NCBI RefSeq assembly: GCF_003096415.1
Contig: NZ_QEKH01000017.1
Coordinates: 1 to 64,000, forward strand
DNA from: Victivallis vadensis
Lineage (GTDB): Bacteria > Verrucomicrobiota > Lentisphaeria > Victivallales > Victivallaceae
Reading direction: 5' to 3'
Length of the DNA: 64,000 bases
Position numbers and translations under genes: made by a program. Below the pieces are notes generated by a model. That model made no database searches. It saw only the letters and a program-made list of their open reading frames with translations, and was not told the DNA's origin. Positions 1 to 64,000 of this stretch are shown one piece after another; position 1 is the stretch's first letter; every line of letters starts with the position of its first letter.

Positions 1-90
1 GACAAAAATCAGAACAGAAAACGCCGGAAAATCTGGCAAAAAACAACGTTTGAATCCGCATGAAAAACACATGGACAAAATTTCACGGAT

Positions 91-207
91 TCAGGGGAAG
101 AGTTTGAGCTGTTCAAGCGTACCGATCTCGTAAGCGCCGTTCTTCAGCTCAAGCGTGGTGACGCCATTGGTGTAAGACTTGGTTGCTTCATCGAATGTTA
201 CAGCCAT
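91..207 (-). CDS. small hypothetical protein (38 aa)
   Basis: A 38-residue ORF starting MAVTFDEATKSYTNG and ending EQLKLFP. A good ribosome binding site (GGGAGA, 6 bases before ATG) supports the start. It has no signal peptide or membrane segment. It lies just downstream of a hairpin terminator on the same strand (260-322), so it would be the first gene after that terminator; TTGATT and TATAAC in the gap form only a weak promoter. I do not recognise the family. The N-terminus is clearly codon-organised, but so short an ORF could be spurious. Confidence 0.45.
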   Translation of the reverse strand: MAVTFDEATKSYTNGVTTLELKNGAYEIGTLEQLKLFP

Positions 208-259
208 GTTTCTGTTCTCCCTTTTGTTTCAAAAGTTGAATGAAGTTATATTTTATGTC

Positions 260-322
260 TGAAAAAATCAACAAAGAATGCCCGGCCCGATTTCCGTTCC
301 CGGAAACGGCCCTGCATTCTTT
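260..322 (-). terminator. hairpin terminator on the minus strand
   Basis: Arms AAAGAATGC (273-281) and GCATTCTTT (314-322) enclose a second stem built from GTTTCCG/CGGAAAT-like arms. Read on the minus strand the hairpin is followed by a run of six T. It would end a transcript coming from the promoter at 755-783. Confidence 0.55.
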
Positions 323-887
323 GCTGTTCCATTGTTGATCGATCCGATGAAGATGTTTCATAGACGCAGTCTGCGCTCCTGTCGGCAAGGAGTCCATTTC
401 CGCGGCCAAGAGCGGAACCGCCCGTTCTCCCTATGAAAGCACAATTGCCGGAAATTTCCCGAAACGCGGTGGAACAGGGAGGCAATTGAAATGCAGACTG
501 TCTGTACCTCTTTTTTCACCATCCCCATGAAACGGCAAGCATCCCCGGCGACGTCCACCGCCACGGAAACGGCTTCGCCAGCAATCATCGGGACCGTGAC
601 GCGGCAAAACTCATGCAAAGATACGCGCAAAGCCGGTATGGAAAATTCCATACCGGAAAACTCGCGGCGGATGTGCCATTGCTCCGAAAAGCACCGGCAC
701 TCAACGCATAGAGCTATTGGACTATTTGCCGCTAATAAACCAGATTCCTGCATAAATATAGTCTGAATATAAAACAGGTTCAATAGATCATGTTATTTTT
801 TAACACCACTATACTTTATCTTCTGCGATTTTGCAAGTTTATTTCACTATTTTTTTCAGTTCATCTATGCAAAAAAACAAAATTTAC
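323..887. other. 565-bp stretch without a confident gene
   Basis: A minus-strand promoter (755-783) and terminator (260-322) delimit a possible transcript of about 480 nt. An open frame of up to 141 codons runs through it (783 to 358, minus), but its only early ATG falls beside the expected transcription start, there is no ribosome binding site, and codon use is not like the neighbours. A 24-bp near-perfect palindrome with arms CCGGTATGGAA/TTCCATACCGG lies at 633-656. I see no tmRNA or RNase P signature. It may be a non-coding RNA or a decayed gene. Confidence 0.3.
755..783 (-). promoter_or_regulatory. putative sigma70-type promoter
   Basis: On the minus strand TTGAAC (778-783) and TATATT (755-760) are separated by 17 bp. 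Transcription would run towards the terminator at 260-322 through a stretch with no recognisable gene. Confidence 0.4.
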
Positions 888-1728
888 GCCGTGTGCAAGT
901 TTTTGGGATTTCGCCTTTGGCGACCAAGGCGCTTCGCCCTTGGAACCAGACCGGCAAGGTGCCGGTGCCGAATACTTCAGAGCCGGGAAAGGCGTTTCGC
1001 CTTTCCCTCCGGGTGGGGGAGGCTCTACTGTGGACAGGCAGGCGAGTACCTGAGCGGCACACCGCTCCGGTCGGCGCAGAGCCGATTTTTTTATCGGCTC
1101 TAGGCACTCCCTGCGCCTGCTGCCGCCGGAGGTCACGCGCGGAACCTCCAGATGCTGACCGGGTAATAGAAAGATACCCTGATGGAGGCTGATAAGAATT
1201 TATCTGCCGATATACGTAAAGCGAGTTCAGGCAACAATACAATTGCCATATCACAGGCAAGCATATCTTTGAGTACGAGCCTTACTGAACCTTGCCTGTA
1301 CTATGGGATAGGCAAGGCGAGATCAGACAACAATGCAGTTGCCAACCCACAGGCAAGCATCTTGGAGTACGAGCCTTACTGAACCTTGCCTGTATGAAAA
1401 GGCAGAAGAGAGTTCAGCCTCCATGAGTGTAATTTCACATCATCCGGTCAGCATCTGGAGGTTCCGCGCGTGACCTCCGGCGGCAGCAGGCGCAGGGAGT
1501 GCCTAGAGCCGATAAAAAAATCGGCTCTGCGCCGACCGGAGCGGTGTGCCGCTCCTGTACAACCATGCCTGTCTCCATCAGGGCTCCCCCACCCGGAGGG
1601 AAAGGCGAAACGCCTTTCCCGGATCTCAAGTATTCGGCACCGGCACCTTGCCGGTCTGGTTCCAAGGGCGAAGCGCCTTGGTCGCTCCGAGAGGAGCGAA
1701 ATCCCCATTCAGGAAACTTGTACACGGC
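888..1728. repeat. foldback element: ~300-bp inverted arms around tandem repeats
   Basis: The left arm (888-1192) and right arm (1414-1728) are near-identical inverted copies, from GCCGTGTGCAAGTTT at the outer edge to ATGGAGGCTGA at the inner edge. Each arm is a string of short hairpins: arms CCAAGG/CCTTGG with a GC-rich core, ACCGGC/GCCGGT, GGGAAAGGCG/CGCCTTTCCC, GAGCGG/CCGCTC, and GAGCCGAT/ATCGGCTC around a T-run. The 220-bp centre holds two direct repeats. Short open frames through the arms are consequences of the repeat, not genes. Similar hairpin strings are common as dispersed repeats in gut bacteria; I recall this only as a general pattern. Confidence 0.85.
1219..1394. repeat. two ~82-bp direct repeats in the centre of the foldback element
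   Basis: Units 1219-1300 and 1314-1394 share long blocks such as GAGTACGAGCCTTACTGAAC. Each unit has two internal stems: GGCAA/TTGCC and ACAGGCAAG/CTTGCCTGT, the second with a 28-base interior. There are only two units and no spacer variation, so this is not a CRISPR array. Confidence 0.8.
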
Positions 1729-1835
1729 GTGTATTACTCAACACTTAACCGACTCACATCAAAGACTTTCCGAACTGCCAGAATTCTGCAACCCGACATC
1801 CGCATTTCCGCGAAACAGTAACCTCTCCCCGCTTT

Positions 1836-4097
1836 TCAGAACATGACGGCCAGGGCCTCGCCGCCGTAGGTGACGGCCTGTTCCGTTCCTCCGACCGGAC
1901 GGACGCGGAACCGCCGCTGTTCCAACATCCCCGGATAGCTGCCGCAACGGTCCTCCACGGTCAGGGTGCGGGCCGCGTCGTTCCAGCGGAAACGGATTTC
2001 GGAGTGCTCGCCATGCTCGTACCCGTAGCCGTCGAACGCATCCTCATACAGAATAAATTCCCCGTCAGCGCCGGGATAAATCCGCAGTTCGAGGTCGTCC
2101 CACGGCTTTTCAGTGGAGAACTGCACCTCCGGGCCGAGCGGCAGGATCGAACCGGCCTTCACGTACAGCGGCACAAGATCGATCGGCGCGGGGCGTTCCA
2201 CTTCGCCCGCGACCGGCTCCTCCGTATGGAAGTCGAACCACTTCCCGGCGGGCAGTTTCACCCGGCGGCTTCCGGTCCGGCTGAAGTCGGTTACGCCCTC
2301 TTTCACATACATCGGCTCCACCACCGGCGCAACCAGCAGCGCCCGCCCGAACCGGAATTCGTCGCCGACGCCGGCCAGCGCCGGATCGTCCAGCGCCGCC
2401 GGGCGCAGGAAGGAACCGTCCAGCTTCGCGACCTCCCACGCGGTCGAGTAGAGGTACGGCAGCAGCCGGTAGCGGAAGCGGATGCACGCTTCGATCGCGT
2501 CGAACGCCCAGTCGCCGCGCTTTCCGAACTGCCAGATTTCACGCGGCGAAAACGTGCCGTGCGAACGCATCATCGGCGTGAACATGCCGAACTGCATCCA
2601 GCGCACGTACAGCTCGCGGAACCCCGGTTCCGCCACGCCGCCCCGGAACTCCCGGTCCGCAAAAAAGCCGCCGATGTCGGTGTTCCAGTACGGGATGCCG
2701 CACATCGAGAGATTCAGCCCCGCCGGAATCTGCGCGCGCAACGCCTGCCAGCTCGAATCGACGTCGCCCGACCAGCAGAACGCGCCGGTGCGCTGCTGGC
2801 CGGCGAATGCGGAACGGGTCAGGATCGTCACGCGCTTCGAGGCGTCCGCCGCCTTCTGGCGCCGCGCCACCCCCTCGACGTGCACCAGCGGGTAGGAGTT
2901 GCGCACCCGCCGGAGCGATCCCGCCGAAGTCGGCGTGTCGAACACATCGGGCGTCGGCCACATATTCTGGGTGTACGGGAACGGCTGCTCCGGCTCGGAG
3001 GCGTCCAGCCACCAGCCGTCCACGCCCGCCTTGCACAGATGCCGCTCCAGCAGCTTCCAGAAAAGTTCGCGCGCATCTGGATTCCACGCATCGTAGTTGC
3101 GGCCGTTCCTGGACATGTTCGCCCCGAAGCCCAGCAGGAAATTCCGCTCCTTCATCTCCCGGTACGGCACGGTTTCCGTGCCGAAGTCCGGCCAGACCGA
3201 GATCAGCACGTGCGCATTGAGCTCGTGAATCCGCTCCACCGCCTTTTCCGGCGCCGGGAACGCCGGATTCAGGAACTCCATCGAATTCCACAATTCCGGG
3301 GTGTTGCCCCAGTACTGCCAGTCCTGGATGATGCAGTCGAGCGGCACGCCCAGCTCCCGGTACTTCTCCACCGCCGCGACCAGCTCGTACTGGCTCGCGT
3401 AACGTTCCTTGCTCTGGCAGTAGCCGAGCGTCCACAACGGAGGCATCGGCGCCTTGCCGGTCAGCCGGCGCATATTCGCGACCACCCGGTCGCCGGAGCC
3501 GCCGCCGAGGAAGTAGTAGTCGGCGCATTCGCCGAGTTCGGAGTCGAACGCCGTCTCCCGGGCCGAATCGGTGAACACCGTCGGGGAGGCGTTGTCCCAG
3601 TAGACGCCGTACCCCTTCAGCGACAGGAAAAACGGAATCGCGATCTCCATATTGATCTGCGACAGCAGCAGCCGCTGGCCGCGCTGGTTCATCCGGCCGG
3701 TCTGGTGCTGGCCGAGCCCGTAGATCGCCTCGCCGCCGTCAAGCCGGAACGCCTGCCGGACGCGGCTGGTCCGCTCCCCCGCGTAGCATTCCGGCGTGAA
3801 CACCGTGCCGGCCTCCTTTTCGGCCAGCAGCAATCCGCCCTCCGGGGTCAGGAACCGGACGCGGCCGTCCGCCTGCGCGATCTCCAGCTGCAGCGCATCG
3901 CCCGTCAGCAGCCAGCGGCCCTCCGCCTCTTTCAGCGCGAACCGGCACGGCTCCGGCTGCATCACCACCGCGAAACTCCGCTTTTCCACGGCGTTCCCGG
4001 CGGGATATTTCAGGATGCGGACGATCTCCGGCGAAAAGAACTGCACTTCGATTTCCAGTCCGTCGGCTGTGACGTGAAAAACGGCGGGAGCACTCAT
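1836..4097 (-). CDS. GH31 family alpha-glycosidase (probable alpha-xylosidase/alpha-glucosidase)
   Basis: A 753-aa glycoside hydrolase family 31 enzyme, which removes alpha-linked glucose or xylose from oligosaccharide ends. The N-terminal beta-domain is followed by the TIM barrel. The catalytic nucleophile is the Asp in DGWWLDASEPE (about residue 364); the acid/base is the Asp in CWSGDVDSSW (about residue 442); TDIGGFF follows as in the family. No signal peptide is seen, so it probably acts in the cytoplasm on imported oligosaccharides. The start at 4097 is chosen over upstream in-frame codons because AGGAGG lies 7 bases before it. A strong promoter at 4135-4163 makes it a separate unit from the AraC gene upstream. 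The DASEPE form of the nucleophile motif is more usual in the alpha-xylosidase-like branch; exact substrate is not readable. Confidence 0.92.
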   Translation of the reverse strand: MSAPAVFHVTADGLEIEVQFFSPEIVRILKYPAGNAVEKRSFAVVMQPEPCRFALKEAEGRWLLTGDALQLEIAQADGRVRFLTPEGGLLLAEKEAGTVFTPECYAGERTSRVRQAFRLDGGEAIYGLGQHQTGRMNQRGQRLLLSQINMEIAIPFFLSLKGYGVYWDNASPTVFTDSARETAFDSELGECADYYFLGGGSGDRVVANMRRLTGKAPMPPLWTLGYCQSKERYASQYELVAAVEKYRELGVPLDCIIQDWQYWGNTPELWNSMEFLNPAFPAPEKAVERIHELNAHVLISVWPDFGTETVPYREMKERNFLLGFGANMSRNGRNYDAWNPDARELFWKLLERHLCKAGVDGWWLDASEPEQPFPYTQNMWPTPDVFDTPTSAGSLRRVRNSYPLVHVEGVARRQKAADASKRVTILTRSAFAGQQRTGAFCWSGDVDSSWQALRAQIPAGLNLSMCGIPYWNTDIGGFFADREFRGGVAEPGFRELYVRWMQFGMFTPMMRSHGTFSPREIWQFGKRGDWAFDAIEACIRFRYRLLPYLYSTAWEVAKLDGSFLRPAALDDPALAGVGDEFRFGRALLVAPVVEPMYVKEGVTDFSRTGSRRVKLPAGKWFDFHTEEPVAGEVERPAPIDLVPLYVKAGSILPLGPEVQFSTEKPWDDLELRIYPGADGEFILYEDAFDGYGYEHGEHSEIRFRWNDAARTLTVEDRCGSYPGMLEQRRFRVRPVGGTEQAVTYGGEALAVMF

Positions 4098-4134
4098 GGA
4101 TATACCTCCTGTATTGTTGCGTTTCATTTCTGAA

Positions 4135-4163
4135 ATTATAGCAAACAACCTTGAAAAAAGCAA
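4135..4163 (-). promoter_or_regulatory. promoter of the GH31 gene
   Basis: TTGCTT (4158-4163) and a consensus TATAAT (4135-4140) are separated by 17 bp on the minus strand. An inverted TTTCA/TGAAA pair sits at the start of the transcript (4122-4135) and may be an operator. Confidence 0.7.
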
Positions 4164-4202
4164 GCACCAGTCCGGAATCGTCTCAAATAGTCCGATTTTT
4201 GC

Positions 4203-5051
4203 TCACCCTTTTCCGCACTCCTCGCCATAGCGGCGGCGCTGGTCGAAAAAGTTGCTGCGGCTGAAAAATCCGCACCGCGCCGCCGCGTTTTCCGCCGATG
4301 CGCCGTCCGCGATCAGCGTCTCTGCCGCGCGCAGCCGCAGCCGGTTCAGATAGACGCAGAAGCTCATCCCGGTTTCGCGGGTGAACCGGCGGTGGAATAC
4401 GCTGCGGCTCATCCCGGCCAGTTGCGCCGCCTCCGCCACGGAGATCCGCCGCGAAAAGTGGTTGTCCAGAAAGTAGAGCACCGTTTCGATCGCCGCGTCA
4501 TGCTCCGGCGTCGCCGTGCCGAGGCGGTAGCGGGGCGGGTCGTCCAGCTCGAATGCGAGCGCAAGCAGTTCCAGCAGCGCCGCGTGGGTGCGCAGCGTGC
4601 CGCCGAATGCGGGACGCTCCGACCAGCGCCGGATCCGCCGCATCAATTCGCCGCCCCGCCGGGCCGCCTCCTCCGGCAGCCCGGCGATGAAGCCGCGCTC
4701 CAACACCCGCTTGCGCCAGAAGCCGAGCAGCAGCCGCGCCTCCGCCGCGGCCGCCCCCTCCCCTTCCGGGAATCCGTAGGGCATCATCAACACTTCACAG
4801 CGGCAGCCGCAGGCGGGATCAGCCGCGAACACATGCGGCTCGCCGGGCGGAATCAGCAGCAGTTGCCCCGGCCGCACCGGTTCGCGCCAGTTGCCGACCG
4901 CCTGCACGCCGCCGCCCTCGGCGCAGAAGAACCATTCAAACTCCCCCTCGTGGCGGTGGGTCGGCAGTTCGGCCAGCGGCCGCCGCTCCGGCAGCAGGTG
5001 CGGCGCGAGCGTCACAATGCCGTTGCGGTGATTCTGAATGCGGCTTCCCAT
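4203..5051 (-). CDS. AraC family transcriptional regulator with cupin sensor
   Basis: A 282-aa cytoplasmic regulator. The N-terminal half is a cupin-type sugar-sensing domain (PTHRHEGEFEWFF, then PGQLLLIPPGEPH); the C-terminal ~100 residues are the double helix-turn-helix of AraC proteins (ISVAEAAQLAGMSRSVFHRR, then RLRLRAAETLI). The start at 5051 is preceded by AAAGGAG; the longer frame upstream reads across the promoter. It lies between the GH2-like gene, which has its own terminator, and the GH31 gene, which has its own promoter, and most likely controls one or both. Ligand unknown. Confidence 0.9.
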   Translation of the reverse strand: MGSRIQNHRNGIVTLAPHLLPERRPLAELPTHRHEGEFEWFFCAEGGGVQAVGNWREPVRPGQLLLIPPGEPHVFAADPACGCRCEVLMMPYGFPEGEGAAAAEARLLLGFWRKRVLERGFIAGLPEEAARRGGELMRRIRRWSERPAFGGTLRTHAALLELLALAFELDDPPRYRLGTATPEHDAAIETVLYFLDNHFSRRISVAEAAQLAGMSRSVFHRRFTRETGMSFCVYLNRLRLRAAETLIADGASAENAAARCGFFSRSNFFDQRRRYGEECGKG

Positions 5052-5069
5052 TGTCGTCTCCTTTGCCGT

Positions 5070-5098
5070 AGTATAACCGTGTTTCAGCATCAATGCAA
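5070..5098 (-). promoter_or_regulatory. promoter of the AraC regulator gene
   Basis: TTGCAT (5093-5098) and TATACT (5070-5075), 17-bp spacing, on the minus strand, 19 bases before the start codon at 5051. Confidence 0.65.
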
Positions 5099-5100
5099 GA

Positions 5101-5144
5101 GAAAAAAATAAAAACGCGCCCGGAATCCTGCGACACCGGGCGCG
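5101..5144 (-). terminator. rho-independent terminator after the GH2-like gene
   Basis: A 9-bp perfect stem CGCGCCCGG/CCGGGCGCG (5115-5144) is followed on the minus strand by TTTTTATTTTTTT. It ends the operon that runs from the promoter at 11056-11083 and insulates the AraC gene. Confidence 0.85.
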
Positions 5145-5157
5145 ATCTTTCAGCGCG

Positions 5158-8100
5158 TCACCACCGTTTCAGCCGGTAGGGGTTGAACGGGCGGTGGGCG
5201 TCGGTGTACGGGAAGCTGTCGCCGCTGCGCGCGACGATCTCCGGCGACGGCCCGACGATGCCGCCGTACTGGAAGTTGTCGTACACCTTCACGGCGATGG
5301 AGTTCACCTCACCGAACCTCACCGCTTCCGGCGGGATCGGATAGGAGCGTTTCACCGCCCAGTACTCCTTCACGTCGTTGCCGGTCATGCCGACTTCGCG
5401 GCCGTTCACGAACGCCTTGTCCATATCGTCGACCACGCCGAGGTTCAAAAACAGCTTCTTCCCACGGAAGCTCTCCGGGATCACCACGCCGCAGCGATAC
5501 CACGCGTAGCCGTCGTAGGGCAGCTTCGCCTGCGGGAAGGCCGGATTCGGGGCGGTCACGCCCTGATTCTCCCAGTAGCCCGGCACTTTGATCGAACGCC
5601 ACTGCGAATCGTCGAAGCCGGGCTTCTCCCAGCCCCGGAAGAAGCCCCGGTTTTCCGGGTCGGTGCTGAACTTCCACTCGCCCGGCAGCTTCACCGGCGC
5701 CAACGCACCGCCGGAGGCCGCTTTTTCGGAAACGGTCATGAACGCCGCCCCCTCCGCCGCCAGCAGTTGCGCGACCGCGCGCCCCAGCCGGACCGCCGCG
5801 CGGGTGGTCCGCTCGGGACTCAACCGGGAATCCCGAAACCGCTCCGGGTTCACCGCGACCAGCACGAATTTCCCGTTGCCGCACGGCACTTCGGCCAGCA
5901 GCCCCGGCTTCGCCAGCAGCTTTACTCCCGCCGACTCCCGCACCAGAGGTTCGGTGAGCAACGCCTTCACGAAAAGGTCGGACCAGCCGGTTCCGGCACG
6001 CCGCTCCAATTCGGCGGAAGGCTCCGTACGGTACACTTCGGCGGCCTCCGCCGTGACCGTGACCTTGCCGAGCTTCAGCGTTTCCGGCAGCGGGCCGAGC
6101 AGAAATACCGTGCCGCCCTGTTCCGCTTGTTTCACCAGCGCGTCGAGGCCCTCCCGGTCCAGCGCCGACGCCTCCGCGAGCGTCAACGCCCCCAGCGGAG
6201 CGGTTTTGACATTCAGCCGGGCGGCCAGTTTCGCGGCCCCCGCGCCGATCGCCCGCACCGGTTGCGCATCGCGTCCCGGAGCCGGGTTCCACGCCGCCAG
6301 CCGGCGCAGCAGCTCCGTCGCGACCGGATCGCTGCCGGCACGCCCGGCGAGGTCGAGCTGGCAAAAGAGGATATGCCCCCTGCCCTCCGCAAGTTCGGTG
6401 AGAAATGCGTAGTTCAGGTCGAACTCCCCTTCGAGCCAGTGGCGGAAACCGCCGGTGTGCGGTTTCTCCAGCATCAGCGACGCGATCGAACCGCGGTTGC
6501 CGCGCCGGAACGGCTCCTCCGGGTATTCGCCCGCCGTGGCTTCGCTGTACTTCGGATCGGGTTCCAGAAAGGAGTAGCCGCCCCGCCAGTCGGTGAAATC
6601 CACCGGTTCCAGCCCCGCCAGCAACTCCGGGCTTCCGACCGGAAACATCCGCCGCACGCCGCGCGGCTGCACCCGCAGCCCGAAAGGCGACAGATCCGGC
6701 TGCGCCATCACCACCAGCGCCGCCCCGGCGCGCACCTGATCGAGCAGCTTCGCGAGCGTCGCATACGGCAGCTTCGCCAGAGAACCGCGCCCGATCACGA
6801 TGGTTCCCGCCGCATCGGCGTCACCCTTCACAAAGGGGATGCCGAGCTTTTCAAACGCCTGCCGGGTTTCCCCGACGGGATCGAACAGCACCACCGGTTT
6901 TCCCGGCTTTATCCGGTCAGGAGGAAACACCTGCAGCGGAAAATCCTGCACGTCGAGCCGCTTCGGATCGACGCCGGAAACCGACAGCTTCAGCACCAGC
7001 TCCGTGCGCTTCTCCACCTGCGGCATGGTCAGCGTAAAAGGCACGAACGCCCGCCGCCCCGCCGCGACTTCGACCGGCACCGAACCGGATCTGCCGCCGA
7101 GCGTCCAATTCACGGTGAGCTTCAGATCGCGGCGCGAATCGTTGACCGCGACGATCTGCTTTTCCACCGTTTCGCCGGAGTAGAACGCATGGGTCCGGCT
7201 CGAAAACCCTTCGGCGCGGCTGCCGCCCGCCCAGACCAGCACCGGCCGGAAGCTGCGCTCATACGCCCTGCCGGTGCCGCACAGCTCGTGCTGGGACGGC
7301 GACCGGTAGTTGCCGAGCGGCTTCGCGCCGGGCCGGGACCAGTCGTGATACCGGAAATCCGACTTCACGCCGTGCTTCCAGTATTCAAAGCCGACGCCGC
7401 ACAGGTCGCGCTCGTCCACCCACGGGCAGAAGCCGTTCACCCCGTAGGCGCGCCACACCCGGATATAGGCGGGACTGACCAGCTGCTGCACCAGGCTGAC
7501 CGGCGCGTGTTCGTAGAGATTGTAGTTCCACCAGTAGGGCTGGTAGGAGTTGTAGAAGTCGCAGTTGCTCTCGACCTTGTCGGTCGCATTGGAGTCGATC
7601 AGTTTCAGATAGCGGTTCTCCTGCAGCCGGTAGGCGTCGCGGCCGAGGTAGGGGGCGCAGTACTCCGCCTCCATCGGCTCGGCGCCGCCCATGGTCATCC
7701 AGCTGCCGTCGCGGCAGCGCGAATAATCCATCTGGGTCGGGAAGCCGAGTTCGACCGCGTTGAACGGCCTCACTCCGTGTTTCGACCACGGCTCCGGATA
7801 GTCGGCGCGCTCCTGAAGCGGCGGCCACGAGATGTAGAAGTTGGAGGTGATCATGCTGCCGTAGTTGCCCCCGGCGTGGTGATAGATGATCCGCGAATCG
7901 TCGATTCCCCGGATCAGCGCCTCGGACTCCCCCGCCTCGCGCCGCTTGCGCCCGAGGTCGCTGACCGAATCCGCCGGTTTGAAGTCGCTGCCCCACGCAT
8001 AGGGATTCAGATCCCACGGATAGCCGAGCAGATTGAAGTTCATCGACCAGAAAACCAGCGACGGCGAATTGCGGTAACGCTCCATCAGTTCGCGGTTCAT

Positions 8101-9405
8101 GCGCAGCCACTCGGCGCGCTGCGGCGCGGAGTTCCAGTTGATGTCGTAAACCCGGCCCAGCGGCAGCGCCACCAGCCAGCCGGTCCGGTCGGCCTCGTCG
8201 AACAGGTCGTCGTAGAACTGCGCGCAGCCGCCGACCCGCCATGCGTATTCGTTGGAGATCATCAGCGTGTTGAACCCCGCCTTGCGGTACAGATTCAGCA
8301 CCGGCAGCAGGTGGTTCTTCGCGGAAGTCACGAATGCGTCGCGGTTGGCCGCCGGCAGCGTGATCAGCCGGAAGGGCTTGCCGTTCAGCATCATCTCGCG
8401 CCCGTCGATCCAGACTTCGCGGAAGCCGAACCGGCGCGGCAGCGAGTGTTCCACCGTTCCGCCGTCGCGGTCCAACACCGCCTCCGCCTGGTACAGATAC
8501 GGATCGTCGGTCTCCCACAGATGCGCGTCGCGCCACGGACAGGTGAAGCTGAACTCCTGCACCTCCTCGCCGGTGAGCTTCAGCCGGGCCGGAAACTGTT
8601 TCACCGCCGCTTCCCGTTCATACGGCCGGACCACGAACCGCGCCCCGGCGTCGCCGGTGAGCTTTTGCGGATTCGCGACACGCAGTTGAAAGGTGATTTC
8701 GCCCCGGCGCACGCTGGTTTTCATAAAGAGGTCGTCCACCCGGAGCCCCGCGGGACGGATCACCAGCCGCACGTCCTGCGTAATGCCGCGCAGCGTCGCT
8801 TTCTGTTTCACATTCGCGGTCATCTCCGCCCCGAGGAACATCTTCTCCTCGCCGCTGATCGCCGCATCGACCCGGATCACAAGTTGGTTGACCGCGCCCC
8901 TTTTCACCTTGTCCGTGATGTTCCAGAGGCCGGGACGGCGCTCCATGCAGACGCCGAGCTTTTCTCCGTTCAGATAGACCACTCCGCCGATCGTGACCCG
9001 GTCCACCGCCAGCAGCAGCTCCCGGCCCGGCGGCACTTCCGGAGCGATGAATTTCCGCCGATACCACGCCCCCTCGAACTCCTGCAGATTCTTCCCGTCA
9101 TAGGTGCACGCCCCGCCCCAGCTGCCCCGTTTGAACCGGGGCGACGCGATCGGGAAATCCGCCGCGAACATCCACGACGACGGAACCGGAACCGGATAAA
9201 ATTCGGATTCCGCCGGCATCTCTTTCTGAATTTTAAAAGTCGGCGCGATCTCCCAGATGCCGTTCAGATAAAGGTTGGTGTTGAAGTCGTTGCCCACCCG
9301 GAAGTTTCCGGCCAGATCAGGCGGCGACGGTTTGTCATAAGGCAGCGGAGCCGCCCCGGCGACGGCCGACAGCAGCGCGGCCAGCAGTGCGGAAATCCTT
9401 TTCAT
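5158..9405 (-). CDS. very large secreted GH2-like protein (1415 aa)
   Basis: Begins with a Sec signal peptide (MKRISALLAALLSAVAGA). Residues about 30-170 form a GH2-type jelly-roll sugar-binding domain (VPVPSSWMF, WYRRKFI, VYLNGEKLGV). Residues about 320-700 resemble the GH2 catalytic barrel (MLNGKPFRLI, NTLMISNEYAWR, SPSLVFWSMNFN). Residues about 1240-1400 form another jelly-roll domain (WEKPGFDDSQWRSIKVPGYW). Where GH2 enzymes carry the catalytic Asn-Glu this protein has MNFN, while a possible nucleophile Glu remains in AVELGFP. It may therefore bind rather than cleave, or use another acid. The start overlaps the upstream LamG gene by ATGA and has GGGAGG before it, so the two are translationally coupled. 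Target polysaccharide unknown. Confidence 0.8.
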   Translation of the reverse strand: MKRISALLAALLSAVAGAAPLPYDKPSPPDLAGNFRVGNDFNTNLYLNGIWEIAPTFKIQKEMPAESEFYPVPVPSSWMFAADFPIASPRFKRGSWGGACTYDGKNLQEFEGAWYRRKFIAPEVPPGRELLLAVDRVTIGGVVYLNGEKLGVCMERRPGLWNITDKVKRGAVNQLVIRVDAAISGEEKMFLGAEMTANVKQKATLRGITQDVRLVIRPAGLRVDDLFMKTSVRRGEITFQLRVANPQKLTGDAGARFVVRPYEREAAVKQFPARLKLTGEEVQEFSFTCPWRDAHLWETDDPYLYQAEAVLDRDGGTVEHSLPRRFGFREVWIDGREMMLNGKPFRLITLPAANRDAFVTSAKNHLLPVLNLYRKAGFNTLMISNEYAWRVGGCAQFYDDLFDEADRTGWLVALPLGRVYDINWNSAPQRAEWLRMNRELMERYRNSPSLVFWSMNFNLLGYPWDLNPYAWGSDFKPADSVSDLGRKRREAGESEALIRGIDDSRIIYHHAGGNYGSMITSNFYISWPPLQERADYPEPWSKHGVRPFNAVELGFPTQMDYSRCRDGSWMTMGGAEPMEAEYCAPYLGRDAYRLQENRYLKLIDSNATDKVESNCDFYNSYQPYWWNYNLYEHAPVSLVQQLVSPAYIRVWRAYGVNGFCPWVDERDLCGVGFEYWKHGVKSDFRYHDWSRPGAKPLGNYRSPSQHELCGTGRAYERSFRPVLVWAGGSRAEGFSSRTHAFYSGETVEKQIVAVNDSRRDLKLTVNWTLGGRSGSVPVEVAAGRRAFVPFTLTMPQVEKRTELVLKLSVSGVDPKRLDVQDFPLQVFPPDRIKPGKPVVLFDPVGETRQAFEKLGIPFVKGDADAAGTIVIGRGSLAKLPYATLAKLLDQVRAGAALVVMAQPDLSPFGLRVQPRGVRRMFPVGSPELLAGLEPVDFTDWRGGYSFLEPDPKYSEATAGEYPEEPFRRGNRGSIASLMLEKPHTGGFRHWLEGEFDLNYAFLTELAEGRGHILFCQLDLAGRAGSDPVATELLRRLAAWNPAPGRDAQPVRAIGAGAAKLAARLNVKTAPLGALTLAEASALDREGLDALVKQAEQGGTVFLLGPLPETLKLGKVTVTAEAAEVYRTEPSAELERRAGTGWSDLFVKALLTEPLVRESAGVKLLAKPGLLAEVPCGNGKFVLVAVNPERFRDSRLSPERTTRAAVRLGRAVAQLLAAEGAAFMTVSEKAASGGALAPVKLPGEWKFSTDPENRGFFRGWEKPGFDDSQWRSIKVPGYWENQGVTAPNPAFPQAKLPYDGYAWYRCGVVIPESFRGKKLFLNLGVVDDMDKAFVNGREVGMTGNDVKEYWAVKRSYPIPPEAVRFGEVNSIAVKVYDNFQYGGIVGPSPEIVARSGDSFPYTDAHRPFNPYRLKRW

Positions 9406-10127
9406 TTCGCCTCCCCGGTTTGCGGCACATGGTTGAACAACACTTTCACCTCCTCCGGCGGCAGCGCCCGGTTGTAGATGCGCAGCTCGTCGATCTCCCC
9501 GGCCAGCACCTCCTTGTCACTGCTCTCGCTGCCGATTTCGAGCCGGTGCGGCGTGCCTTCGGGCCGCTCGCGCATCGGGTTGGAGGGGGTCTTGTAAGAG
9601 ATCTCCTCCCCGTTCATATAGACCCGGATCTCCGGTCCGTTCCAGGTCACGGCCAGATGCTGCCATTCCCCTGCCGGATACGGTATCTTATTCGGGGAGA
9701 GCACCAGATTGCGCTTTTTGTCGCGGTCGTGCTGCGATACGCACAATTCATCCCAGCGGGTGCCGCCGATATAGAACGCGTTTTCATTCCACTCCTTTCC
9801 GGCGGCGGCCTTGAAAATGCGCCACGAACGCTGTTCGCTCCACGGCCGGTCCCGCCTGATCCACATCGCGACCGTGCCGCGCTCGAAATCGAACTGATCC
9901 TTCGCCGGATAGGCCAGCTTCGCGCCGCCCTCCAGCCGTACCGCTTTGCCGAACCTGCCGTCGATGAACTTCAACTTCTCCGCGCGCACCGGTCTGCCGT
10001 TCGCGGCGGCCGCCTCGGTGGAACCGTCCATCGGCGCGTACAGGATCAGACCGTCCGCGATTCCCGCGCAGGCCGTCACGCCAACTGCCGCCAGCACGGC
10101 GGCGCAATACCGTTTCCAACTGTTCAT
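9402..10127 (-). CDS. secreted LamG/concanavalin-like domain protein
   Basis: A 241-aa protein with a signal peptide (about residues 1-22, ending in an ACAGIADG region) and one LamG-like jelly roll covering the rest: GRFGKAVRLEGG, FERGTVAMWIRRD, AGEWQHLAVTWNG, VYMNGEE, GEIDELRIYNRALPPEEV. Such domains bind polysaccharide or cell-surface glycans. The second of two ATGs (10127) is preferred because GAGAG stands 6 bases before it. It lies 10 bases after the pseudopilin gene and overlaps the GH2-like gene, so the three form one operon and may act at the same surface. Confidence 0.8.
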   Translation of the reverse strand: MNSWKRYCAAVLAAVGVTACAGIADGLILYAPMDGSTEAAAANGRPVRAEKLKFIDGRFGKAVRLEGGAKLAYPAKDQFDFERGTVAMWIRRDRPWSEQRSWRIFKAAAGKEWNENAFYIGGTRWDELCVSQHDRDKKRNLVLSPNKIPYPAGEWQHLAVTWNGPEIRVYMNGEEISYKTPSNPMRERPEGTPHRLEIGSESSDKEVLAGEIDELRIYNRALPPEEVKVLFNHVPQTGEAK

Positions 10128-10137
10128 TTTCATCTCT

Positions 10138-10953
10138 CTACTTCAAAGCCTGATAGCCGTTGTTGTTCCTGACCGCCGGCGGAAACATCCGCTTCATCTC
10201 ATCGTCCGTGCTGCCGAAGCGCGGCACGCTCCCCGCGTGACCGTCCAGAAACAGCACGTTAAACCGGTCGCCGTGGCGGGTGGACATGCGCGGCACGCCG
10301 TTGCCGGTCAGCCAGTCGCTCCTTCCCCACCATGCAAACGCGATATTCCCCATCCTGCCGTTGCACGTTCTTCCGTCATAACTCATCAAAGAATCGCAGA
10401 AAGCCACCTTCAACGAAGGCTCCATATACTGCTCGATCTTCGCGACGCTTCCGGCCTTGCCGCTGACATCGCTCAATTCCGAAGCGATACTTCCGCCAAA
10501 GACAAAGCCCGCCACTCCATAGCTGCCGAACACCCATTTGCCGCGTTCGTTTTCGGTGTAGGCTTCGCCCCGCCAGTTGGCGGGGTCCTGAATCGCCGCC
10601 TTTTCCGAACCGGTGGCGGGACAGAAAAAGATGGTCTTTTCGGTTTTCTGTTCCAACTTTTTCATATCGTAATATCCGGCCTCCGCCAGCTTCCAGAACG
10701 GCACGCTGAAATCCGACGTATCCTGCGCACCGGGAGCCTTGAACGTCACCGCCGGTACGTATCCGGCATGGTCTCCCGTATAAAGCGCCACCAATGTCCC
10801 GATCTGTTTGAAATTACTCATGCACCCGCCGCTTTTGGCCTTATCCCGCGCCTGATTCAACGCGGGCAACAGCATTCCCGCCAGAATCGCGATGATCGCG
10901 ATCACCACGAGCAGCTCAATAAGGGTAAAATTTCGTAAATCCCGTGGCCGCAT
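10138..10953 (-). CDS. pseudopilin-like protein (prepilin N-terminus, H-x9-DG C-terminus)
   Basis: A 271-aa member of the family once called DUF1559. The N-terminus has the prepilin cleavage/methylation signal [20 protein letters not shown] and a hydrophobic helix; the C-terminus has [12 protein letters not shown], the H-x9-DG motif. It should be processed by a prepilin peptidase and exposed on the cell envelope through a type II secretion/pilus-like machine. First gene of a three-gene operon with the LamG and GH2-like proteins. No Shine-Dalgarno is seen before its ATG; instead a palindrome (10951-10968) covers the start codon. The nearest in-frame stop upstream excludes a much longer form. 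Confidence 0.9.
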
Positions 10954-10968
10954 AATGTACAGTATGTT
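10951..10968. promoter_or_regulatory. palindromic operator candidate O2 at the pseudopilin start
   Basis: CATAATGTACAGTATGTT contains a 16-bp palindrome centred on TGTACA with one mismatched pair. It covers the start codon of the pseudopilin gene. An exact inverted copy of all 18 bases lies at 11046-11063. Confidence 0.6.
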
Positions 10969-11021
10969 CGGTCACGGGAGCTTTCCAGTATAAAAAAATC
11001 ACCCAAAAAGGAGACTGAAAA

Positions 11022-11141
11022 ATGAGAAACAAGCAAAATTTACACAACATACTGTACATTATGCGAAACACCTGCAATATCAAGTACCCTGATAAAAAGT
11101 TTATCTATCTTTTGTTTCCGGCAGCAGGATCAGGTCGATGA
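11022..11141 (+). CDS. possible small protein (39 aa), uncertain
   Basis: ATG is preceded by AAAAAGGAG at an ideal distance, and by TTCGGT/TATAAA with 16-bp spacing as a plus-strand promoter. The product MRNKQNLHNILYIMRNTC... has no recognisable domain, and its last 13 codons are antisense to the end of the 1190-aa hydrolase gene. One copy of the 18-bp operator lies inside it and the other just upstream of its promoter. It may be a real short gene facing the operon or only a chance frame. Confidence 0.25.
   Translation: MRNKQNLHNILYIMRNTCNIKYPDKKFIYLLFPAAGSGR
11046..11083 (-). promoter_or_regulatory. promoter with operator O1 for the pseudopilin-LamG-GH2 operon
   Basis: TTGATA (11078-11083) and TAATGT (11056-11061), 16-bp spacing, minus strand. 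The 18-bp sequence at 11046-11063 overlaps the -10 box and repeats in inverse orientation at 10951-10968. The two centres are 95 bp apart, about nine helical turns, the geometry expected for repression by looping. Confidence 0.55.
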
Positions 11142-14100
11142 AATTCCCCGGCAGCTTCGGAGTCTGACCGATGCCGGGCGTCAGTTCCAGCCAGCCGGCC
11201 CGGCCTTTGCCGTTGTTCACATTCACCAGCACGCTGAACCGCATCGCCGAACCCGCCTGCAGCCGGAACGGGCTGACCAGCAGCCTCGGAAACGCCAGTT
11301 CGTACACCGTTCTGCCGTTTTCCACGCGGATCGCCGATTTCACCGCCGGAACCACGCCGAGCTGTTTGTCCACGCTGTCGTAGAGCGCAGCGGCGGCGCG
11401 GTGCATATAGACCACCGGCCTGCCCTGCCACAATCCGGCGGCGAACTCGTAGTCGTCATCCTGATATCCCTGCAGCTCCTTCGTCGCATTGCGCAGCGGA
11501 TCAAAGGCGATCTGCAGCGAATCCCCGCCCCACAGCCCGGAGGGGCCGACCGGATTTTCCACCACACCGGCCTTGCCGACCTCTACGGCGAGGTAGAGAA
11601 AATCGTCGTCCCAGCCGAAGCGCAGCCCGGCGTCGATCCGGTCCTCCTGCGGCGTCCACGGCGCGAGCTTCACCGCCTGCGCGGAGGTGAGCCGGACCGG
11701 AGCGGCCTGCGGCCAGTCGTCCAGATTGCCGTCAATCATCGGAGCCTTCGCCAGCTTCGGCACCAGAATCGACTTCAGGTTGAAGCCGAACTTCCGGGGC
11801 GAACCGCCCTCCGGGGTCACCTCCACCTCAAACGGCCGGTCCGCCGGAGCGATCCCGGCGACGGTCCGGAATTCGACCGCCCGGCTCTCCTCCGCCGGAA
11901 TCGCCGGGAAAGCCGCTTCGCCCTTTCCCTGCACCAATCCGCCGGTCAACACTTTCACGGTTCCCGCCACCGGGCGGTTGGAACCGTTGAAAAGCCGGAT
12001 GCGGAACGCATCGCTCCCGGTCACCTCCAACGCCGCCTCAAGCTGCCGCACCGCTCCGAGGTCCAGCTTGCCGATCCAGTTTTTCAACTCGTCGGCGGAA
12101 GCGGCGGTTTCCAGATAGACCGGATACTCGTCCAGCCCCAGCCGGCCGCCGGCAAGACGGGTGCCCATGAAGTCAAATACGGCAACTTTTCCAACAGCCT
12201 GTTCCGGCAGCGCCGCCGCAACCGGCTTGCCGTTCCACTTCCACAACGCCGCCACCCGGCGGTCGCCGCGGTCGAAAATGTAGCAGCGGTAATCGCTGCC
12301 CAGCCGCACCCGTCCCGCCGGGACCGCCTTTTCCAGCCGGTCCGCCGCGTTGCGCAGCGCGAACATCACCGGAGCCGGACGCGCCAGATCGCCGGTCGCC
12401 GGATTTCCCATCAGGATCATCGACCAGCCGGTGCCGCAGGCGCTCTGATCCATGCTGAAGTGGTGGAACTCCTCGACGCCGTGCGCGAATGCGATCAGCA
12501 TCATCCTGGTATTGTAGGCGGCGCGGCTCCGCTCCCAGTCGCCGATCAGCTCACCGGCGGGCAGCGCCACGCCGCGCTCCCCGGCCTCCGACGCGACCAG
12601 CGACAATCCCGGACGGCGGCGGTCGGCCAGCTTGCGCAGCGTCACGAGATCGTCCGCGTAATCCGGCAGCTCCGGCAGCGCCCGGTAGGGGTGTTCGGTG
12701 ATGATCGAAAGCGCGTCGGCGGCTCCCTTCGCAAGCACATTGTCGGTCCACGGAATATCGGTGTGGCAGGAGGCAGGCCCGGCCACCTTCGCGGCGGGAT
12801 CGGCCTCGCGCAGCACCTCCGCCGCCGCCCGGATCGCCTCGGCGTTGGCTTCGGGGGTCATCTCCCGGTGCTTCGCCGGATCGGCGACGCGGGTGCGCCC
12901 GCCCCAGATGTTGCTCTCGTTGAAGATTTCATAGCTGTCGATCATGCCTCTGGAACCGGCGGCGGCCTGTTTCAGCAGCGCCTTCCACTCGCTCCAGTCG
13001 TTCGGGGCGAGGAACTGCGGCACATCCGCGCCGAGCATCCCGACGCACATCATCACGCGGAAGTTGTTCCGGTGGAAATAAGGCACATCGCGGAAGCCGT
13101 GAGTCGGCAGCCTGCGGAAATCGGACCACATCCGCACCGCACCGAACCGGAAATCCTTCAGCATCGCGATCGCGGTTTCGGCGTTCTGCCGCGAATCGTA
13201 GTTGATGCCGAGCCGGGTCAGCTGCGGGCCGGGGCGGTCGATCACGCCGGACTGGAAGTTGTACTTCACGTCGCCGATCGTAAAATTCCAGTTATAGCTT
13301 CCCCGGAACTCCTCCGGCAGCGGCAGCGTGTATTTGCATTTCCAGCGCCCCGCCGCATCAAGCCTCACGTTTTCCGGCCCGGCCGCCGCGATCCGGCGGC
13401 CCCGGAAGTCCGCCAGCTCCCAGCGGACCGGCACTTCGCTTTTCCCCGGCGCGGTGATCGTGAACTCCGCCTCGACCGGCTCCCCGGCGAAACTGTAGCC
13501 TTTCGGCTGATTCAATTTGCCCTCCACGGTGATCGCCGGACAGGCCGCGTCCCGCGCCGGACCGAGGTGGTAGGCCGCATCGTCCGCCCAGACCGTCGAA
13601 CCGGGCTGCGGCACCAGCCGGGGCGTGACCTGATGGAAGATCGCGCCGTAGCCGTTGACCACATCGCCGTACACGTAAACGCCGGGAGCTTTCGCACCCC
13701 ACTGCGGCACGGAAAGGTCGTACCGCTTCCAGTCGGTCCCCACCGTCACGTCGCGCCCGTAGGCGATGCCGGAGGCCAGATGGAGTCCGAGCGAAACCCG
13801 GGTTTTCGGCTTGTCCGCTCTCAGCCACACCGAAAACGACACGGGCCCGTTCGTCCGGAACGGCACCGAGTTGTAACAGAAAAATCCGTCCGCATCCGGC
13901 GCCGTCTCCAGCCGGAAGGAGTTCCGCCCGGAGCGTTTCACCTCTCCGTCCACCGCCGCCGCCATCGCGCGATTGTACACCTTGCCGTAACCGTCGTGAA
14001 TCCTGCCGTCGTCCGCCATCGCCCCGGCTTTGCCGCTGAACACCCCGACGTTGAACCAGCCCAGCTCTGCGCCGCCGTTGGTCAGCCAATTCGCGGCGGG

Positions 14101-14673
14101 ATCGGCCGCCGCCTCCCTAACCGGAGCAAAACCGGCCTTGCCGATCCGGTAAATCCCCGCGCCCGGCAGGTCGAACCGCAAATGCAGTTCATTCAAATCC
14201 TCCGGCAATATCTGTTCAAAGGCGAGCGTTTCCCCGCCGCCGGAGAGCGCGAACTGCTTCGCTTTCCAGTAGTGCTTCTTCGCTTCGCCCTGATTCCCCT
14301 CGAAGTAGAGCGTCGCCGGCACTCCGCCCGGTTCCGCTCCGGCCTCCAGCGTCAGCTCCATATTCCTGAGCCGCAGCGACGGCTCGAACGGCAGACCGTG
14401 GGCGCGGAAGATCACCTCGGCTTTCGGGAATTTCTCCCGCAACGCCCGCGTGTCGATCACCAGATGCCCCTGCTCCACCGCCGTTTTCAGCAGTTCCGCC
14501 GCCTCCGCCGGTTTCACGGAGATCATTCCGGCCAGCCGTTCGCCGCGCACCGCGACGGAACCGCTTTTCACATTCCGCTCCAGGCGGCATCCGCTCCAAT
14601 CCGGCGTGAAAGCCGCTGCGGCCATCCCGGCCAGCAGCAGCATCGCCGCCGGCAATCCCTTGCAATATTTCAT
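11101..14673 (-). CDS. large secreted clan GH-A-like glycoside hydrolase with CBM9-like tail (1190 aa)
   Basis: Signal peptide (MKYCKGLPAAMLLLAGMAAA). About residues 200-330 look like a CBM4/9-type jelly roll (NGGAELGWFNVG, SFRLETAPDADGF, DWKRYDLSVP). About 500-850 is a TIM-barrel domain: YEIFNESN supplies the acid/base Glu (about 585) and LVASEAGER a likely nucleophile Glu (about 695), as in GH39/GH5-type retaining enzymes. The C-terminal ~220 residues are a CBM9-like module (APMIDGNLDDWP, FGWDDDFLYLAVEV, GGDSLQIAFDP). The start has GGAGAAGGAAG before it, 12 bases after a pseudopilin gene, so it is co-expressed with that gene and with the GH63-like gene. Substrate is not readable; the architecture suits an extracellular plant or host glycan. 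Confidence 0.82.
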   Translation of the reverse strand: MKYCKGLPAAMLLLAGMAAAAFTPDWSGCRLERNVKSGSVAVRGERLAGMISVKPAEAAELLKTAVEQGHLVIDTRALREKFPKAEVIFRAHGLPFEPSLRLRNMELTLEAGAEPGGVPATLYFEGNQGEAKKHYWKAKQFALSGGGETLAFEQILPEDLNELHLRFDLPGAGIYRIGKAGFAPVREAAADPAANWLTNGGAELGWFNVGVFSGKAGAMADDGRIHDGYGKVYNRAMAAAVDGEVKRSGRNSFRLETAPDADGFFCYNSVPFRTNGPVSFSVWLRADKPKTRVSLGLHLASGIAYGRDVTVGTDWKRYDLSVPQWGAKAPGVYVYGDVVNGYGAIFHQVTPRLVPQPGSTVWADDAAYHLGPARDAACPAITVEGKLNQPKGYSFAGEPVEAEFTITAPGKSEVPVRWELADFRGRRIAAAGPENVRLDAAGRWKCKYTLPLPEEFRGSYNWNFTIGDVKYNFQSGVIDRPGPQLTRLGINYDSRQNAETAIAMLKDFRFGAVRMWSDFRRLPTHGFRDVPYFHRNNFRVMMCVGMLGADVPQFLAPNDWSEWKALLKQAAAGSRGMIDSYEIFNESNIWGGRTRVADPAKHREMTPEANAEAIRAAAEVLREADPAAKVAGPASCHTDIPWTDNVLAKGAADALSIITEHPYRALPELPDYADDLVTLRKLADRRRPGLSLVASEAGERGVALPAGELIGDWERSRAAYNTRMMLIAFAHGVEEFHHFSMDQSACGTGWSMILMGNPATGDLARPAPVMFALRNAADRLEKAVPAGRVRLGSDYRCYIFDRGDRRVAALWKWNGKPVAAALPEQAVGKVAVFDFMGTRLAGGRLGLDEYPVYLETAASADELKNWIGKLDLGAVRQLEAALEVTGSDAFRIRLFNGSNRPVAGTVKVLTGGLVQGKGEAAFPAIPAEESRAVEFRTVAGIAPADRPFEVEVTPEGGSPRKFGFNLKSILVPKLAKAPMIDGNLDDWPQAAPVRLTSAQAVKLAPWTPQEDRIDAGLRFGWDDDFLYLAVEVGKAGVVENPVGPSGLWGGDSLQIAFDPLRNATKELQGYQDDDYEFAAGLWQGRPVVYMHRAAAALYDSVDKQLGVVPAVKSAIRVENGRTVYELAFPRLLVSPFRLQAGSAMRFSVLVNVNNGKGRAGWLELTPGIGQTPKLPGNFIDLILLPETKDR

Positions 14674-14685
14674 CTTCCTTCTCCC

Positions 14686-15426
14686 CTACTTGATCCAGCC
14701 GAAATAGCGGCTGCGGTCCTGCTCCAGTTCCCCCAGGCTCATCGGCGCGGCGCGCCCGTCCAGAAACAGGATATTCGCCACCATCTGGCGCGGCGCGGTC
14801 GCGGAATTGCTTTCGGTCACATACATCGACATGCCGCCTCCATGCACATACCGGATATGCACATTGTAGTTGCAGGTATAAGTGTTGGAATTGCTCCCCG
14901 ACTCCAGGTCCCGCCCGCCGTCGATCAGGTTCACCCGGATGCTCGGCTGTCGGATCGATCCGGTTTTGATGCTCTGCGCCGCCCACTGCCGGTAGTAGCC
15001 GGTATCGGGAATGTCGTACTGCTTGCCGAAACCGCAGTTCATCGCATAGGTGCGTTCGGTCGCCTCGTTCGCCGAAGGGCAGAGCAGCAGCTTGCAATTG
15101 CGCCCGTCCGCCCCCTGATAGGTCGTATTTCCCGAAATCGGCAGCAGGTTGGCCAGCCACAGCAGCCCGTACCATTTCTTGTTGGAGTTGGGAGCCTCCG
15201 CCACTCCGTCCGCCAGATTGAGATTCTCCGCGAACGGCCTCACGTCGTACATCCCCTCATACGAAAACAATGTAATGCCGAGCTGTTTCAGATTGTTCAG
15301 GCACTGGGTGTTGCGCGCCTTCTCCCGCGCCTTGTTCAGTGCGGGCAGCAGCATTCCCGCCAGAATCGCGATGATCGCGATCACCACGAGCAGCTCAATA
15401 AGCGTAAAATTCCGATTCTTCCTCAT
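14686..15426 (-). CDS. pseudopilin-like protein (prepilin-type signal)
   Basis: 246 aa. [20 protein letters not shown] gives the type IV prepilin signal and hydrophobic stem. The C-terminal part has [15 protein letters not shown], a version of the DG segment with the distal His less clear than in the other copies. AAGGGGA stands before the start. It lies between the GH63-like gene (27 bp upstream) and the 1190-aa hydrolase (12 bp downstream) in one minus-strand operon. The ~75 bp encoding the N-terminus are almost identical in DNA to those of the copy at 10138-10953, pointing to recent duplication or gene conversion. Confidence 0.9.
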
Positions 15427-15453
15427 CGTTCCGTCCCCTTTCCTGACTGCAGT

Positions 15454-17097
15454 TCAGCAAGCGTGCGCGGCCTGAACAGCCTTGCCCCCTGCCCTTTCAT
15501 ACACCATATCGATATAAAGCGCGGCGCTCCATCCGTAATCCATAAACGCCTGATGGTACGGACTCAAATCGGCATCGCAGGCGTTCTTGCGCAACAGTTC
15601 CGGAGGATCGCACTCACAGCGGTCGTCGTAGAACTCGAAAAATGTACCGTACTTGAAATAGAACTTCTCCAGCTCCGCCATCGTGGAGCCGATCAGCGTT
15701 TCCGCTTCCTCCCGGAAGCCGTACCGCTCCAGCCCTCGTGCGATCAGGTAGTTGATATTGATCCAGACCGGGCCGCGCCACATATCCTTGCTGTAGAACT
15801 CCGGCTGGCTGCGGCTGATCGACGGCACCGCAAACGGCGTCGCGAACCGTTCCGGATCCTTCAGCGTCGCCACCAGCCGCTTCGCCATCGCCGGCGTCGG
15901 CGCCCCCGAAAGCAGCGGCAGGAATCCCGCCGAACTCTGGATCTTCGACCGGGTATGGTTCACCACGTCGTAATCGACGTACAGGCCGTTTTCCGCATCC
16001 CACAGCCGCTCGTTCATCAGCATATTCAGCCGCTGCCGGCTCCCTTCCCAGAAAGCTGCCTCCGCCGGAAACCCGAGGCGTTCCGCGAACTCCGCCATGA
16101 TTTCGCAATCCTGCGCCAGATAGGCGTTGAAGTCGCAGGCGTCCAGCTCCACCGTGGCGTCGAACCGCGAGGAGTTGTCCATCCCGCTCTCGCCGCAGCG
16201 GCAGTGAGCGTAACCCTCGATCTTCCACTCGACCAGCCCGCCGCCGTCGGTGTCGCGGTGGGCGAAGATCCACTTGAGGTAGGCGGCGTTTTTCCGGTAA
16301 TGGCTCCGCAGCCATTCGTCATCCCGTTCCAGCTCGTCCAGCAGCTTCATGCCGAAAGCGAGGATCGGCGGCTGGGTGACCTCGCTCGCCTCCAGCGGTG
16401 AAGTGAAATGCGGGATGAAACCATCCTCATGCTGGGCGTCGAACACCGCTTCGAGGCTTTCGCGCGCCGCCCGCCGGTCCAGCCACCGCAGCCCGGCGGC
16501 GTGGAACACCGAATCCCACAGCCACATGTGACGGTGAGGCCAGCGGTCCGGCGTGGTCCAGCGGTGCCTGATCCGCCCCTCGGCGGAGTTGAGCTGGGTT
16601 TTCAACTGGGAACAGGCTTTCAGCAGCGCCAGACGGCTCCGCTCCGGCAGGTTCATGGGCAGCTTCAGCGCGGCGAGCCACCGTTCCCGCGCCGCGAAAA
16701 CCGCATCGAAATCCGCGTCCAGGAGTTCGGTGCGGAAGAACTCCCGCACGCCGAGCAGCGTCCGGCCGCCCTTGCGCGCCACACGCACCACGCCGTTCAA
16801 CCCGAGCACCCGGCACGGCCCGTCGATCAGCAGATGGTGCGCATCCGCCAGCGCGCCGCGGGTGATCCCCGAACGGGTTTCCAGCACGAACCGGTCGCCC
16901 GCCGTCATGCAGTGCAGAGGCGGCTCGGTGTCGACCACCACCGCGCCCCCCTCCCTCGGCAGCTTCACTTCGAAGGCAGTGCAGCCCGCCACAGTGCGCA
17001 GCACCAGTCCGTTCCCGTAATCCGTCGTGCCGTCAAATGCGGAAAAGGCCAGCAACTGCCCGCCGCCCCACACATTCAAAATCGAAAAATTATCCAT
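15454..17097 (-). CDS. GH63/GH37-like (alpha/alpha)6-barrel glycoside hydrolase
   Basis: 547 aa without a signal peptide, so probably cytoplasmic. Trehalase/glucosidase-like clan GH-G features: HMWLWDSVFHAAGLRWLDR, EDGFIPHF, MWRGPVWININYLIARGLER, and HQAFMDYGWSAALYIDMVYE near the C-terminus. Family members remove glucose or mannose from the non-reducing ends of alpha-linked sugars, or hydrolyse glucosylglycerate or trehalose; which applies here is not readable. AAGGTGG precedes the ATG at 17097. First gene of the operon with the pseudopilin and 1190-aa hydrolase, and divergent from an AraC gene whose product probably regulates it. Confidence 0.82.
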   Translation of the reverse strand: MDNFSILNVWGGGQLLAFSAFDGTTDYGNGLVLRTVAGCTAFEVKLPREGGAVVVDTEPPLHCMTAGDRFVLETRSGITRGALADAHHLLIDGPCRVLGLNGVVRVARKGGRTLLGVREFFRTELLDADFDAVFAARERWLAALKLPMNLPERSRLALLKACSQLKTQLNSAEGRIRHRWTTPDRWPHRHMWLWDSVFHAAGLRWLDRRAARESLEAVFDAQHEDGFIPHFTSPLEASEVTQPPILAFGMKLLDELERDDEWLRSHYRKNAAYLKWIFAHRDTDGGGLVEWKIEGYAHCRCGESGMDNSSRFDATVELDACDFNAYLAQDCEIMAEFAERLGFPAEAAFWEGSRQRLNMLMNERLWDAENGLYVDYDVVNHTRSKIQSSAGFLPLLSGAPTPAMAKRLVATLKDPERFATPFAVPSISRSQPEFYSKDMWRGPVWININYLIARGLERYGFREEAETLIGSTMAELEKFYFKYGTFFEFYDDRCECDPPELLRKNACDADLSPYHQAFMDYGWSAALYIDMVYERAGGKAVQAAHAC

Positions 17098-17187
17098 CGG
17101 GCCACCTTGTTGCGATTGAGTTTCCGATATATATTATGGAAGCAAAAAACTTTCAAAACAAGGGATTTTTCACAAAATATATCAGAT

Positions 17188-17210
17188 ATCCTGTCAATGA
17201 TATACAGGAT
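17188..17210. promoter_or_regulatory. inverted repeat between the GH63-like and AraC genes
   Basis: ATCCTGT (17188-17194) and ACAGGAT (17204-17210) flank a 9-bp centre in the divergent intergenic space. It is a plausible operator for the adjacent AraC-type regulator, though those more often bind direct repeats. Confidence 0.4.
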
Positions 17211-17228
17211 CATGAAAGCGAGGCCGGA

Positions 17229-18137
17229 ATGACGCAGGAAAACCGCCGCAAATGCAGCCGGATGATCAAGGACAGCGAATACAGCCGTCTTGGCGGCATC
17301 AATGTCGGGAAATACCCGCTGCACCACTTTCTGTTCGACCACTCCACGCCGCTGCTGGAAAACTGGCCGATCCGGATCGACTTCGCGGGCGACGACGAGT
17401 GGCGGCGCGGCTGCTACCGTTTCCGCGAACGCTCCGACACCTTCGCGATCGAATATATGAAACAGGGCACGCTGCGCTTCACCCAGAACCGGCAGAGCTA
17501 CACGGTGCAGCCCGGCGAACTCTTCCTGGTCCGGCTCGGCGACGATTCGGAGATCGAATGCTGCGACTGCGACTACGCCTTCAAGCGCACCTTCGCGATC
17601 GCCGGCCCGCTGCTCGGCCCATTGCTCACCTCGCTCGGGCTCGACCGGGCCGACGTGATGACGCCCTCCGATCCCGCCGCCCTCGACGCGCTGTTCGACC
17701 GCGCCCGTGAAATCCTCGACGGCAGCGCCGAAGACCGGCAGCGCCGCAGCGCGCTGCTCTCCTTTGAAATCCTGCTGATGCTGGCCGAGGATTACAAGCA
17801 GCACGACCACCCGGAAATCCTCCAGAAAATCCTGCGCTACCTTGACGCGCATCTCGACCGCCCCCACACCATCGAACGGATCGCGGCGGAATTCCGGCTC
17901 AGCCCGGCCACACTGCACCGCCTTTTCCGCAAGCACCTCGGCGAAACCCCGATCAACTTCCTGATCCACCGCCGCATGGAAACCGCGATGCGGCTGCTCC
18001 GCCTGACCGAGCAGCCGATCAAAAGCATCGCCTATCAGGTCGGCTATCCGAACGCCCTCTATTTCTCGACCGAGTTCCACAGACACACCGGCGAATCCCC
18101 CACCGCCTTCCGCCGCCGGCGCCAATATTACGACTGA
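17229..18137 (+). CDS. AraC family transcriptional regulator
   Basis: 302 aa. The N-terminal ~180 residues are a sensor domain with cupin features (GTLRFTQNRQSYTVQPGELF); the C-terminal ~100 residues carry two helix-turn-helices (IERIAAEFRLSPATLHRLFR and PIKSIAYQVGYPNALYFS). The start at 17229 has GCGAGG just upstream; earlier in-frame ATGs lie in AT-rich promoter-like DNA. Divergent from the GH63-like operon, so it is the natural candidate to control it. Ends 1 bp from the convergent AraC gene. Confidence 0.88.
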   Translation: MTQENRRKCSRMIKDSEYSRLGGINVGKYPLHHFLFDHSTPLLENWPIRIDFAGDDEWRRGCYRFRERSDTFAIEYMKQGTLRFTQNRQSYTVQPGELFLVRLGDDSEIECCDCDYAFKRTFAIAGPLLGPLLTSLGLDRADVMTPSDPAALDALFDRAREILDGSAEDRQRRSALLSFEILLMLAEDYKQHDHPEILQKILRYLDAHLDRPHTIERIAAEFRLSPATLHRLFRKHLGETPINFLIHRRMETAMRLLRLTEQPIKSIAYQVGYPNALYFSTEFHRHTGESPTAFRRRRQYYD

Positions 18138-18138
18138 T

Positions 18139-19038
18139 TCATTCGGCGGAGGTACGGCCTCTTTCGCTGCGCAGATATTCGCTCGGCGGCACCCCGGTTA
18201 CATTCCGGAAACAGCGGCTGAACACCGAAAGCGAAGAAAAACCGCACTGCCCCGCCACCTCCGACAACAGCCACCGGCCCGACTTCAGCAGCCGGTACGC
18301 CTGCTGCAGGCGCAGCTGCCGGATATACTCCGCCGGATGGCAGCCGACCATCTTTTCAAATACGCTGTACAGATACGACTTGGAAACCCCGTGCTTCCGG
18401 GCGATCTCCTCCACCGACAGCTCCGGTTCGGCCAGATGCAGACAGATGTAGCCGTTGACCTCCTCGAAAAGCCGCACCCGGCGGTCGGAAGCCGGAGCGT
18501 GGGTTCCGGCGTCGATCCGGCACGGTTCGGCGTCCAGCTCCGCCAGCAGGCAGTTCAAATAGCGGCGCACGCGCGGGTCGCCGCCGCCGTATTCCAGATA
18601 GAGTTCCACCATCCGGGCGAGCAGCCCGTAGGTGACAGGCGTCATTTTCACGCTGCAATGGTAAAGCGTTTCCGGGTAGAACATCCGTTCCAGCTCGAAA
18701 GTCACCACCATCCAGAAAAAATCGCTCTGGTCCACCACATAGTGGTGATACTGAAACGGATAGACCAGCGACGCATAATCCGGCGCAACCGGGAACGTCA
18801 GGTCATTCACGCAGACCAGCCCTTCCCGCTCCAGCGCCGCCGTCAGCACGAAGCGTCTGTGAAACAGTTTGAGCCGGTCGCTGCCGCCGGGATTGATCTT
18901 CACCTCGGCGCAACGGCGCTGGATCAGGATGCCGCCCGGCTCTCCCGGCAGGCCGTCCGGAGGCGGGAACTGCACCGGCGGGCAGGACTCCAGCAGCTGC
19001 GCCAGTTCCCGGATTCTGTTTTTCTGTGAATTTTCCAT
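18139..19038 (-). CDS. AraC family transcriptional regulator
   Basis: 299 aa with an N-terminal sensor domain and C-terminal AraC helix-turn-helix pair (LSVEEIARKHGVSKSYLYSV, then LSEVAGQCGFSSLSVFSRCF). It is divergent from the DapA/pseudopilin/propeller/symporter operon that starts at 19233, which it probably regulates. There is no strong ribosome binding site before its ATG. It does not resemble its convergent neighbour beyond the family level, so the two are not a recent duplication. Confidence 0.88.
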   Translation of the reverse strand: MENSQKNRIRELAQLLESCPPVQFPPPDGLPGEPGGILIQRRCAEVKINPGGSDRLKLFHRRFVLTAALEREGLVCVNDLTFPVAPDYASLVYPFQYHHYVVDQSDFFWMVVTFELERMFYPETLYHCSVKMTPVTYGLLARMVELYLEYGGGDPRVRRYLNCLLAELDAEPCRIDAGTHAPASDRRVRLFEEVNGYICLHLAEPELSVEEIARKHGVSKSYLYSVFEKMVGCHPAEYIRQLRLQQAYRLLKSGRWLLSEVAGQCGFSSLSVFSRCFRNVTGVPPSEYLRSERGRTSAE

Positions 19039-19177
19039 ACCGTATAACAGAATCCGGTTATGACGAAAAGCAATTGATTTTACGATAAAATTTTAAAAAA
19101 TTCCATATTTTTCCATTATCCTGCATTTATGAATACGAATTGCAAAATCGGAAGGATTTTTTGTCTAACTTCCGCTC

Positions 19178-19206
19178 TTGCTTTTCCCCGCCGCCTGATT
19201 CATAAT
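19178..19206 (+). promoter_or_regulatory. promoter of the DapA/pseudopilin/symporter operon
   Basis: TTGCTT (19178-19183) and CATAAT (19201-19206), 17-bp spacing, 26 bases before the start codon at 19233. A good AAAGGAG lies in between. Confidence 0.5.
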
Positions 19207-19232
19207 ATAAGCGGAAACCCAAAGGAGCGAAT

Positions 19233-20180
19233 ATGATGAATTCCCTGAAAAAGTACGGAGTCTGGCCGGTGATGCCGACTCCCTTCACCGCTTCGGGACA
19301 GCTCGACCGGCGCGGCTGCGAAGCATTGATCGACTGGTATCTCGCCAACCGGGTTGACGGGATCTTCACGGTCTGCCTCAGCAGCGAGATGTTCGACCTG
19401 ACCGCCGGGGAACGGCTCGAACTCGCCCGGCTGACCGTGAAACGGACCGGCGGAGCCGTGCCGGTGGTCGCCTGCGGCGGCTTCGGCGACACTGAAGCGG
19501 AACGGCTCCGGTCGATCCGGGAGACGGCCGACGCCGGAGTGGACGCCGTGGTGCTGCCGCTGTCGGTGCTCTTCCCGCCGGAATGTACGCTACAGCAGGT
19601 CGCGGACGGGCTTTATGCCATAGCGGAAAAAACGCCCGACATTCTTTTCGGCCTGTATGAGTGTCCGGTGCCGTACAAACGGCTGCTCTCCGCCGGGCAG
19701 CTCGGCCGCCTGGCCCGCGACTGCCCGCGCTTCCGGTTCCTGAAAGACACCTGCTGCGACCGGGAACAGCTCCGCGCCAAGAGCGCCGCCGTCGCCGGAA
19801 CCGGACTGAAAATCTACAACGCGAACCTGACCACTCTGGCCGATTCGCTGCGGGACGGCTGCGCCGGATTCAGCGGCATCGCCGCAAACTTCTTTCCCGA
19901 CGCGCTGGCCGAGTTCATGCAGCTCCTCGAAACCGATCCGGCGCGGGCGGACCGCATGCAGATCGTCTTCAACACGCTCGGACGCAACGTGGAGTTCCAC
20001 TATCCGCGCGGAGCGAAGGAGTACCTGAAACAGCAGGGGCTTCCGCTCACCGATTTCTGCCGCACGCCGCGCCCCGGCTTCACCGCCGAGGAGCTTGAAC
20101 AGATCCGCGACTTCGGCCGCTTCGTCGAACTCTGGAAGCAATCCGGTTACAATCTATTCACACAGGGAGGACAGAAATGA
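19233..20180 (+). CDS. dihydrodipicolinate synthase/N-acetylneuraminate lyase family protein
   Basis: A 315-aa class I aldolase of the DapA/NanA family, which splits or forms a C-C bond next to pyruvate through a Schiff-base Lys. The Lys is in RFLKDTC (about 170) and the conserved Tyr in GLYECPV (about 141). In place of the usual GSTGE segment it has CLSSEMF, so it is neither a standard DapA nor a standard NanA. It leads an operon with a pseudopilin, a sialidase-like propeller and a sodium symporter, which suggests catabolism of an imported keto-acid sugar, possibly a sialic or ulosonic acid. Cytoplasmic. The substrate is inference. Confidence 0.82.
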
Positions 20181-20932
20181 AACGAATTTTCACCCTTATT
20201 GAGCTGCTCGTCGTAATAGCGATCATAGCAATTCTGGCCGGAATCCTGTTGCCTGCCCTGAATCAGGCGCGGGATAAAGCCCGTGCGGTGACATGCAAGA
20301 ACAACCTGAAGCAGTGCTCAATGAGCGCCACCATGTACCGGAACGACAACCGTGAAATCCTTCCCGCCGTATACTATGCCAAGAAAATCGCCAGCGGGAA
20401 ACGGCTGTGGGGACACTCCCTGTGCGGCCGATATGAAGATGCGGTCATAGGGACCCAGTATCTGGACTGGAAACTGCTCACCTGTCCGGTGACGGACCTG
20501 ACGGCGACCGGCTCCGGCCTGACCGGATACGGCTACTTCGTATACTGGGAGGGCGACAGTGCGAACCTGCAAAAGCGCATCGAACTGTGCGGTCCGGGAA
20601 ACAGCGGAGGCTCATACGGTTCCAAAACCAAATACTCCTATGTCCTGTTCAGCAAACTGAAACGGCCGAGCGCCACGATCGAACTGATCGACTCCGGATA
20701 CGATTTCACCGTTTCCAACGGCGCCCGGGTGAGCTCTTCCTACATCGGCCCGGCAACCAGCGGAGCGGATGGAGCCGCAAAACTGTGGCATGCCGGCCGT
20801 GCGAACGCCGCCCATTACGACGGCCATGTATCGGATTACACCAGAGACGGCCTCGCCCAGATGCCGAACGGCGTCGAAAAATGTATCACCGCCTCAGGCG
20901 CGCCGCAAACTTTAAGCCCCTCCTTCCAATAA
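20177..20932 (+). CDS. pseudopilin-like protein (prepilin N-terminus, H-x9-DG C-terminus)
   Basis: 251 aa. [20 protein letters not shown] gives the prepilin signal; [12 protein letters not shown] at the C-terminus matches H-x9-DG exactly. The start overlaps the DapA-family stop by ATGA, with GGGAGGAC upstream, so the two are coupled. The middle region is unlike the other four copies in the window, as if each copy has its own surface or partner domain while sharing export signals. Confidence 0.9.
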
Positions 20933-20952
20933 GCAACCGGGAGAACCAGAAG

Positions 20953-22290
20953 ATGTATCGATTTTCCATATTCGCCGCCGCAATGCTGACCACCTGCGCC
21001 GCCGCTCCGGTTGAGATGAAAATTCCTCAGAACATCGATGCCGCCGCTCCGAACATCGGGCTGCCCGCCCAACCGGGCACCCGCCATTACAAAATCGCGG
21101 CGCCGGAAGTCTCTCCCACAATCGGCTGGGCGAACCACGACCCGAAAATGCTCCGTGTCGGCGACCGGATCGTAGTCGAATGGACCAACCATCCCGGCGA
21201 TGAGAACGGACCGGGCCAGACCATCGTCGGCACGGTCGTGCAATTCAATCCGGAAACGGGCGAACCGCTGAATACGGATTCCCTGCAATACACAAGCCTT
21301 GCCCCCGCGCCGCTGCCGGTGCGCCGCCGCTCCTGGAAGTTCGACCCGGAAAAAATAGATGAATATTTCAGCCACGGCGGCCTGGAGCTTCACAACGGCA
21401 GACTCTACACCATCGGCCGCCTTCTGGCAATTCACGGCGTCACGGATGACCTCAGCATCAGCTTGAATTGCCACCACGGCCTTCCGCCTTCGGCTTCCGC
21501 GGAGCACTGGCGCGACGAATTTGACCGGGAAGCCGGTTTCGTGCATGAGATTGTCTGGACTTTCCTGAACTACCGGCAGCGCTGGAAAATCGAGGGGAAC
21601 CGTCTTGTCCCCGATACTCCCGGATATATCGACAAACGCCTGCCGGAGCAGCAGGAAGTGACAAAAGGCCGCCTGAAAAAGCTCGTATCGCTGCCGGAAT
21701 GGAACCGCCTGCCGCTGCTGAACAACGCCCCTGCCGATTTTCAGGCCGACCTGAAATCTCCGGCGGAAACCCGTCCGGCTCTTGTCACGCGTACCCTTCC
21801 CCCGCGCTGTCCGGACGGAGCGCTGCACATCGCGGCCGACGGCCATAACGGACTTGCGCATTATGCCGAATACCGGCGTCCCGACGGTTCCACGGTGGTG
21901 ATCCGCGACAATCTGAAAAATCCCGGTTTCTACTACGCGGCGGCCAAAAAGAAACCCGGCGACTGTTATCCGCCCGCCGAACCGACCGACATTCCCGGGG
22001 AAGCAATGCCTTCCGCCGGCAATCTGCCGGACGGCCGCGCCTATCTGATTGCGAACTATGATTACCGCCGCAACATGTATCTCCTCCTGTCGTCGGACGG
22101 GCGGACATTCGATACCGCCCGGTTCGTCCGCGGTGTCCGGATGCGCGCCCGAAAAGGGATCGGCAAACTGAACAGGCCCTCCGGCCCGGCTTATTTCCGC
22201 AGCATGATCGTCGGGCGCAAACTCTGGATCGTCTACAGCATCGCCAAACAGGAGATCGGCCTGACCACCATCGACCTCGAATCGCTTTGA
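20953..22290 (+). CDS. secreted sialidase-like beta-propeller protein
   Basis: 445 aa with a signal peptide (MYRFSIFAAAMLTTCAAAPV). Repeated segments such as GALHIAADGHNGLAHYAEYR, NLPDGRAYLIANYDYRRNMY and RSMIVGRKLWIVYSIAKQEI resemble blades of a sialidase/neuraminidase-like propeller, including the common pattern of a late blade that compares a viewed value with a status phrase. I see no clear Asp-box (SxDxGxTW) or the Arg triad, so catalytic function is uncertain. The start at 20953 is preceded by GAGAACCAGAAG; the longer open frame upstream overlaps the pseudopilin gene and is rejected. Co-transcribed with the DapA-family lyase and the symporter. Confidence 0.65.
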   Translation: MYRFSIFAAAMLTTCAAAPVEMKIPQNIDAAAPNIGLPAQPGTRHYKIAAPEVSPTIGWANHDPKMLRVGDRIVVEWTNHPGDENGPGQTIVGTVVQFNPETGEPLNTDSLQYTSLAPAPLPVRRRSWKFDPEKIDEYFSHGGLELHNGRLYTIGRLLAIHGVTDDLSISLNCHHGLPPSASAEHWRDEFDREAGFVHEIVWTFLNYRQRWKIEGNRLVPDTPGYIDKRLPEQQEVTKGRLKKLVSLPEWNRLPLLNNAPADFQADLKSPAETRPALVTRTLPPRCPDGALHIAADGHNGLAHYAEYRRPDGSTVVIRDNLKNPGFYYAAAKKKPGDCYPPAEPTDIPGEAMPSAGNLPDGRAYLIANYDYRRNMYLLLSSDGRTFDTARFVRGVRMRARKGIGKLNRPSGPAYFRSMIVGRKLWIVYSIAKQEIGLTTIDLESL

Positions 22291-22318
22291 CCGAAAAAAT
22301 AAAGAACAGTCACTTTCC

Positions 22319-23842
22319 ATGGCGAACCTCATCAATCTTTCAGTCGTGGCGCTTTTCCTGCTCGGCATGGCCGGGATGGGCGTCTATTTCCTGAAACGCA
22401 ACAACAGCAGCGAGGAGTATTTTCTCGGCGGACGCAAAATTCCGGGCTGGGCGCTCGGCCTCTCGATGGTCGGGACCTCGATCAGCTCGATCACCTTTCT
22501 CGCCCTCCCGGCGGCGGCATTCGTGCTGGACTACCGGCAGCTGACGCCGAATCTCTTCATGCCGGTCGCGGCGCTGATCGCCTGCTGGATTTTCATCCCG
22601 TTCTTCCGGCGCGGCCTCAAAACGACCGCCTATGAATATCTGGAATCCCGCTACGGCACCGGCATCCGGATCTACGCCGCGCTCTATTCGCTGCTCGGCC
22701 AGCTGCTGCGCCTCGCAATCATCCTCTATCTGGTGGTGCTGCCGCTGTCGGAGATGCTCGACATCAGCGAAAGCACCGCGATCCTCGCCTTCGGCGTGAT
22801 CACCTGTTTCTACACTGTTTTCGGCGGCATCGAGGCGGTCGTCTGGACTGATGTGGTACAGACGGTCATCCTGCTCGGCGGAGGGCTGCTCTGCGTGGCC
22901 GCCGTCGCCTTTCAGCTGCCCGGCGGCCTGCCGCAGATTCTGGAAATCGGCATGGAATACGACAAATTCAGCCTCGGTCCACTGGACTTCAGCTTCAGTG
23001 AGCGCACCTTCTGGGTGATGAGCCTGATCGGATTCATCGGCTTCATCTCGGAATTTTCGAGCAACCAGAACGTCGTGCAGCGCTATATCGCCGCTCCGAC
23101 GCTGCGTGAAGCGCGCAAGGCGACGCTGATCTGCATCGTGATGAGCCTGCCGACCTGGATTTTCTTCTTCTTCATCGGCAGCTGCCTGTTCGCGTACTAC
23201 AAAGTGTTCCCGTCGGCGGAGGTCGCCGCGATGAAACCGGACGACGTGCTGCCCCACTTCATCCTGACCGAAATCTGGCCCGGCGTCGGCGGCGTGATCA
23301 TCGCGGCCTGCCTCGCGGCGGCGATGAGTTCGCTGTCAAGTTCGATCAACGCGGTTTCAACTATCTGGACAATCGATTTCCTGCGGCTGATGCGCCGCAA
23401 AGGCAACGATCGCTTTGAACTCGTGAATGCGAAGCTCGCCTCCGGCGCCGCCGGAATCATCATGATCGCCGGAGCCTGGGGAATTTCGCTGATCCCGCGC
23501 GAAAGCGTCTACGACCTCAGCGCCATTCTCGGCGCGTTGCTCTGCTCGGCGGGGCTGACGCCCTTCATGCTCGGCTTCTTCACGACCCGCATCGGCAACC
23601 GCGCGATCCTGTCCGGGATGTATGCGGCGCTGGTTTTCAGCGTCTACAACATCCTGAACTACTTCAAGCTGCTGCCGGAACCGCTGCAATGGAACATCCA
23701 TATCTACATGGCCGGGCCGGTCTGCAACGGCGTGATGCTGGCTGTGGCGCTGGCCTACTCGCTGTTCCGCCCCGAGCCGGTCACGGAACAACTCAGAGGA
23801 CTGACCGTCTGGACTCTTGACTCCCCGGGAAAAGCCGATTGA
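22319..23842 (+). CDS. sodium:solute symporter (SSS family)
   Basis: 507 aa with about 13 membrane helices. Family features near the N-terminus: SSEEYFLGGRKIPGWALGLS, GTSISSITFLALP. SSS proteins import sugars, sialic acid, amino acids or vitamins with sodium. Last gene of the operon; it would bring in the product released outside by the propeller protein, to be cleaved by the DapA-family lyase. A stem-loop without T-run (CCCCG/CGGGG region, about 23853-23876) follows the stop. Confidence 0.9.
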   Translation: MANLINLSVVALFLLGMAGMGVYFLKRNNSSEEYFLGGRKIPGWALGLSMVGTSISSITFLALPAAAFVLDYRQLTPNLFMPVAALIACWIFIPFFRRGLKTTAYEYLESRYGTGIRIYAALYSLLGQLLRLAIILYLVVLPLSEMLDISESTAILAFGVITCFYTVFGGIEAVVWTDVVQTVILLGGGLLCVAAVAFQLPGGLPQILEIGMEYDKFSLGPLDFSFSERTFWVMSLIGFIGFISEFSSNQNVVQRYIAAPTLREARKATLICIVMSLPTWIFFFFIGSCLFAYYKVFPSAEVAAMKPDDVLPHFILTEIWPGVGGVIIAACLAAAMSSLSSSINAVSTIWTIDFLRLMRRKGNDRFELVNAKLASGAAGIIMIAGAWGISLIPRESVYDLSAILGALLCSAGLTPFMLGFFTTRIGNRAILSGMYAALVFSVYNILNYFKLLPEPLQWNIHIYMAGPVCNGVMLAVALAYSLFRPEPVTEQLRGLTVWTLDSPGKAD

Positions 23843-23908
23843 ACTCCTTCCCCCCGGTGATTTTTCACGGCCGGGGATTGAATTTATCGGAAACCGCAAT
23901 GTCATTAA

Positions 23909-24069
23909 GAGCTTATCCCTGAATAAAGAATCGGCATGATGCCGCGCCGAAATGTCAGTCGCGAAGCCTGATAAAATTGACGATACTGGAGGTATCGGCG
24001 ATTTCAGCGGGCAGACGAATGGCGTTTCGCCGCAAATCAGGACGATTTGGCTTATTCAGGGATAAGCTC
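23909..24069. repeat. 161-bp MITE-like element with 18-bp terminal inverted repeats
   Basis: GAGCTTATCCCTGAATAA (23909-23926) and its perfect inverse (24052-24069) bound 161 bp with no coding capacity. The interior has small hairpins. Flanks (…CATTAA and CAAGAA…) show no convincing target-site duplication. It lies between two operons, where a non-autonomous transposable element would do little harm. Confidence 0.6.
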
Positions 24070-24190
24070 CAAGAATGAACAGGACAAAACCAACGCCGTA
24101 TGCAAACTTCCGAATCGGGATTCCGCCAAAGGTAAAGTCCCGGATACCGGAAGTTTTTGCAATAAAATCCGTATTTTTTTCAATTGCCTC

Positions 24191-24242
24191 TTGACTTTTT
24201 GCATCATCTGCGCCATAATATTTATAGCATAAGCGCTATAAA
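24191..24242 (+). promoter_or_regulatory. promoter and operator of the GntR-LacI regulator operon
   Basis: TTGACT (24191-24196) and CATAAT (24214-24219), 17-bp spacing. Immediately after the -10 box the inverted repeat TTTATAGC/GCTATAAA (24221-24242, 6-bp centre) covers the expected transcription start: a likely site for the regulator encoded next, giving autoregulation. Confidence 0.6.
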
Positions 24243-24263
24243 AATAGTTTTAAAGAACGCAGT

Positions 24264-25292
24264 ATGGCAAAATACCTTGAAATTGCAGAGATCCTGAAAA
24301 ACCGGATCGAACACGGCGACTATCTGAACAGCCCGATGCCCGGCGAGCGTAAGATCGCCGATGAGATCGGAGTCAGCTACATGACCGCGCGCAAAGCGAT
24401 CCGCCACCTGATCGACGCCGGAGTGATCGGCAAGGCCGAGGACGGCAAGGCGCAACTGCCGAAATCGGAAGCCCTCTACGCGAACTGCGCGTTTCTTGCT
24501 CCCGCCTTTGCGTCGTTACAGACGATCCGGTGGCAGATGGCATTGGACCAGACCCTGAACCGGAGCGGACGGCTGCTGCGTTCCGCCTATTTCGTACACT
24601 GGGACGACCTTGCCATCGCCGAGACGCTGGCGAATTTCGACCTTGTTTTCCTGCTGCCCAAACTCGAAACGCCCCCGGAACGGCTGCTGCGTAAGCTCGC
24701 CGACTCCGGCAAACCGGTGATCGTGCTGGAATCGGACTGGTCGGAGCGCGGCTTCCTGTCGATCCTCTCCTCTCCGGTCGAAGCGATCGACCAGCTGCTG
24801 GAGCTGCTCGCCGAGGGCGGCGTCCCAGTGGACTGCTTCAATTCGCAGCCGCTGGACGACATCATCGAAGCGCGCCTTGCCCAGTGGAAAAAGTTTCCGC
24901 ACCGGGGTCGCTGCTTCAATTATCCGATCAATTTCTACGGCGAAACGCTTCCGCACACCTGCCGGGTCGCTTCCGGGCTGCTGCGCGAAGGAAGCTGGGA
25001 GCCGCGTGCGGTTTTCTGCACCACCCTTTCCGCCGCGATCGGCCTGAACCGGGTTTTCACCGAATTCGGGCTGCAGGTCGGGCGCGACGTGAAGCTCGCC
25101 GCCGTAAACGGCGAGGACTGGGCGCCGTACCTGACGCCGAGCATCACCGCGCTGGCCAACGCCGACCTCAACGCACTGGTTGCGCGCGCACTCGAACTGT
25201 TGCGGACCGGCTGCGCGCCGGTCTGCCTGAAGCCCGCCCGTCTCGAAGTACTTCCCGGCGAAAGCACCGCCGGATTCCATCAACTCTCTTGA
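24264..25292 (+). CDS. GntR-type regulator with LacI-like sugar-binding domain
   Basis: 342 aa. Residues 1-70 are a GntR winged helix ([20 protein letters not shown], then IDAGVIG); the rest resembles the periplasmic-binding-protein fold of LacI regulators ([43 protein letters not shown]). Family members of this design (AraR/XylR-like in other phyla) bind a mono- or oligosaccharide and release DNA. It leads an operon with a pseudopilin, a GH-A-like hydrolase and an FAD oxidoreductase. The inverted repeat over its promoter points to self-control. Confidence 0.88.
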
Positions 25293-25309
25293 AAAACGGA
25301 GAATCGGAC

Positions 25310-26077
25310 ATGCCACGCACACACACACACCGAATCGAACTGCCCGCAACACCCGCCAACCACCGCAGGCCAACATGCAGAAATTTCACATTAATCGAGC
25401 TGCTTGTGGTGATCGCCATCATCGCGATCCTCGCTGCGATGCTGCTGCCCGCGCTGAACAAGGCGCGGGACCGGGCGCAGGCGATCAAATGCTCCGGCAA
25501 CCTCAAACAGCACGGCACGGTGTTCGCACTTTACACTGCCGACTCCGACAACTGGGTCCCGAAAACCGCGGGAACCGGCGGCAACTCCTTCTACTGGAAC
25601 AAAGTGACCATCACCTATTTTTCCAAGCGGCAGGATGTGGTCAAACGAGGCGCTTCGGAACTCTACTGGTGCCCCCGGGACACCGTTTCGGAGGTACTCC
25701 CCACCAAAACCCGGATCGAACTTTTCGACAACGGCAACATCAGTTACGGAATCAACCGCAAGCTGGTCGATCCCGGTCAGAATGCGGGGCGGATCAAGGA
25801 CCCCTCGCGTGTCCTGTACCTGACCGATTCCGCCATCAATGTAACCAAATCCACCGTCCGCGGCCATTACTGGGCGCATCCCGAACCGAACAGCGCCCAG
25901 CCGCAGGCCTATCCCCGGCACAGCGGCGCGGCCAACGCGGTTTTCGTCGACTGCCATGTGGAATCGGTGCGTTCGTCGAACGGAATTTACTCCGGGCTGT
26001 ACGACGCCGGCGCCTTCTACCGTTCCGGGCGGCAGTTCAACCGCTGGGAAGTTGAAAACCGTACTCAGGACATCTGA
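25310..26077 (+). CDS. pseudopilin-like protein (prepilin signal, H-x9-DC C-terminus)
   Basis: 255 aa. The prepilin signal [20 protein letters not shown] is preceded by an unusually long ~28-residue leader ([18 protein letters not shown]...), His/Thr-rich. The start at 25310 has CGGAGAA upstream. The C-terminal motif is [12 protein letters not shown], so the usual Gly after Asp is Cys. Gaps of 17 and 18 bp to its neighbours place it in the regulator-hydrolase operon. Confidence 0.88.
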
Positions 26078-26095
26078 CAACCATAGGAAAAATCC

Positions 26096-28414
26096 ATGAA
26101 CCGATCATTCACCGCCGCCCTTCTTCTTCCGGCCCTCTGCGCCGGATGGTTCGCCCTGCACGCCGAATCGCTGCCTCCGGCCGGATTCGACCAGCCTCAG
26201 AACTGGCTTTTCCGCCCCGGCGCGGAATATCCCGGAGCGACCGGTTCCGCCGCCGTGGAAAACGGCAAGCCGGTCCTGCATTACGACTTCAGCAAGGGAG
26301 GCCGTTACGTCGGCATGCAGTTGCGCACGCCGCTTTTCGACGACGCCGCCGAAGTGGCCGTCACCCTCGTTTCGCCCGCTCCGGCCAAGGTGACGATGCG
26401 GCTCACCGACGCCAACGGGCGGGTTTTCCAATCCGCTCCGTTGAAACTGGAAGCCGCCAAACCGCGGCGCACCGTGCTTTCCGCCGCCTCCAGATGGGCA
26501 ACCAGTTGGGGCGGGGACGCCAAAAACAAAAAGTTCACCCCGCCGATGCGCAGCCTGACCGTGCAGGCCCATGCCGACGATAAAATGCCCGCCGCCGGAA
26601 CGGTCACGGTCGAATCGCTCCTGTGCGAAGTCCCCCAATTCGATCCCTCCACACTGGGGGCGGGAAAACCCTTCTCCTTCTCCGCCGCCGGCTGGAACTT
26701 CTCCGGCGATTTCCGTCCCGACCGGCTCGGCCAGCACCTGACGGTCACCGCCATGCCCGGCCGGGAAGCGCAAGCCGGGGAGTACACCGTCACGCTGCCC
26801 CAGCTCAACCGCGACTGGAGCCGGCATTTCCAGCTCAACCCGGCGGACGGCGAACAAAAGCTGCAAATCCTGATCCCGCGCCGCCTGATCTCCAATCCGT
26901 ACAACCGCTATCAGCTCAGCCAGATGTTCCGCAGCGAACAGCCCGGAAGTTCCGCCTCGGTCATCACGCCGCTGGCCGGACGGAACAGCGCCGGAATGGA
27001 ATTCGACAAAACCCTGCACGCCCGCGAAATCCCCTTTTCGCGCATCGGGACGCAGGTGCATTTCGCGTACCGTACCGGCGGCGGCTTCGCGGCCTACGCC
27101 CCCTACCGGATGCTGACCGACGAAATCGCGGCGGCCGGATTCAAGTGGATTCGCGACACCGCGCTGGTGGAGCAGGACGAACAGGGCAATTACCGCGTCC
27201 GCCCCTCCGATATGGAGTGGATCCGCTACGCCCATGAGCAGGGGCTGAATGTGATCGTGATCTTCCGCCTCTACGCCAACGACACGGTCGACAACTATCT
27301 GAAAAAAGTCGATGCGATGGTCCGCGACACCAGAGAGTACGTCAAAGTCTACGAACTCGGCAACGAACCCTTCGGACAGGGACGCTGGCGCGAAACCTAC
27401 GGCGGCCCGTGGAACGGCAAGGAAAAGGACAACTCCACCTCGCCGTGGGTCAAGGAGCACCTCAAATACACCAACGCGATCGCCGACCGCTTCAAGCAGG
27501 TCTATCCCGGCTGCACCGTGATCGGCCTCGGAGCCAACACGCCGACCAATTACCGCTACCTCGACATCGGCGTGACCGCCAGCCTGGACGGCGTGACCGA
27601 CCATCCCTACAGCTACTGCCTGCCGCCGGAAAAGGTTCCCTACGGCCACCGGTTCGCCAAGCGCGACGGCGTCCGGGTCGGCGACGAGCGCGACTCCTTC
27701 CGCGGCCTGATCGAGGATTACCACCGCAAGTTCAAAGAGACCGGCAAGGCCCGTTCGCTGTGGCTGACCGAATTCGGCTACACCACCTACTGGACCAGCG
27801 GCTCCAATGAGAAGAACCGCTACGGCACCTACACCGAAGAGGCGCAGGCGGTCTACATCGTGCGCCGCCTGCTCGAAACCCTGTCGCTGCCGGTCGAACA
27901 GGTTTCGCAATACTGCTTCGTGGACAAGCTGAACTCCCGCGCCGACGCGGCGGAGGGCAACTTCGGGCTGCTGCGCACCGATTACAGCAAGAAACCGGCG
28001 TTTTACGCGATGCGGCGGCTCAACACCCGGCTCAGCGGCTTTGAATTCGACGCGGATTTCCGTCCTGAAATCACCGCCGCCCCGCGCCAGAAGGGCAACC
28101 AGCGCGGCGTGCTGATCGGCAACTGGGACGAGGTGTCGATCAACGCCGACAACGACTGCATGGTGGTTCCTTTCCGCAACAAGGCGGGCGAACGGCGCGT
28201 CGCGGTCTGGTCGATGCAGCCGTACAGCCGGGAATTCAACAACCGGGTGATTTCGCTCCGGCTCCCCGGCATGGGCGGAGCCGCCGGCGCGGTCGCGCAG
28301 GACCTGATCACCGGCGTCACCTACGACCTCGACCTCGAAGCCCGCGGCGGCGATCTGTTCATCAACCATCTCAGTTTGCGGGAGAATCCGCTGCTGATCC
28401 AATTTGTGAAGTAA
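26096..28414 (+). CDS. secreted clan GH-A-like glycoside hydrolase (772 aa)
   Basis: Signal peptide (MNRSFTAALLLPALCAGWFALHA). About residues 30-300 are beta-rich binding domains; about 320-640 is a TIM barrel with VYELGNEPFGQG giving the acid/base Glu (about 424) and LWLTEFGYTTYW the nucleophile Glu (about 559). The pattern fits GH39/GH5/GH30-type retaining enzymes; a short beta-domain closes the protein. Exported, so it would act outside on a polysaccharide. Sits between a pseudopilin and an FAD oxidoreductase with gaps of 18 and 3 bp. Confidence 0.83.
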   Translation: MNRSFTAALLLPALCAGWFALHAESLPPAGFDQPQNWLFRPGAEYPGATGSAAVENGKPVLHYDFSKGGRYVGMQLRTPLFDDAAEVAVTLVSPAPAKVTMRLTDANGRVFQSAPLKLEAAKPRRTVLSAASRWATSWGGDAKNKKFTPPMRSLTVQAHADDKMPAAGTVTVESLLCEVPQFDPSTLGAGKPFSFSAAGWNFSGDFRPDRLGQHLTVTAMPGREAQAGEYTVTLPQLNRDWSRHFQLNPADGEQKLQILIPRRLISNPYNRYQLSQMFRSEQPGSSASVITPLAGRNSAGMEFDKTLHAREIPFSRIGTQVHFAYRTGGGFAAYAPYRMLTDEIAAAGFKWIRDTALVEQDEQGNYRVRPSDMEWIRYAHEQGLNVIVIFRLYANDTVDNYLKKVDAMVRDTREYVKVYELGNEPFGQGRWRETYGGPWNGKEKDNSTSPWVKEHLKYTNAIADRFKQVYPGCTVIGLGANTPTNYRYLDIGVTASLDGVTDHPYSYCLPPEKVPYGHRFAKRDGVRVGDERDSFRGLIEDYHRKFKETGKARSLWLTEFGYTTYWTSGSNEKNRYGTYTEEAQAVYIVRRLLETLSLPVEQVSQYCFVDKLNSRADAAEGNFGLLRTDYSKKPAFYAMRRLNTRLSGFEFDADFRPEITAAPRQKGNQRGVLIGNWDEVSINADNDCMVVPFRNKAGERRVAVWSMQPYSREFNNRVISLRLPGMGGAAGAVAQDLITGVTYDLDLEARGGDLFINHLSLRENPLLIQFVK

Positions 28415-28417
28415 GTT

Positions 28418-30163
28418 ATGGATTCCCCTTTTCCGAAAGAGACGATCAGTGCCGACTTCTGTGTGGTCGGCGGCGGCATCGCGGGTATGACGATGGCGCT
28501 TGAATGCGCCCGCGCCGGCTTCCGGGTGGTGCTGATGCACGACCGCCCGGTGCCGGGCGGCAACGCCTCCGGCGAATGCCGGGTGCAGATTTCCGGAGCC
28601 GACCGGCTCGGCAAGCTGCCCAACCTGCGCGAAACCGGCATCCTCGAAGAACTCCGGCTGGAAAACTGCCGGATCAACCCCAACGGCAGCTATTCCGTCT
28701 GGGACATGGTGCTGTGGAGCGCGCTCGAAACCGAACCGAACCTTCAGGTGCTCTACAACTGTTCCTGCCGCGCCGCTGTCATGGCGGGAAACCGCATTAA
28801 AACCGTGACCGGCTGGCAGACCACCACCCAGAAGGAGATCACCGTCGCGGCGAAACTTTTCGCCGACTGTTCGGGCGACGCGGTGCTCGCGCCGCTGACC
28901 GGAGCTGATTTCCGGGTCGGGCGCGAAGCGCGCGGCGAATTCGGCGAAACCATCGGTCCCGAAACCGCCGACCGCCGCACGATGGGGATGAGCTGCATTT
29001 TCCAGACCCGCCGCTGCGACACCCCGCAGCCGTTCGAGAAACCGGCATGGGCGCATACTTATTGCGATGACTCCGAACTGCCGTGCGGCGCGGACGGCCA
29101 CGCCAACCTCCATGAGGGCTACTGGTGGGTCGAACTCGGCGGCGAATGCGATTCGATCGCCGACACCGAGGCGCTCCGGCCGGAGCTGCTGAAGATCCTG
29201 CTCGGCGTCTGGGACCACATCAAGAACCGCGGCGACCACGGCGCGGAACACCTTGCGCTGGAGTGGATTCAGTTCCTGCCTTCCAAGCGCGAGAGCCGCC
29301 GCTATGTCGGCGACCACATCCTGACCCAGCGCGACATCGAAGCGGGGGGACGCTTCCCCGACACCGTTGCCTACGGCGGCTGGACCATGGACGACCACAA
29401 CCCGGCGGGCTTCCGTTCGGCGGCGCTCGGCGAACCGGTGAACATCCACCATCCGGCCCCCTCCCCTTACGGCATTCCGTACCGCTGCCTCTATTCGCGG
29501 AACCTCGACAATCTGTTCGTCGGCGGGCGCTGCGTCAGCGTGACCCATGCCGCATTGAGTTCGACCCGGGTGATCGGCACCTGCTCCGCGATGGCGCAGG
29601 CCGCCGGAGCCGCCGCCGCAATCGCGCTGCGCCGCGGCATTTCACCGCGCGAGGTCGGCCAACGGCATCTCGCCGAACTTCAGCAGCTCCTGCTGCGCCG
29701 CGACTGTTACCTGCCGGGCGTCCGGCTGGAACTGCCCGAACTGGAACACGCCCGTATTTCCGGCACCGGCTCCACGCCGGAGGCGCTGCGCGACGGCGTC
29801 ACCCGCGTCGAGGGCGGAGCGCTGCACCAGTGGCGCTGCCGTCCCGGCGACCAACTGACCGTGGAATGGGATGCGCCGCAGCACTTCCGGCGGATTTCGC
29901 TGATCTTTGAAAGCGGCATGCAGCGCCGGATCGCGCTGGTGCCGGGCAACCCGGATTGCCTGCGACTGCCGCCGGAGCTGGCCAAGGCCTACCGGCTCGA
30001 AGCCCGAAGCGAAGGCCGATGGAGGACGCTCGCGGAGGTTTCCGCCAACGCCCGCCGCCGCGCGGTGCATCCGGCGGAAGCCCCCTTCGACGCCCTCCTC
30101 CTGACGCTGCAGGAAACCTACGGAGCCGCCGAAACCGGCCTCCACGCGCTCCTCGCGGAGTAG
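28418..30163 (+). CDS. FAD-dependent oxidoreductase (FAD_oxidored type)
   Basis: 581 aa, no signal peptide. The N-terminal Rossmann motif is DFCVVGGGIAGMTMALECA and is followed by PVPGGNASGECRVQISG; the downstream FAD motif is RNLDNLFVGGRCVSVTHAAL. This matches the glucose-inhibited-division/fumarate-reductase-like superfamily often found as orphan enzymes in polysaccharide clusters of Planctomycetota and Lentisphaerota. C-terminal ~120 residues form an extra domain. The start codon is 3 bp after the hydrolase stop, hence the same operon. The oxidised substrate is unknown; a sugar or sugar acid is the likely guess. Confidence 0.82.
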   Translation: MDSPFPKETISADFCVVGGGIAGMTMALECARAGFRVVLMHDRPVPGGNASGECRVQISGADRLGKLPNLRETGILEELRLENCRINPNGSYSVWDMVLWSALETEPNLQVLYNCSCRAAVMAGNRIKTVTGWQTTTQKEITVAAKLFADCSGDAVLAPLTGADFRVGREARGEFGETIGPETADRRTMGMSCIFQTRRCDTPQPFEKPAWAHTYCDDSELPCGADGHANLHEGYWWVELGGECDSIADTEALRPELLKILLGVWDHIKNRGDHGAEHLALEWIQFLPSKRESRRYVGDHILTQRDIEAGGRFPDTVAYGGWTMDDHNPAGFRSAALGEPVNIHHPAPSPYGIPYRCLYSRNLDNLFVGGRCVSVTHAALSSTRVIGTCSAMAQAAGAAAAIALRRGISPREVGQRHLAELQQLLLRRDCYLPGVRLELPELEHARISGTGSTPEALRDGVTRVEGGALHQWRCRPGDQLTVEWDAPQHFRRISLIFESGMQRRIALVPGNPDCLRLPPELAKAYRLEARSEGRWRTLAEVSANARRRAVHPAEAPFDALLLTLQETYGAAETGLHALLAE

Positions 30164-30178
30164 TTTTTTCGCCCCCTA

Positions 30179-30238
30179 GTTCCGGACCGTATTCCGGCGG
30201 CAGAACGCCTGCCGTGCAAACGGCCCGGAACGTTTTTT
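30179..30238 (+). terminator. rho-independent terminator after the FAD oxidoreductase operon
   Basis: GTTCCGG (30179-30185) pairs with CCGGAAC (30225-30231), enclosing a second stem CGGCAG/CTGCCG, and TTTTTT follows. It ends the operon that starts at 24264. The rest of 30239-30530 shows no gene; it is a transition into AT-richer DNA. Confidence 0.75.
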
Positions 30239-30530
30239 ATCGCCACTCCCGGAAATCCGCTTCCGCCTCCAGTCTGTTTTCCAATTCATCGGGAAGAGTG
30301 CCAAAGAAATCATTCCTGGCAGGCTGCTTCAAAATGAGAAGCCGATCATCATCACCGGCGAAGTCAAATCCGAAGCCACCATCCCCTGCCGATAATCACA
30401 CAAAGTTTATGCTTATTGGCAATCCGGCATCTGACTTGCAGCGCAAAACCGCCTCTCATTCCACCCTTATGGAAAAACGGACGTCAAGATAAACCTCGCC
30501 TCCTTTCTGCCCGGTCAAATTCACTTTGTT

Positions 30531-32024
30531 TTAAAAATCCAAGGTTTTTTCCGCCATTCTCTGTCTGGCCTGTTCCTCCGCCTTACGAGCTTTTTCCAGT
30601 ACATCATCTGTTATACCGATAAAATATTTCTCCAGTATTTTATCGGTAATGGTAACTGTAATTTTACGATCTTCGCTTAATTGTATTTTCCCGGATCGTA
30701 AGGATTTTTCAATGATTTCTTTTTCATCGGCATTCAATTCGGAAACAACAAGTCCGTTTTGCTTATCCAGAAATTCGACCTCCAATTCCTGATGAACGAT
30801 TTCAATCCCGACACTTTCCGATTCCAATATATCAGTAATGTTTTTCACATTTTTTTTCATCACAATTCTGCTCGTTACAGCTTCTTCACTTAGACTATTT
30901 TTTATGCTTTGTGAATATCTAGTACCGGGAAATTCTCTGTCATATTTTTCAATCACATCCTTTGCCGTCACCCTCTCGGCAGGAAGGGTAATTCGGCATG
31001 CGACAAGTCCTCCCTTAGGTATCGCAAAATTTTTATCCGAACCCCATATGCCCCCTTCCCATTCCCGTCTGGATAATAGCGTTTCCGTTCCGAAAAAGAA
31101 TTCCACATCAGGCCAACTGAATCTTCTAAGCTGGATTCCCACATATTTCATCTTCTCGTTCGCAAAACCTACTTCGCCCTTTATTTCTCGAACAAACCAC
31201 TCCAAAGATATTCCGGAAGAAATATGTTTATAGAATTTAATATGCTGGTTTGTAATATCGGTATATGGAAACTTGAACTTTTTCTGCTCCTCCGCAAGAC
31301 GTTTTTCCTCTACAAGACGCTTTTGCTTTTCTTCTGCAAGGCGCTTTTGCTTTTCCTCTGCAAGGCGCTTTTGTTCTTCTTCCGCAAGGCGCTTTTGCTT
31401 TTCCTCTGCAAGGCGCTTTTGTTCTTCTTCCGCAAGGCGCTTTTGCTTTTCCTCTGCAAGGCGCTTTTGCCTTTCTTCCGCAAGGCGTTCCTTCTCCTTT
31501 GCAATCTCACAACTAGTTTTTATTCCTCTCAATTCCTTCTCGTCAAAATCCTGAAAACCATATTTACCGGAATCAGTCAAAATCGAATCCCGAAGTCGGG
31601 TTGCTGCTTCTCCGTACCCGGCTGTATCAAGATATCTTATATAACCTATCATGTAACCTGGACAACTACGCTTCAAAAAGGAACTGACTTTCTCAATATC
31701 CGGCGAATCGGCAACACCGGCAAAAATAACATCATAAGCTCTTAATAACAGTTCAGCTTTCTCACCTTTTCTTTCCGTCAGAATATTGGAAGCCAGTACA
31801 CATGCGGCAGGCAAATATCGGGCATATGTGGCCATCGTCAAATACTTCTCAATTTCATTTCCATGTTTTGCTCTGTTCTTTTTCAGCAATATCATCGCAA
31901 AATTATACTGCGCCTCGACATTACCGGCATCAGCTTCCTGTTTTATTTCTTCAACAGATACGCATCCGCTTAACAACACAGCAACTCCTAAAGCAAAGAT
32001 CATTCCCCTTTTTTTCATTGCCAT
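30531..32024 (-). CDS. lipoprotein with Sel1-like start and KRLAEEKQ-type helical repeats
   Basis: 497 aa. Lipoprotein signal with lipobox LLSGC (MKKRGMIFALGVAVLLSGC). Residues about 25-170 look like Sel1/TPR-type helices (ADAGNVEAQYNFAMILL). Then about 65 residues of 8-residue repeats, KRLAEEKQ/KRLAEEEQ, predicted as a long charged helix. The C-terminal ~270 residues form a globular domain I do not recognise (YTDITNQHIKFYKHISSG, ITVTITDKILEKYF). The start at 32024 has GGAAAG 5 bases upstream. Probably anchored to a membrane with the helix as spacer, as in TolA-like proteins. Base composition is AT-richer than the flanking operons. Confidence 0.75.
   Translation of the reverse strand: MAMKKRGMIFALGVAVLLSGCVSVEEIKQEADAGNVEAQYNFAMILLKKNRAKHGNEIEKYLTMATYARYLPAACVLASNILTERKGEKAELLLRAYDVIFAGVADSPDIEKVSSFLKRSCPGYMIGYIRYLDTAGYGEAATRLRDSILTDSGKYGFQDFDEKELRGIKTSCEIAKEKERLAEERQKRLAEEKQKRLAEEEQKRLAEEKQKRLAEEEQKRLAEEKQKRLAEEKQKRLVEEKRLAEEQKKFKFPYTDITNQHIKFYKHISSGISLEWFVREIKGEVGFANEKMKYVGIQLRRFSWPDVEFFFGTETLLSRREWEGGIWGSDKNFAIPKGGLVACRITLPAERVTAKDVIEKYDREFPGTRYSQSIKNSLSEEAVTSRIVMKKNVKNITDILESESVGIEIVHQELEVEFLDKQNGLVVSELNADEKEIIEKSLRSGKIQLSEDRKITVTITDKILEKYFIGITDDVLEKARKAEEQARQRMAEKTLDF
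31286..31497 (-). repeat. 24-bp tandem repeats encoding KRLAEEKQ units
   Basis: About eight units of 24 bp inside the lipoprotein gene, with alternate units ending EEKQ or EEEQ and one RLVEEK variant. The near-identity of units at DNA level makes copy number likely to vary by slippage. Confidence 0.85.
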
Positions 32025-32106
32025 CACCACTTTCCATTACCATTTTGTAAAATGACAGTCCATAAATCACATCGGAAAAATCTTTCCGCCACCGTCCGCC
32101 TCCGCG

Positions 32107-32598
32107 CTACTCCATCAACTCATGGTCGCCGTCGCGGTTGACTACACATACTTCCACGATATTCCAGATCATGATCGGAATCAACGGCAGCAGCAGCCAG
32201 CCGGTAAAAATCGTCAGCAGCAACTGGGCTGTTCCGCGTCCATTATAACCGGCATAAAAATTATGGGCGCCCCAGATCCCAAGAAAAATTCCAAGCAGTA
32301 TATAGGTAGTCCTCTTTTTGCGTACATGAAATACGTTCAGTTGTTCCATCGGATAAGAAGACGCGGAAACCGCTCCATTCATCGTCACGGGAACAGGATT
32401 GCCGGCCGCCGTACTGCCCGGTTTTGCTTTTTCCAATTCCTGCTGATATTTGTCTTTCAACTCCTCCGCCAGCCGAAGCGTAACATCAATCGTTTCGCCA
32501 CAGAACCTGCACTTTTTAGCACGGATACTGATTTTTTCCGCACAAAACGGACACTCTTTCCACTCTCTTGTCGAACTCTCTTCCGGTAATTCAGCCAT
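32107..32598 (-). CDS. zinc-ribbon and TM2-domain membrane protein
   Basis: 163 aa. A double zinc ribbon near the N-terminus (CPFCAEKISIRAKKCRFC), a charged helix, then a TM2 domain of two membrane helices (YILLGIFLGIWGAHNFYAGY and ...LLLTIFTGWLLLPLIPIMIW). AGGAGG 5 bases before the ATG at 32598 decides the start; the longer frame would begin at a TTG without a ribosome binding site. Next to another TM2 protein and a lipoprotein, in an envelope-protein group. TM2 proteins have no settled role in bacteria. Confidence 0.8.
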   Translation of the reverse strand: MAELPEESSTREWKECPFCAEKISIRAKKCRFCGETIDVTLRLAEELKDKYQQELEKAKPGSTAAGNPVPVTMNGAVSASSYPMEQLNVFHVRKKRTTYILLGIFLGIWGAHNFYAGYNGRGTAQLLLTIFTGWLLLPLIPIMIWNIVEVCVVNRDGDHELME

Positions 32599-32679
32599 CA
32601 TAGCCTCCTGATGCGCCCTCTGATTCATCGCTTTCACAGCCTCGAACGGACAATAGCCCGAAGCTGTAATTTTTTTCAA

Positions 32680-32991
32680 TTAATTCTGCAGTTTTAATGC
32701 TTGAGAAATTTCAAGTGCCAATTTTCTGTTGTATTCATCAGTCCGTTCCATAGCAGTGAACAGATCAATGAGCCACCAGATTCCCAGCCCTCCAGTAGTC
32801 AATATTTTCAAGATTCCCAATCCGATCTGTCCAAGATAGATACGGTCAAGTCCCCCAGTAAAGAATGCCAGAATAAAAGTCAATCCACGATTTTTCAGAC
32901 GCTGTCGCAGCTGGTTCTGAAACATCGCTTTTTGCGGTTCGGTCATCCCCTGCTGCAGACTCAACAATTCCATCATACTGATCTTTGCCAT
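32680..32991 (-). CDS. TM2-domain membrane protein
   Basis: 103 aa. A cytoplasmic N-terminal helix (EPQKAMFQNQLRQRLKN) and the TM2 core FFTGGLDRIYLGQIGLGILK followed by GLGIWWLIDLFTAMERTDEY. The typical Gly-x-His of TM2 is replaced by Gly-x-Asp (GGLDRIYLG). GGGAAAAATAG lies before the ATG. It is 81 bp upstream of the zinc-ribbon TM2 gene and about 105 bp downstream of one copy of the RNA-like repeat (33096-33328). Confidence 0.82.
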   Translation of the reverse strand: MAKISMMELLSLQQGMTEPQKAMFQNQLRQRLKNRGLTFILAFFTGGLDRIYLGQIGLGILKILTTGGLGIWWLIDLFTAMERTDEYNRKLALEISQALKLQN

Positions 32992-33095
32992 AACTATTTT
33001 TCCCTATTTTGCAAATTAAGGTTAATCGACTCATGCCAACCCGAAATCAACTTCTTGTAATCCTTCCCTCCATCATCTCAATCCACTGTTTGCGT

Positions 33096-33328
33096 GCATA
33101 AAAAAGCATGCGTTTTCGCTGTTGTTTACCGATTACTTGAAATTCAAGAACCATACACAGCAGAAAACAGCATGCTCAATCCACAGAATATGAGTATACC
33201 GCATCCGGCCTGCCCGTTCTTCACTGAAAAGCTGCAAGTTTTTCGATAAAAAAGCGACCGACAAAAAATTTCAGTTTTCAACAGTTCACAATAATTTCAG
33301 CAGCAATATCCTCCTTTTTCCGGTTTTA
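33096..33328 (-). ncRNA. RNA-like repeat element, copy A
   Basis: 233 bp, homologous to 34025-34259 in the same orientation. The conserved core on the minus strand is GTCGCTTTTTTATCGAAAAA followed by CTTGCA. The 3' end is a long hairpin (outer arms AGCATGC/GCATGCT, inner GTTTT/AAAAC and GCTGT/ACAGC) followed by TTTTTT. Both copies lie upstream of a minus-strand gene. The type (leader RNA, small RNA or dispersed hairpin repeat) is not decided; short peptides readable through it (LSKNLQ...) diverge by frame and are probably incidental. Confidence 0.5.
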
Positions 33329-33346
33329 CAACTGCAAACGCATGGC

Positions 33347-33988
33347 TTACGCCTGCAAACGGTTCAGTTTTTCAACGGCCGCCTTGAAACATGAGGCCAA
33401 TCCGCCGATTTTTGCATTGGGGTGATAAAAACGGAAAGCCAGACACCGGCCATCCAGACGGCAGTAATCCGTCCCGGAACAATTTTCCACCGGCAGCCCG
33501 CCCATGACGTCACAAAACAGGTCAAACACCTGATTGCCGCAACAGGCAAAGCAGGTGGGTTTGTCCAGATAAAGCCGGATCTGTTCTTTCAGGAATTCCC
33601 TGTCTGCCATGACGGCGGCGTGCAACGCACCGTACCGGGTGATTGCCCCTCCCGTTGTTTTCTTCAGGTTCATCACGGCGACCGGCAGTAAAACTCTTTT
33701 CCGTTCCTCTTCCGGCGCAAAATTGATTTCACGGCCGCGAACCGCGGAAACCCATCTTGCCATCGGAGCGAATGTATGCCCACCGTTTTTCGGGCTGCCG
33801 GCTTCGATGAAACTGCGCAGGTCAAATCCCGGCGCGCAGTCATCCACTTCCTTCAGCACAAAGACCAATCTGGGAAGTGGAGAAGCATCAAAGGCCGCTT
33901 CATTCACGACGCCGTCCGCAATAAACTGTTCTCCATACTTCCGTTTCCATTCCCGGAAAAGATTCTCTTCCCGCCGTTCCATTGCCAT
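33347..33988 (-). CDS. uncharacterised protein, possibly of the uracil-DNA glycosylase fold
   Basis: 213 aa, cytoplasmic. Segments LPRLVFVLKEVDD, DLRSFI, MARWVSAV, NLKKTTGG and FRFYHPNAK follow the order seen in proteins of the uracil-DNA glycosylase superfamily (a first strand with a catalytic loop and a late HPxx motif). I cannot confirm this without a profile search. Of three nearby ATGs, the one at 33988 has AAAGGA 6 bases upstream. The gene is bracketed by two direct copies of an RNA-like repeat and is AT-richer than the flanking operons, which suggests acquired DNA. Confidence 0.55.
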   Translation of the reverse strand: MAMERREENLFREWKRKYGEQFIADGVVNEAAFDASPLPRLVFVLKEVDDCAPGFDLRSFIEAGSPKNGGHTFAPMARWVSAVRGREINFAPEEERKRVLLPVAVMNLKKTTGGAITRYGALHAAVMADREFLKEQIRLYLDKPTCFACCGNQVFDLFCDVMGGLPVENCSGTDYCRLDGRCLAFRFYHPNAKIGGLASCFKAAVEKLNRLQA

Positions 33989-34024
33989 TTTCATTCCTTT
34001 CCCTGAGTTTCAGTTTTGCAAGCT

Positions 34025-34259
34025 GCATAAAAAAAGAGCACGCGCTTTCACCATGCTCATCGAAGGTACTTGCAAACCCGGAAGAACCACGGCCAAAAAC
34101 ACGTGCTCATTCCATAAGGTATGAGAACGTCGGATTCGGCTCGCCTGTTCTTCTCCAAAAAAGGTTGCAAGTTTTTCGATAAGAAAGCGACCAATAAAAT
34201 TTTAATACTCAGTAATTTCCAACAGTACTGCCAATAATCATTCCTTTTTCTGTTTTTAT
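34025..34259 (-). ncRNA. RNA-like repeat element, copy B
   Basis: 235 bp, homologous to 33096-33328. The minus-strand core is GTCGCTTTCTTATCGAAAAA followed by CTTGCA. The 3' hairpin has arms GAGCACG/CGTGCTC, where copy A has AGCATGC/GCATGCT; both arms changed together, which supports RNA pairing. TTTTTTT follows, then 36 bases to the start codon of the UDG-like gene. The stretch 34260-34407 downstream of it holds only a short GGCC hairpin and no gene. Confidence 0.5.
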
Positions 34260-34407
34260 CGCCGGCCTTTATGCGGCCATTTATAAAACATACCATCCAT
34301 TCAAGGAATATACAAATGAAACTCTGAAATTTTACGGTCCAGGCTCAATTCCGAGTTTACAAGTACCTGATCTGATACCGCTTTGTATCTTCCCATGCCG
34401 GAAATGT

Positions 34408-35409
34408 TCAATATGCAGGCCGTTCCCAGCAGTGACCCTTTGCCGCCTTGTAGAGCGCCTCCATCACGATGTTGCGGTCGGCGGCTTCGCAGGCGGAAAC
34501 CAGCGGCACATCCTTGCCTTCCAGCGCGTCGAGGAACAGCTCGAACGCATGAGGCAGGGCCTCCGGAAGCGGCTGCCACGGCGCTTTGCCGTCCGCCCCC
34601 TCCAGTTTCGGGGAGATCACGAACAGTTCCCCGTTCAGGATGTAGGCGAAGCCATCGGTGCCGCTGACTTCGCAGGTCACCGGGTTGGCCTGATCCACCC
34701 AGCCTCCCGCCAGCATCGCCACGGCCCCGTCCGAGAACTTCAGCAGCGCCGTGCCGGTTTCGTCGCACTCCGCCCCGTAGCGGCCCGTCACCGTGCGGAT
34801 GTCGGCAGTCACCAGTTCGGGACGGCCGAAAAGCCACATCAGAATATCCAGCGAATGTGTGCCGAGGTCGCCGAAAGCACCGCAGCCCGCGATCTTCGGA
34901 TCCGCCATCCAGCGGTAGTCGGTATCGAACCAGCCGCCCAGCGAACCCTGATGGCAGTTGCTGTGCCGGATCCGGGTGACCGTGCCGAACACGCCGTCGG
35001 CGATCATCTGCTTCAGCGCCCGGTGCGCCGGAAAGCCGCGCATGAAGTAGCCCGTCTGGAACAGCACGCCCGCCTCGCGGATCGCTTTGGCCATCTCCCG
35101 CGCGTCCGCCGCGGAAAATCCGAGCGGCTTTTCGACAAAGAGATGTTTGCCCGCCTTTGCCGCGGCCGGAACCAGCGCCGCATGGCGGTCGGTTTCCGAA
35201 CAGACCACCACCGCATCGACTTCCGGGTCGTTCCAGAGTTCTTCCGCTTCGCCGCAGATGCGGCAGCCGATCTCCTTCGCATACCGTTCGGCGCGCGCCC
35301 GGTCATGGTCCCAGAGGGAGACGACTTCGACGCCGGAACGTTCCTGCAGACGCTTCACGAAGTTCGGAGCGTGAATATGGGCGACGCCCGCCAGTGCAAT
35401 TTTCTTCAT
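34408..35409 (-). CDS. Gfo/Idh/MocA family NAD(P)-dependent oxidoreductase
   Basis: 333 aa. N-terminal Rossmann domain (KKIALAGVAHIHAPNFVKRL, with an atypical dinucleotide loop), then VEKPLGFS with the conserved EKP Lys-Pro motif, and GDLGTHSLDILMWLFG containing the catalytic His/Asp region. Family members oxidise or epimerise sugars, inositols or sugar acids. The start at 35409 has GGGAGA upstream. A strong terminator lies only 16 bp before the start codon (35426-35452), so expression depends on read-through or on a promoter inside that hairpin region. Confidence 0.85.
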   Translation of the reverse strand: MKKIALAGVAHIHAPNFVKRLQERSGVEVVSLWDHDRARAERYAKEIGCRICGEAEELWNDPEVDAVVVCSETDRHAALVPAAAKAGKHLFVEKPLGFSAADAREMAKAIREAGVLFQTGYFMRGFPAHRALKQMIADGVFGTVTRIRHSNCHQGSLGGWFDTDYRWMADPKIAGCGAFGDLGTHSLDILMWLFGRPELVTADIRTVTGRYGAECDETGTALLKFSDGAVAMLAGGWVDQANPVTCEVSGTDGFAYILNGELFVISPKLEGADGKAPWQPLPEALPHAFELFLDALEGKDVPLVSACEAADRNIVMEALYKAAKGHCWERPAY

Positions 35410-35425
35410 AGAATTTTCTCCCGAT

Positions 35426-35452
35426 AAAAAACATCCCGGCACGAAGCCGGGA
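35426..35452 (-). terminator. intercistronic terminator between the two oxidoreductase genes
   Basis: Stem TCCCGGC/GCCGGGA (35434-35452) with a 5-base loop, followed on the minus strand by TG and six T. It ends transcripts from the Lys-rich oxidoreductase gene or attenuates those entering the second. Confidence 0.75.
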
Positions 35453-35475
35453 CATCTGGTGAATAAGCTGAAAAC

Positions 35476-36615
35476 TTACTTGATCGGCACTTCCTTGCCG
35501 CCCTGCTCCGCGGAACGGTAGATGCCGTCGAGAATCTTCTGGACCGCCAGCCCTTCCTCGCCGGAAGCACGCAGCGGAGTCCCCTTCAGGATGCCGTCCA
35601 CCCAGTTCTGCAGCTTGCGCACGAACAGATAGACCCAATCCTTGTTCCAGTCGGGAGCGACGTAATCGGGGGTGATGTGGACCATCGCCCCGGCCTCGTC
35701 GGTGAAAATCTGCAGCGGGTCCCAGCAGCAGCCGCCCTTGTCGCCCATCGCGGTAAAGCGCCACTCGTCCTTGTCGATGTGCGCCGCGAAGCTCGATTCG
35801 ATCTGCATGATCATGCCGTTGTCGAAACGGATATGGCCGATCGCCAGGTCTTCGACCGTGTAGGTCTTGTAATCCCAGTTCGGCCACGCGCACATCACGT
35901 CGCTCTGCTTGTTGCCGAGGTAGGTCCAGCAGTTGCCGGTCGCGGCGACCGGTTTCGGGGAGCCCATGAAATAGTGCGCCATTTCCACCACGTGCACGCC
36001 GATGTCGATCATCGGGCCGCCTCCCTGCAGCTCCTTCTGGCCGAACACGCCCCAGTTCGGAATGCCGCGGCGGCGCAGCGCCTGGCATTTCACGAACATC
36101 ACGTTGCCGAACTGCCCCTTGTCGCGCGCATTGACCAGAAAATCGGTCTTGCTGTTGAAGCGGTGCTGGAAACCGACCGCCAGTTTGACCTTGTGCTTTT
36201 TGGCGGCGGCGATCATCTGTTCGCACTCGTCCGGGTTCATCGCCATCGGCTTTTCCACCATGATGTGGCAGCCGGCGGCGGCGGCGGCGAGCGCGGCGGG
36301 GCAGTGCACGCCGTTCGGGGTGCAGATGTCGACCGCGTCCGGCTTGACCGCCTTGAAGAGGTCGTCCCACTTCTCGAAGCACTGCTCCGGCTTCACACCG
36401 TATTTTTCCTGGTATTCGGTGAGCTTCGCGGGATTGATGTCGCAGAAGCCGACCAGTTCGACCTCCGGAATCTCCTTGTAAGCCGCCATGTGGGTCTGGC
36501 TGATTCCGCCGCAGCCGATGATGGCCACGCGCAGTTTCTTCGGAGCGGCCGGAGCCTTCTTTACCGCCGCCTTCTTGACCGGAGCTTTCTTAGCCGCCGC
36601 ACTTTTCGTTGCCAT
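35476..36615 (-). CDS. Gfo/Idh/MocA oxidoreductase with Lys/Ala-rich N-terminal tail
   Basis: 379 aa. Residues 1-27 are a histone H1-like tail made of KKAPVKKAAVKKAPAAPKK-type repeats. The enzyme follows: Rossmann motif LRVAIIGCGGISQTHMAAYK, the EKPMAMN motif, and GGGPMIDIGVHVVEMAHYF with the catalytic region. The tail is very basic and may bind DNA, RNA or polyanionic cell components; family members normally begin at the Rossmann strand. A promoter at 36748-36775 drives it with a ~125-nt leader. Sugar substrate unknown. Confidence 0.87.
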   Translation of the reverse strand: MATKSAAAKKAPVKKAAVKKAPAAPKKLRVAIIGCGGISQTHMAAYKEIPEVELVGFCDINPAKLTEYQEKYGVKPEQCFEKWDDLFKAVKPDAVDICTPNGVHCPAALAAAAAGCHIMVEKPMAMNPDECEQMIAAAKKHKVKLAVGFQHRFNSKTDFLVNARDKGQFGNVMFVKCQALRRRGIPNWGVFGQKELQGGGPMIDIGVHVVEMAHYFMGSPKPVAATGNCWTYLGNKQSDVMCAWPNWDYKTYTVEDLAIGHIRFDNGMIMQIESSFAAHIDKDEWRFTAMGDKGGCCWDPLQIFTDEAGAMVHITPDYVAPDWNKDWVYLFVRKLQNWVDGILKGTPLRASGEEGLAVQKILDGIYRSAEQGGKEVPIK

Positions 36616-36747
36616 GATTCGGATTCCTCCTTAGCAATACATGTTGTTTCACCGTTCCCGGCAACCGCCGACAAGCTACCGGAAACCAGACAGATCAAAC
36701 TGTTGTTCCGCCCCGTTTTCCTGCCGGAGCGGAGTCGTCCTGCTTCT

Positions 36748-36775
36748 ATTATACCGCACCATTCCGGGAATGCAA
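36748..36775 (-). promoter_or_regulatory. promoter of the Lys-rich oxidoreductase gene
   Basis: TTGCAT (36770-36775) and TATAAT (36748-36753), 16-bp spacing, minus strand. Confidence 0.65.
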
Positions 36776-36842
36776 GCCCCCAAAAGCAACCGATTGTAAT
36801 TTTCTTTTCCTTCTTTCTTTGCGAATCGTATTCTCCGCCGGT

Positions 36843-36871
36843 TTGCATTTCCCGGCAACGCGGGATATGTT
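36843..36871 (+). promoter_or_regulatory. candidate promoter of the acetyltransferase-lyase operon
   Basis: TTGCAT (36843-36848) and TATGTT (36866-36871), 17-bp spacing, about 48 bases before the GTG start of the acetyltransferase. No other signal is seen in the 36616-36919 gap apart from the divergent promoter. Confidence 0.45.
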
Positions 36872-36919
36872 GTTTCCCGCCGGAATGACTCCGGCGGCCC
36901 AATTCGGAAAGGAATCAAC

Positions 36920-37489
36920 GTGCGTACGCCACTGCCTGTCGACGACCTGCCGGTCGGCTGCGGAATCTCCGCTGCCGAGTTCGCCGCCCTCACCTGCTAC
37001 TGCAACGCTTCGGACAACGGCCCGGACGACGAACGCCGCGCCCGGCTGCTCGGTTTCGGCAACGGCGTCAAGGTCGCCCCCGGCGCGATCATCCGCATCG
37101 GCGACAACGAAATCGGCGAAAATTCCTTCATCGGCCTGTACGCCTACCTCAACGGCGACGTGCGGATCGGCAGGAACGTGCTGATCGGCCCCCACTGTTC
37201 GCTGCTGGCGGGCAACCACCGGTTCGACCCCGCAACGCAGGCGTTCACCCGCCGCGACCTCGCCCGGCCGATCACCGTCGGCGACGGCACCTGGCTCGGC
37301 AGCGGCTGCACCGTCACCAACGGAGTCGCGGTCGGCAGGTGCAACCTCATCTGCGCCAACGCCGTGATCACCCGCGACACCCCAGACTACGCGATCATGG
37401 CCGGAACGCCCGCCCGGCAGATCGGCAGGATCGATCCCGAAACCGGCGACTATATCTGGTTCGACCGCAAGACGGAGGAGTCCAGATGA
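36920..37489 (+). CDS. hexapeptide-repeat O-acetyltransferase (maltose/galactoside acetyltransferase type)
   Basis: 189 aa. Left-handed beta-helix repeats (IGENSFIGLYAYL, DVRIGRNVLIGPHCSLLAGN, ITVGDGTWLGSGCTVTNGV, CANAVITRD) and the C-terminal IMAGTPARQIGR. The catalytic His is in LLAGNHRF. Family members acetylate sugars with acetyl-CoA in the cytoplasm. The start is GTG with AAAGGA 6 bases before it. The stop overlaps the next start by ATGA, so it is coupled to a heparinase-type lyase. Confidence 0.87.
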   Translation: MRTPLPVDDLPVGCGISAAEFAALTCYCNASDNGPDDERRARLLGFGNGVKVAPGAIIRIGDNEIGENSFIGLYAYLNGDVRIGRNVLIGPHCSLLAGNHRFDPATQAFTRRDLARPITVGDGTWLGSGCTVTNGVAVGRCNLICANAVITRDTPDYAIMAGTPARQIGRIDPETGDYIWFDRKTEESR

Positions 37490-39582
37490 AGCAATTCCGC
37501 CAGAAGCGTTCGCCCTCCTCCATCTTCCCCGCGCCGGAAAACGGCGAGGTCGTCGAACTCAATCCCCTTTCCCTCCAATGGGTTGCGGAGCCGGGAATTT
37601 CCCTGTACCGGGTCCGCGTCGAACGGCTGCCGCAGCAGGAGACCGTCGCGGCGGGGACCACCGCGTACAACTACTTCCGGATCAGGCGGCTGCTCGCCCC
37701 CGGCCGTTACCGCTGGAACGTGGCCTCCGGCGACGCGGAGCTGGGCTGGCGCGAATTTGAAGTGCCGGCCTCCGCGCGGCCTTTCCTCGTGCCCTCCGCG
37801 CGCGAGGTGCTCGCCAGGGTGCCGGACATTCATCCGCGCCACATCCACTACCGGGCGGACCTGCCGGAGCTGCGCGAGCGCCACAAGCCGCAGTTGGAGA
37901 TCATCCGCCGCAATGTGAAACTCGCGCTGTCGCAGGGCTTTATGCGCTACCCGGACTTCTACCGCCCGGACGGGCGCATCGACTATCGCCGCGCCTTCGA
38001 CGAATCCCGGCAGTATTTCGACCGCAATCTGGTCGCCTGCGCGCTGGCCTTTTTGCTGCTCGACGACCGCGAAGCCGGACAGTACGCGCACGAAGCGGTG
38101 CTGCGTCTCTGCGAATGGAATCCGGCCGGCCCCGCCTCGGTCTACGGCCAGTGGGGCGACGAGATCGGCCTGAGCATCTGCCGGGTGCTGCCCGCCGTGC
38201 TGGACTGGACGTGGCATCTCTACACCCCGCAGGAGCTGAAGTGGGCCGCCGACACCCTCGCCCGCCATATGGAGCAGCTCTGGGAGCGCGTCACCGGCGC
38301 GGAGTTCCTCGCCCATCCCGGCAACAGCCACGTCGGGCGGCTGCCCGGCTACCTTGGGGAAGCGGCGCTGGTGCTGTACGGGACCATTCCCGACGAGACC
38401 GCGGAGCGGTGGCTCAACTATGCGCTCGAAGTGTACGGTTCGATCTTCCCGCACTATGGCGGCCGCGACGGCGGCTGGGCGGAGGGACCGTTCTACGCGA
38501 GCAGCTACACGAAATGGTATCTGCCGTTCTTTTTCGCGTTGGAGCGGCACTGCGGCTTTTCATTTCTGGAAAAGCCTTTCTACCGCAGGGTGTCGCAGTT
38601 CTTTCTGCACTTCGCGCCGCCGGGACAGGAGGCGCACCCTTTCGGCGACGGCAACTGGCCGACCGCCGACGAATGGCCCGGCTTCCAGGCGCAGGACCCC
38701 TTCGGCGTCTACGCGGAACGCTTCGGACCGCCGGAGGCGCGCGAATTCTCCCGGCAGCTGACCGGCGCCATCGACCGCTACGAACTGCATCTGCTCGACG
38801 TGATCCGCCCCCGGCCGCCTCATCCGGAGCCGGACGCGGCCGGTCCCGCCTCCGACAGCTACTGTTCGCGCGACACCGGCCTTCTGAGCATGCGCCGCTG
38901 CGTTGCCGATCCCGTCCATGACGTTGCGGTGCTGGCCCGCTGCAGCCGTTACGGCACTCCGAGCCACCAGCACGCCGATCAGGGAAATTTCGCGGTGCTG
39001 GCGGCGGGCAAGGCGCTGATCGCCCCCTCCGGCTCCTTCGGCTATATCTTCGGCGAAACCCACCACCGGGACTGGACGCAGCAGACCGTCGGGCACAACT
39101 GCATCCTCGCCGACGGCAAGGGGCAGCCCAAAGACAGCGCGGAAGCGGTCGGCGTGATCCTCGATTTTCAGGACGACGGCCGCCTCTGCCGCGCGGAATT
39201 CGACCTCTCCGCCGCCTACCGCATGTTGACGAACTATACGCGGACGCTCGAATTCGACCGGGAGGCGCTGCTGCTGCGCGTCACCGATGAGCTGGAGGCG
39301 CCCGGCGAAACCGTGATCGATTTCCGGCTCCACAGCTACGCCAGGCCGGTTGCGGAAAAGGAGCTGGTACGCCTGAGCCGTTTTCCCGCCTCGGCCGAAA
39401 TCCGGCTCCGCTCGACCGCCGGAGCCGGAACATTCAGCTGGACTGACCGTTTCCGCCATCCCGGCGGCGGGCCGGAATATCCCCCGGGACGGCAGTTATG
39501 CGACCAGTACCACCTGAACTGGCGCTTCCCCGCCTGCCGCCGGTTGCGGATCGACGCCGAATTTCGGATATTCCTCGCGTGA
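37486..39582 (+). CDS. heparinase II/III-type polysaccharide lyase
   Basis: 698 aa without an obvious signal peptide. N-terminal Ig-like part (residues 20-100), an alpha-toroid (about 110-440; WHLYTPQELKWAA, HPGNSHVGRLPGYLG, GGWAEGPFYASSYTKW) and the heparinase II/III beta-domain (SHQHADQGNFAVLAAGKALI, HRDWTQQTVGHNCILADGKG). Cleaves uronic-acid polysaccharides by beta-elimination in related proteins (alginate, heparin or similar). GGAGGAG supports the ATG at 37486; the longer frame reads through the acetyltransferase. The absence of an export signal suggests action on imported oligomers. Confidence 0.85.
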   Translation: MKQFRQKRSPSSIFPAPENGEVVELNPLSLQWVAEPGISLYRVRVERLPQQETVAAGTTAYNYFRIRRLLAPGRYRWNVASGDAELGWREFEVPASARPFLVPSAREVLARVPDIHPRHIHYRADLPELRERHKPQLEIIRRNVKLALSQGFMRYPDFYRPDGRIDYRRAFDESRQYFDRNLVACALAFLLLDDREAGQYAHEAVLRLCEWNPAGPASVYGQWGDEIGLSICRVLPAVLDWTWHLYTPQELKWAADTLARHMEQLWERVTGAEFLAHPGNSHVGRLPGYLGEAALVLYGTIPDETAERWLNYALEVYGSIFPHYGGRDGGWAEGPFYASSYTKWYLPFFFALERHCGFSFLEKPFYRRVSQFFLHFAPPGQEAHPFGDGNWPTADEWPGFQAQDPFGVYAERFGPPEAREFSRQLTGAIDRYELHLLDVIRPRPPHPEPDAAGPASDSYCSRDTGLLSMRRCVADPVHDVAVLARCSRYGTPSHQHADQGNFAVLAAGKALIAPSGSFGYIFGETHHRDWTQQTVGHNCILADGKGQPKDSAEAVGVILDFQDDGRLCRAEFDLSAAYRMLTNYTRTLEFDREALLLRVTDELEAPGETVIDFRLHSYARPVAEKELVRLSRFPASAEIRLRSTAGAGTFSWTDRFRHPGGGPEYPPGRQLCDQYHLNWRFPACRRLRIDAEFRIFLA

Positions 39583-39596
39583 AGTCGGGATTTCAC

Positions 39597-39650
39597 TTGA
39601 CAAACAGCGGAGTTGCCGCATATTAATTTAGAGAACTCTAACCGCTGTTT
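39597..39650 (+). promoter_or_regulatory. promoter with nested inverted repeats upstream of the methyltransferase
   Basis: TTGACA (39597-39602) and TATTAA (39621-39626), 18-bp spacing. TTAGAG-AA-CTCTAA (39628-39641) covers the transcription start and is enclosed by AAACAGCGG/CCGCTGTTT (39602-39610 and 39642-39650). This is a likely binding site for an unidentified regulator. Confidence 0.55.
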
Positions 39651-39670
39651 TTCATCAGGGGACACTATTC

Positions 39671-40312
39671 ATGTATTGGAATTGGAAACAGAATTTCGCC
39701 CGGCCGGGCGTTTATCCCGGCAGCTTTCTGGTTTTCTGGAAAATGAACCGCCACCACCGCCCCCTGCAGGAGTTTGCGATGCGCTTTTTCGAGTTGCCGG
39801 AAAAGGGGCGGGTGCTGGATGTTGGCTGCGGCGGCGGATCTTTCATCGCAATGATGCTGAAACGCGCGCCGGAGACTCAATTCTACGGGGTGGATTATTC
39901 CCCGGTTTCGGTGAAGAAATCACTGTCATTCAACCGCGGCGCGGTACGCGACGGACAGGTGAAGATCGTGCAGGGAAGCGTGTCGGCCCTGCCGTTTGAA
40001 CCGGATTTCTTCGATCTGGTCACCGCTTCGGAGACGATCTACTTCTGGCCCGATCCGGCCAATGACGTGCGTGAAGTCGCACGGGTGCTGAAGCCGGGCG
40101 GCGTCTTCGCGGTCTGCTGCGACGCGGCGGACAAGGAGGCCGCGAAAAAGTACACCGACCGGATCAGGGGAATGACCGTCTACACGCCGGAAGAACTTTC
40201 CGGTTTCCTCGCCGGCGCGGGCCTGACCGGAATCGAATGCCACTCCGACCCGGCTACCGGCATGGTCTGCGTGACCGGGCGCAAACCGGCAGGTTCCGGC
40301 AGCGAAAGCTGA
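39671..40312 (+). CDS. class I SAM-dependent methyltransferase
   Basis: 213 aa, Methyltransf_11 type. Motif I is VLDVGCGGGSF, followed by FYGVDYSP, LPFEPDFFDLV and VLKPGG (motif IV-like segments). Cytoplasmic. Substrate not readable; the neighbouring metal regulator and exporter hint at metal/metalloid stress but the methyltransferase lacks the three-Cys pattern of arsenite methyltransferases. It has its own promoter and operator-like repeats. Confidence 0.83.
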   Translation: MYWNWKQNFARPGVYPGSFLVFWKMNRHHRPLQEFAMRFFELPEKGRVLDVGCGGGSFIAMMLKRAPETQFYGVDYSPVSVKKSLSFNRGAVRDGQVKIVQGSVSALPFEPDFFDLVTASETIYFWPDPANDVREVARVLKPGGVFAVCCDAADKEAAKKYTDRIRGMTVYTPEELSGFLAGAGLTGIECHSDPATGMVCVTGRKPAGSGSES

Positions 40313-40339
40313 AATCCGCCCTCCCCGGAAAGAATGCAC

Positions 40340-40368
40340 TTGACAACGGCGGCATCCGGGTATACCGT
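40340..40368 (+). promoter_or_regulatory. promoter of csoR-like gene with GGGTATACC motif
   Basis: TTGACA (40340-40345) with TACCGT 17 bp downstream (or TATACC at 15). The -10 region holds GGGTATACC, similar to the GC-flanked palindromes bound by CsoR-family repressors, and related to the site at 40740-40763. Confidence 0.5.
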
Positions 40369-40395
40369 AAAGCACCGGAACAAACGAGGTATGCA

Positions 40396-40671
40396 ATGCG
40401 TCAATGTATGGATGCGGAGAATCTGCACCGCAGAATGAAAAAAATCATCGGCCAGCTCAACGCCGTCGACAAGATGGTCGATCAGGATATTCCCTGCGAA
40501 GATTTGCTGATCCAGATCAACGCGGCCAAGAGCGCGCTGCACAAGCTCGGCCAGATCGTTCTGGAGGGACACCTCCGCCACTGCGTCAAAGACGGCATCG
40601 AACACGGCGACGCCGACAAGACCATCGCCTCATTCGCCAAGGCGATCGAACACTTCTCGCGGATGTCGTAA
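40396..40671 (+). CDS. csoR: CsoR/RcnR family metal-sensing repressor
   Basis: 91 aa, all-helical DUF156 protein. Cys34, His59 and Cys63 (IPCED, GHLRHC) have the spacing of the C-H-C copper(I) site of CsoR. Such proteins dissociate from DNA when metal binds. GAGGT precedes the ATG at 40396. The next gene is a P1B-type metal ATPase, so this pair makes a standard metal-efflux control unit. A perfect terminator separates the two, so the ATPase has its own promoter. The exact metal is unproven. Confidence 0.88.
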   Translation: MRQCMDAENLHRRMKKIIGQLNAVDKMVDQDIPCEDLLIQINAAKSALHKLGQIVLEGHLRHCVKDGIEHGDADKTIASFAKAIEHFSRMS

Positions 40672-40696
40672 GCCGTTCTTTCCACGATACCCAGTC

Positions 40697-40732
40697 GCGC
40701 GGAAAAATTTTTCCGCGCATTTTTTTATTTTT
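40697..40732 (+). terminator. terminator after the CsoR-like gene
   Basis: A perfect 11-bp stem, GCGCGGAAAAA/TTTTTCCGCGC (40697-40718), followed by ATTTTTTTATTTTT. Confidence 0.85.
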
Positions 40733-40739
40733 CAGCTTG

Positions 40740-40763
40740 TATACCCATACCCCTATATGTATA
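40740..40763 (+). promoter_or_regulatory. CsoR-type operator candidate upstream of the P1B ATPase
   Basis: TATACCCATACCCCTATATG with flanking TA-rich bases. CsoR/RcnR-family sites are short C- or G-tracts framed by AT; the C-tract here and GGGTATACC before the csoR-like gene fit that pattern. Confidence 0.5.
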
Positions 40764-40807
40764 TTACAGATGAATTTTCCGCAACACGCAAAGGAGGTTT
40801 CCCGGAT

Positions 40808-42688
40808 ATGTCAGGCACAACATTCACAAGAGTCATCAGGAATGAAAGATATCGCGCGATCCTGCTTCTGGTTCCGGCCGGATTATCGCTGGGGGCCAGT
40901 TTCTTCCACCTCGGCGGGTTGCCGTTCGATGCCGCGTGGATCGCCATCGTGCTGTGCGGGATTCCGATTCTCAAAGAGGCGGGCATCGGCCTGTTCACCC
41001 GGTTCGACATCCGGGCGGACGTACTGGTGTCGCTGGCGCTGATCGCTTCGGTGCTCACCGATGAAATTTTCGCCGCAGGCGAAGTGGCGTTCATCATGCG
41101 GATCGGCTCCTTTCTGGAGGAGACGACCGTCGCCAGGGCGCGCGCCGGCATCGAAAAGCTGGTGCGCCTGACTCCCCGCACCGCCCGGCGGCTCACCGGC
41201 GGCCGGGAGGAGACGGTTCCGGCCGAACAGATAAGGCCCGGCGACCTGCTGCGGGTGCTGCCCGGCGAAACGATTCCCGTCGACGGCGTGATCGTGCGGG
41301 GCGAAACCTCCGTGGATCAGTCCGTCGTCACCGGCGAATCGCTGCCGGCGGATAAGCAGCAAGGCGACGAGGTGTTCAGCGGCACGGTGAACCGGTTCGG
41401 CGCTTTTGAGATGCGCGCCTTGCGGGAAGATGCCGACAGTTCCATTCAGCGGATCGTCCGTCTCGTGCAGTCCGCGGATGCGGGCAAGGCCCGGATCGTC
41501 GGGCTCGCCGACCGGTGGGCGACATGGATCGTCGTGATCGCGCTGGTTTCGGCGGGGGGAGTATGGTGGCTCACCGGGGAAATCATCCGCGCGGTGACGA
41601 TTCTGGTGGTGTTCTGCCCCTGCGCGCTGGTGCTGGCGACGCCGACCGCGATCATGGCGGCGATCGGCAACGCGACCCGGCGCGGCATCCTGATCCGGCA
41701 GGGCGATGCGCTTGAACGGCTCGCCGCGGTCAGGTGCGTCGTGTTCGACAAGACCGGCACGCTCACCTGCGGAACGCCCCGGGTGGCGGCGCTGCGCAAC
41801 TTCCACGAAAGTCTCTCCGACGACGAACTGTTCCGGCTGGCGGCGGCCGCCGAACTGCGTTCCGAACACCCGCTGGGAAAAGCCGTCGTGGAGGGATTCC
41901 GGCAGAAACATCCCGATGCCGTCATCCCCTCCCCGGACGAGTTTGAAATGGTTCCGGGACGGGGCGTCGCCGCGCGGGCCGAAGGCCGCCGGCTGCTGGC
42001 GGGAAATGAAAAGCTGCTCCGCGAAGGCGGCGTCGAACTCTCCGGCTTCGAGGCGGAAGCAGCCCTTGCCGCCGCCGAAGGAGCCACGGTGATCCGGCTG
42101 GCCGTGGACGGCCGGTTCTGCGGCCTGATCGTTCTGGCCGACCTGATCCGGGAGAGCGCGCCCGGTTGCGTCGCCGCACTGCGAACCCTGCGGCTCCGCC
42201 CGGTCCTGCTGACCGGCGACAACCGCGACGCGGCGCGCCATATCGCAGGACAGGCCGGGATCGGCGAAGTCCACGCCGGGTGCCTGCCTGAGGACAAACT
42301 CGGCTGGATCGCCCGCCGCCGGCAGGACGGCGAACCGGTCTGCATGGTCGGGGACGGCATCAACGACGCTCCGGCCCTGAAGACCGCCCATGTCGGTATC
42401 GCGATGGGAGGCATCGGCAGCGATATCGCCGTCGACGCCGCGGATATCGTGCTGGTCAACGACGATATCCGCCAGTTGCCGTTCCTGCTGCAGCTGGCGA
42501 AACGGACCATGAACACGATCCGGTGGAATCTGGCGCTGTCAATGGCATTGAATTTCGCATCGATCGTGCTGGCGGGCCTCGGCGTGCTGAATCCGGTCAC
42601 CGGCGCGCTGGTGCACAATGCCGGATCGGTGCTGGTCATCGTGAACTCCGCGCTGCTGCTGAGCTGGAAAGGCCAAGCCTTCCGCTGA
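40808..42688 (+). CDS. P1B-type heavy-metal translocating ATPase
   Basis: 626 aa. Motifs: TGES (phosphatase), the transmembrane CPC (VFCPCALVLATPT), DKTGTLTCGTP phosphorylation site, SEHPLG (HP motif), GDGINDAPAL hinge. There is no N-terminal metal-binding (CxxC) domain. The last helices read LALSMALNFASIVLAG and ALVHNAGSVLVIVNSALLL, unlike the copper (MSST) or zinc (Lys...Asp) signatures and nearer to the His-Asn-x-Ser type seen in CtpC-like pumps. Start chosen for AAAGGAGG 10 bases upstream of 40808. Most likely exports the metal sensed by the adjacent CsoR-like protein; the specificity stays open. Confidence 0.88.
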   Translation: MSGTTFTRVIRNERYRAILLLVPAGLSLGASFFHLGGLPFDAAWIAIVLCGIPILKEAGIGLFTRFDIRADVLVSLALIASVLTDEIFAAGEVAFIMRIGSFLEETTVARARAGIEKLVRLTPRTARRLTGGREETVPAEQIRPGDLLRVLPGETIPVDGVIVRGETSVDQSVVTGESLPADKQQGDEVFSGTVNRFGAFEMRALREDADSSIQRIVRLVQSADAGKARIVGLADRWATWIVVIALVSAGGVWWLTGEIIRAVTILVVFCPCALVLATPTAIMAAIGNATRRGILIRQGDALERLAAVRCVVFDKTGTLTCGTPRVAALRNFHESLSDDELFRLAAAAELRSEHPLGKAVVEGFRQKHPDAVIPSPDEFEMVPGRGVAARAEGRRLLAGNEKLLREGGVELSGFEAEAALAAAEGATVIRLAVDGRFCGLIVLADLIRESAPGCVAALRTLRLRPVLLTGDNRDAARHIAGQAGIGEVHAGCLPEDKLGWIARRRQDGEPVCMVGDGINDAPALKTAHVGIAMGGIGSDIAVDAADIVLVNDDIRQLPFLLQLAKRTMNTIRWNLALSMALNFASIVLAGLGVLNPVTGALVHNAGSVLVIVNSALLLSWKGQAFR

Positions 42689-42723
42689 CCGCATTGCAAA
42701 ATACCATTTTCCCCGCCTCCGGG

Positions 42724-42738
42724 CTTGCAATCCGCAAT
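42724..42738 (+). repeat. 15-bp sequence shared with the hairpin after opuAC
   Basis: CTTGCAATCCGCAAT, repeated exactly in inverse orientation at 45886-45900. With ATTGCAA upstream (42692-42698) it forms a weak stem. Nothing else is seen in the 196 bp between the ATPase and the opu operon. Confidence 0.5.
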
Positions 42739-42884
42739 ATCCGGAGGTACGGCTTCCGTTCCGTCCGTCTTCCTTCCTCCCCGATTCCGCCGGTTGGCAT
42801 GTATTCTGCTTTACTTCCAGCCATCGCGGATGCGGCGTGAGCCGGAAACTCCGCCGCGGCATCCGCCAACCGACAGGAGGAATC

Positions 42885-44111
42885 ATGACGGACCAAACCA
42901 TTCAAACAGAAGAACTGGTCAGAGTCGAAGGCCTGACCAAGGTTTTCGGCCGCCACCATAAGAGAGCCGCCGAACTTTTCAGGGCAGGCAAAACCCGCGA
43001 GGAGGTCTACAAGGCGACCCAGTGCAGCATCGGCGTCCACAACGTCAGCTTCACGATCCGCCGCGGCGAACTTTTCGTGGTGATGGGACTCTCCGGCAGC
43101 GGCAAAAGCACGCTGATCCGCACCATCAACCGGCTGATCGAGCCGTCGGACGGAAAGATTTTCATCGACGGCACGGAGGTTACCGCACTCAACAAAAAGC
43201 AGTTGCGTGAACTGCGCCGCCGCCGGATCGGAATGGTGTTCCAGCAGTTCGCGCTCTATCCGCACCTGACGGTGCTGGACAATGCGGCCTATGCGCTGAA
43301 AATCGCCGGAGTTCCGCGCGAAGCCCGGCGCGCCAGAGCGCGCGAAGTGCTCGCCCTCGTCGGGCTGGCCGATTACGCGGAACATTTTCCCGACCAGCTC
43401 TCCGGCGGGATGCGCCAGCGCGTCGGCATCGCCCGCGCCCTGGCCGCCGATCCGGAAATCATCATCATGGACGAGGCGCTTTCGGCGCTCGATCCGCTGA
43501 TCCGGCGCGAAATGCAAAATGAGATCCGGGCGCTTCAGAAAAAGCTCGGCAAAACCGTGATCTTCATCACCCACGACCTCGACGAAGCGATCCGGCTCGC
43601 GGACCGCGTGCTGATCATGAAGGACGGCGAAATCGCCCAGCTCGGCACGATGGAGGAGATTCTGAGCCGCCCCGCCAACGCCTACGTCGAAAAATTCGTG
43701 AACGCCGCCGACAAGACCAAGGTGATCACCGCCGGTTCGATCATGAAACCCGTCTACGATTACCTGCGGCTCGGCGACGGCCCGCAGACCATGCTGCATA
43801 AAATCCGCGAAAGCGGCCTGTCGTCGCTGTTCGCCACCAACGACCAGGGCGTGATCTACGGCCTCGTCTGGGCGCGGAAGGTCCGCGAACACATGAACGA
43901 ACCCAATGTGACCGCCCAATCCATGATGGATACGAACATCAAAACCGTCAACCGTTCCGCTCCGCTGAAAGAGGTGGTCATGCAGATGGGCGAATCGACC
44001 GCGCCGATCGCCGTCGTCGATGATGAACGCCGCTTCCTCGGCGTCATCACCAGCGGCGCATTGCTGGCAAGCCTCGCGTCGTACAACGGTACAACTGGAG
44101 AAATAAAATGA
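42885..44111 (+). CDS. opuAA: glycine betaine/proline ABC transporter, ATP-binding subunit with CBS domains
   Basis: 408 aa. Extended N-terminus of ProV/OpuAA type (GREEVYKATQCSIGVHNVSF-like region), Walker A GLSGSGKST, signature LSGGMRQRVG, Walker B IIIMDEALSALDP, H-loop THDLDEA. The C-terminal ~130 residues are a CBS pair (MMDTNIKTVNRSAPLKEVV, FLGVITSGALLASL), which in OpuA senses ionic strength or c-di-AMP. AGGAGG stands before the ATG at 42885. First gene of a three-gene operon; the stop overlaps the permease start. Confidence 0.93.
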   Translation: MTDQTIQTEELVRVEGLTKVFGRHHKRAAELFRAGKTREEVYKATQCSIGVHNVSFTIRRGELFVVMGLSGSGKSTLIRTINRLIEPSDGKIFIDGTEVTALNKKQLRELRRRRIGMVFQQFALYPHLTVLDNAAYALKIAGVPREARRARAREVLALVGLADYAEHFPDQLSGGMRQRVGIARALAADPEIIIMDEALSALDPLIRREMQNEIRALQKKLGKTVIFITHDLDEAIRLADRVLIMKDGEIAQLGTMEEILSRPANAYVEKFVNAADKTKVITAGSIMKPVYDYLRLGDGPQTMLHKIRESGLSSLFATNDQGVIYGLVWARKVREHMNEPNVTAQSMMDTNIKTVNRSAPLKEVVMQMGESTAPIAVVDDERRFLGVITSGALLASLASYNGTTGEIK

Positions 44112-44947
44112 TCAGGCTTCCGATCGGACAATATTTTGAACGCTTTCTGGACTGGGCGGTGGTGAACTGCGCGGATTTCACGCGCTGGTGCTCCGGCTGC
44201 ATCGACTCTGTTGTGGACGGGCTGAAGAATATTTTCTGCGCTCCGCCGGAGTGGGCGATGCTGCTGATCTTCTGCACCGTGATCTTCGTGGTTTCCGGGC
44301 ACCGCAAGCTGCTGACATCCGGTTCCGCCTGCGGCATGATGCTGGTGATCATGCTCGGCCTCTGGGAACCGGCGATGGAGACGATGGCGCTGGTGATCAT
44401 CTGCACGGCGGCGGCAGTCGCAATCGGCCTGCCGCTGGCGGTGCTGATGACCTTCAGCGGCAGGCTGAAAAAGGTCGTGCTGCCGCTGCTCGACATCATG
44501 CAGACGATGCCGGCGTATGTGTATCTGGTGCCGGCGATCGCGTTTTTTTCGATCAGCAACACGGCGGGAGTGTTTGCGACCGTGGTGTTCGCGCTGCCGC
44601 CGATCGTGCGCATGACCGTGCTCGGCATCGAAAACACGCCGAAGGATCTGCTGGAGTGTTCCGAAGCATTCGGGGCGACGCCGATGAACCGGCTGTTCGA
44701 CCTCGAGCTGCCCACCGCGCTCACGTCGATCCGGGCGGGATTGAACCAGACGGTGATGCTGGCGCTGTCGATGGTGGTGATCGCGTCGCTGGTCGGCGCG
44801 CAGGGCGTCGGCAGCGTGGTATGGGGCGCAATCTGCAACGGGGAAAAAGGGACTGCGTTTGAAGGCGGGCTGGTGATCGTGGTGATCGCGATCATCCTCG
44901 ACCGGACATTGCAGGCCGCGGGCGGCACAGCCGCCAAAAGGAGTTGA
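44108..44947 (+). CDS. opuAB: glycine betaine ABC transporter, permease subunit
   Basis: 279 aa, about six membrane helices. The ABC coupling region is ECSEAFGATPMNRLFDLELP, followed by ALTSIRAGLNQTVMLALSM, typical of ProW/OpuAB. The start overlaps the ATPase stop by ATGA. Works with the ATP-binding protein and the separately encoded binding protein to import compatible solutes under osmotic stress. Confidence 0.92.
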   Translation: MIRLPIGQYFERFLDWAVVNCADFTRWCSGCIDSVVDGLKNIFCAPPEWAMLLIFCTVIFVVSGHRKLLTSGSACGMMLVIMLGLWEPAMETMALVIICTAAAVAIGLPLAVLMTFSGRLKKVVLPLLDIMQTMPAYVYLVPAIAFFSISNTAGVFATVVFALPPIVRMTVLGIENTPKDLLECSEAFGATPMNRLFDLELPTALTSIRAGLNQTVMLALSMVVIASLVGAQGVGSVVWGAICNGEKGTAFEGGLVIVVIAIILDRTLQAAGGTAAKRS

Positions 44948-44950
44948 ATC

Positions 44951-45853
44951 ATGAAACCGGACAGACGCAAAATCACGGACCTGACCATTCTGGCGGCCGC
45001 CCTGGCCGCCCTGGTCTACTTCAACCTGAAAAGCGCGGGCGCCCCGGCGGATTCCGGCGGATTTCGCGTGATCACCTCCACCACTCCGGCGATGATCGAG
45101 GAGATGGCCTACGCGATCCGGAACAAGCGGTGCGCCGCGATCACCGCGTGGAGCCCGCACTGGATGAATGCCAAACTCCCGATCAAATACCTGAAGGACC
45201 CGGAAAAGGTGTTCGGCGAGGCGGAAAACGTCCACACGATCGTGCGCCGGGGCTTTGAAGCCGACTATCCCGAAGTCGCGAAATTCCTGCGGCAGTTCAA
45301 ATGGAAACCGGCGGACCTCGACTCCCTTTCGCTGATGAGCTACGAGTGCGGCGGCGATTTCGACAAGGCGGCCCGCGAATGGCTGAAAAGGAACCCGGAG
45401 CTGCAGGCGGCCTTTCTGAAAGGGGTGCGCCCGCAACCCGGCGCGAAACTGCGCATGGTCGATATCGGTTTCTACAACGAGATCGCGACCAACCGGATGC
45501 TGAAAATCCTGCTTGAGGAACATCTGGGATGCGAGGTGACCAATGTTTCGACCACGATTCCGATCGCGTTTGAGGCGCTGGCGAACGGCACGCAGGATGT
45601 GATGGTGACGGTATGGCTGCCGAACTATCACAAGAACGAGTTCGCAAAAATCCGCGACCGGGTCACGGACCTCGGCGTGAACCTGCCCGGCGCGACGATG
45701 GGAATCGCAGTGCCGGAATACGCCCCGGTCGAGTCGATCGCGGACCTGAAAGATCACCGCGACGAGTTCGGCGGAAAGATCATCGGCAACGAACCCGGTC
45801 AGGGCATCCTGCTGCTGGCCGAGAAAGCACTGGAGGTTTACGGCCTGAAATAG
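44951..45853 (+). CDS. opuAC: glycine betaine ABC transporter binding protein, circularly permuted
   Basis: 300 aa. An uncleaved-looking N-terminal anchor (LTILAAALAALVYFNL) without lipobox, then two lobes. Their order is swapped relative to E. coli ProX: first ITAWSPHWMNAKLPIKYLKD and HTIVRRGFEADYPEVAKFL, later KLRMVDIGFYNEIATNRMLK, TVWLPNYHK and, at the very end, IIGNEPGQGILLLAEKALEV. The order relative to B. subtilis OpuAC also differs by one segment: there the GxxPGxG part stands at the N-terminus. All parts of the fold are present, so it is a clean permutation, not a truncation. Trp residues in AWSPHW and VWLP would make the betaine-binding cage. Confidence 0.88.
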   Translation: MKPDRRKITDLTILAAALAALVYFNLKSAGAPADSGGFRVITSTTPAMIEEMAYAIRNKRCAAITAWSPHWMNAKLPIKYLKDPEKVFGEAENVHTIVRRGFEADYPEVAKFLRQFKWKPADLDSLSLMSYECGGDFDKAAREWLKRNPELQAAFLKGVRPQPGAKLRMVDIGFYNEIATNRMLKILLEEHLGCEVTNVSTTIPIAFEALANGTQDVMVTVWLPNYHKNEFAKIRDRVTDLGVNLPGATMGIAVPEYAPVESIADLKDHRDEFGGKIIGNEPGQGILLLAEKALEVYGLK

Positions 45854-45901
45854 CCTTGCATTCCGCACTCCGCCCGCCGGAGACCATTGCGGATTGCAAG
45901 G
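45854..45901. repeat. hairpin after opuAC
   Basis: CCTTGCATTCCGC (45854-45866) and GCGGATTGCAAGG (45889-45901) pair with one mismatch around an inner CTCCG/CGGAG stem. No T-run follows. The 3' arm contains the inverse of the 15-mer at 42724-42738, so the opu operon is framed by related repeats. The rest of 45902-46036 holds another short stem (CATCCGC/GCGGATG) and presumably the kdp promoter. Confidence 0.6.
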
Positions 45902-46036
45902 AACAAAGGACATAGTTTCGGAACCGCCGGGGCGGAACGGCAGTTGGCACACTTTCTGCTTTTATACGGCAATATTTTCCGCATCCGCGTTTCCGTGCGG
46001 ATGAAACAGGCAATTGGAAGAAAGGAGCTTTGCAAT

Positions 46037-46120
46037 ATGGTGATCGGGTGTTTTATTCTCGGACTGCTGTTTTTCGCCGGCATGTTCGCCCTGACCGAAT
46101 TCTGTGATTCATTGAAGTGA
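46037..46120 (+). CDS. 27-aa single-span membrane peptide at the head of the kdp operon
   Basis: MVIGCFILGLLFFAGMFALT then EFCDSLK: one membrane helix with a short acidic/Cys-Asp tail. AAAGGAG precedes the ATG. Followed after 16 bp by kdpF. The FFAxxFALTxxCDxL form resembles short unannotated ORFs that I recall beside kdp genes in other phyla. It could be an extra accessory subunit of the Kdp pump. Confidence 0.65.
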   Translation: MVIGCFILGLLFFAGMFALTEFCDSLK

Positions 46121-46136
46121 TAACCGGAGGTGATTT

Positions 46137-46217
46137 ATGATTTACCTGGCTTCCGCCGCAACGGCGTTCTGCACGGTGTATCTGTGCTACGTTCTTTTGA
46201 AACCTGAAAAGTTTTAA
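46137..46217 (+). CDS. kdpF: KdpF small subunit of the potassium ATPase
   Basis: 26 aa: MIYLASAATAFCTVYLCYVL then LKPEKF. A single membrane helix closed by the Leu-x-Pro-Glu-x-Phe end typical of KdpF, which stabilises the KdpABC complex. GGAGG precedes the ATG. Lies 8 bp before kdpA. Confidence 0.85.
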   Translation: MIYLASAATAFCTVYLCYVLLKPEKF

Positions 46218-46225
46218 GGTGAGAT

Positions 46226-47914
46226 ATGATTTACTCTTTTCTACTCGCAATTGCCGTTCTCGGGCTGTCGATCCTGATTTCGCTGCCGCTCGGGAAATGG
46301 ATGTTCAAGATGATGTGCCCGGCCCCCGATCTCATGGGCCCCGCGCATCGGAAAGTGGAAGGCTTCTTCCATAAAGTGATCGGGCGCGCCGCCGAAGCCG
46401 ACCAGAACTGGAAACAGTACACGGTCAGCCTCCTGATCTTCAACACGATCATGTTCGTGGTCGTGACCGGCGTGCTGGCGTTCCAGCAGTTCCTGCCGCT
46501 GAACCCGGACGGGCAGAAGGCGATCGAGGGCAGCCTGATCTTCAACACCGTCACCTCGTTCGTGACCAACACCAATCTGCAGCACTACTCCGGCGAAAGC
46601 ACGCTGTCGTACTTCTCGCAGCTTTTCGGCATCATGTGGTTGCAGTTCGTGTCGGCGGCGACCGGGCTGGCGGCGGTCACCGCCGCGTCGCGCTGGCTCG
46701 GCGGCTCCCGGGAGCGGAACAACTTCTATCTGGATATGTGCCGCGCCACGTTTCTGGTGATCCTGCCGGTCGCCGCGATCGGCGCGACGCTGCTGGTCCT
46801 GTGCGGGCTGCCGATGACCTTCGACGGCGCGGCGGTGGTCCATACGCTTGAGGGCGCGGTGCAGACCATCGCCCGCGGCCCGGTGGCAGTCGAAGTGATC
46901 ATCAAGCAGCTCGGCACCAACGGCGGCGGCTTCTTCGGGCCGAACTCGACCCATCCGCTCGAAAACGTCGGCTTTTACAGCAACATCATCGAGTGCATCA
47001 GCCTGGTGATCATCCCGATAGGCTGCGTGTGGATGTTCGGCATGATCACGAAGCACAGAAAGCACGCGCTGGTGATCTTCGCGGTGATGACGGTGCTCTG
47101 CCTCGTGAAGCTCGGCTGCGCGATCACCTTTGAAAGCGAACCGGCCGTCGCGCTGCACGACCTGCCGGTCGCCGAAGCCTCCAATCTCGAAGGCAAGGAG
47201 CTGCGTCTCGGCGCGGGCGCCAGCCCGCTGTGGGCGGTGTTCACGACCTGCACCAGCAACGGTTCGGTGAACTCGATGCACTGCAGCCTGAATCCGCTGA
47301 CCGGACTGATCCCGCTGGTGGGCATGTGGTTCAACATCACTTTCGGCGGCATCGGCGTCGGCTTCCTCGGACTCTTCACCTATATCATCGTGGGCGTATT
47401 CATCTGCGGCATGATGGTCGGGCGCACGCCGGAATACCTCGGCAAGAAGGTCGAAACCCGCGAGATGAAGTACGCGCTCCCGGCGCTGCTGATGCACCCG
47501 CTGTGCATCCTCGGCGGCATGGCGATCTTCTGCCTGATCCCGGCGTGGGGACGCGACACCGTGCTGAATCCGGGCTTCCACGGCTTCACCGAGATGCTCT
47601 ATGAATTCACCTCGTCGTCGGCCAACAACGGCTCCGGCTTCGAAGGTCTGGGCGACAACACCGTGCCGTGGAACATCGCCTGCGGGCTGGTGATGCTGAT
47701 CGGCCGTTTCATCCCGATCATCTTCCAGCTGGCGATCTGCGGCTCGCTCTTCGCGAAAAAGGAGGTTCCAGAAACCGTCGGAACGCTTAAGACCGACACC
47801 GCGCTCTTCGGGGTCGTGATCGGCGGAACCGTGGTGTTCATCGGCGCGCTGCTCTTTCTGCCGGTGGCAGTCCTCGGGCCGATCGCCGAATACCTGACTA
47901 CTCTTGTACATTAA
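46226..47914 (+). CDS. kdpA: potassium-translocating ATPase, KdpA channel subunit
   Basis: 562 aa with about ten membrane helices. The four selectivity-filter loops are present: TNTNLQHYSGE, GTNGGGFFGPNS, CTSNGSVNSMH and SSSANNGSGFEG. KdpA forms the potassium-selective pore of the high-affinity uptake pump. Length is normal for the family. Next to kdpB with an 18-bp gap. Confidence 0.96.
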   Translation: MIYSFLLAIAVLGLSILISLPLGKWMFKMMCPAPDLMGPAHRKVEGFFHKVIGRAAEADQNWKQYTVSLLIFNTIMFVVVTGVLAFQQFLPLNPDGQKAIEGSLIFNTVTSFVTNTNLQHYSGESTLSYFSQLFGIMWLQFVSAATGLAAVTAASRWLGGSRERNNFYLDMCRATFLVILPVAAIGATLLVLCGLPMTFDGAAVVHTLEGAVQTIARGPVAVEVIIKQLGTNGGGFFGPNSTHPLENVGFYSNIIECISLVIIPIGCVWMFGMITKHRKHALVIFAVMTVLCLVKLGCAITFESEPAVALHDLPVAEASNLEGKELRLGAGASPLWAVFTTCTSNGSVNSMHCSLNPLTGLIPLVGMWFNITFGGIGVGFLGLFTYIIVGVFICGMMVGRTPEYLGKKVETREMKYALPALLMHPLCILGGMAIFCLIPAWGRDTVLNPGFHGFTEMLYEFTSSSANNGSGFEGLGDNTVPWNIACGLVMLIGRFIPIIFQLAICGSLFAKKEVPETVGTLKTDTALFGVVIGGTVVFIGALLFLPVAVLGPIAEYLTTLVH

Positions 47915-47932
47915 TTCTTCGGAGTCAAGACT

Positions 47933-49987
47933 ATGAATACTGTTATGAATCGAAAGGAAAGCCGCCGGGCGACGCTCTTTGACAAAGGATTGGTCAAAAC
48001 GGCGCTGCTCCGCTCGTTCGCGATGCTGAATCCCCGGACGATGGCGCGCAATCCGGTGATGTTCGTCACCGAAATCGGCGCGGCGCTGACCACGCTGGTC
48101 TGGATCATCGACATCTGCGGCGGCCACGCCAACATCCTCTATACGACCCTGGTGACGGCCGTGCTGTGGCTGACCGTCCTCTTTGCGAATTTCGCGGAGG
48201 CGCTCGCCGAAGCACGCGGCAAGGCGCAGGCCGACAGCCTGAAAAACACCCGCACCCAGACGACGGCCAACCGCCTGAGCGCTTCCGGAAAGCTCGAACC
48301 GGTCAACTCCAGTCTGCTCAAATCCGGCGATATCGTACTGGTCAGCGCCGGAGAAACCATTCCGGGCGACGGCGAAGTGATCGAAGGCGCGGCCAGCATC
48401 GACGAATCCGCGATCACCGGCGAATCCGCTCCGGTGGTGCGCGAGGCCGGCGGCGACCGCTCCGGCGTGACCGGCGGCACCCGCGTACTCTCCGACCAGA
48501 TCAAAGTAAAGATCACCGCCGGAGCCGGCGAATCCTTCCTCGACCGGATGATCGCGCTGGTCGAGGGCGCGGTCCGCCAGAAAACCCCGAACGAGCTGGC
48601 GCTGACCGTCACGCTGGCCGGGCTGACGCTCGGATTCCTGCTGGTCACGGCCACGCTCTACCCGATGGCGAAGTATTTCGATGTGACCATTCCGCTGCCG
48701 ACCTTGATTTCGCTGCTGGTCTGCCTGATCCCGACCACGATCGGCGCGCTGCTGGCCGCGATCGGCATCGCGGGCATGGACCGGGCGCTGGCGGCCAATG
48801 TGCTGGCCAAGAGCGGCAAGGCCGTGGAGCTGGCCGGCGACATCGACACGCTGCTGCTGGACAAGACCGGCACGATCACCGTCGGCGACCGCCTCGCCTC
48901 GGAGTTCCATCCGGTCAACGGCATCGCCTACGAGGAATTGATCGATGCGGCGGTACGCGCTTCGTTCGGCGACCGCACTCCGGAGGGGCGTTCGATCATC
49001 GCGCTGGCGGAACGCGAACTCTACGGCAAAATTCCCCGCGACGACGGCGGCAAGGTGATCGAATTCACCGCCCAGACCCGCATGAGCGGCACGGATGCGC
49101 CGAATGGAACCCGTTACCGCAAAGGAGCTTCCGACGCGGTGATCCGAGCGGCGGAACAGGCGAAAGCGAAAATTCCGCCCGATGTCCGCGACATCGTCAC
49201 CAAAGTCGCCGGAAAGGGCTGCACGCCGATCGTGGTCGCGGTGGACAACCGCATCTACGGCGTGGTCGCGCTCGCCGACATCCTCAAAACCGGCATCAAA
49301 GACCGCTTCAAACGCCTGCGGGCGATGGGGTTGCGCGTGGTGATGGTCACCGGCGACAACCCGTTGACCGCCAAGGCGATCGCCGAAGAGGCGGGCGTAG
49401 ACGACTTCATCGCCGAAGCCAAACCGGAGGACAAGCTCGCCTACATCCGCCGCGAGCAGGCCAACGGGCGGCTGGTCGCGATGATGGGAGACGGCACCAA
49501 CGACGCCCCGGCGCTGGCGCAGGCCGACATCGGCATCGCGATGAATTCCGGCACGCAGGCGGCGAAGGAGGCGGGCAACATGGTCGACCTCGACAGCGAT
49601 CCGACCAAGCTGATCGAAGTGATCGAAATCGGCAAGCAGCTGCTGATGACCCGCGGCGCGCTGACCACCTTTTCGATTGCGAACGACATCGCGAAATACT
49701 TCGCGATCATCCCGGCGATCTTCCTGCTGGCGATCCCGGAACTGGCGGTGCTGAACATCATGCACCTCGCGACGCCGTCGAGCGCGATCCTGTCGGCGCT
49801 GATCTTCAACGCGGTCATCATCCCGTTGCTGATCCCGATCGCGCTCAAGGGCGTGAAGTACCGGCCGATGGGCGCAGATGCGCTTCTGGCCCGCAACCTC
49901 CTGATCTACGGCCTCGGCGGCGTGATCGCCCCTTTCATCGGCATCAAGCTGATCGACATGGTGCTCGCCGCAACCGGGCTTTTCTGA
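47933..49987 (+). CDS. kdpB: potassium-translocating ATPase, KdpB catalytic subunit
   Basis: 684 aa P-type ATPase. TGES in ITGESAPV, phosphorylation site [10 protein letters not shown], hinge [20 protein letters not shown] and the KdpB hallmark [20 protein letters not shown]. Hydrolyses ATP to drive potassium through KdpA. No kdpD/kdpE sensor genes follow, so control lies elsewhere. Confidence 0.96.
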
Positions 49988-50008
49988 TAAAAAGAAGGAA
50001 AAACGACT

Positions 50009-50572
50009 ATGAATATGACGACCAATATTTCCGGAGCAATACGCACCGCCGTGCTGAGCATCCTGCTCTGCTGCGTGGTCTACACGCTGGTCATCTGGGC
50101 CATCGCGCAGCTCTTTGTGCCGAATACCGCCAACGGCTCCCTGGTTAAAAACGAGGCCGGCGAGTACGTCGGCAGCCGTCAGGTGGCGCAGGAGTTCACC
50201 CAGGACAAGTACTTCCACAGCCGCCCGTCGGCGGCGGACTACAACGGCGCCGGAGCGGTCGGCAGCAACCTGACCCCGACCTCGCCGAAGATCACCGAAC
50301 GTGCGCGGGAAATCATCAAAAAGTACGGCGCCACCGCCGGGAACCTGATTCCCGCCGACATGGTGACCGCTTCGGGCAGCGGGCTTGACCCGCATATCAC
50401 GCTGGCCGCAGCGAAGTTTCAGGCGCCCCGCGTCGCGAAGGCGCGCGGCATCAGCGAAGCCGAGCTTGAAAAAATCATCGCCTCCCAGGTGGAGTACCCC
50501 GGCGGCGTGATGCGCAACGAGCCGATCGTGAACGTATTGATGCTGAACCTCGCACTCGACCGGAAACGGTGA
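50009..50572 (+). CDS. kdpC: potassium-translocating ATPase, KdpC subunit
   Basis: 187 aa. One N-terminal membrane helix (AVLSILLCCVVYTLVIWAIA), then the family motifs FHSRPSAADYNGAGAVGSNL, PADMVTASGSGLDPHI and NVLMLNLALDR. KdpC assists ATP binding in the complex. Length and order are canonical; it ends the kdp operon. Confidence 0.95.
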   Translation: MNMTTNISGAIRTAVLSILLCCVVYTLVIWAIAQLFVPNTANGSLVKNEAGEYVGSRQVAQEFTQDKYFHSRPSAADYNGAGAVGSNLTPTSPKITERAREIIKKYGATAGNLIPADMVTASGSGLDPHITLAAAKFQAPRVAKARGISEAELEKIIASQVEYPGGVMRNEPIVNVLMLNLALDRKR

Positions 50573-50578
50573 CGGCAC

Positions 50579-50606
50579 TTGAAATAATCCGTTTTCATGG
50601 TATTGT
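50579..50606 (+). promoter_or_regulatory. promoter of the small lipopeptide gene
   Basis: TTGAAA (50579-50584) and TATTGT (50601-50606), 16-bp spacing, 32 bases before the ATG at 50639. It gives the small gene its own transcript. Confidence 0.5.
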
Positions 50607-50638
50607 AAACAGTACCGAACCGACGAAAGGAGAATAAA

Positions 50639-50707
50639 ATGAAAACGGCATTGTCATTCGTCGCGGGAACCGTGGCCGCCCTCGTGCTGGCCGGTTGCTG
50701 CTGCTGA
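50639..50707 (+). CDS. 22-aa lipopeptide precursor ending in CCC
   Basis: MKTALSFVAGTVAALVLAGC then CC-stop. It is a complete lipoprotein signal (Lys near the start, hydrophobic core, lipobox LAGC) with nothing after the lipobox but two further Cys, so the mature product would be a lipidated tri-cysteine. AAAGGAG precedes the ATG, there is a promoter at 50579-50606 and a perfect terminator at 50724-50759, so it is a free-standing gene. It recalls entericidin-type small lipoproteins in size, but those have a longer mature part. Confidence 0.7.
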   Translation: MKTALSFVAGTVAALVLAGCCC

Positions 50708-50723
50708 CGCTCTTCGCGTCATT

Positions 50724-50759
50724 GCTCTCCATTGCGCTGTGCAATGGAGAGCTTTTTTT
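50724..50759 (+). terminator. terminator after the lipopeptide gene
   Basis: A perfect 12-bp stem GCTCTCCATTGC/GCAATGGAGAGC with a 5-base loop, followed by seven T. Confidence 0.92.
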
Positions 50760-50775
50760 CTGCCGGGGAACCGGA

Positions 50776-51984
50776 TCAGATGTAGTCGGAGATATAGGCT
50801 TTCTCTTTCGGAATCAGGCGTTCCAGCAGATTCAGCGTCTCCGGATCGGTCTTGAGCCTCCCCAGCTTCTGCAGATAGGAGGGCGATTTGTAGCTGAGCA
50901 GCAGCGCGGTCAATATGCCGATATCCAGCTCGACCGGATGCGCCCCCTCGCCCGGCAGGACCTCGGCCGAACCGTTATCGGCCACCCGGACCGAAAACGG
51001 CCGGTTGTTCCACTCCAGAAACGGATCGCGCACCCGGAAGGTGAACTCCTCGCCGCCCCGGCTGTTCTTGAACCGGTACTGTTCGAGGAACTGCACCACA
51101 TCCACGATCCGGCCCATGATGTAGGGGCGGATCGTCTCGCGGATGTCGCTGTCCTCCAGCCAGAAGGCGATCGATTCGTTGGAGTAGTTGTTGCCCACCA
51201 CCTCGTCGACCATCGATTCGTGGGCGCTGATGTATTTCCACAGCCCCTTCCACGCGCCGACGTCGAGATAGATCATCTCCTTGATGTGCATGATGTTATC
51301 CTTCAGGAGATACACCATGTAGCCGGTCGGAGTGTCAAGGTCGTCATAATAGATCGCGATGGTGGTGTCTTCCACATCCCAACGCCAGTACTCCTCCCAC
51401 GCCAGTTCGTTGCGCAGCAGGCAGCCGTGGGTCTGGGCGGCGAAGATGTTGTGCAGCCGCTTCAGGTCGGGATTGTTCTCCTCGACCCGGCGCACATAGC
51501 CGCCGATTCGTATCTTGTGCGGCAGCTGGTTGTCCTTGATCCGGAAGGACATCTTGTCGGAGATGATCTCCCAGCCGCGGTGCCGGTAGAGCGGGATGGA
51601 AAACGGATACAGGATCGCCAGGCACTCGCCCATCTCCCGCATCTCCTCAAGGCTGCGCCGCATCAGCCCGGACATCAGGCCCAGCCCGGTATATTCCGGA
51701 TAGGTCGCGACGCTGGTCACGAACCCGATCCGGTAGATATGATTGAAGATGTTCATTTTCAACGGATAGACCGCGAACTGCGACGCCAGGTGCCCCTGAT
51801 CGAACCAACCGATCACCCGCGCTTTTTCCAACACCGGCATTTTCGACTGCCGGATGTCCTCATTTTCCCAGCCGTAATCCAGCAGTTGTTTTTCCGTGAC
51901 CTGAAACGCATAGCGCAGCAGGTCGTTGTACTGCTCAAGATCGTGTTCCGCCGTCAGTTTCCTGATCTGCATCTCTTCCGCCAT
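50776..51984 (-). CDS. Eis-like GNAT N-acetyltransferase
   Basis: 402 aa. Tandem GNAT domains in the first ~290 residues (VTSVATYPEYTGLGLMSGLM is the acetyl-CoA loop, then SIPLYRHRGWE), and a C-terminal sterol-carrier-like domain. It ends AYISDYI, where the terminal carboxylate serves as base in Eis enzymes. Eis proteins acetylate amines such as aminoglycosides or protein lysines. The sequence is rich in Lys, Ile, Asn and Tyr compared with its neighbours and reads like Firmicutes proteins. It has a consensus promoter of its own. Confidence 0.85.
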   Translation of the reverse strand: MAEEMQIRKLTAEHDLEQYNDLLRYAFQVTEKQLLDYGWENEDIRQSKMPVLEKARVIGWFDQGHLASQFAVYPLKMNIFNHIYRIGFVTSVATYPEYTGLGLMSGLMRRSLEEMREMGECLAILYPFSIPLYRHRGWEIISDKMSFRIKDNQLPHKIRIGGYVRRVEENNPDLKRLHNIFAAQTHGCLLRNELAWEEYWRWDVEDTTIAIYYDDLDTPTGYMVYLLKDNIMHIKEMIYLDVGAWKGLWKYISAHESMVDEVVGNNYSNESIAFWLEDSDIRETIRPYIMGRIVDVVQFLEQYRFKNSRGGEEFTFRVRDPFLEWNNRPFSVRVADNGSAEVLPGEGAHPVELDIGILTALLLSYKSPSYLQKLGRLKTDPETLNLLERLIPKEKAYISDYI

Positions 51985-52029
51985 AACCGGCCTCCTCTCT
52001 TCATGAATGGTTCAACTCTCCTGACGGGT

Positions 52030-52058
52030 ATTATATCACTCTCCCCCGGAAAAGTCAA
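52030..52058 (-). promoter_or_regulatory. promoter of the Eis-like gene
   Basis: TTGACT (52053-52058) and TATAAT (52030-52035), 17-bp spacing, minus strand. Confidence 0.75.
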
Positions 52059-52082
52059 GACGGCGGAAAATTCCCCCTCATT

Positions 52083-55000
52083 CTACCGGAGCAGCCGGAG
52101 GCCCACGATCGAATTCCAGTCGTTTCGGGAGTTGCCGCGCCCGGTGAAACGGATCCGGCGCACCGGCTGTTCCGGGAAGGTCACATCCTCGAAGCCGCGC
52201 GCCCGGCCGGAGCTTTTCCCGTCGGACACCGTGTGCCACGTCCGCCCGTCCGGCGAAACCTCCAGCCTGAAATCCGCCCGGCGGATATCGCCGTTCATCC
52301 AGTGAATTCCGACCCCACGCAACTTGATGGGCCGGAAGAGGATCGCCTCCCATTGCACTCCTTTGCCCCGCGCCGCCCAGTAGCCGCGCTGCCGCTCCGG
52401 CGACAGCAGGTTCATCCGGTCCTCGCGCGACATCGGCGCCGTGGATTCGATCCGGAAGATTTCGCCGCCCGGCCGCCCTGCTTCGCCTTTCTCCAGCGAC
52501 ACGCACCGCGAAGCCAGGTCCGCAAAGCCATCGCAGCGCAGGAAGTCCGCCAGCGGCTCCCACGGCAGATACCATTCGCCGCCGATCACCCGCGCAGCGG
52601 CGGGGATATTCAACGTTACTCCATTCAATATCAAAGAGTTCACTCCTTCCGTCCACACGGATTCATCCTGATCGCAGCGCAGTTTCAGGGTACTGCCGGA
52701 GTATTCCGGCACCGTCCCGGTCCGCGCCGCCAGCTCCCGCACCGGGATCAGCAAGGTTCCCCGCTCCTCCACGACCGGCAGCTTCGAGACCGGAGAATTG
52801 TTCAGTGTCAACTGCCCTTCCGGTTCCCGGACCTCGGCTGCTTCCCACGCCGGGACCGCAAGTTCCAGACAGCCGTCAACCTGTTGCGGCTTCAACAGAT
52901 AGCTCCCCTGCCCGCCGTCGAACGCCGCCGTGCCGTCTCCCTGTTTCACCGTGAAGTTGAATGAATCGCCTCCCGGCGTCGTGACATTCCAGAATCCCGG
53001 CTGCAGCGAAGTCAGCAACACCCGCGTTTTCCCCTCCGGGACCGCGAGTTGAAACTCCTCCTTGACCTCCCTGCCGTCAGCGGGAAGCATCACCGCCCAA
53101 TCGGCCACGGTCACCAGCCGCACCCTGCCCTGTTCCGACAGTTCGCACGGCAGTGGCTCATTCCGGCCGTTCGCCAACTGGATCACGGTCAGGAAGTCGT
53201 CGCACAACCGCATCTCTTTCGGAGAGAACATGGTGCGGAATCCGTTCGCCTCCGGCTTCGCGGCATTCGGAGGCGGATACGATTTGCCGAACACCTGATC
53301 GGCACCGACGATTTCAACCGTGCGTCCGGCGGCGGCGGGCTTGAGCATCTGCACGTGCATCGTGCCGGTCCGCCCCGCCGTGGTGCGGCGGTGCAGCAGT
53401 CCGTCCGCGGTCAGCTCCGGCTTGCCCAATGTATTGATCTGCCAGTACTTCCGAAACTCCGGCTTCGCGGAAACCATGCGGTCAGCGACGATCAGCGCCG
53501 CCGGATGGCTGCGGTTTTCGAAATTCAGGAACACGAAGCTCCGCACATACGACCTGACTTTCGCGGAGTAGGCCGCCGCGAGGTCCACCGAAAAAACCCC
53601 GTACACCGGTCGCCCCCGCGACGGCCCGAAGCCGGAAAACAGCACCTCGCCCGCCCGGTTTTCAGCCCGGTGCAGCATCTCATCGAGATTGGCCGGGCTG
53701 TACAGCACAAACCGCTGGCCGCCGTCGTTGAATGCGCCGAACGGCACCTTTTCCGCCGGATCGACGCAGAGCATCACATTCTTGGAAACCGATCGCTTGT
53801 TCACGTTATAGTCGTGCGGCACCCCGTAGAACACGTACTGTCCGAGGTCGGCGGCCTGTATGCCCCGGTAGTAGAGCTGAAACGCGCCGCCCGCCGCGTG
53901 CTGGTGGCCGCCGAAGTGGAGGCCGCCGCCGCGCATCTCGGCCACCACGTCGCCGGAGAGCGGCCCGGCGTTCCAGCCGGTCCGGACCGTCAGCGAACCG
54001 AGCCATCTGCCGGTATCCCGCGCCAGCGGCAGTCCGGCGGCCGAAGGTTCGGCTTTCAGCGCCGGGTCGTTCAGCAGCAAAAACAGCACCGGATCATTCC
54101 GCCAGCCTCCCTGCCGCCAGAACTCCCCTTTCATCACCGGGTCGGCCGCATAGGTATAGTCCAGCAGCGCCGTCGCGGGAAAACTCCAGTATGCGCCGCC
54201 GAGGATGCCGTCGCCGTCGCGCAGCAGTTCACCGTCGGGCAACCGCGCCTGAATCCAGAAGCGCCCGACCGACTTGATGTTGGGCGCGAACTGCTCTTTG
54301 CCGCTCATCCGCCGCAGCAGCCACGCCGCATGCAGCTCCCAGCCGAAACGGTAGGAGCCGTAGCCGACGCCCTGGTTGTGGCGCGGCGACTCGTACTCCA
54401 CCTTGCGCATCGGAATCAGCTCCTCGAAAAGCCGGTAGGCGCAGTAGCGGTACGGCTCGTCGTCCTCGCCGTAAAACGCGATCCCCATCGCCAGCAGGTC
54501 ACGGTTCAATTGCGCCTCGTTGCCGTGGCCGTTCGTCACCGGCTGCCGGAAGGGAGGCCAGCCGATCTCCATGCCGTCGGCAAACTCCAACAACTTTTCC
54601 CGGAAGAACTTGCGTTCGGCCGGGGTCAGCAGCTCGTAACACCAGTCGTAGACCAGCGACGACAAATAGATCGTTTCGCCCAGCTCGCGCGCCACATCGA
54701 GCATATTGCCGAAACTCACATGCGCCAGATAGGAGCCGGCCAGCTCCGCCGCCTCCCGCCCCCGTTCGCGGCCGCCGCCCATCAGGAACACGAACGCCTT
54801 GTTCGCCGCCGCCTTCAGCACCGCCGGCTCCGGCGTGACTTCGCGGCCCGAATCGGCCTTGAACGCGACCGGTTTCGCCGCCTCGCGCCGGATGAACTCC
54901 CACGCGGCGCGGTTTTCCGGCGCGGTCAGGTTCGCCCGCACCTGCGGCAGCGACTCCGGCGTGACCCACAACCTCGGATGCGCCTTGCCCGGAACGACCT

Positions 55001-56012
55001 GCGGCCGGTATTGCGCCGCTTTCGCCGGGGCGGCGGCAGGCCGATAGCGGACCGCTTCCAGATAGCCGATCCGCAGCCCGGCGGGAAGCCGGAGGGTGAA
55101 ACACTGCTTCTTCCCGGTCAGTCCGAATCTGCCGAGCTCGTTGCGCCATGCCGGGACCTGAATCCACGGCGAATAGGCGACCCGCCGGGTCGGCACGCCA
55201 CCGTCAATGGCCAGCTCCACCATCAGCGAATCGTACTTGGTCCGCCCCTTGCGCATCAATTCCGCGCCGCGCTCGTCGGTGCCGGAACACAGAAACAGCT
55301 GATAGCGGCCCGGCTCCGGCGCGGCGAATTCAAACGTGACTTCGCCGGAGTTGCCGCCCGCTTCGGCCGCAACCGCCTTGCCGCCCGGAAAACGGCTGTC
55401 GTCAATAAGTTGCGCATTCTCGCCCATTCGCCCGCCCGCCGCCGGCAGCCGTACCGTCGAGGGAGTGCGGATTTCGACCGGCTCCGGGAACGGTTCCGCC
55501 GAGCGTTCCAGCCGGTAATTGCGCGCCAGCAGTGCGCCGGTCGGAGCCCGGTGCGAATAGAGGTACACCTCCATGCCGGCGGTTTTCTCCGGCACCCGTC
55601 CGGTCAGGGTCACCTGCCGCCACTCCATGTCGGAAGCGTGAATCCGCTGCTGTACCCACGCTCCGCCCGGCAGGAAAGAGAACTGCAGAAAAAACGGCGC
55701 GCCGTTCCTGTCCTCAACTCCCTGCGGCCGTTTGACTTCAATTGAGGCTTTGTAATATTCACCCGGCCTGACCCTATAACGTTTCACGATGCCGATTTCG
55801 CCATCGTCGCGGTCGTCGACCAGCTTCAGGACTTTCCGGCCGCCGTCGGTTGCGAAGGAGCGGCTGCCGCCGAGCTTCTCCCGGCCCGGATAAGCGGCAA
55901 ACCCCGGCGGCACCGCCGCGGCGTTTCCGGCGGAAAATTCGTTCCGGTCAATCACTTCCGCCGCCGCAAGCACGCCGCACAGTAACGCCGCCGTCAGAAT
56001 GAACAATCGCAT
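52083..56012 (-). CDS. large secreted heparinase II/III-type lyase with C-terminal binding domains (1309 aa)
   Basis: Signal peptide (MRLFILTAALLCGVLAAAE). About residues 20-330 hold carbohydrate-binding jelly rolls (FAAPEPGRYQLFLCSGTDER). About 370-900 is the alpha-toroid plus heparinase II/III beta-domain (LVYDWCYELLTPAERKFFRE, HFGGHQHAAGGAFQLYYRG). About 1070-1180 resembles the copper-amine-oxidase N-terminal domain found in surface proteins (GTLLIPVRELAARTGTVPEY). The last ~140 residues are F5/8-type discoidin (FRLEVSPDGRTWHTV, VRRIRFTGRG). GAGGAG precedes the ATG at 56012. Last gene of an operon with a regulator, a symporter and a pseudopilin; it would release unsaturated uronides for the symporter. 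Confidence 0.85.
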   Translation of the reverse strand: MRLFILTAALLCGVLAAAEVIDRNEFSAGNAAAVPPGFAAYPGREKLGGSRSFATDGGRKVLKLVDDRDDGEIGIVKRYRVRPGEYYKASIEVKRPQGVEDRNGAPFFLQFSFLPGGAWVQQRIHASDMEWRQVTLTGRVPEKTAGMEVYLYSHRAPTGALLARNYRLERSAEPFPEPVEIRTPSTVRLPAAGGRMGENAQLIDDSRFPGGKAVAAEAGGNSGEVTFEFAAPEPGRYQLFLCSGTDERGAELMRKGRTKYDSLMVELAIDGGVPTRRVAYSPWIQVPAWRNELGRFGLTGKKQCFTLRLPAGLRIGYLEAVRYRPAAAPAKAAQYRPQVVPGKAHPRLWVTPESLPQVRANLTAPENRAAWEFIRREAAKPVAFKADSGREVTPEPAVLKAAANKAFVFLMGGGRERGREAAELAGSYLAHVSFGNMLDVARELGETIYLSSLVYDWCYELLTPAERKFFREKLLEFADGMEIGWPPFRQPVTNGHGNEAQLNRDLLAMGIAFYGEDDEPYRYCAYRLFEELIPMRKVEYESPRHNQGVGYGSYRFGWELHAAWLLRRMSGKEQFAPNIKSVGRFWIQARLPDGELLRDGDGILGGAYWSFPATALLDYTYAADPVMKGEFWRQGGWRNDPVLFLLLNDPALKAEPSAAGLPLARDTGRWLGSLTVRTGWNAGPLSGDVVAEMRGGGLHFGGHQHAAGGAFQLYYRGIQAADLGQYVFYGVPHDYNVNKRSVSKNVMLCVDPAEKVPFGAFNDGGQRFVLYSPANLDEMLHRAENRAGEVLFSGFGPSRGRPVYGVFSVDLAAAYSAKVRSYVRSFVFLNFENRSHPAALIVADRMVSAKPEFRKYWQINTLGKPELTADGLLHRRTTAGRTGTMHVQMLKPAAAGRTVEIVGADQVFGKSYPPPNAAKPEANGFRTMFSPKEMRLCDDFLTVIQLANGRNEPLPCELSEQGRVRLVTVADWAVMLPADGREVKEEFQLAVPEGKTRVLLTSLQPGFWNVTTPGGDSFNFTVKQGDGTAAFDGGQGSYLLKPQQVDGCLELAVPAWEAAEVREPEGQLTLNNSPVSKLPVVEERGTLLIPVRELAARTGTVPEYSGSTLKLRCDQDESVWTEGVNSLILNGVTLNIPAAARVIGGEWYLPWEPLADFLRCDGFADLASRCVSLEKGEAGRPGGEIFRIESTAPMSREDRMNLLSPERQRGYWAARGKGVQWEAILFRPIKLRGVGIHWMNGDIRRADFRLEVSPDGRTWHTVSDGKSSGRARGFEDVTFPEQPVRRIRFTGRGNSRNDWNSIVGLRLLR

Positions 56013-56025
56013 GGCTCCTCCTCTC

Positions 56026-56754
56026 CTACCGCCGGGGCAGATAGAATTCGACCGCCTCCGCGTCGGCGGCATTGTAGCCGGGCAGATACCCCCTGCGGTA
56101 GCCGACATGCCCGTCCGCGTACAGGATGTTCAGGCCGTTATTGTGGACGGCCGGCAGTTTGGTCGCCTCGGTAATATAGTAATAGTTGACCTTGTTGCCC
56201 AGATAGTCCTTGTTCAGCGACCAGTAGCCGTCGCAGGCCAGAAACAGCTTGGTCGGATTCTTGATCCGGTTGAACTTGCCGGTTTCCGGCGAGAAGTAGC
56301 CGGCCACCACCTGTCCGGGATCGGCGCTGCCCGCACTGCCGGAAATGTTGATTCCGTAACTGCCGAAAATCCGTCCCGTGCTCGGCCAGTTGTATTCGGC
56401 GTACTTCTCGACCGTCATCGACGGACACTGGAAAATCTTCGGATACACGTTGATCCGTCCCGATTCGCTCCCCTGCACGAACAGGTCCGCCTGCCCCATA
56501 TACGGGGCGATCAGGTGATACCACGACCAGATTCTGGACCACTTCTCCCCGTAGGCCCCATAAGGAATGCAGTCGCGGTTGTCACCGCCGTACTGCGACA
56601 TCCCCAGCCCGATCTGCTTCAGGACGCCGGTACATCCGATCGCCCGGGCGCTTTCGCGCGCCTTGTTCAACGCCGGCAGCAGCATCGCAGCGAGAATCGC
56701 GATTATCGCAATCACGACGAGCAGCTCGATAAGGGTGAAATTGCACTTTTTCAT
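56026..56754 (-). CDS. pseudopilin-like protein (prepilin N-terminus, H-x9-DG C-terminus)
   Basis: 242 aa. [20 protein letters not shown] is the prepilin signal; [12 protein letters not shown] gives H-x9-DG. It lies between the symporter (6 bp) and the heparinase gene (13 bp). The N-terminal coding DNA again matches the other copies more closely than the rest of the gene. Confidence 0.92.
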
Positions 56755-56760
56755 GACCGG

Positions 56761-58545
56761 TTACCTTTCCATTAACTTGTCTGCAATACAGGGAACACTC
56801 GAAACCTTTTCCGCTTCCGCCTCGCGCTTCGTCCTTCCGGCCCGGACCATCACACCGCCGCAGAGCAGCATAAACGCCGCCAGTACCAGCGGACAGACTA
56901 CGCCGAACCGGTCCCGCGCCGCCAGCGCCAGCAGCGCGACCAGCGCGCCGATCACCAGCGAGAAAATACCGAGCAGCTTCAACTGCTTCAGGTCGTTGGC
57001 CTTGCCGACCTCCTTTTCAAAATCCACCGGACGGTTCATCGTCGCAAAAAACTCCTCGACCTGCCGGTCGTATTCGGGCGCGTTTCCGCCCGCCCACAGC
57101 ATCGAACCGAGAAACCCGGCGGTGCCGGCCAGCCATACGCCGACGATCTGCCACTGGAAGGGCCAGCGCACTCCGAAAAGTTCCGGGCTGAAAAACGCGA
57201 TGCCCGAGACCAGGAAACCGCAGCCGATCGAACTCATCGCCGCCCAGCGCGGACAGCGGCGGATCATCATCCCCCACAGCAGCGGCACCGCCATCGGCGT
57301 CCCCAGCAGCGCGGTCACCGTCAGCATCAGGTCGAACAAGCTCAGCTCCTTTTTCAGCGAAAAGAGCAGCGCCGCGCCGATGCACAGGAAACCGAAGAAG
57401 AAGCTGAAGAGCTTTCCCATCCGCAGCAGCGACTCCTCCGAACGCTCCCGCAGCCGGAACAGCGCCTTCGCCACCGGGTAGACATTCATCACGAAAACCG
57501 ACGAGCAGCCGTTGATGCCCACGTCCAGCGAACTGATGCTCGCCGCGAACATCGCGACCGCCATCAGCCCGATCATGCCGGGCGGCAGCAGATTCATGCA
57601 GGCGACCGCGAACGCCGACTCCTGCGGATTGCTCAACTGGGTCATCGCCGTCACCTGGTCCGCGTAGAAGAGCCGCCCGACTATCGGCGGCAGGAACCAG
57701 ATGATGCACCCGGCCAGCATCAGGACCATCGACAGCAGCGCGGCCTTTTTCGCCTCTTTGCCGTCCTTCACCGAAAAGTAGCGCCCGGCCGCGCCGAGGT
57801 TGTTCGCGGTCAGCGTGCAGTTGAGCAGCATCGCCCCCGCCCAGAACCAGGTGTACGCGCCGTTGAACCGCTCCGGGGAGTTGATGATCGAGTAATCCGA
57901 GTTCAGTCCCTGCTGCTCAATCAGTTCAAACAGTCCGGAGAATCCCCCGGTTTTGATCAGGCACAGCCCGCCGACCAGCAGCGTCAGCCCCATCATGATC
58001 AGGCACTGCACGAAGTCGGTCGCCATGATCGCCCAGCGTCCGCCGATCACCGAGTAGAAGATCATCACCGCCCCGACGGTCACGATCAGCAACTGCATGT
58101 TGAGCCGGAACACCGACGAGATGAAGATCGCCAGCGAATAGAGCAGCATCGCGCTGCCGATGATGCCGGAAGGAAAGCTGATCCATGCGTAGAACTGTTC
58201 GGTCATCCGTCCGAAGCGGTCGCGCAGCACCTCCGGCCCCGCCGTGCGGCGCAGCTGCCGGAACCGGGCCGCGAAATAGAGATAATTCACCAGATAGCCG
58301 AGCGCGTTGCCGACGTAGATCACCAGAATGCTCCAGCCCGCCTCGTAGACCGCCCCGGCGGCGCCGGTGAAGGTATAGGCGCTGATGCCCGCCACGAAAC
58401 TGCTGACGCCGACCAGCCACCAGGTGCCTCGCGCACCGCCCTTGAAGTAGTCGCCGACGTTGGCGTTGAAGGTGCGGAACACCAGCCCGATCGAGATCAG
58501 CACCGCGAAGTAGACGCCGATCACCACGTATTCCAGAGTGTCCAT
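56761..58545 (-). CDS. sodium:solute symporter (SSS family)
   Basis: 594 aa, about 13-14 membrane helices. DYFKGGARGTWWLVGVSSF near the N-terminus is the conserved SSS region, and SISSLDVGINGCSSVFVMNV a later one. A longer, partly hydrophilic C-terminus than in the other SSS protein of the window (ATMNRPVDFEKEVGKANDLK between helices). The ATG overlaps the regulator stop (TGATG), with AAAGGA upstream; longer in-frame starts lie inside the regulator gene. Probably imports the product of the heparinase-type lyase. Confidence 0.9.
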   Translation of the reverse strand: MDTLEYVVIGVYFAVLISIGLVFRTFNANVGDYFKGGARGTWWLVGVSSFVAGISAYTFTGAAGAVYEAGWSILVIYVGNALGYLVNYLYFAARFRQLRRTAGPEVLRDRFGRMTEQFYAWISFPSGIIGSAMLLYSLAIFISSVFRLNMQLLIVTVGAVMIFYSVIGGRWAIMATDFVQCLIMMGLTLLVGGLCLIKTGGFSGLFELIEQQGLNSDYSIINSPERFNGAYTWFWAGAMLLNCTLTANNLGAAGRYFSVKDGKEAKKAALLSMVLMLAGCIIWFLPPIVGRLFYADQVTAMTQLSNPQESAFAVACMNLLPPGMIGLMAVAMFAASISSLDVGINGCSSVFVMNVYPVAKALFRLRERSEESLLRMGKLFSFFFGFLCIGAALLFSLKKELSLFDLMLTVTALLGTPMAVPLLWGMMIRRCPRWAAMSSIGCGFLVSGIAFFSPELFGVRWPFQWQIVGVWLAGTAGFLGSMLWAGGNAPEYDRQVEEFFATMNRPVDFEKEVGKANDLKQLKLLGIFSLVIGALVALLALAARDRFGVVCPLVLAAFMLLCGGVMVRAGRTKREAEAEKVSSVPCIADKLMER

Positions 58546-59579
58546 CACCGCGTCCTTTCCGCCGTTTTCAGCGTCCCGTTCAGGAAGATCCGCCGCGCCG
58601 GGGTCCCGGGCTGTTCGATCCGGCGGACCGCCTCCTCCATCACCAGCGCCCCCGCGTCCTGCCAGTCCAGCGCGATGGTGTCCACCGGTTCGTAGCCGGG
58701 CAGGATCAGGGATTTGCCGTCCACGCTCAGGATGCGGCGCTCGAAGCCGAGTTCGCCGCCGGTCTCCCGGTGGAACGCCCACGCCAGCACATGAAAGATC
58801 GTGCCGCTGGTCACGTAGTAGCCGCAGGAGTCGTCCCGGAGCGGTTCGCGTTCGTAGCAGTCCACGTCGGTGGAGTTGAATTCGACCACTTCGGAAGTGC
58901 CGAATTCCGCCCACCGCTCCCGGAACACATCCGCGCGCATCCGGAAGACCGGCAGTTCGTGCGACAGAATCTTCACATGGCGCATCCCGTGCTCGCGGAA
59001 GTAGTCAGCCGCCGTCTCCGCCGCGTTGAACGGATCAAGCGACAGCACCGAAAACGCCCCGCCGTAGGAGTTGCACATCTCCATTCCGACGCCGGGGCAG
59101 CAACGCGGCACCTGCCTGAGCAAACCGTCGTAGCAGCCGAGCATGATCACCGCGTTACACTGCCACGCCGACCGGTGGCGCTCGATGAAATCCGGCGTCC
59201 CGGCCTCCTCGTAAGTGGAGAAAAAGAGCCGCAGCGGCCACTTGCGCCGCGCCGCCTCCAGCTGCACGCCCCGCAGCGCGTGGGCGCAGTAGCTGTCACG
59301 CAGGTCGTCGCTGATGATGAAGACTGCGACCGAACGCTCGCCGTTCTCCGGCACGCTCCGCTTTTCCACCACGTAGGTGCCGGAGCCGTGGCGCATCTCC
59401 AGCAGCCCCTTTTCGCACAGGTATTCGATGCCGCGCCGCACCGTGCTCGGCGACACTCCGAAGCGGTTCCCCAGCTCGCGCAGCGGCATCAGCCGTTCGC
59501 CCGGCCTGAATACGCCGCCCGCGATCATCGTCTCCAGATAGTCGGTCATCTCCTGATATAAAGAGGGGGAAGTTTTCAT
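58545..59579 (-). CDS. GntR-type regulator with LacI-like sensor domain
   Basis: 344 aa. GntR winged helix at residues 10-75 (LGNRFGVSPSTVRRGIEYLC, GLLEMRHGSGTYV) and a LacI/PBP-like domain after it (SVAVFIISDDLRDSYCAHAL, FREHGMRHVKI, LPGYEPVDTIALDWQDAGAL). Leads the symporter-pseudopilin-heparinase operon and overlaps the next gene. Of two ATGs the second (59579) has a weak GGATGG before it; the first is at 59588. Inverted repeats over its promoter point to autoregulation. Confidence 0.88.
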   Translation of the reverse strand: MKTSPSLYQEMTDYLETMIAGGVFRPGERLMPLRELGNRFGVSPSTVRRGIEYLCEKGLLEMRHGSGTYVVEKRSVPENGERSVAVFIISDDLRDSYCAHALRGVQLEAARRKWPLRLFFSTYEEAGTPDFIERHRSAWQCNAVIMLGCYDGLLRQVPRCCPGVGMEMCNSYGGAFSVLSLDPFNAAETAADYFREHGMRHVKILSHELPVFRMRADVFRERWAEFGTSEVVEFNSTDVDCYEREPLRDDSCGYYVTSGTIFHVLAWAFHRETGGELGFERRILSVDGKSLILPGYEPVDTIALDWQDAGALVMEEAVRRIEQPGTPARRIFLNGTLKTAERTR

Positions 59580-59598
59580 GGCAGCCATCCAATTGATT

Positions 59599-59652
59599 CA
59601 AAGTGTTTCTTATTTCTGAATAATATTATACCAGAAAAAAACACTTTGTCAA
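59599..59652 (-). promoter_or_regulatory. promoter flanked by inverted operators for the GntR-LacI operon
   Basis: Consensus TTGACA (59647-59652) and TATAAT (59625-59630), 16-bp spacing, minus strand. CAAAGTGTTT (59599-59608) and its perfect inverse AAACACTTTG (59639-59648) lie 40 bp apart, one overlapping the -35 box and one in the early transcript. Confidence 0.7.
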
Positions 59653-59694
59653 TACCCAAACAAAATATTTTTCAAATCTTTTTCAAACTCTCCC

Positions 59695-59722
59695 TTGATT
59701 TTATCCTTCAAGCTGTTATCTT
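59695..59722 (+). promoter_or_regulatory. candidate promoter of the epimerase-DapA-like operon
   Basis: TTGATT (59695-59700) and TATCTT (59717-59722), 16-bp spacing; AAGGAG precedes the start codon at 59789. Confidence 0.45.
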
Positions 59723-59788
59723 GATAAAAGAAAACAAACGGTTGGTTTTAAATAACGGTTTCACAAGAAACGGCAAGGAGAAACGGCA

Positions 59789-60829
59789 ATGCGGTATTCG
59801 GATGCGATCCGGTCGGAACAGGAACTTGAAGAACTGCTTTCCACCCCCTCCCCCGCCCTGATCGAAATGATGAAACGCCTCGACGGCGACCTGATGATTC
59901 TCGGCATCGCCGGGAAGATGGGCCTGACGATGGGACGGCGCGCGGCGCGGGCGATCGAACTCGCGGGCGTGAAGAAGAAGGTGGTCGGCGTCTCCCGCTT
60001 CAGCAAGCCCGCCGACCGCGAAAAACTCGAAGCGTGGGGCATCGAAACCATCCCATGCGACCTGCTCGACCGCGAACAAGTCCGCAAGCTGCCGCGGGTT
60101 GCGAACGTGGTTTTCATGGCGGGGCGCAAGTTCGGCACCGACGGCTCCGAGGAGCTGACCTGGGCGATGAACACCCTCGTGCCGGGCAATGTGGTCGAGC
60201 ACTTCAAAGCCTCCCGGATCGTCGCGTTTTCCACCGGCTGCGTCTACCCGCTGGTCGGTCCTGAAACCGGCGGCTGCACCGAGGCGGTACTCCCCGCCCC
60301 GGTCGGAGAGTATTCGCAATCCTGCCTCGGCCGGGAGCGGATCTTCCAGCACGGCGCGAAGGCGTTCGGCACCAAAGTGTTGCTGTTCCGGCTGAACTAC
60401 GCGATAGACCTGCGCTACGGCGTGCTGCACGACATCGCGCGACAGGTCTGGAACAATGAGCCGGTCACCGACAGCGTCGGCCATTTCAACGTGATCTGGC
60501 AGGGCGACGCGAACGACGCCGCGCTGCGCAGCCTCGAACTCGCCGCCTCCCCCGCCGCCGTGCTGAACGTGACCGGCCCCGAAACCGCCTCGCTGCGTTC
60601 CATCGCGGAGCAGCTCGGCAAACTCATGGGCCGGGAGGTCCGCTACGCGCACGACGGGTTCGGCTCCGGGAGCTGCTATCTGAACAACGCCGCGAAGATG
60701 GCCGACCTTTTCGGCTACCCGTCGGTGCCGCTGGCCCGGATGATCCGGTGGCAGGCGGAGTGGTTCAAAAACGGCGGTTCCTCGCTCGGCAAACCGACCC
60801 ATTTTGAAGTCAACAACGGCAAATTCTGA
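59789..60829 (+). CDS. NAD-dependent epimerase/dehydratase family protein
   Basis: 346 aa, extended short-chain dehydrogenase fold. Nucleotide motif LMILGIAGKMGLTMGRRAAR; the later STGCVYPLVGP and GEYSQSCLGRE regions stand where the Ser/Tyr-xxx-Lys active site is normally found, but the Tyr-x3-Lys is not intact (YSQSC). NVTGPETASLRSIAEQLG follows. It may be a sugar dehydratase or a uronate reductase/epimerase with altered catalysis. Gap of 9 bp to a DapA-like gene. Confidence 0.8.
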   Translation: MRYSDAIRSEQELEELLSTPSPALIEMMKRLDGDLMILGIAGKMGLTMGRRAARAIELAGVKKKVVGVSRFSKPADREKLEAWGIETIPCDLLDREQVRKLPRVANVVFMAGRKFGTDGSEELTWAMNTLVPGNVVEHFKASRIVAFSTGCVYPLVGPETGGCTEAVLPAPVGEYSQSCLGRERIFQHGAKAFGTKVLLFRLNYAIDLRYGVLHDIARQVWNNEPVTDSVGHFNVIWQGDANDAALRSLELAASPAAVLNVTGPETASLRSIAEQLGKLMGREVRYAHDGFGSGSCYLNNAAKMADLFGYPSVPLARMIRWQAEWFKNGGSSLGKPTHFEVNNGKF

Positions 60830-60838
60830 GGTATTCCC

Positions 60839-61918
60839 ATGACGAAACAGATCCGCGACATCGATTCCGCCGTGCTCGCCGAAGTGCGGCGCGGCACCGT
60901 GATCCCGGCCCAGCCGCTCGCGCTCGACTCCGAACGCCGCTTCTCGCCGCGCCACCAGCGCGCGCTGTGCCGCTACTACATCGACGCCGGAGCCGGCGGC
61001 ATTGCGGTCGGCGTCCACTCCACCCAGTTTGAAATCCGCAAGCCGGAGATCGGCCTCTTCGAGCCGGTGCTCCGTGAAACCGCCGGGTTCATCGACGAGT
61101 GGTGCGCGCGCACCGGACGCAGAATCCTGAAGGTCGCCGGCATCTGCGGCCGCACCGAACAGGCGCTTTGCGAAGCGAATTTCGCGATCGGCTGCGGCTA
61201 CGACGCCGGGCTGGTCAGCCTGAGCGCCTTCGCCGACGGCACCGTCGATGAGATGCTCGAACACTGCCGCGCCGTCGCCAAGGTATTGCCGGTCATCGGC
61301 TTCTACCTTCAGCCCGGCGTCGGCGGCCGCACACTGCCCTACGAATTCTGGCGGGAGTTCGCCGAAATCGACAATGTGCTTGCGATCAAGATGGCTCCGT
61401 TCAACCGCTACCAGACCTTCGACGTGGTGCGGGCGGTCGCCGAATCGGGGCGCGACATCACCCTCTACACCGGCAACGACGACAACATCATCGTCGATCT
61501 GCTGACCGAATACCGCATCCGGACCGCATCCGGCGAAAAGCGCATGCGGATCAAAGGCGGGCTGCTCGGCCACTGGTGCTGCTGGACGCGCCGCGCCGTG
61601 GAGCTGCTGCGGGAAATCCATCAACTGACCGGCTCCGGCTGCGGTTCGGTTCCGGCCGAACTGCTGAGCCGCAACGCCGCCGTCACCGACTGCAACGCCG
61701 CGTTTTTCGACCCGGCCCACGGTTTCGCGGGCTGCATTCCCGGCATTCACGAAGTGCTGCGCCGGCAGGGGCTTCTGCCCGGCATTCTCTGCCTGAACCC
61801 GGCGGAAACGCTCTCACCGGGGCAGGCACAGGAGATCAGCCGGGTGCACGACTCCTACCCGGCGCTGCACGACGACGACTTCGTCGCCGCCAACCTTGAA
61901 AAGTGGCTGGCCGACTGA
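60839..61918 (+). CDS. dihydrodipicolinate synthase-family aldolase
   Basis: 359 aa. DapA-type TIM barrel with YIDAGAGGIAVGVHSTQFEI, a Tyr in IGFYLQPGVGG (about 155) and the Schiff-base Lys in LAIKMAPFNR (about 183), then LYTGNDDNIIVDLL. It is longer than DapA and has a C-terminal extension of ~60 residues. Likely cleaves a keto-deoxy sugar acid to pyruvate plus an aldehyde, in line with the epimerase before it and the lyase operon opposite. Substrate is inference. Confidence 0.8.
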   Translation: MTKQIRDIDSAVLAEVRRGTVIPAQPLALDSERRFSPRHQRALCRYYIDAGAGGIAVGVHSTQFEIRKPEIGLFEPVLRETAGFIDEWCARTGRRILKVAGICGRTEQALCEANFAIGCGYDAGLVSLSAFADGTVDEMLEHCRAVAKVLPVIGFYLQPGVGGRTLPYEFWREFAEIDNVLAIKMAPFNRYQTFDVVRAVAESGRDITLYTGNDDNIIVDLLTEYRIRTASGEKRMRIKGGLLGHWCCWTRRAVELLREIHQLTGSGCGSVPAELLSRNAAVTDCNAAFFDPAHGFAGCIPGIHEVLRRQGLLPGILCLNPAETLSPGQAQEISRVHDSYPALHDDDFVAANLEKWLAD

Positions 61919-62012
61919 TATATTGAACTTGCGCCCCGCTCCCGGACCGCATCGGGGGAAGAGGCGGTTGAACAACCGGGCCATTCGCAAATTTACAACA
62001 GGATACGACATC

Positions 62013-62606
62013 ATGCAGCAGCGAGCCGTCAAAACCCGGCAGCAGATTCTGGAGAGCGCCGTCCGCGTCTTTGCGGAAAAGGGCTTCTCCGGCGCCACCG
62101 TCGACGAAATCGCCGAAGCCGCCGCAGTCAACAAGCAGCGGATCTACGCTTATTTCGGTTCCAAGCAGGGGCTTTTCGAGGCCGCGCTGCTGGCCTGCTT
62201 CAGCGAAGTCGAGCTTTTTTCACGCAAGATGCTCAAGGAGATCGCCGACTCCCCGCAGCGCATGACCGAACTTCTGCTCGGCGGTTTCTTCGCCGCCCAC
62301 CGGCGCAATCCCCGCTTCTGGCGGCTGCTCTCGTGGGCCAACCTCGAAGGAGTCAGCGACCTTTCGCCGCTCGACCGCGCCCGCAGCGGGGACAACGCCG
62401 AAATCCGGCGGCTTTTCGACGCCGCCGTCGCCGCCGGGCAGATCCGGCCGGTTGATTTCCACACCTATCTCTTTACGCTGCTGGCGGTTTCGTACTTCTA
62501 CTTCTCCAACCGCAAAACGCTGATCCACACCCTCGGCGGCGAACTTTTCTCCGATGGCGACGGCGGACGGCTCTGCGAACAGCTCGGAAACGTATTCCAG
62601 CCATGA
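62013..62606 (+). CDS. TetR family transcriptional regulator
   Basis: 197 aa. N-terminal helix-turn-helix (RQQILESAVRVFAEKGFSGA, DEIAEAAAVNKQRIYAYFGS), then an all-helical ligand domain (TetR_C type, FFAAHRRNPRFWRLLSWANL). AGGA stands 10 bases before the ATG at 62013. The stop overlaps the serine dehydratase start by ATGA, so the two are co-translated. Probably represses its own operon. Confidence 0.87.
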   Translation: MQQRAVKTRQQILESAVRVFAEKGFSGATVDEIAEAAAVNKQRIYAYFGSKQGLFEAALLACFSEVELFSRKMLKEIADSPQRMTELLLGGFFAAHRRNPRFWRLLSWANLEGVSDLSPLDRARSGDNAEIRRLFDAAVAAGQIRPVDFHTYLFTLLAVSYFYFSNRKTLIHTLGGELFSDGDGGRLCEQLGNVFQP

Positions 62607-63964
62607 ACTGCATCAGCACCAGCGTATTCGACATCTACAAGGTCGGCCCCGGCCCCTCCAGTTCGCACACCATCGGCCCGATGCGCGCGGCGAATGACTT
62701 TCTAAAGCGCCTCCCCGGCAGGCTTCCGGCGGAGGCTTCCGGGCGGATCGAGGCGGAACTTTTCGGCTCGCTCGCGCTGACGGGGCGCGGGCACGGCACC
62801 GACCGCGCCGTCGCCGCCGGACTGCTCGGCGAACGGCCGGAAAACTGCGACATCGACCGGCTCGCGGCACTGCTGCGCGATCCCGGTCAGGAGTATTACG
62901 TGCCGGCGGAATGCGGCGACATCCGCTTTTCGGCGGCTTCCATCCGGTTCATCCCGGACCGGTCGGAATTTCCGTTCAGCAACACACTGCGTTTCCGGCT
63001 GCTGAACCAAGACGGCGCCGAGCTGTTCCATGAAGTTTACTACTCCATCGGCGGCGGCTTCATCCGCCGCGCGGGAGAGGAACAGCCGCCGGCGCCGGAC
63101 GTGCCGTACCGCTACCGGGATTTCCACTCCTTCCGGCGGCTGATGGAGAAATACCGTCTCACACCGGTCGAACTTCTGACCGCCAATGAATCCGCCCTGA
63201 CCGGCAAAACGGAAGTGGAGATCCGGCGGGAGCTGCGCGGCATCCTCAACCGCATGGGCGACGCCGTCCGGTGCGGCCTCGAAACCACCGGCCTGCTTCC
63301 CGGCCCGATCCGGCTGGAGCGCCGCGCCCGCACCGTCCTCGAAGCGGCCCGCCGCCGCAGCCGCCCCGACGAGCAATCGTTGCTGCAGCTGGACGCTTTC
63401 AGCCTCGCCGCTGCCGAGGAGAACGCGGCGGGACATCTGGTCGTAACCGCCCCGACCTCCGGCTCCGCCGGATTGCTGCCGGGGGTGATCGAATACCTGC
63501 GCCGCAGCCGTCGGATCGGGGAAGAAACGCTGTGCGACGGCTTGCTGGTCGCCGCGCTGGTCGCCTTCGTCGCCCGCCACAATGCGAGCATTTCGGGAGC
63601 CGAAGTCGGCTGCCAGGGGGAGATCGGCGTCGCCTCCGCAATGGCGGCCGCATTGCTGGCGACGGTGAACGGAGAGGATTTCGACCGGATCGAATGCGCC
63701 GCCGAAATCGCACTCGAACATCACCTCGGCCTGAGCTGTGATCCGGTGGACGGCTACGTGCAGATTCCCTGCATCGAGCGCAACGCGGTCGGAGCGGTTA
63801 CCGCATGGAACGCATGGCTGCTCGCTTCAGCGGGCGACCCCGCCAAGCAGAAGGTGGGCTTCGACGAGGCGCTGGCGGCGATGTACCAGACCGGACGAAG
63901 CATGAACCCGGATTTCAAGGAGACCTCCCGGGGAGGACTGGCAGCCTGTACGCTCTGCTGCTGA
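62603..63964 (+). CDS. sdaA: L-serine ammonia-lyase, iron-sulfur type, single chain
   Basis: 453 aa, complete. The N-terminal beta-domain has KVGPGPSSSHTIGPMRAA; the alpha-domain has TAPTSGSAGLLPGVIEYL and Cys ligands in GCQGEIGVA, LSCDPVDG and IPCIERNA that hold a [4Fe-4S] cluster. It ends GGLAACTLCC. Converts L-serine to pyruvate and ammonia in the cytoplasm. It is oxygen-sensitive in other organisms, in line with an anaerobic gut bacterium. Coupled to TetR. Confidence 0.93.
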   Translation: MNCISTSVFDIYKVGPGPSSSHTIGPMRAANDFLKRLPGRLPAEASGRIEAELFGSLALTGRGHGTDRAVAAGLLGERPENCDIDRLAALLRDPGQEYYVPAECGDIRFSAASIRFIPDRSEFPFSNTLRFRLLNQDGAELFHEVYYSIGGGFIRRAGEEQPPAPDVPYRYRDFHSFRRLMEKYRLTPVELLTANESALTGKTEVEIRRELRGILNRMGDAVRCGLETTGLLPGPIRLERRARTVLEAARRRSRPDEQSLLQLDAFSLAAAEENAAGHLVVTAPTSGSAGLLPGVIEYLRRSRRIGEETLCDGLLVAALVAFVARHNASISGAEVGCQGEIGVASAMAAALLATVNGEDFDRIECAAEIALEHHLGLSCDPVDGYVQIPCIERNAVGAVTAWNAWLLASAGDPAKQKVGFDEALAAMYQTGRSMNPDFKETSRGGLAACTLCC

Positions 63965-63965
63965 C

Positions 63966-63984
63966 CAGCGGCAAGGTGCCGCTG
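63966..63984. repeat. hairpin resembling a unit of the foldback element
   Basis: CAGCGGC/GCCGCTG around AAGGT, right after the sdaA stop. It parallels ACCGGC/GCCGGT around AAGGT at 950-966 and is followed by GCCGGGTAC, where the other has GCCGAATAC. The window ends here, so a full copy cannot be checked. It could also serve as part of a terminator. Confidence 0.4.
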
Positions 63985-64000
63985 CCGGGTACGCGTTCCA

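Follow-up and report, generated by a model that had tools for sequence, protein, structure and literature searches.

Direct repeats of Victivallis vadensis belong to an apparently undescribed family of two-state RNAs in Verrucomicrobiota, probably transcription attenuators

We find that two direct repeats in Victivallis vadensis belong to what is apparently an undescribed RNA family, a device of a known kind with an unusual architecture and setting. The elements probably work in cis as 5′ leader RNAs, attenuating transcription of the genes behind them. The family shows very strong covariation, has multiple copies in many Verrucomicrobiota genomes, and is absent from Rfam 15. Positions below are those of the window, the whole stretch of 64,000 nucleotides that was analysed.

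Two copies of one element bracket a UDG-like gene

The two direct copies described in the original prediction were both recovered at their predicted positions, 932 nt apart and flanking ORF 33347-33994. The copies, named A and B, match at 71% identity over about 175 nt (blastn, E 1e-13), and they share a 40-nt block at 88% identity; a MAFFT alignment of the two was also made. A match of this kind goes far beyond chance, as independent copies from other genomes can be aligned along their whole length. The predicted arms AGCATGC/GCATGCT (A) and GAGCACG/CGTGCTC (B) are present, each copy ends in a run of 6-7 T on the minus strand, and a minus-strand ORF follows each: the 215-aa ORF 33994-33347 behind B and the TM2 gene 32991-32680 behind A. 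The copies and their downstream (cargo) genes are as follows.

~34024-34262, minus strand: leader RNA copy B, whole, including the 5′ segment with AAAAAGGA; covariance-model match 34032-34198
33100-33330, minus strand: leader RNA copy A, degenerate; covariance-model match 33100-33265
33347-33994, minus strand: cargo of leader B, 215 aa, distantly UDG-superfamily-like; start about 35 nt past the T-run
32680-32991, minus strand: cargo of leader A, a small membrane protein with a TM2 domain (PF05154, E 6.9e-14)
32107-32679, minus strand: second cargo of leader A, zinc-ribbon plus TM2 (PF05154; UPF0547 below cut-off)

With covariance model R2, copy B scores 137.8 bits (E 1.4e-25 in its own genome) and copy A 109.9 bits; these scores are partly so by construction, as both copies are in the training alignments, and most later hits lie outside the training set. 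Just upstream of copy B, at 34349-34368 on the plus strand, TTCCGAGTTTACAAGTACCT resembles the X′-b′ segment of the leader in inverted orientation; this inverted repeat is perhaps the remnant of a third leader copy.

Compensatory changes support an RNA structure

The elements had been proposed to be structured RNA, and the aligned copies bear this out. The central feature is a long-range helix, P2. Across 80 distinct copies, 98.3% of P2 cells are paired against 31-47% in slid controls; alignments built with a P2 model lean towards P2, which is partly met by an unfitted, structure-independent MAFFT alignment of 12 copies, where P2 is 95.8% paired against 23-47% after sliding. Double-change cells number 547 in the 80 copies, compared with 148 after shuffling, and all 20 P2 pairs show compensatory changes. 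G-U cells outnumber A-C cells 40 to 7, which identifies the window's minus strand as the RNA strand. A protein-coding explanation was rejected: no reading frame stays open throughout, 43 of the 80 copies being interrupted by stops in every one of the six frames, and the changes track base pairs. The original prediction had named two findings that would speak against it, a lack of compensatory changes and a conserved ORF, and on each of these points the copies speak for an RNA.

Four further helices accompany P2. The arms of P1 have a median score of 19.6 in the 80 copies, compared with 13.2 for swapped partners, and the terminator stem P4, scored in the region between the P2 strands plus the tail, reaches 33.6 compared with 19.9, where the P values of these swapped-partner comparisons ignore the relatedness of the copies. 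P3 and P4 share sequence in 80 of 80 copies, the former's 3′ arm overlapping the latter's 5′ arm. In P5, GGGY before segment b′ covaries with RCC after it (T with A, C with G). The P1 loop contains the 5′ strand of P2 and the terminator loop its 3′ strand. The arms of the predicted 3′ hairpin stand, and its description as a plain hairpin does not: they close a terminator that carries the 3′ strand of long-range helix P2 as its loop, and P3 offers the 5′ arm an alternative partner. Minimum-energy folds also extended P2 outwards into the 3′ arm of the terminator, but this extension was dropped as unsupported by swapped-partner controls (13.7 observed, 13.4 swapped). The parts of both copies, all on the minus strand, are listed below.

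34181-34192, minus strand: B, P1 5′ arm (P1 compared with swapped partners in 80 copies)
34138-34155, minus strand: B, P1 3′ arm, overlapping X
34147-34180, minus strand: B, P2 5′ strand, with segments a, b and X (covariation in 80 copies)
34180-34176, 34172-34165 and 34153-34147, minus strand: B, a = ATCGA, b = ACTTGCAA and X = GAAGAAC
34106-34125, minus strand: B, P3 hairpin core CTCATACC..GGAATGAG, whose 3′ arm doubles as the terminator 5′ arm
34090-34116, minus strand: B, 5′ arm of terminator P4, including GAGCACG at 34108-34102
34059-34087, minus strand: B, P2 3′ strand, with X′, GGGT, b′, ACC and a′ in order
34087-34081, 34075-34068 and 34063-34059, minus strand: B, X′ = GTTCTTC, b′ = TTGCAAGT and a′ = TCGAT
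Around b′, minus strand: B, P5, formed by GGGT/ACC (GGGY/RCC covariation)
34029-34056, minus strand: B, 3′ arm of terminator P4, with CGTGCTC at 34042-34036, then a 7-T run at 34035-34029
33128-33152, minus strand: A, decayed P2 3′ strand GGTTCTTGAATTTCAAGTAATCGGT
33100-33111, minus strand: A, terminator 3′ arm GCATGCT plus a 6-T run; the 5′ arm AGCATGC lies at 33176-33170

The helices suggest two alternative states

A P2 of about 20 bp with almost no linker should, on geometric rather than calculated grounds, be unable to coexist with P1 or P4. Two states would follow, one with P1, P4 and P5 (terminated) and one with P2 and P3 (read-through). Their computed energies are near-equal, with a median difference of 2.2 kcal/mol; these are minimum-free-energy estimates that leave tertiary contacts aside. 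When P2 is forbidden in the computed folds, the terminator forms in 94% of copies; with the 3′ arm of the terminator still to be transcribed, 97% fold into P2.

The proposed switch would operate as follows. From a promoter, a 5′ segment of 60-100 nt would be transcribed, and the RNA would then take one of two exclusive folds. In the OFF fold, P1 would keep strand a-b-X in its loop and P4 would form with X′-P5(b′)-a′ in its own, and RNA polymerase would stop behind terminator P4 at the U-run. In the ON fold, a-b-X would pair with X′-b′-a′ as P2 while P3 sequesters the terminator's 5′ arm, and the polymerase, meeting a U-run with no hairpin ahead of it, would read into the cargo gene. Because b and b′ are displayed in the loops of P1 and P5, switching probably begins as a loop-loop contact. 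Two loops, complementary over about 20 nt, that choose between terminator and antiterminator would make a compact and directly testable design.

Copy B looks intact, with every helix complete and both states forming in the computed folds, and as a leader it would govern the UDG-like gene. In copy A, P5 and most P2 pairing are gone and X/X′ pairing is weakened; its minimum-energy structure has no P2 pairs and consists of P1 and the terminator only. With the ON state lost, leader A would now act as a plain terminator before the TM2 and zinc-ribbon genes.

The leader recurs before same-strand genes across the phylum

Copy B, used as a DNA query, retrieved the same element in other Lentisphaerota, where all copies carry ATCGAAAAACTTGCAACC towards their 5′ side and, about 100 nt away, GGGTTTGCAAGTACCTTCGAT towards their 3′ side; a promoter-like sequence precedes them and a gene follows. 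Full-length copies were found in 18 of 78 genomes of the source family and 27 of 198 genomes of the source class with a covariance model of P2 only. A second covariance model, trained on 28 hits from the P2-only searches, gave copies in 55 of 388 genomes drawn evenly across the phylum, some of them outside the class. The element had been called dispersed, and indeed carrier genomes hold 1-8 copies each; a more sensitive pass counted four in the present genome, two on the contig of the window (C17) and one each at C2:95164-95314 and C50:14483-14627.

The next ORF shares the strand of the leader in 59 of 78 cases and is mostly found 20-130 nt past the T-run; several of the opposite-strand ORFs in this count stem from a crude gene-calling method. 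Genes on the upstream side have no clear strand bias (46/35). This position before same-strand genes fits a cis-acting attenuator. Two features expected of such a device are present, namely an intrinsic terminator before a co-directional gene and a conserved antiterminator that shares strands with the terminator (P3/P4 in all 80 copies, P2 through covariation). Collectively, the aligned sequences and computed folds establish helices P1-P5, their shared strands, the near-equal energies, the strand and the place before same-strand genes, and from these we infer that termination does occur and that the leader controls the gene behind it.

A promoter-like site precedes the core in 49% of copies (15% when shuffled) and an SD-like motif in 60% (19% when shuffled); at copies A and B themselves, no convincing consensus promoter was found. 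By eye, short ORFs follow the SD-like motif in some copies and are absent from others. With no universal leader ORF, a peptide-based trigger is unsupported as a general rule. Copies in the family-35 genus, L122 among them, repeatedly show a hairpin of the type CCGTGG-GAAAG-CCACGG directly after the promoter-like sequence, at the place where many other copies have SD-like AAAGGAGG; a GNRA-capped 5′ hairpin proposed for family-35 copies failed a direct check. In one group, a divergent ECF-type sigma factor and a Ser/Thr kinase lie upstream of the leader, at six loci (L044, L045, L046, L047, L048 and L050), and other kinases occur at four (L058, L059, L061 and L064).

The same features bear on a reading in which the element is a free-standing small RNA that acts in trans, with its own promoter and terminator, and in which loops b and b′, being exposed, find their partners in different transcripts or in further copies of the RNA, much like the antisense control known from plasmids. 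We regard this as unlikely. The promoter-like sites and the strong terminator are compatible with it, b and b′ are kissing-competent, and some genomes hold several copies with the same b, one (G053) three with ACTTGCAA. However, in the family-35 group b often differs among copies of one genome, the strand sharing of P3 and P4 has no obvious use in a plain small RNA, and the consistent same-strand gene right behind the element, with cargo exchange exactly there (see below), fits a leader better.

Cargo genes turn over behind the leader

The protein encoded behind leader B has no Pfam match itself, and its two distant relatives in one genome (G082) match PF03167 weakly (E 0.028 and 0.21). A single-sequence AlphaFold model of the UDG-like protein reached a pLDDT of 41, too poor to use. 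Among 100 genomes, a single other one yielded relatives of this enclosed gene, which are 28-30% identical to it. The zinc-ribbon/TM2 type of cargo recurs behind leader copies elsewhere, where the downstream genes encode zinc-ribbon, TM2, Sel1, lipoprotein and membrane proteins as well as a GmrSD enzyme, a glycosyltransferase and PEP-CTERM proteins. As these genes have no common function, the ligand or signal cannot be read off from them. Further downstream in the window, 24-bp coding repeats (KQKRLAEE type) at 31279-31511 lie inside ORF 30531-32030, which is lipoprotein-like with a Sel1-like N-terminus and has no Pfam match.

Homology between similar loci ends 0-9 nt past the T-run (the modelled end) in 74 of 111 pairs, which are not independent and of which several come from fragmented assemblies; in one pair, the loci are 99% identical over 2.5 kb and then carry different cargo. 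Such a break right behind the T-run indicates that cargo turns over behind a kept leader. Leader-proximal insertions (L161 against L169 and L172 against L173) carry no new leader copy. Three genomes of the genus retain the adjacent Gfo/Idh genes and have no leader-cargo block; an exact empty site was rejected, as the other flank in these relatives is not syntenic. A second leader-gene-leader array was seen at L188 5056-5937 (G016:C80), behind an ATPase gene that is DUF4143-like in appearance.

The element had further been predicted to mobilise or duplicate the gene that it encloses. This part was not supported: cargo is exchanged behind the leader, but inserted cargo brings no leader, relatives of the enclosed gene are narrow in occurrence, and there was no integron integrase (TIGR02249) match over the cut-off in six carrier genomes. 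In a related reading, the hairpin acts at the DNA level, like an attC or REP element, as a site of recombination or insertion through which genes are captured or moved, and the RNA fold is secondary. The sharp homology break and the leader-gene-leader arrays in this window and in G016 would suit it; against this, the excess of G-U over A-C cells marks selection on one RNA strand, a recombination site needs no two alternative folds, and the insertions without a leader and the missing integrase count here as well, so that we consider it highly improbable. Integron attC sites and cassette arrays share with the leader an imperfect intergenic hairpin, leader-gene-leader arrays and cargo exchange behind a fixed element, but differ from it in the one-sided RNA selection, the terminator U-run, the cargo without an element copy and the absence of an integron integrase found here. 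No attC R-box core sites (RYYYAAC/GTTRRRY) were seen by eye in copies A or B.

Comparison with known RNA families and attenuators

No description of this RNA was found in the open papers searched, and Rfam 15 covariance-model scans returned nothing significant on the element, either in the window region up to E 5, in the whole window at gathering scores, or at 28 loci carrying copies up to E 0.1. Acido-Lenti-1 (RF01687), which the original prediction had suggested, is like the present element a structured RNA from Lentisphaerae and has been listed as probably not cis-regulatory (PMC2864571); it had no match in any of these scans, of the window or the 28 loci, and the identity was rejected on that ground. 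A phage origin was also set aside, the one strict, exact pattern that was searched being absent from IMG/VR. Among the loci, L033 2399-2646, behind a leader copy, has several spurious miRNA matches that are probably simple repeats, and L129 10480-10752 (minus strand) carries group II intron RNA (RF02001, RF01998) about 5 kb from a leader copy.

The element resembles attenuating leaders and riboswitch platforms in being a 5′ leader with an intrinsic terminator, an exclusive antiterminator and shared strands. It differs from them in its antiterminator, a helix of about 20 bp that spans the entire element and whose 3′ strand lies within the loop of the terminator, in having no recognisable aptamer, no site for tRNA binding and no universal leader peptide, and in downstream genes without a common function. 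A small-molecule riboswitch, in which P1 and its loop would be the aptamer of an attenuator built in the same way, appears very doubtful: the two-state platform with a terminator and the conserved AAA/CUUU frame around b are in its favour, but paired letters drift freely, few unpaired letters are fixed (near-invariant unpaired bases are only the short AAA and CUUU framing b, in contrast to a typical metabolite aptamer), and the downstream genes have no metabolic theme.

In the plasmid antisense attenuators pT181, pIP501 and ColE1 RNA I/II, a loop-loop contact grows into an extended duplex that decides between alternative folds, much as proposed for the cis-acting leader. In the present element, by contrast, the two loops belong to a single RNA; no antisense gene was identified, and copies across the genome precede a variety of genes as their leaders.

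A broader and improbable idea is that the leader serves as a phylum-wide capture platform, in which acquired accessory genes would be joined exactly behind the U-run of a default-off RNA switch. If true, this would be an RNA-level counterpart of integron promoters and of foreign-gene silencing. The leader, lying at the junction between fixed flanks and fast-changing accessory genes, offers a handle on how newly gained genes are controlled, a matter that concerns both gut and environmental Verrucomicrobiota.
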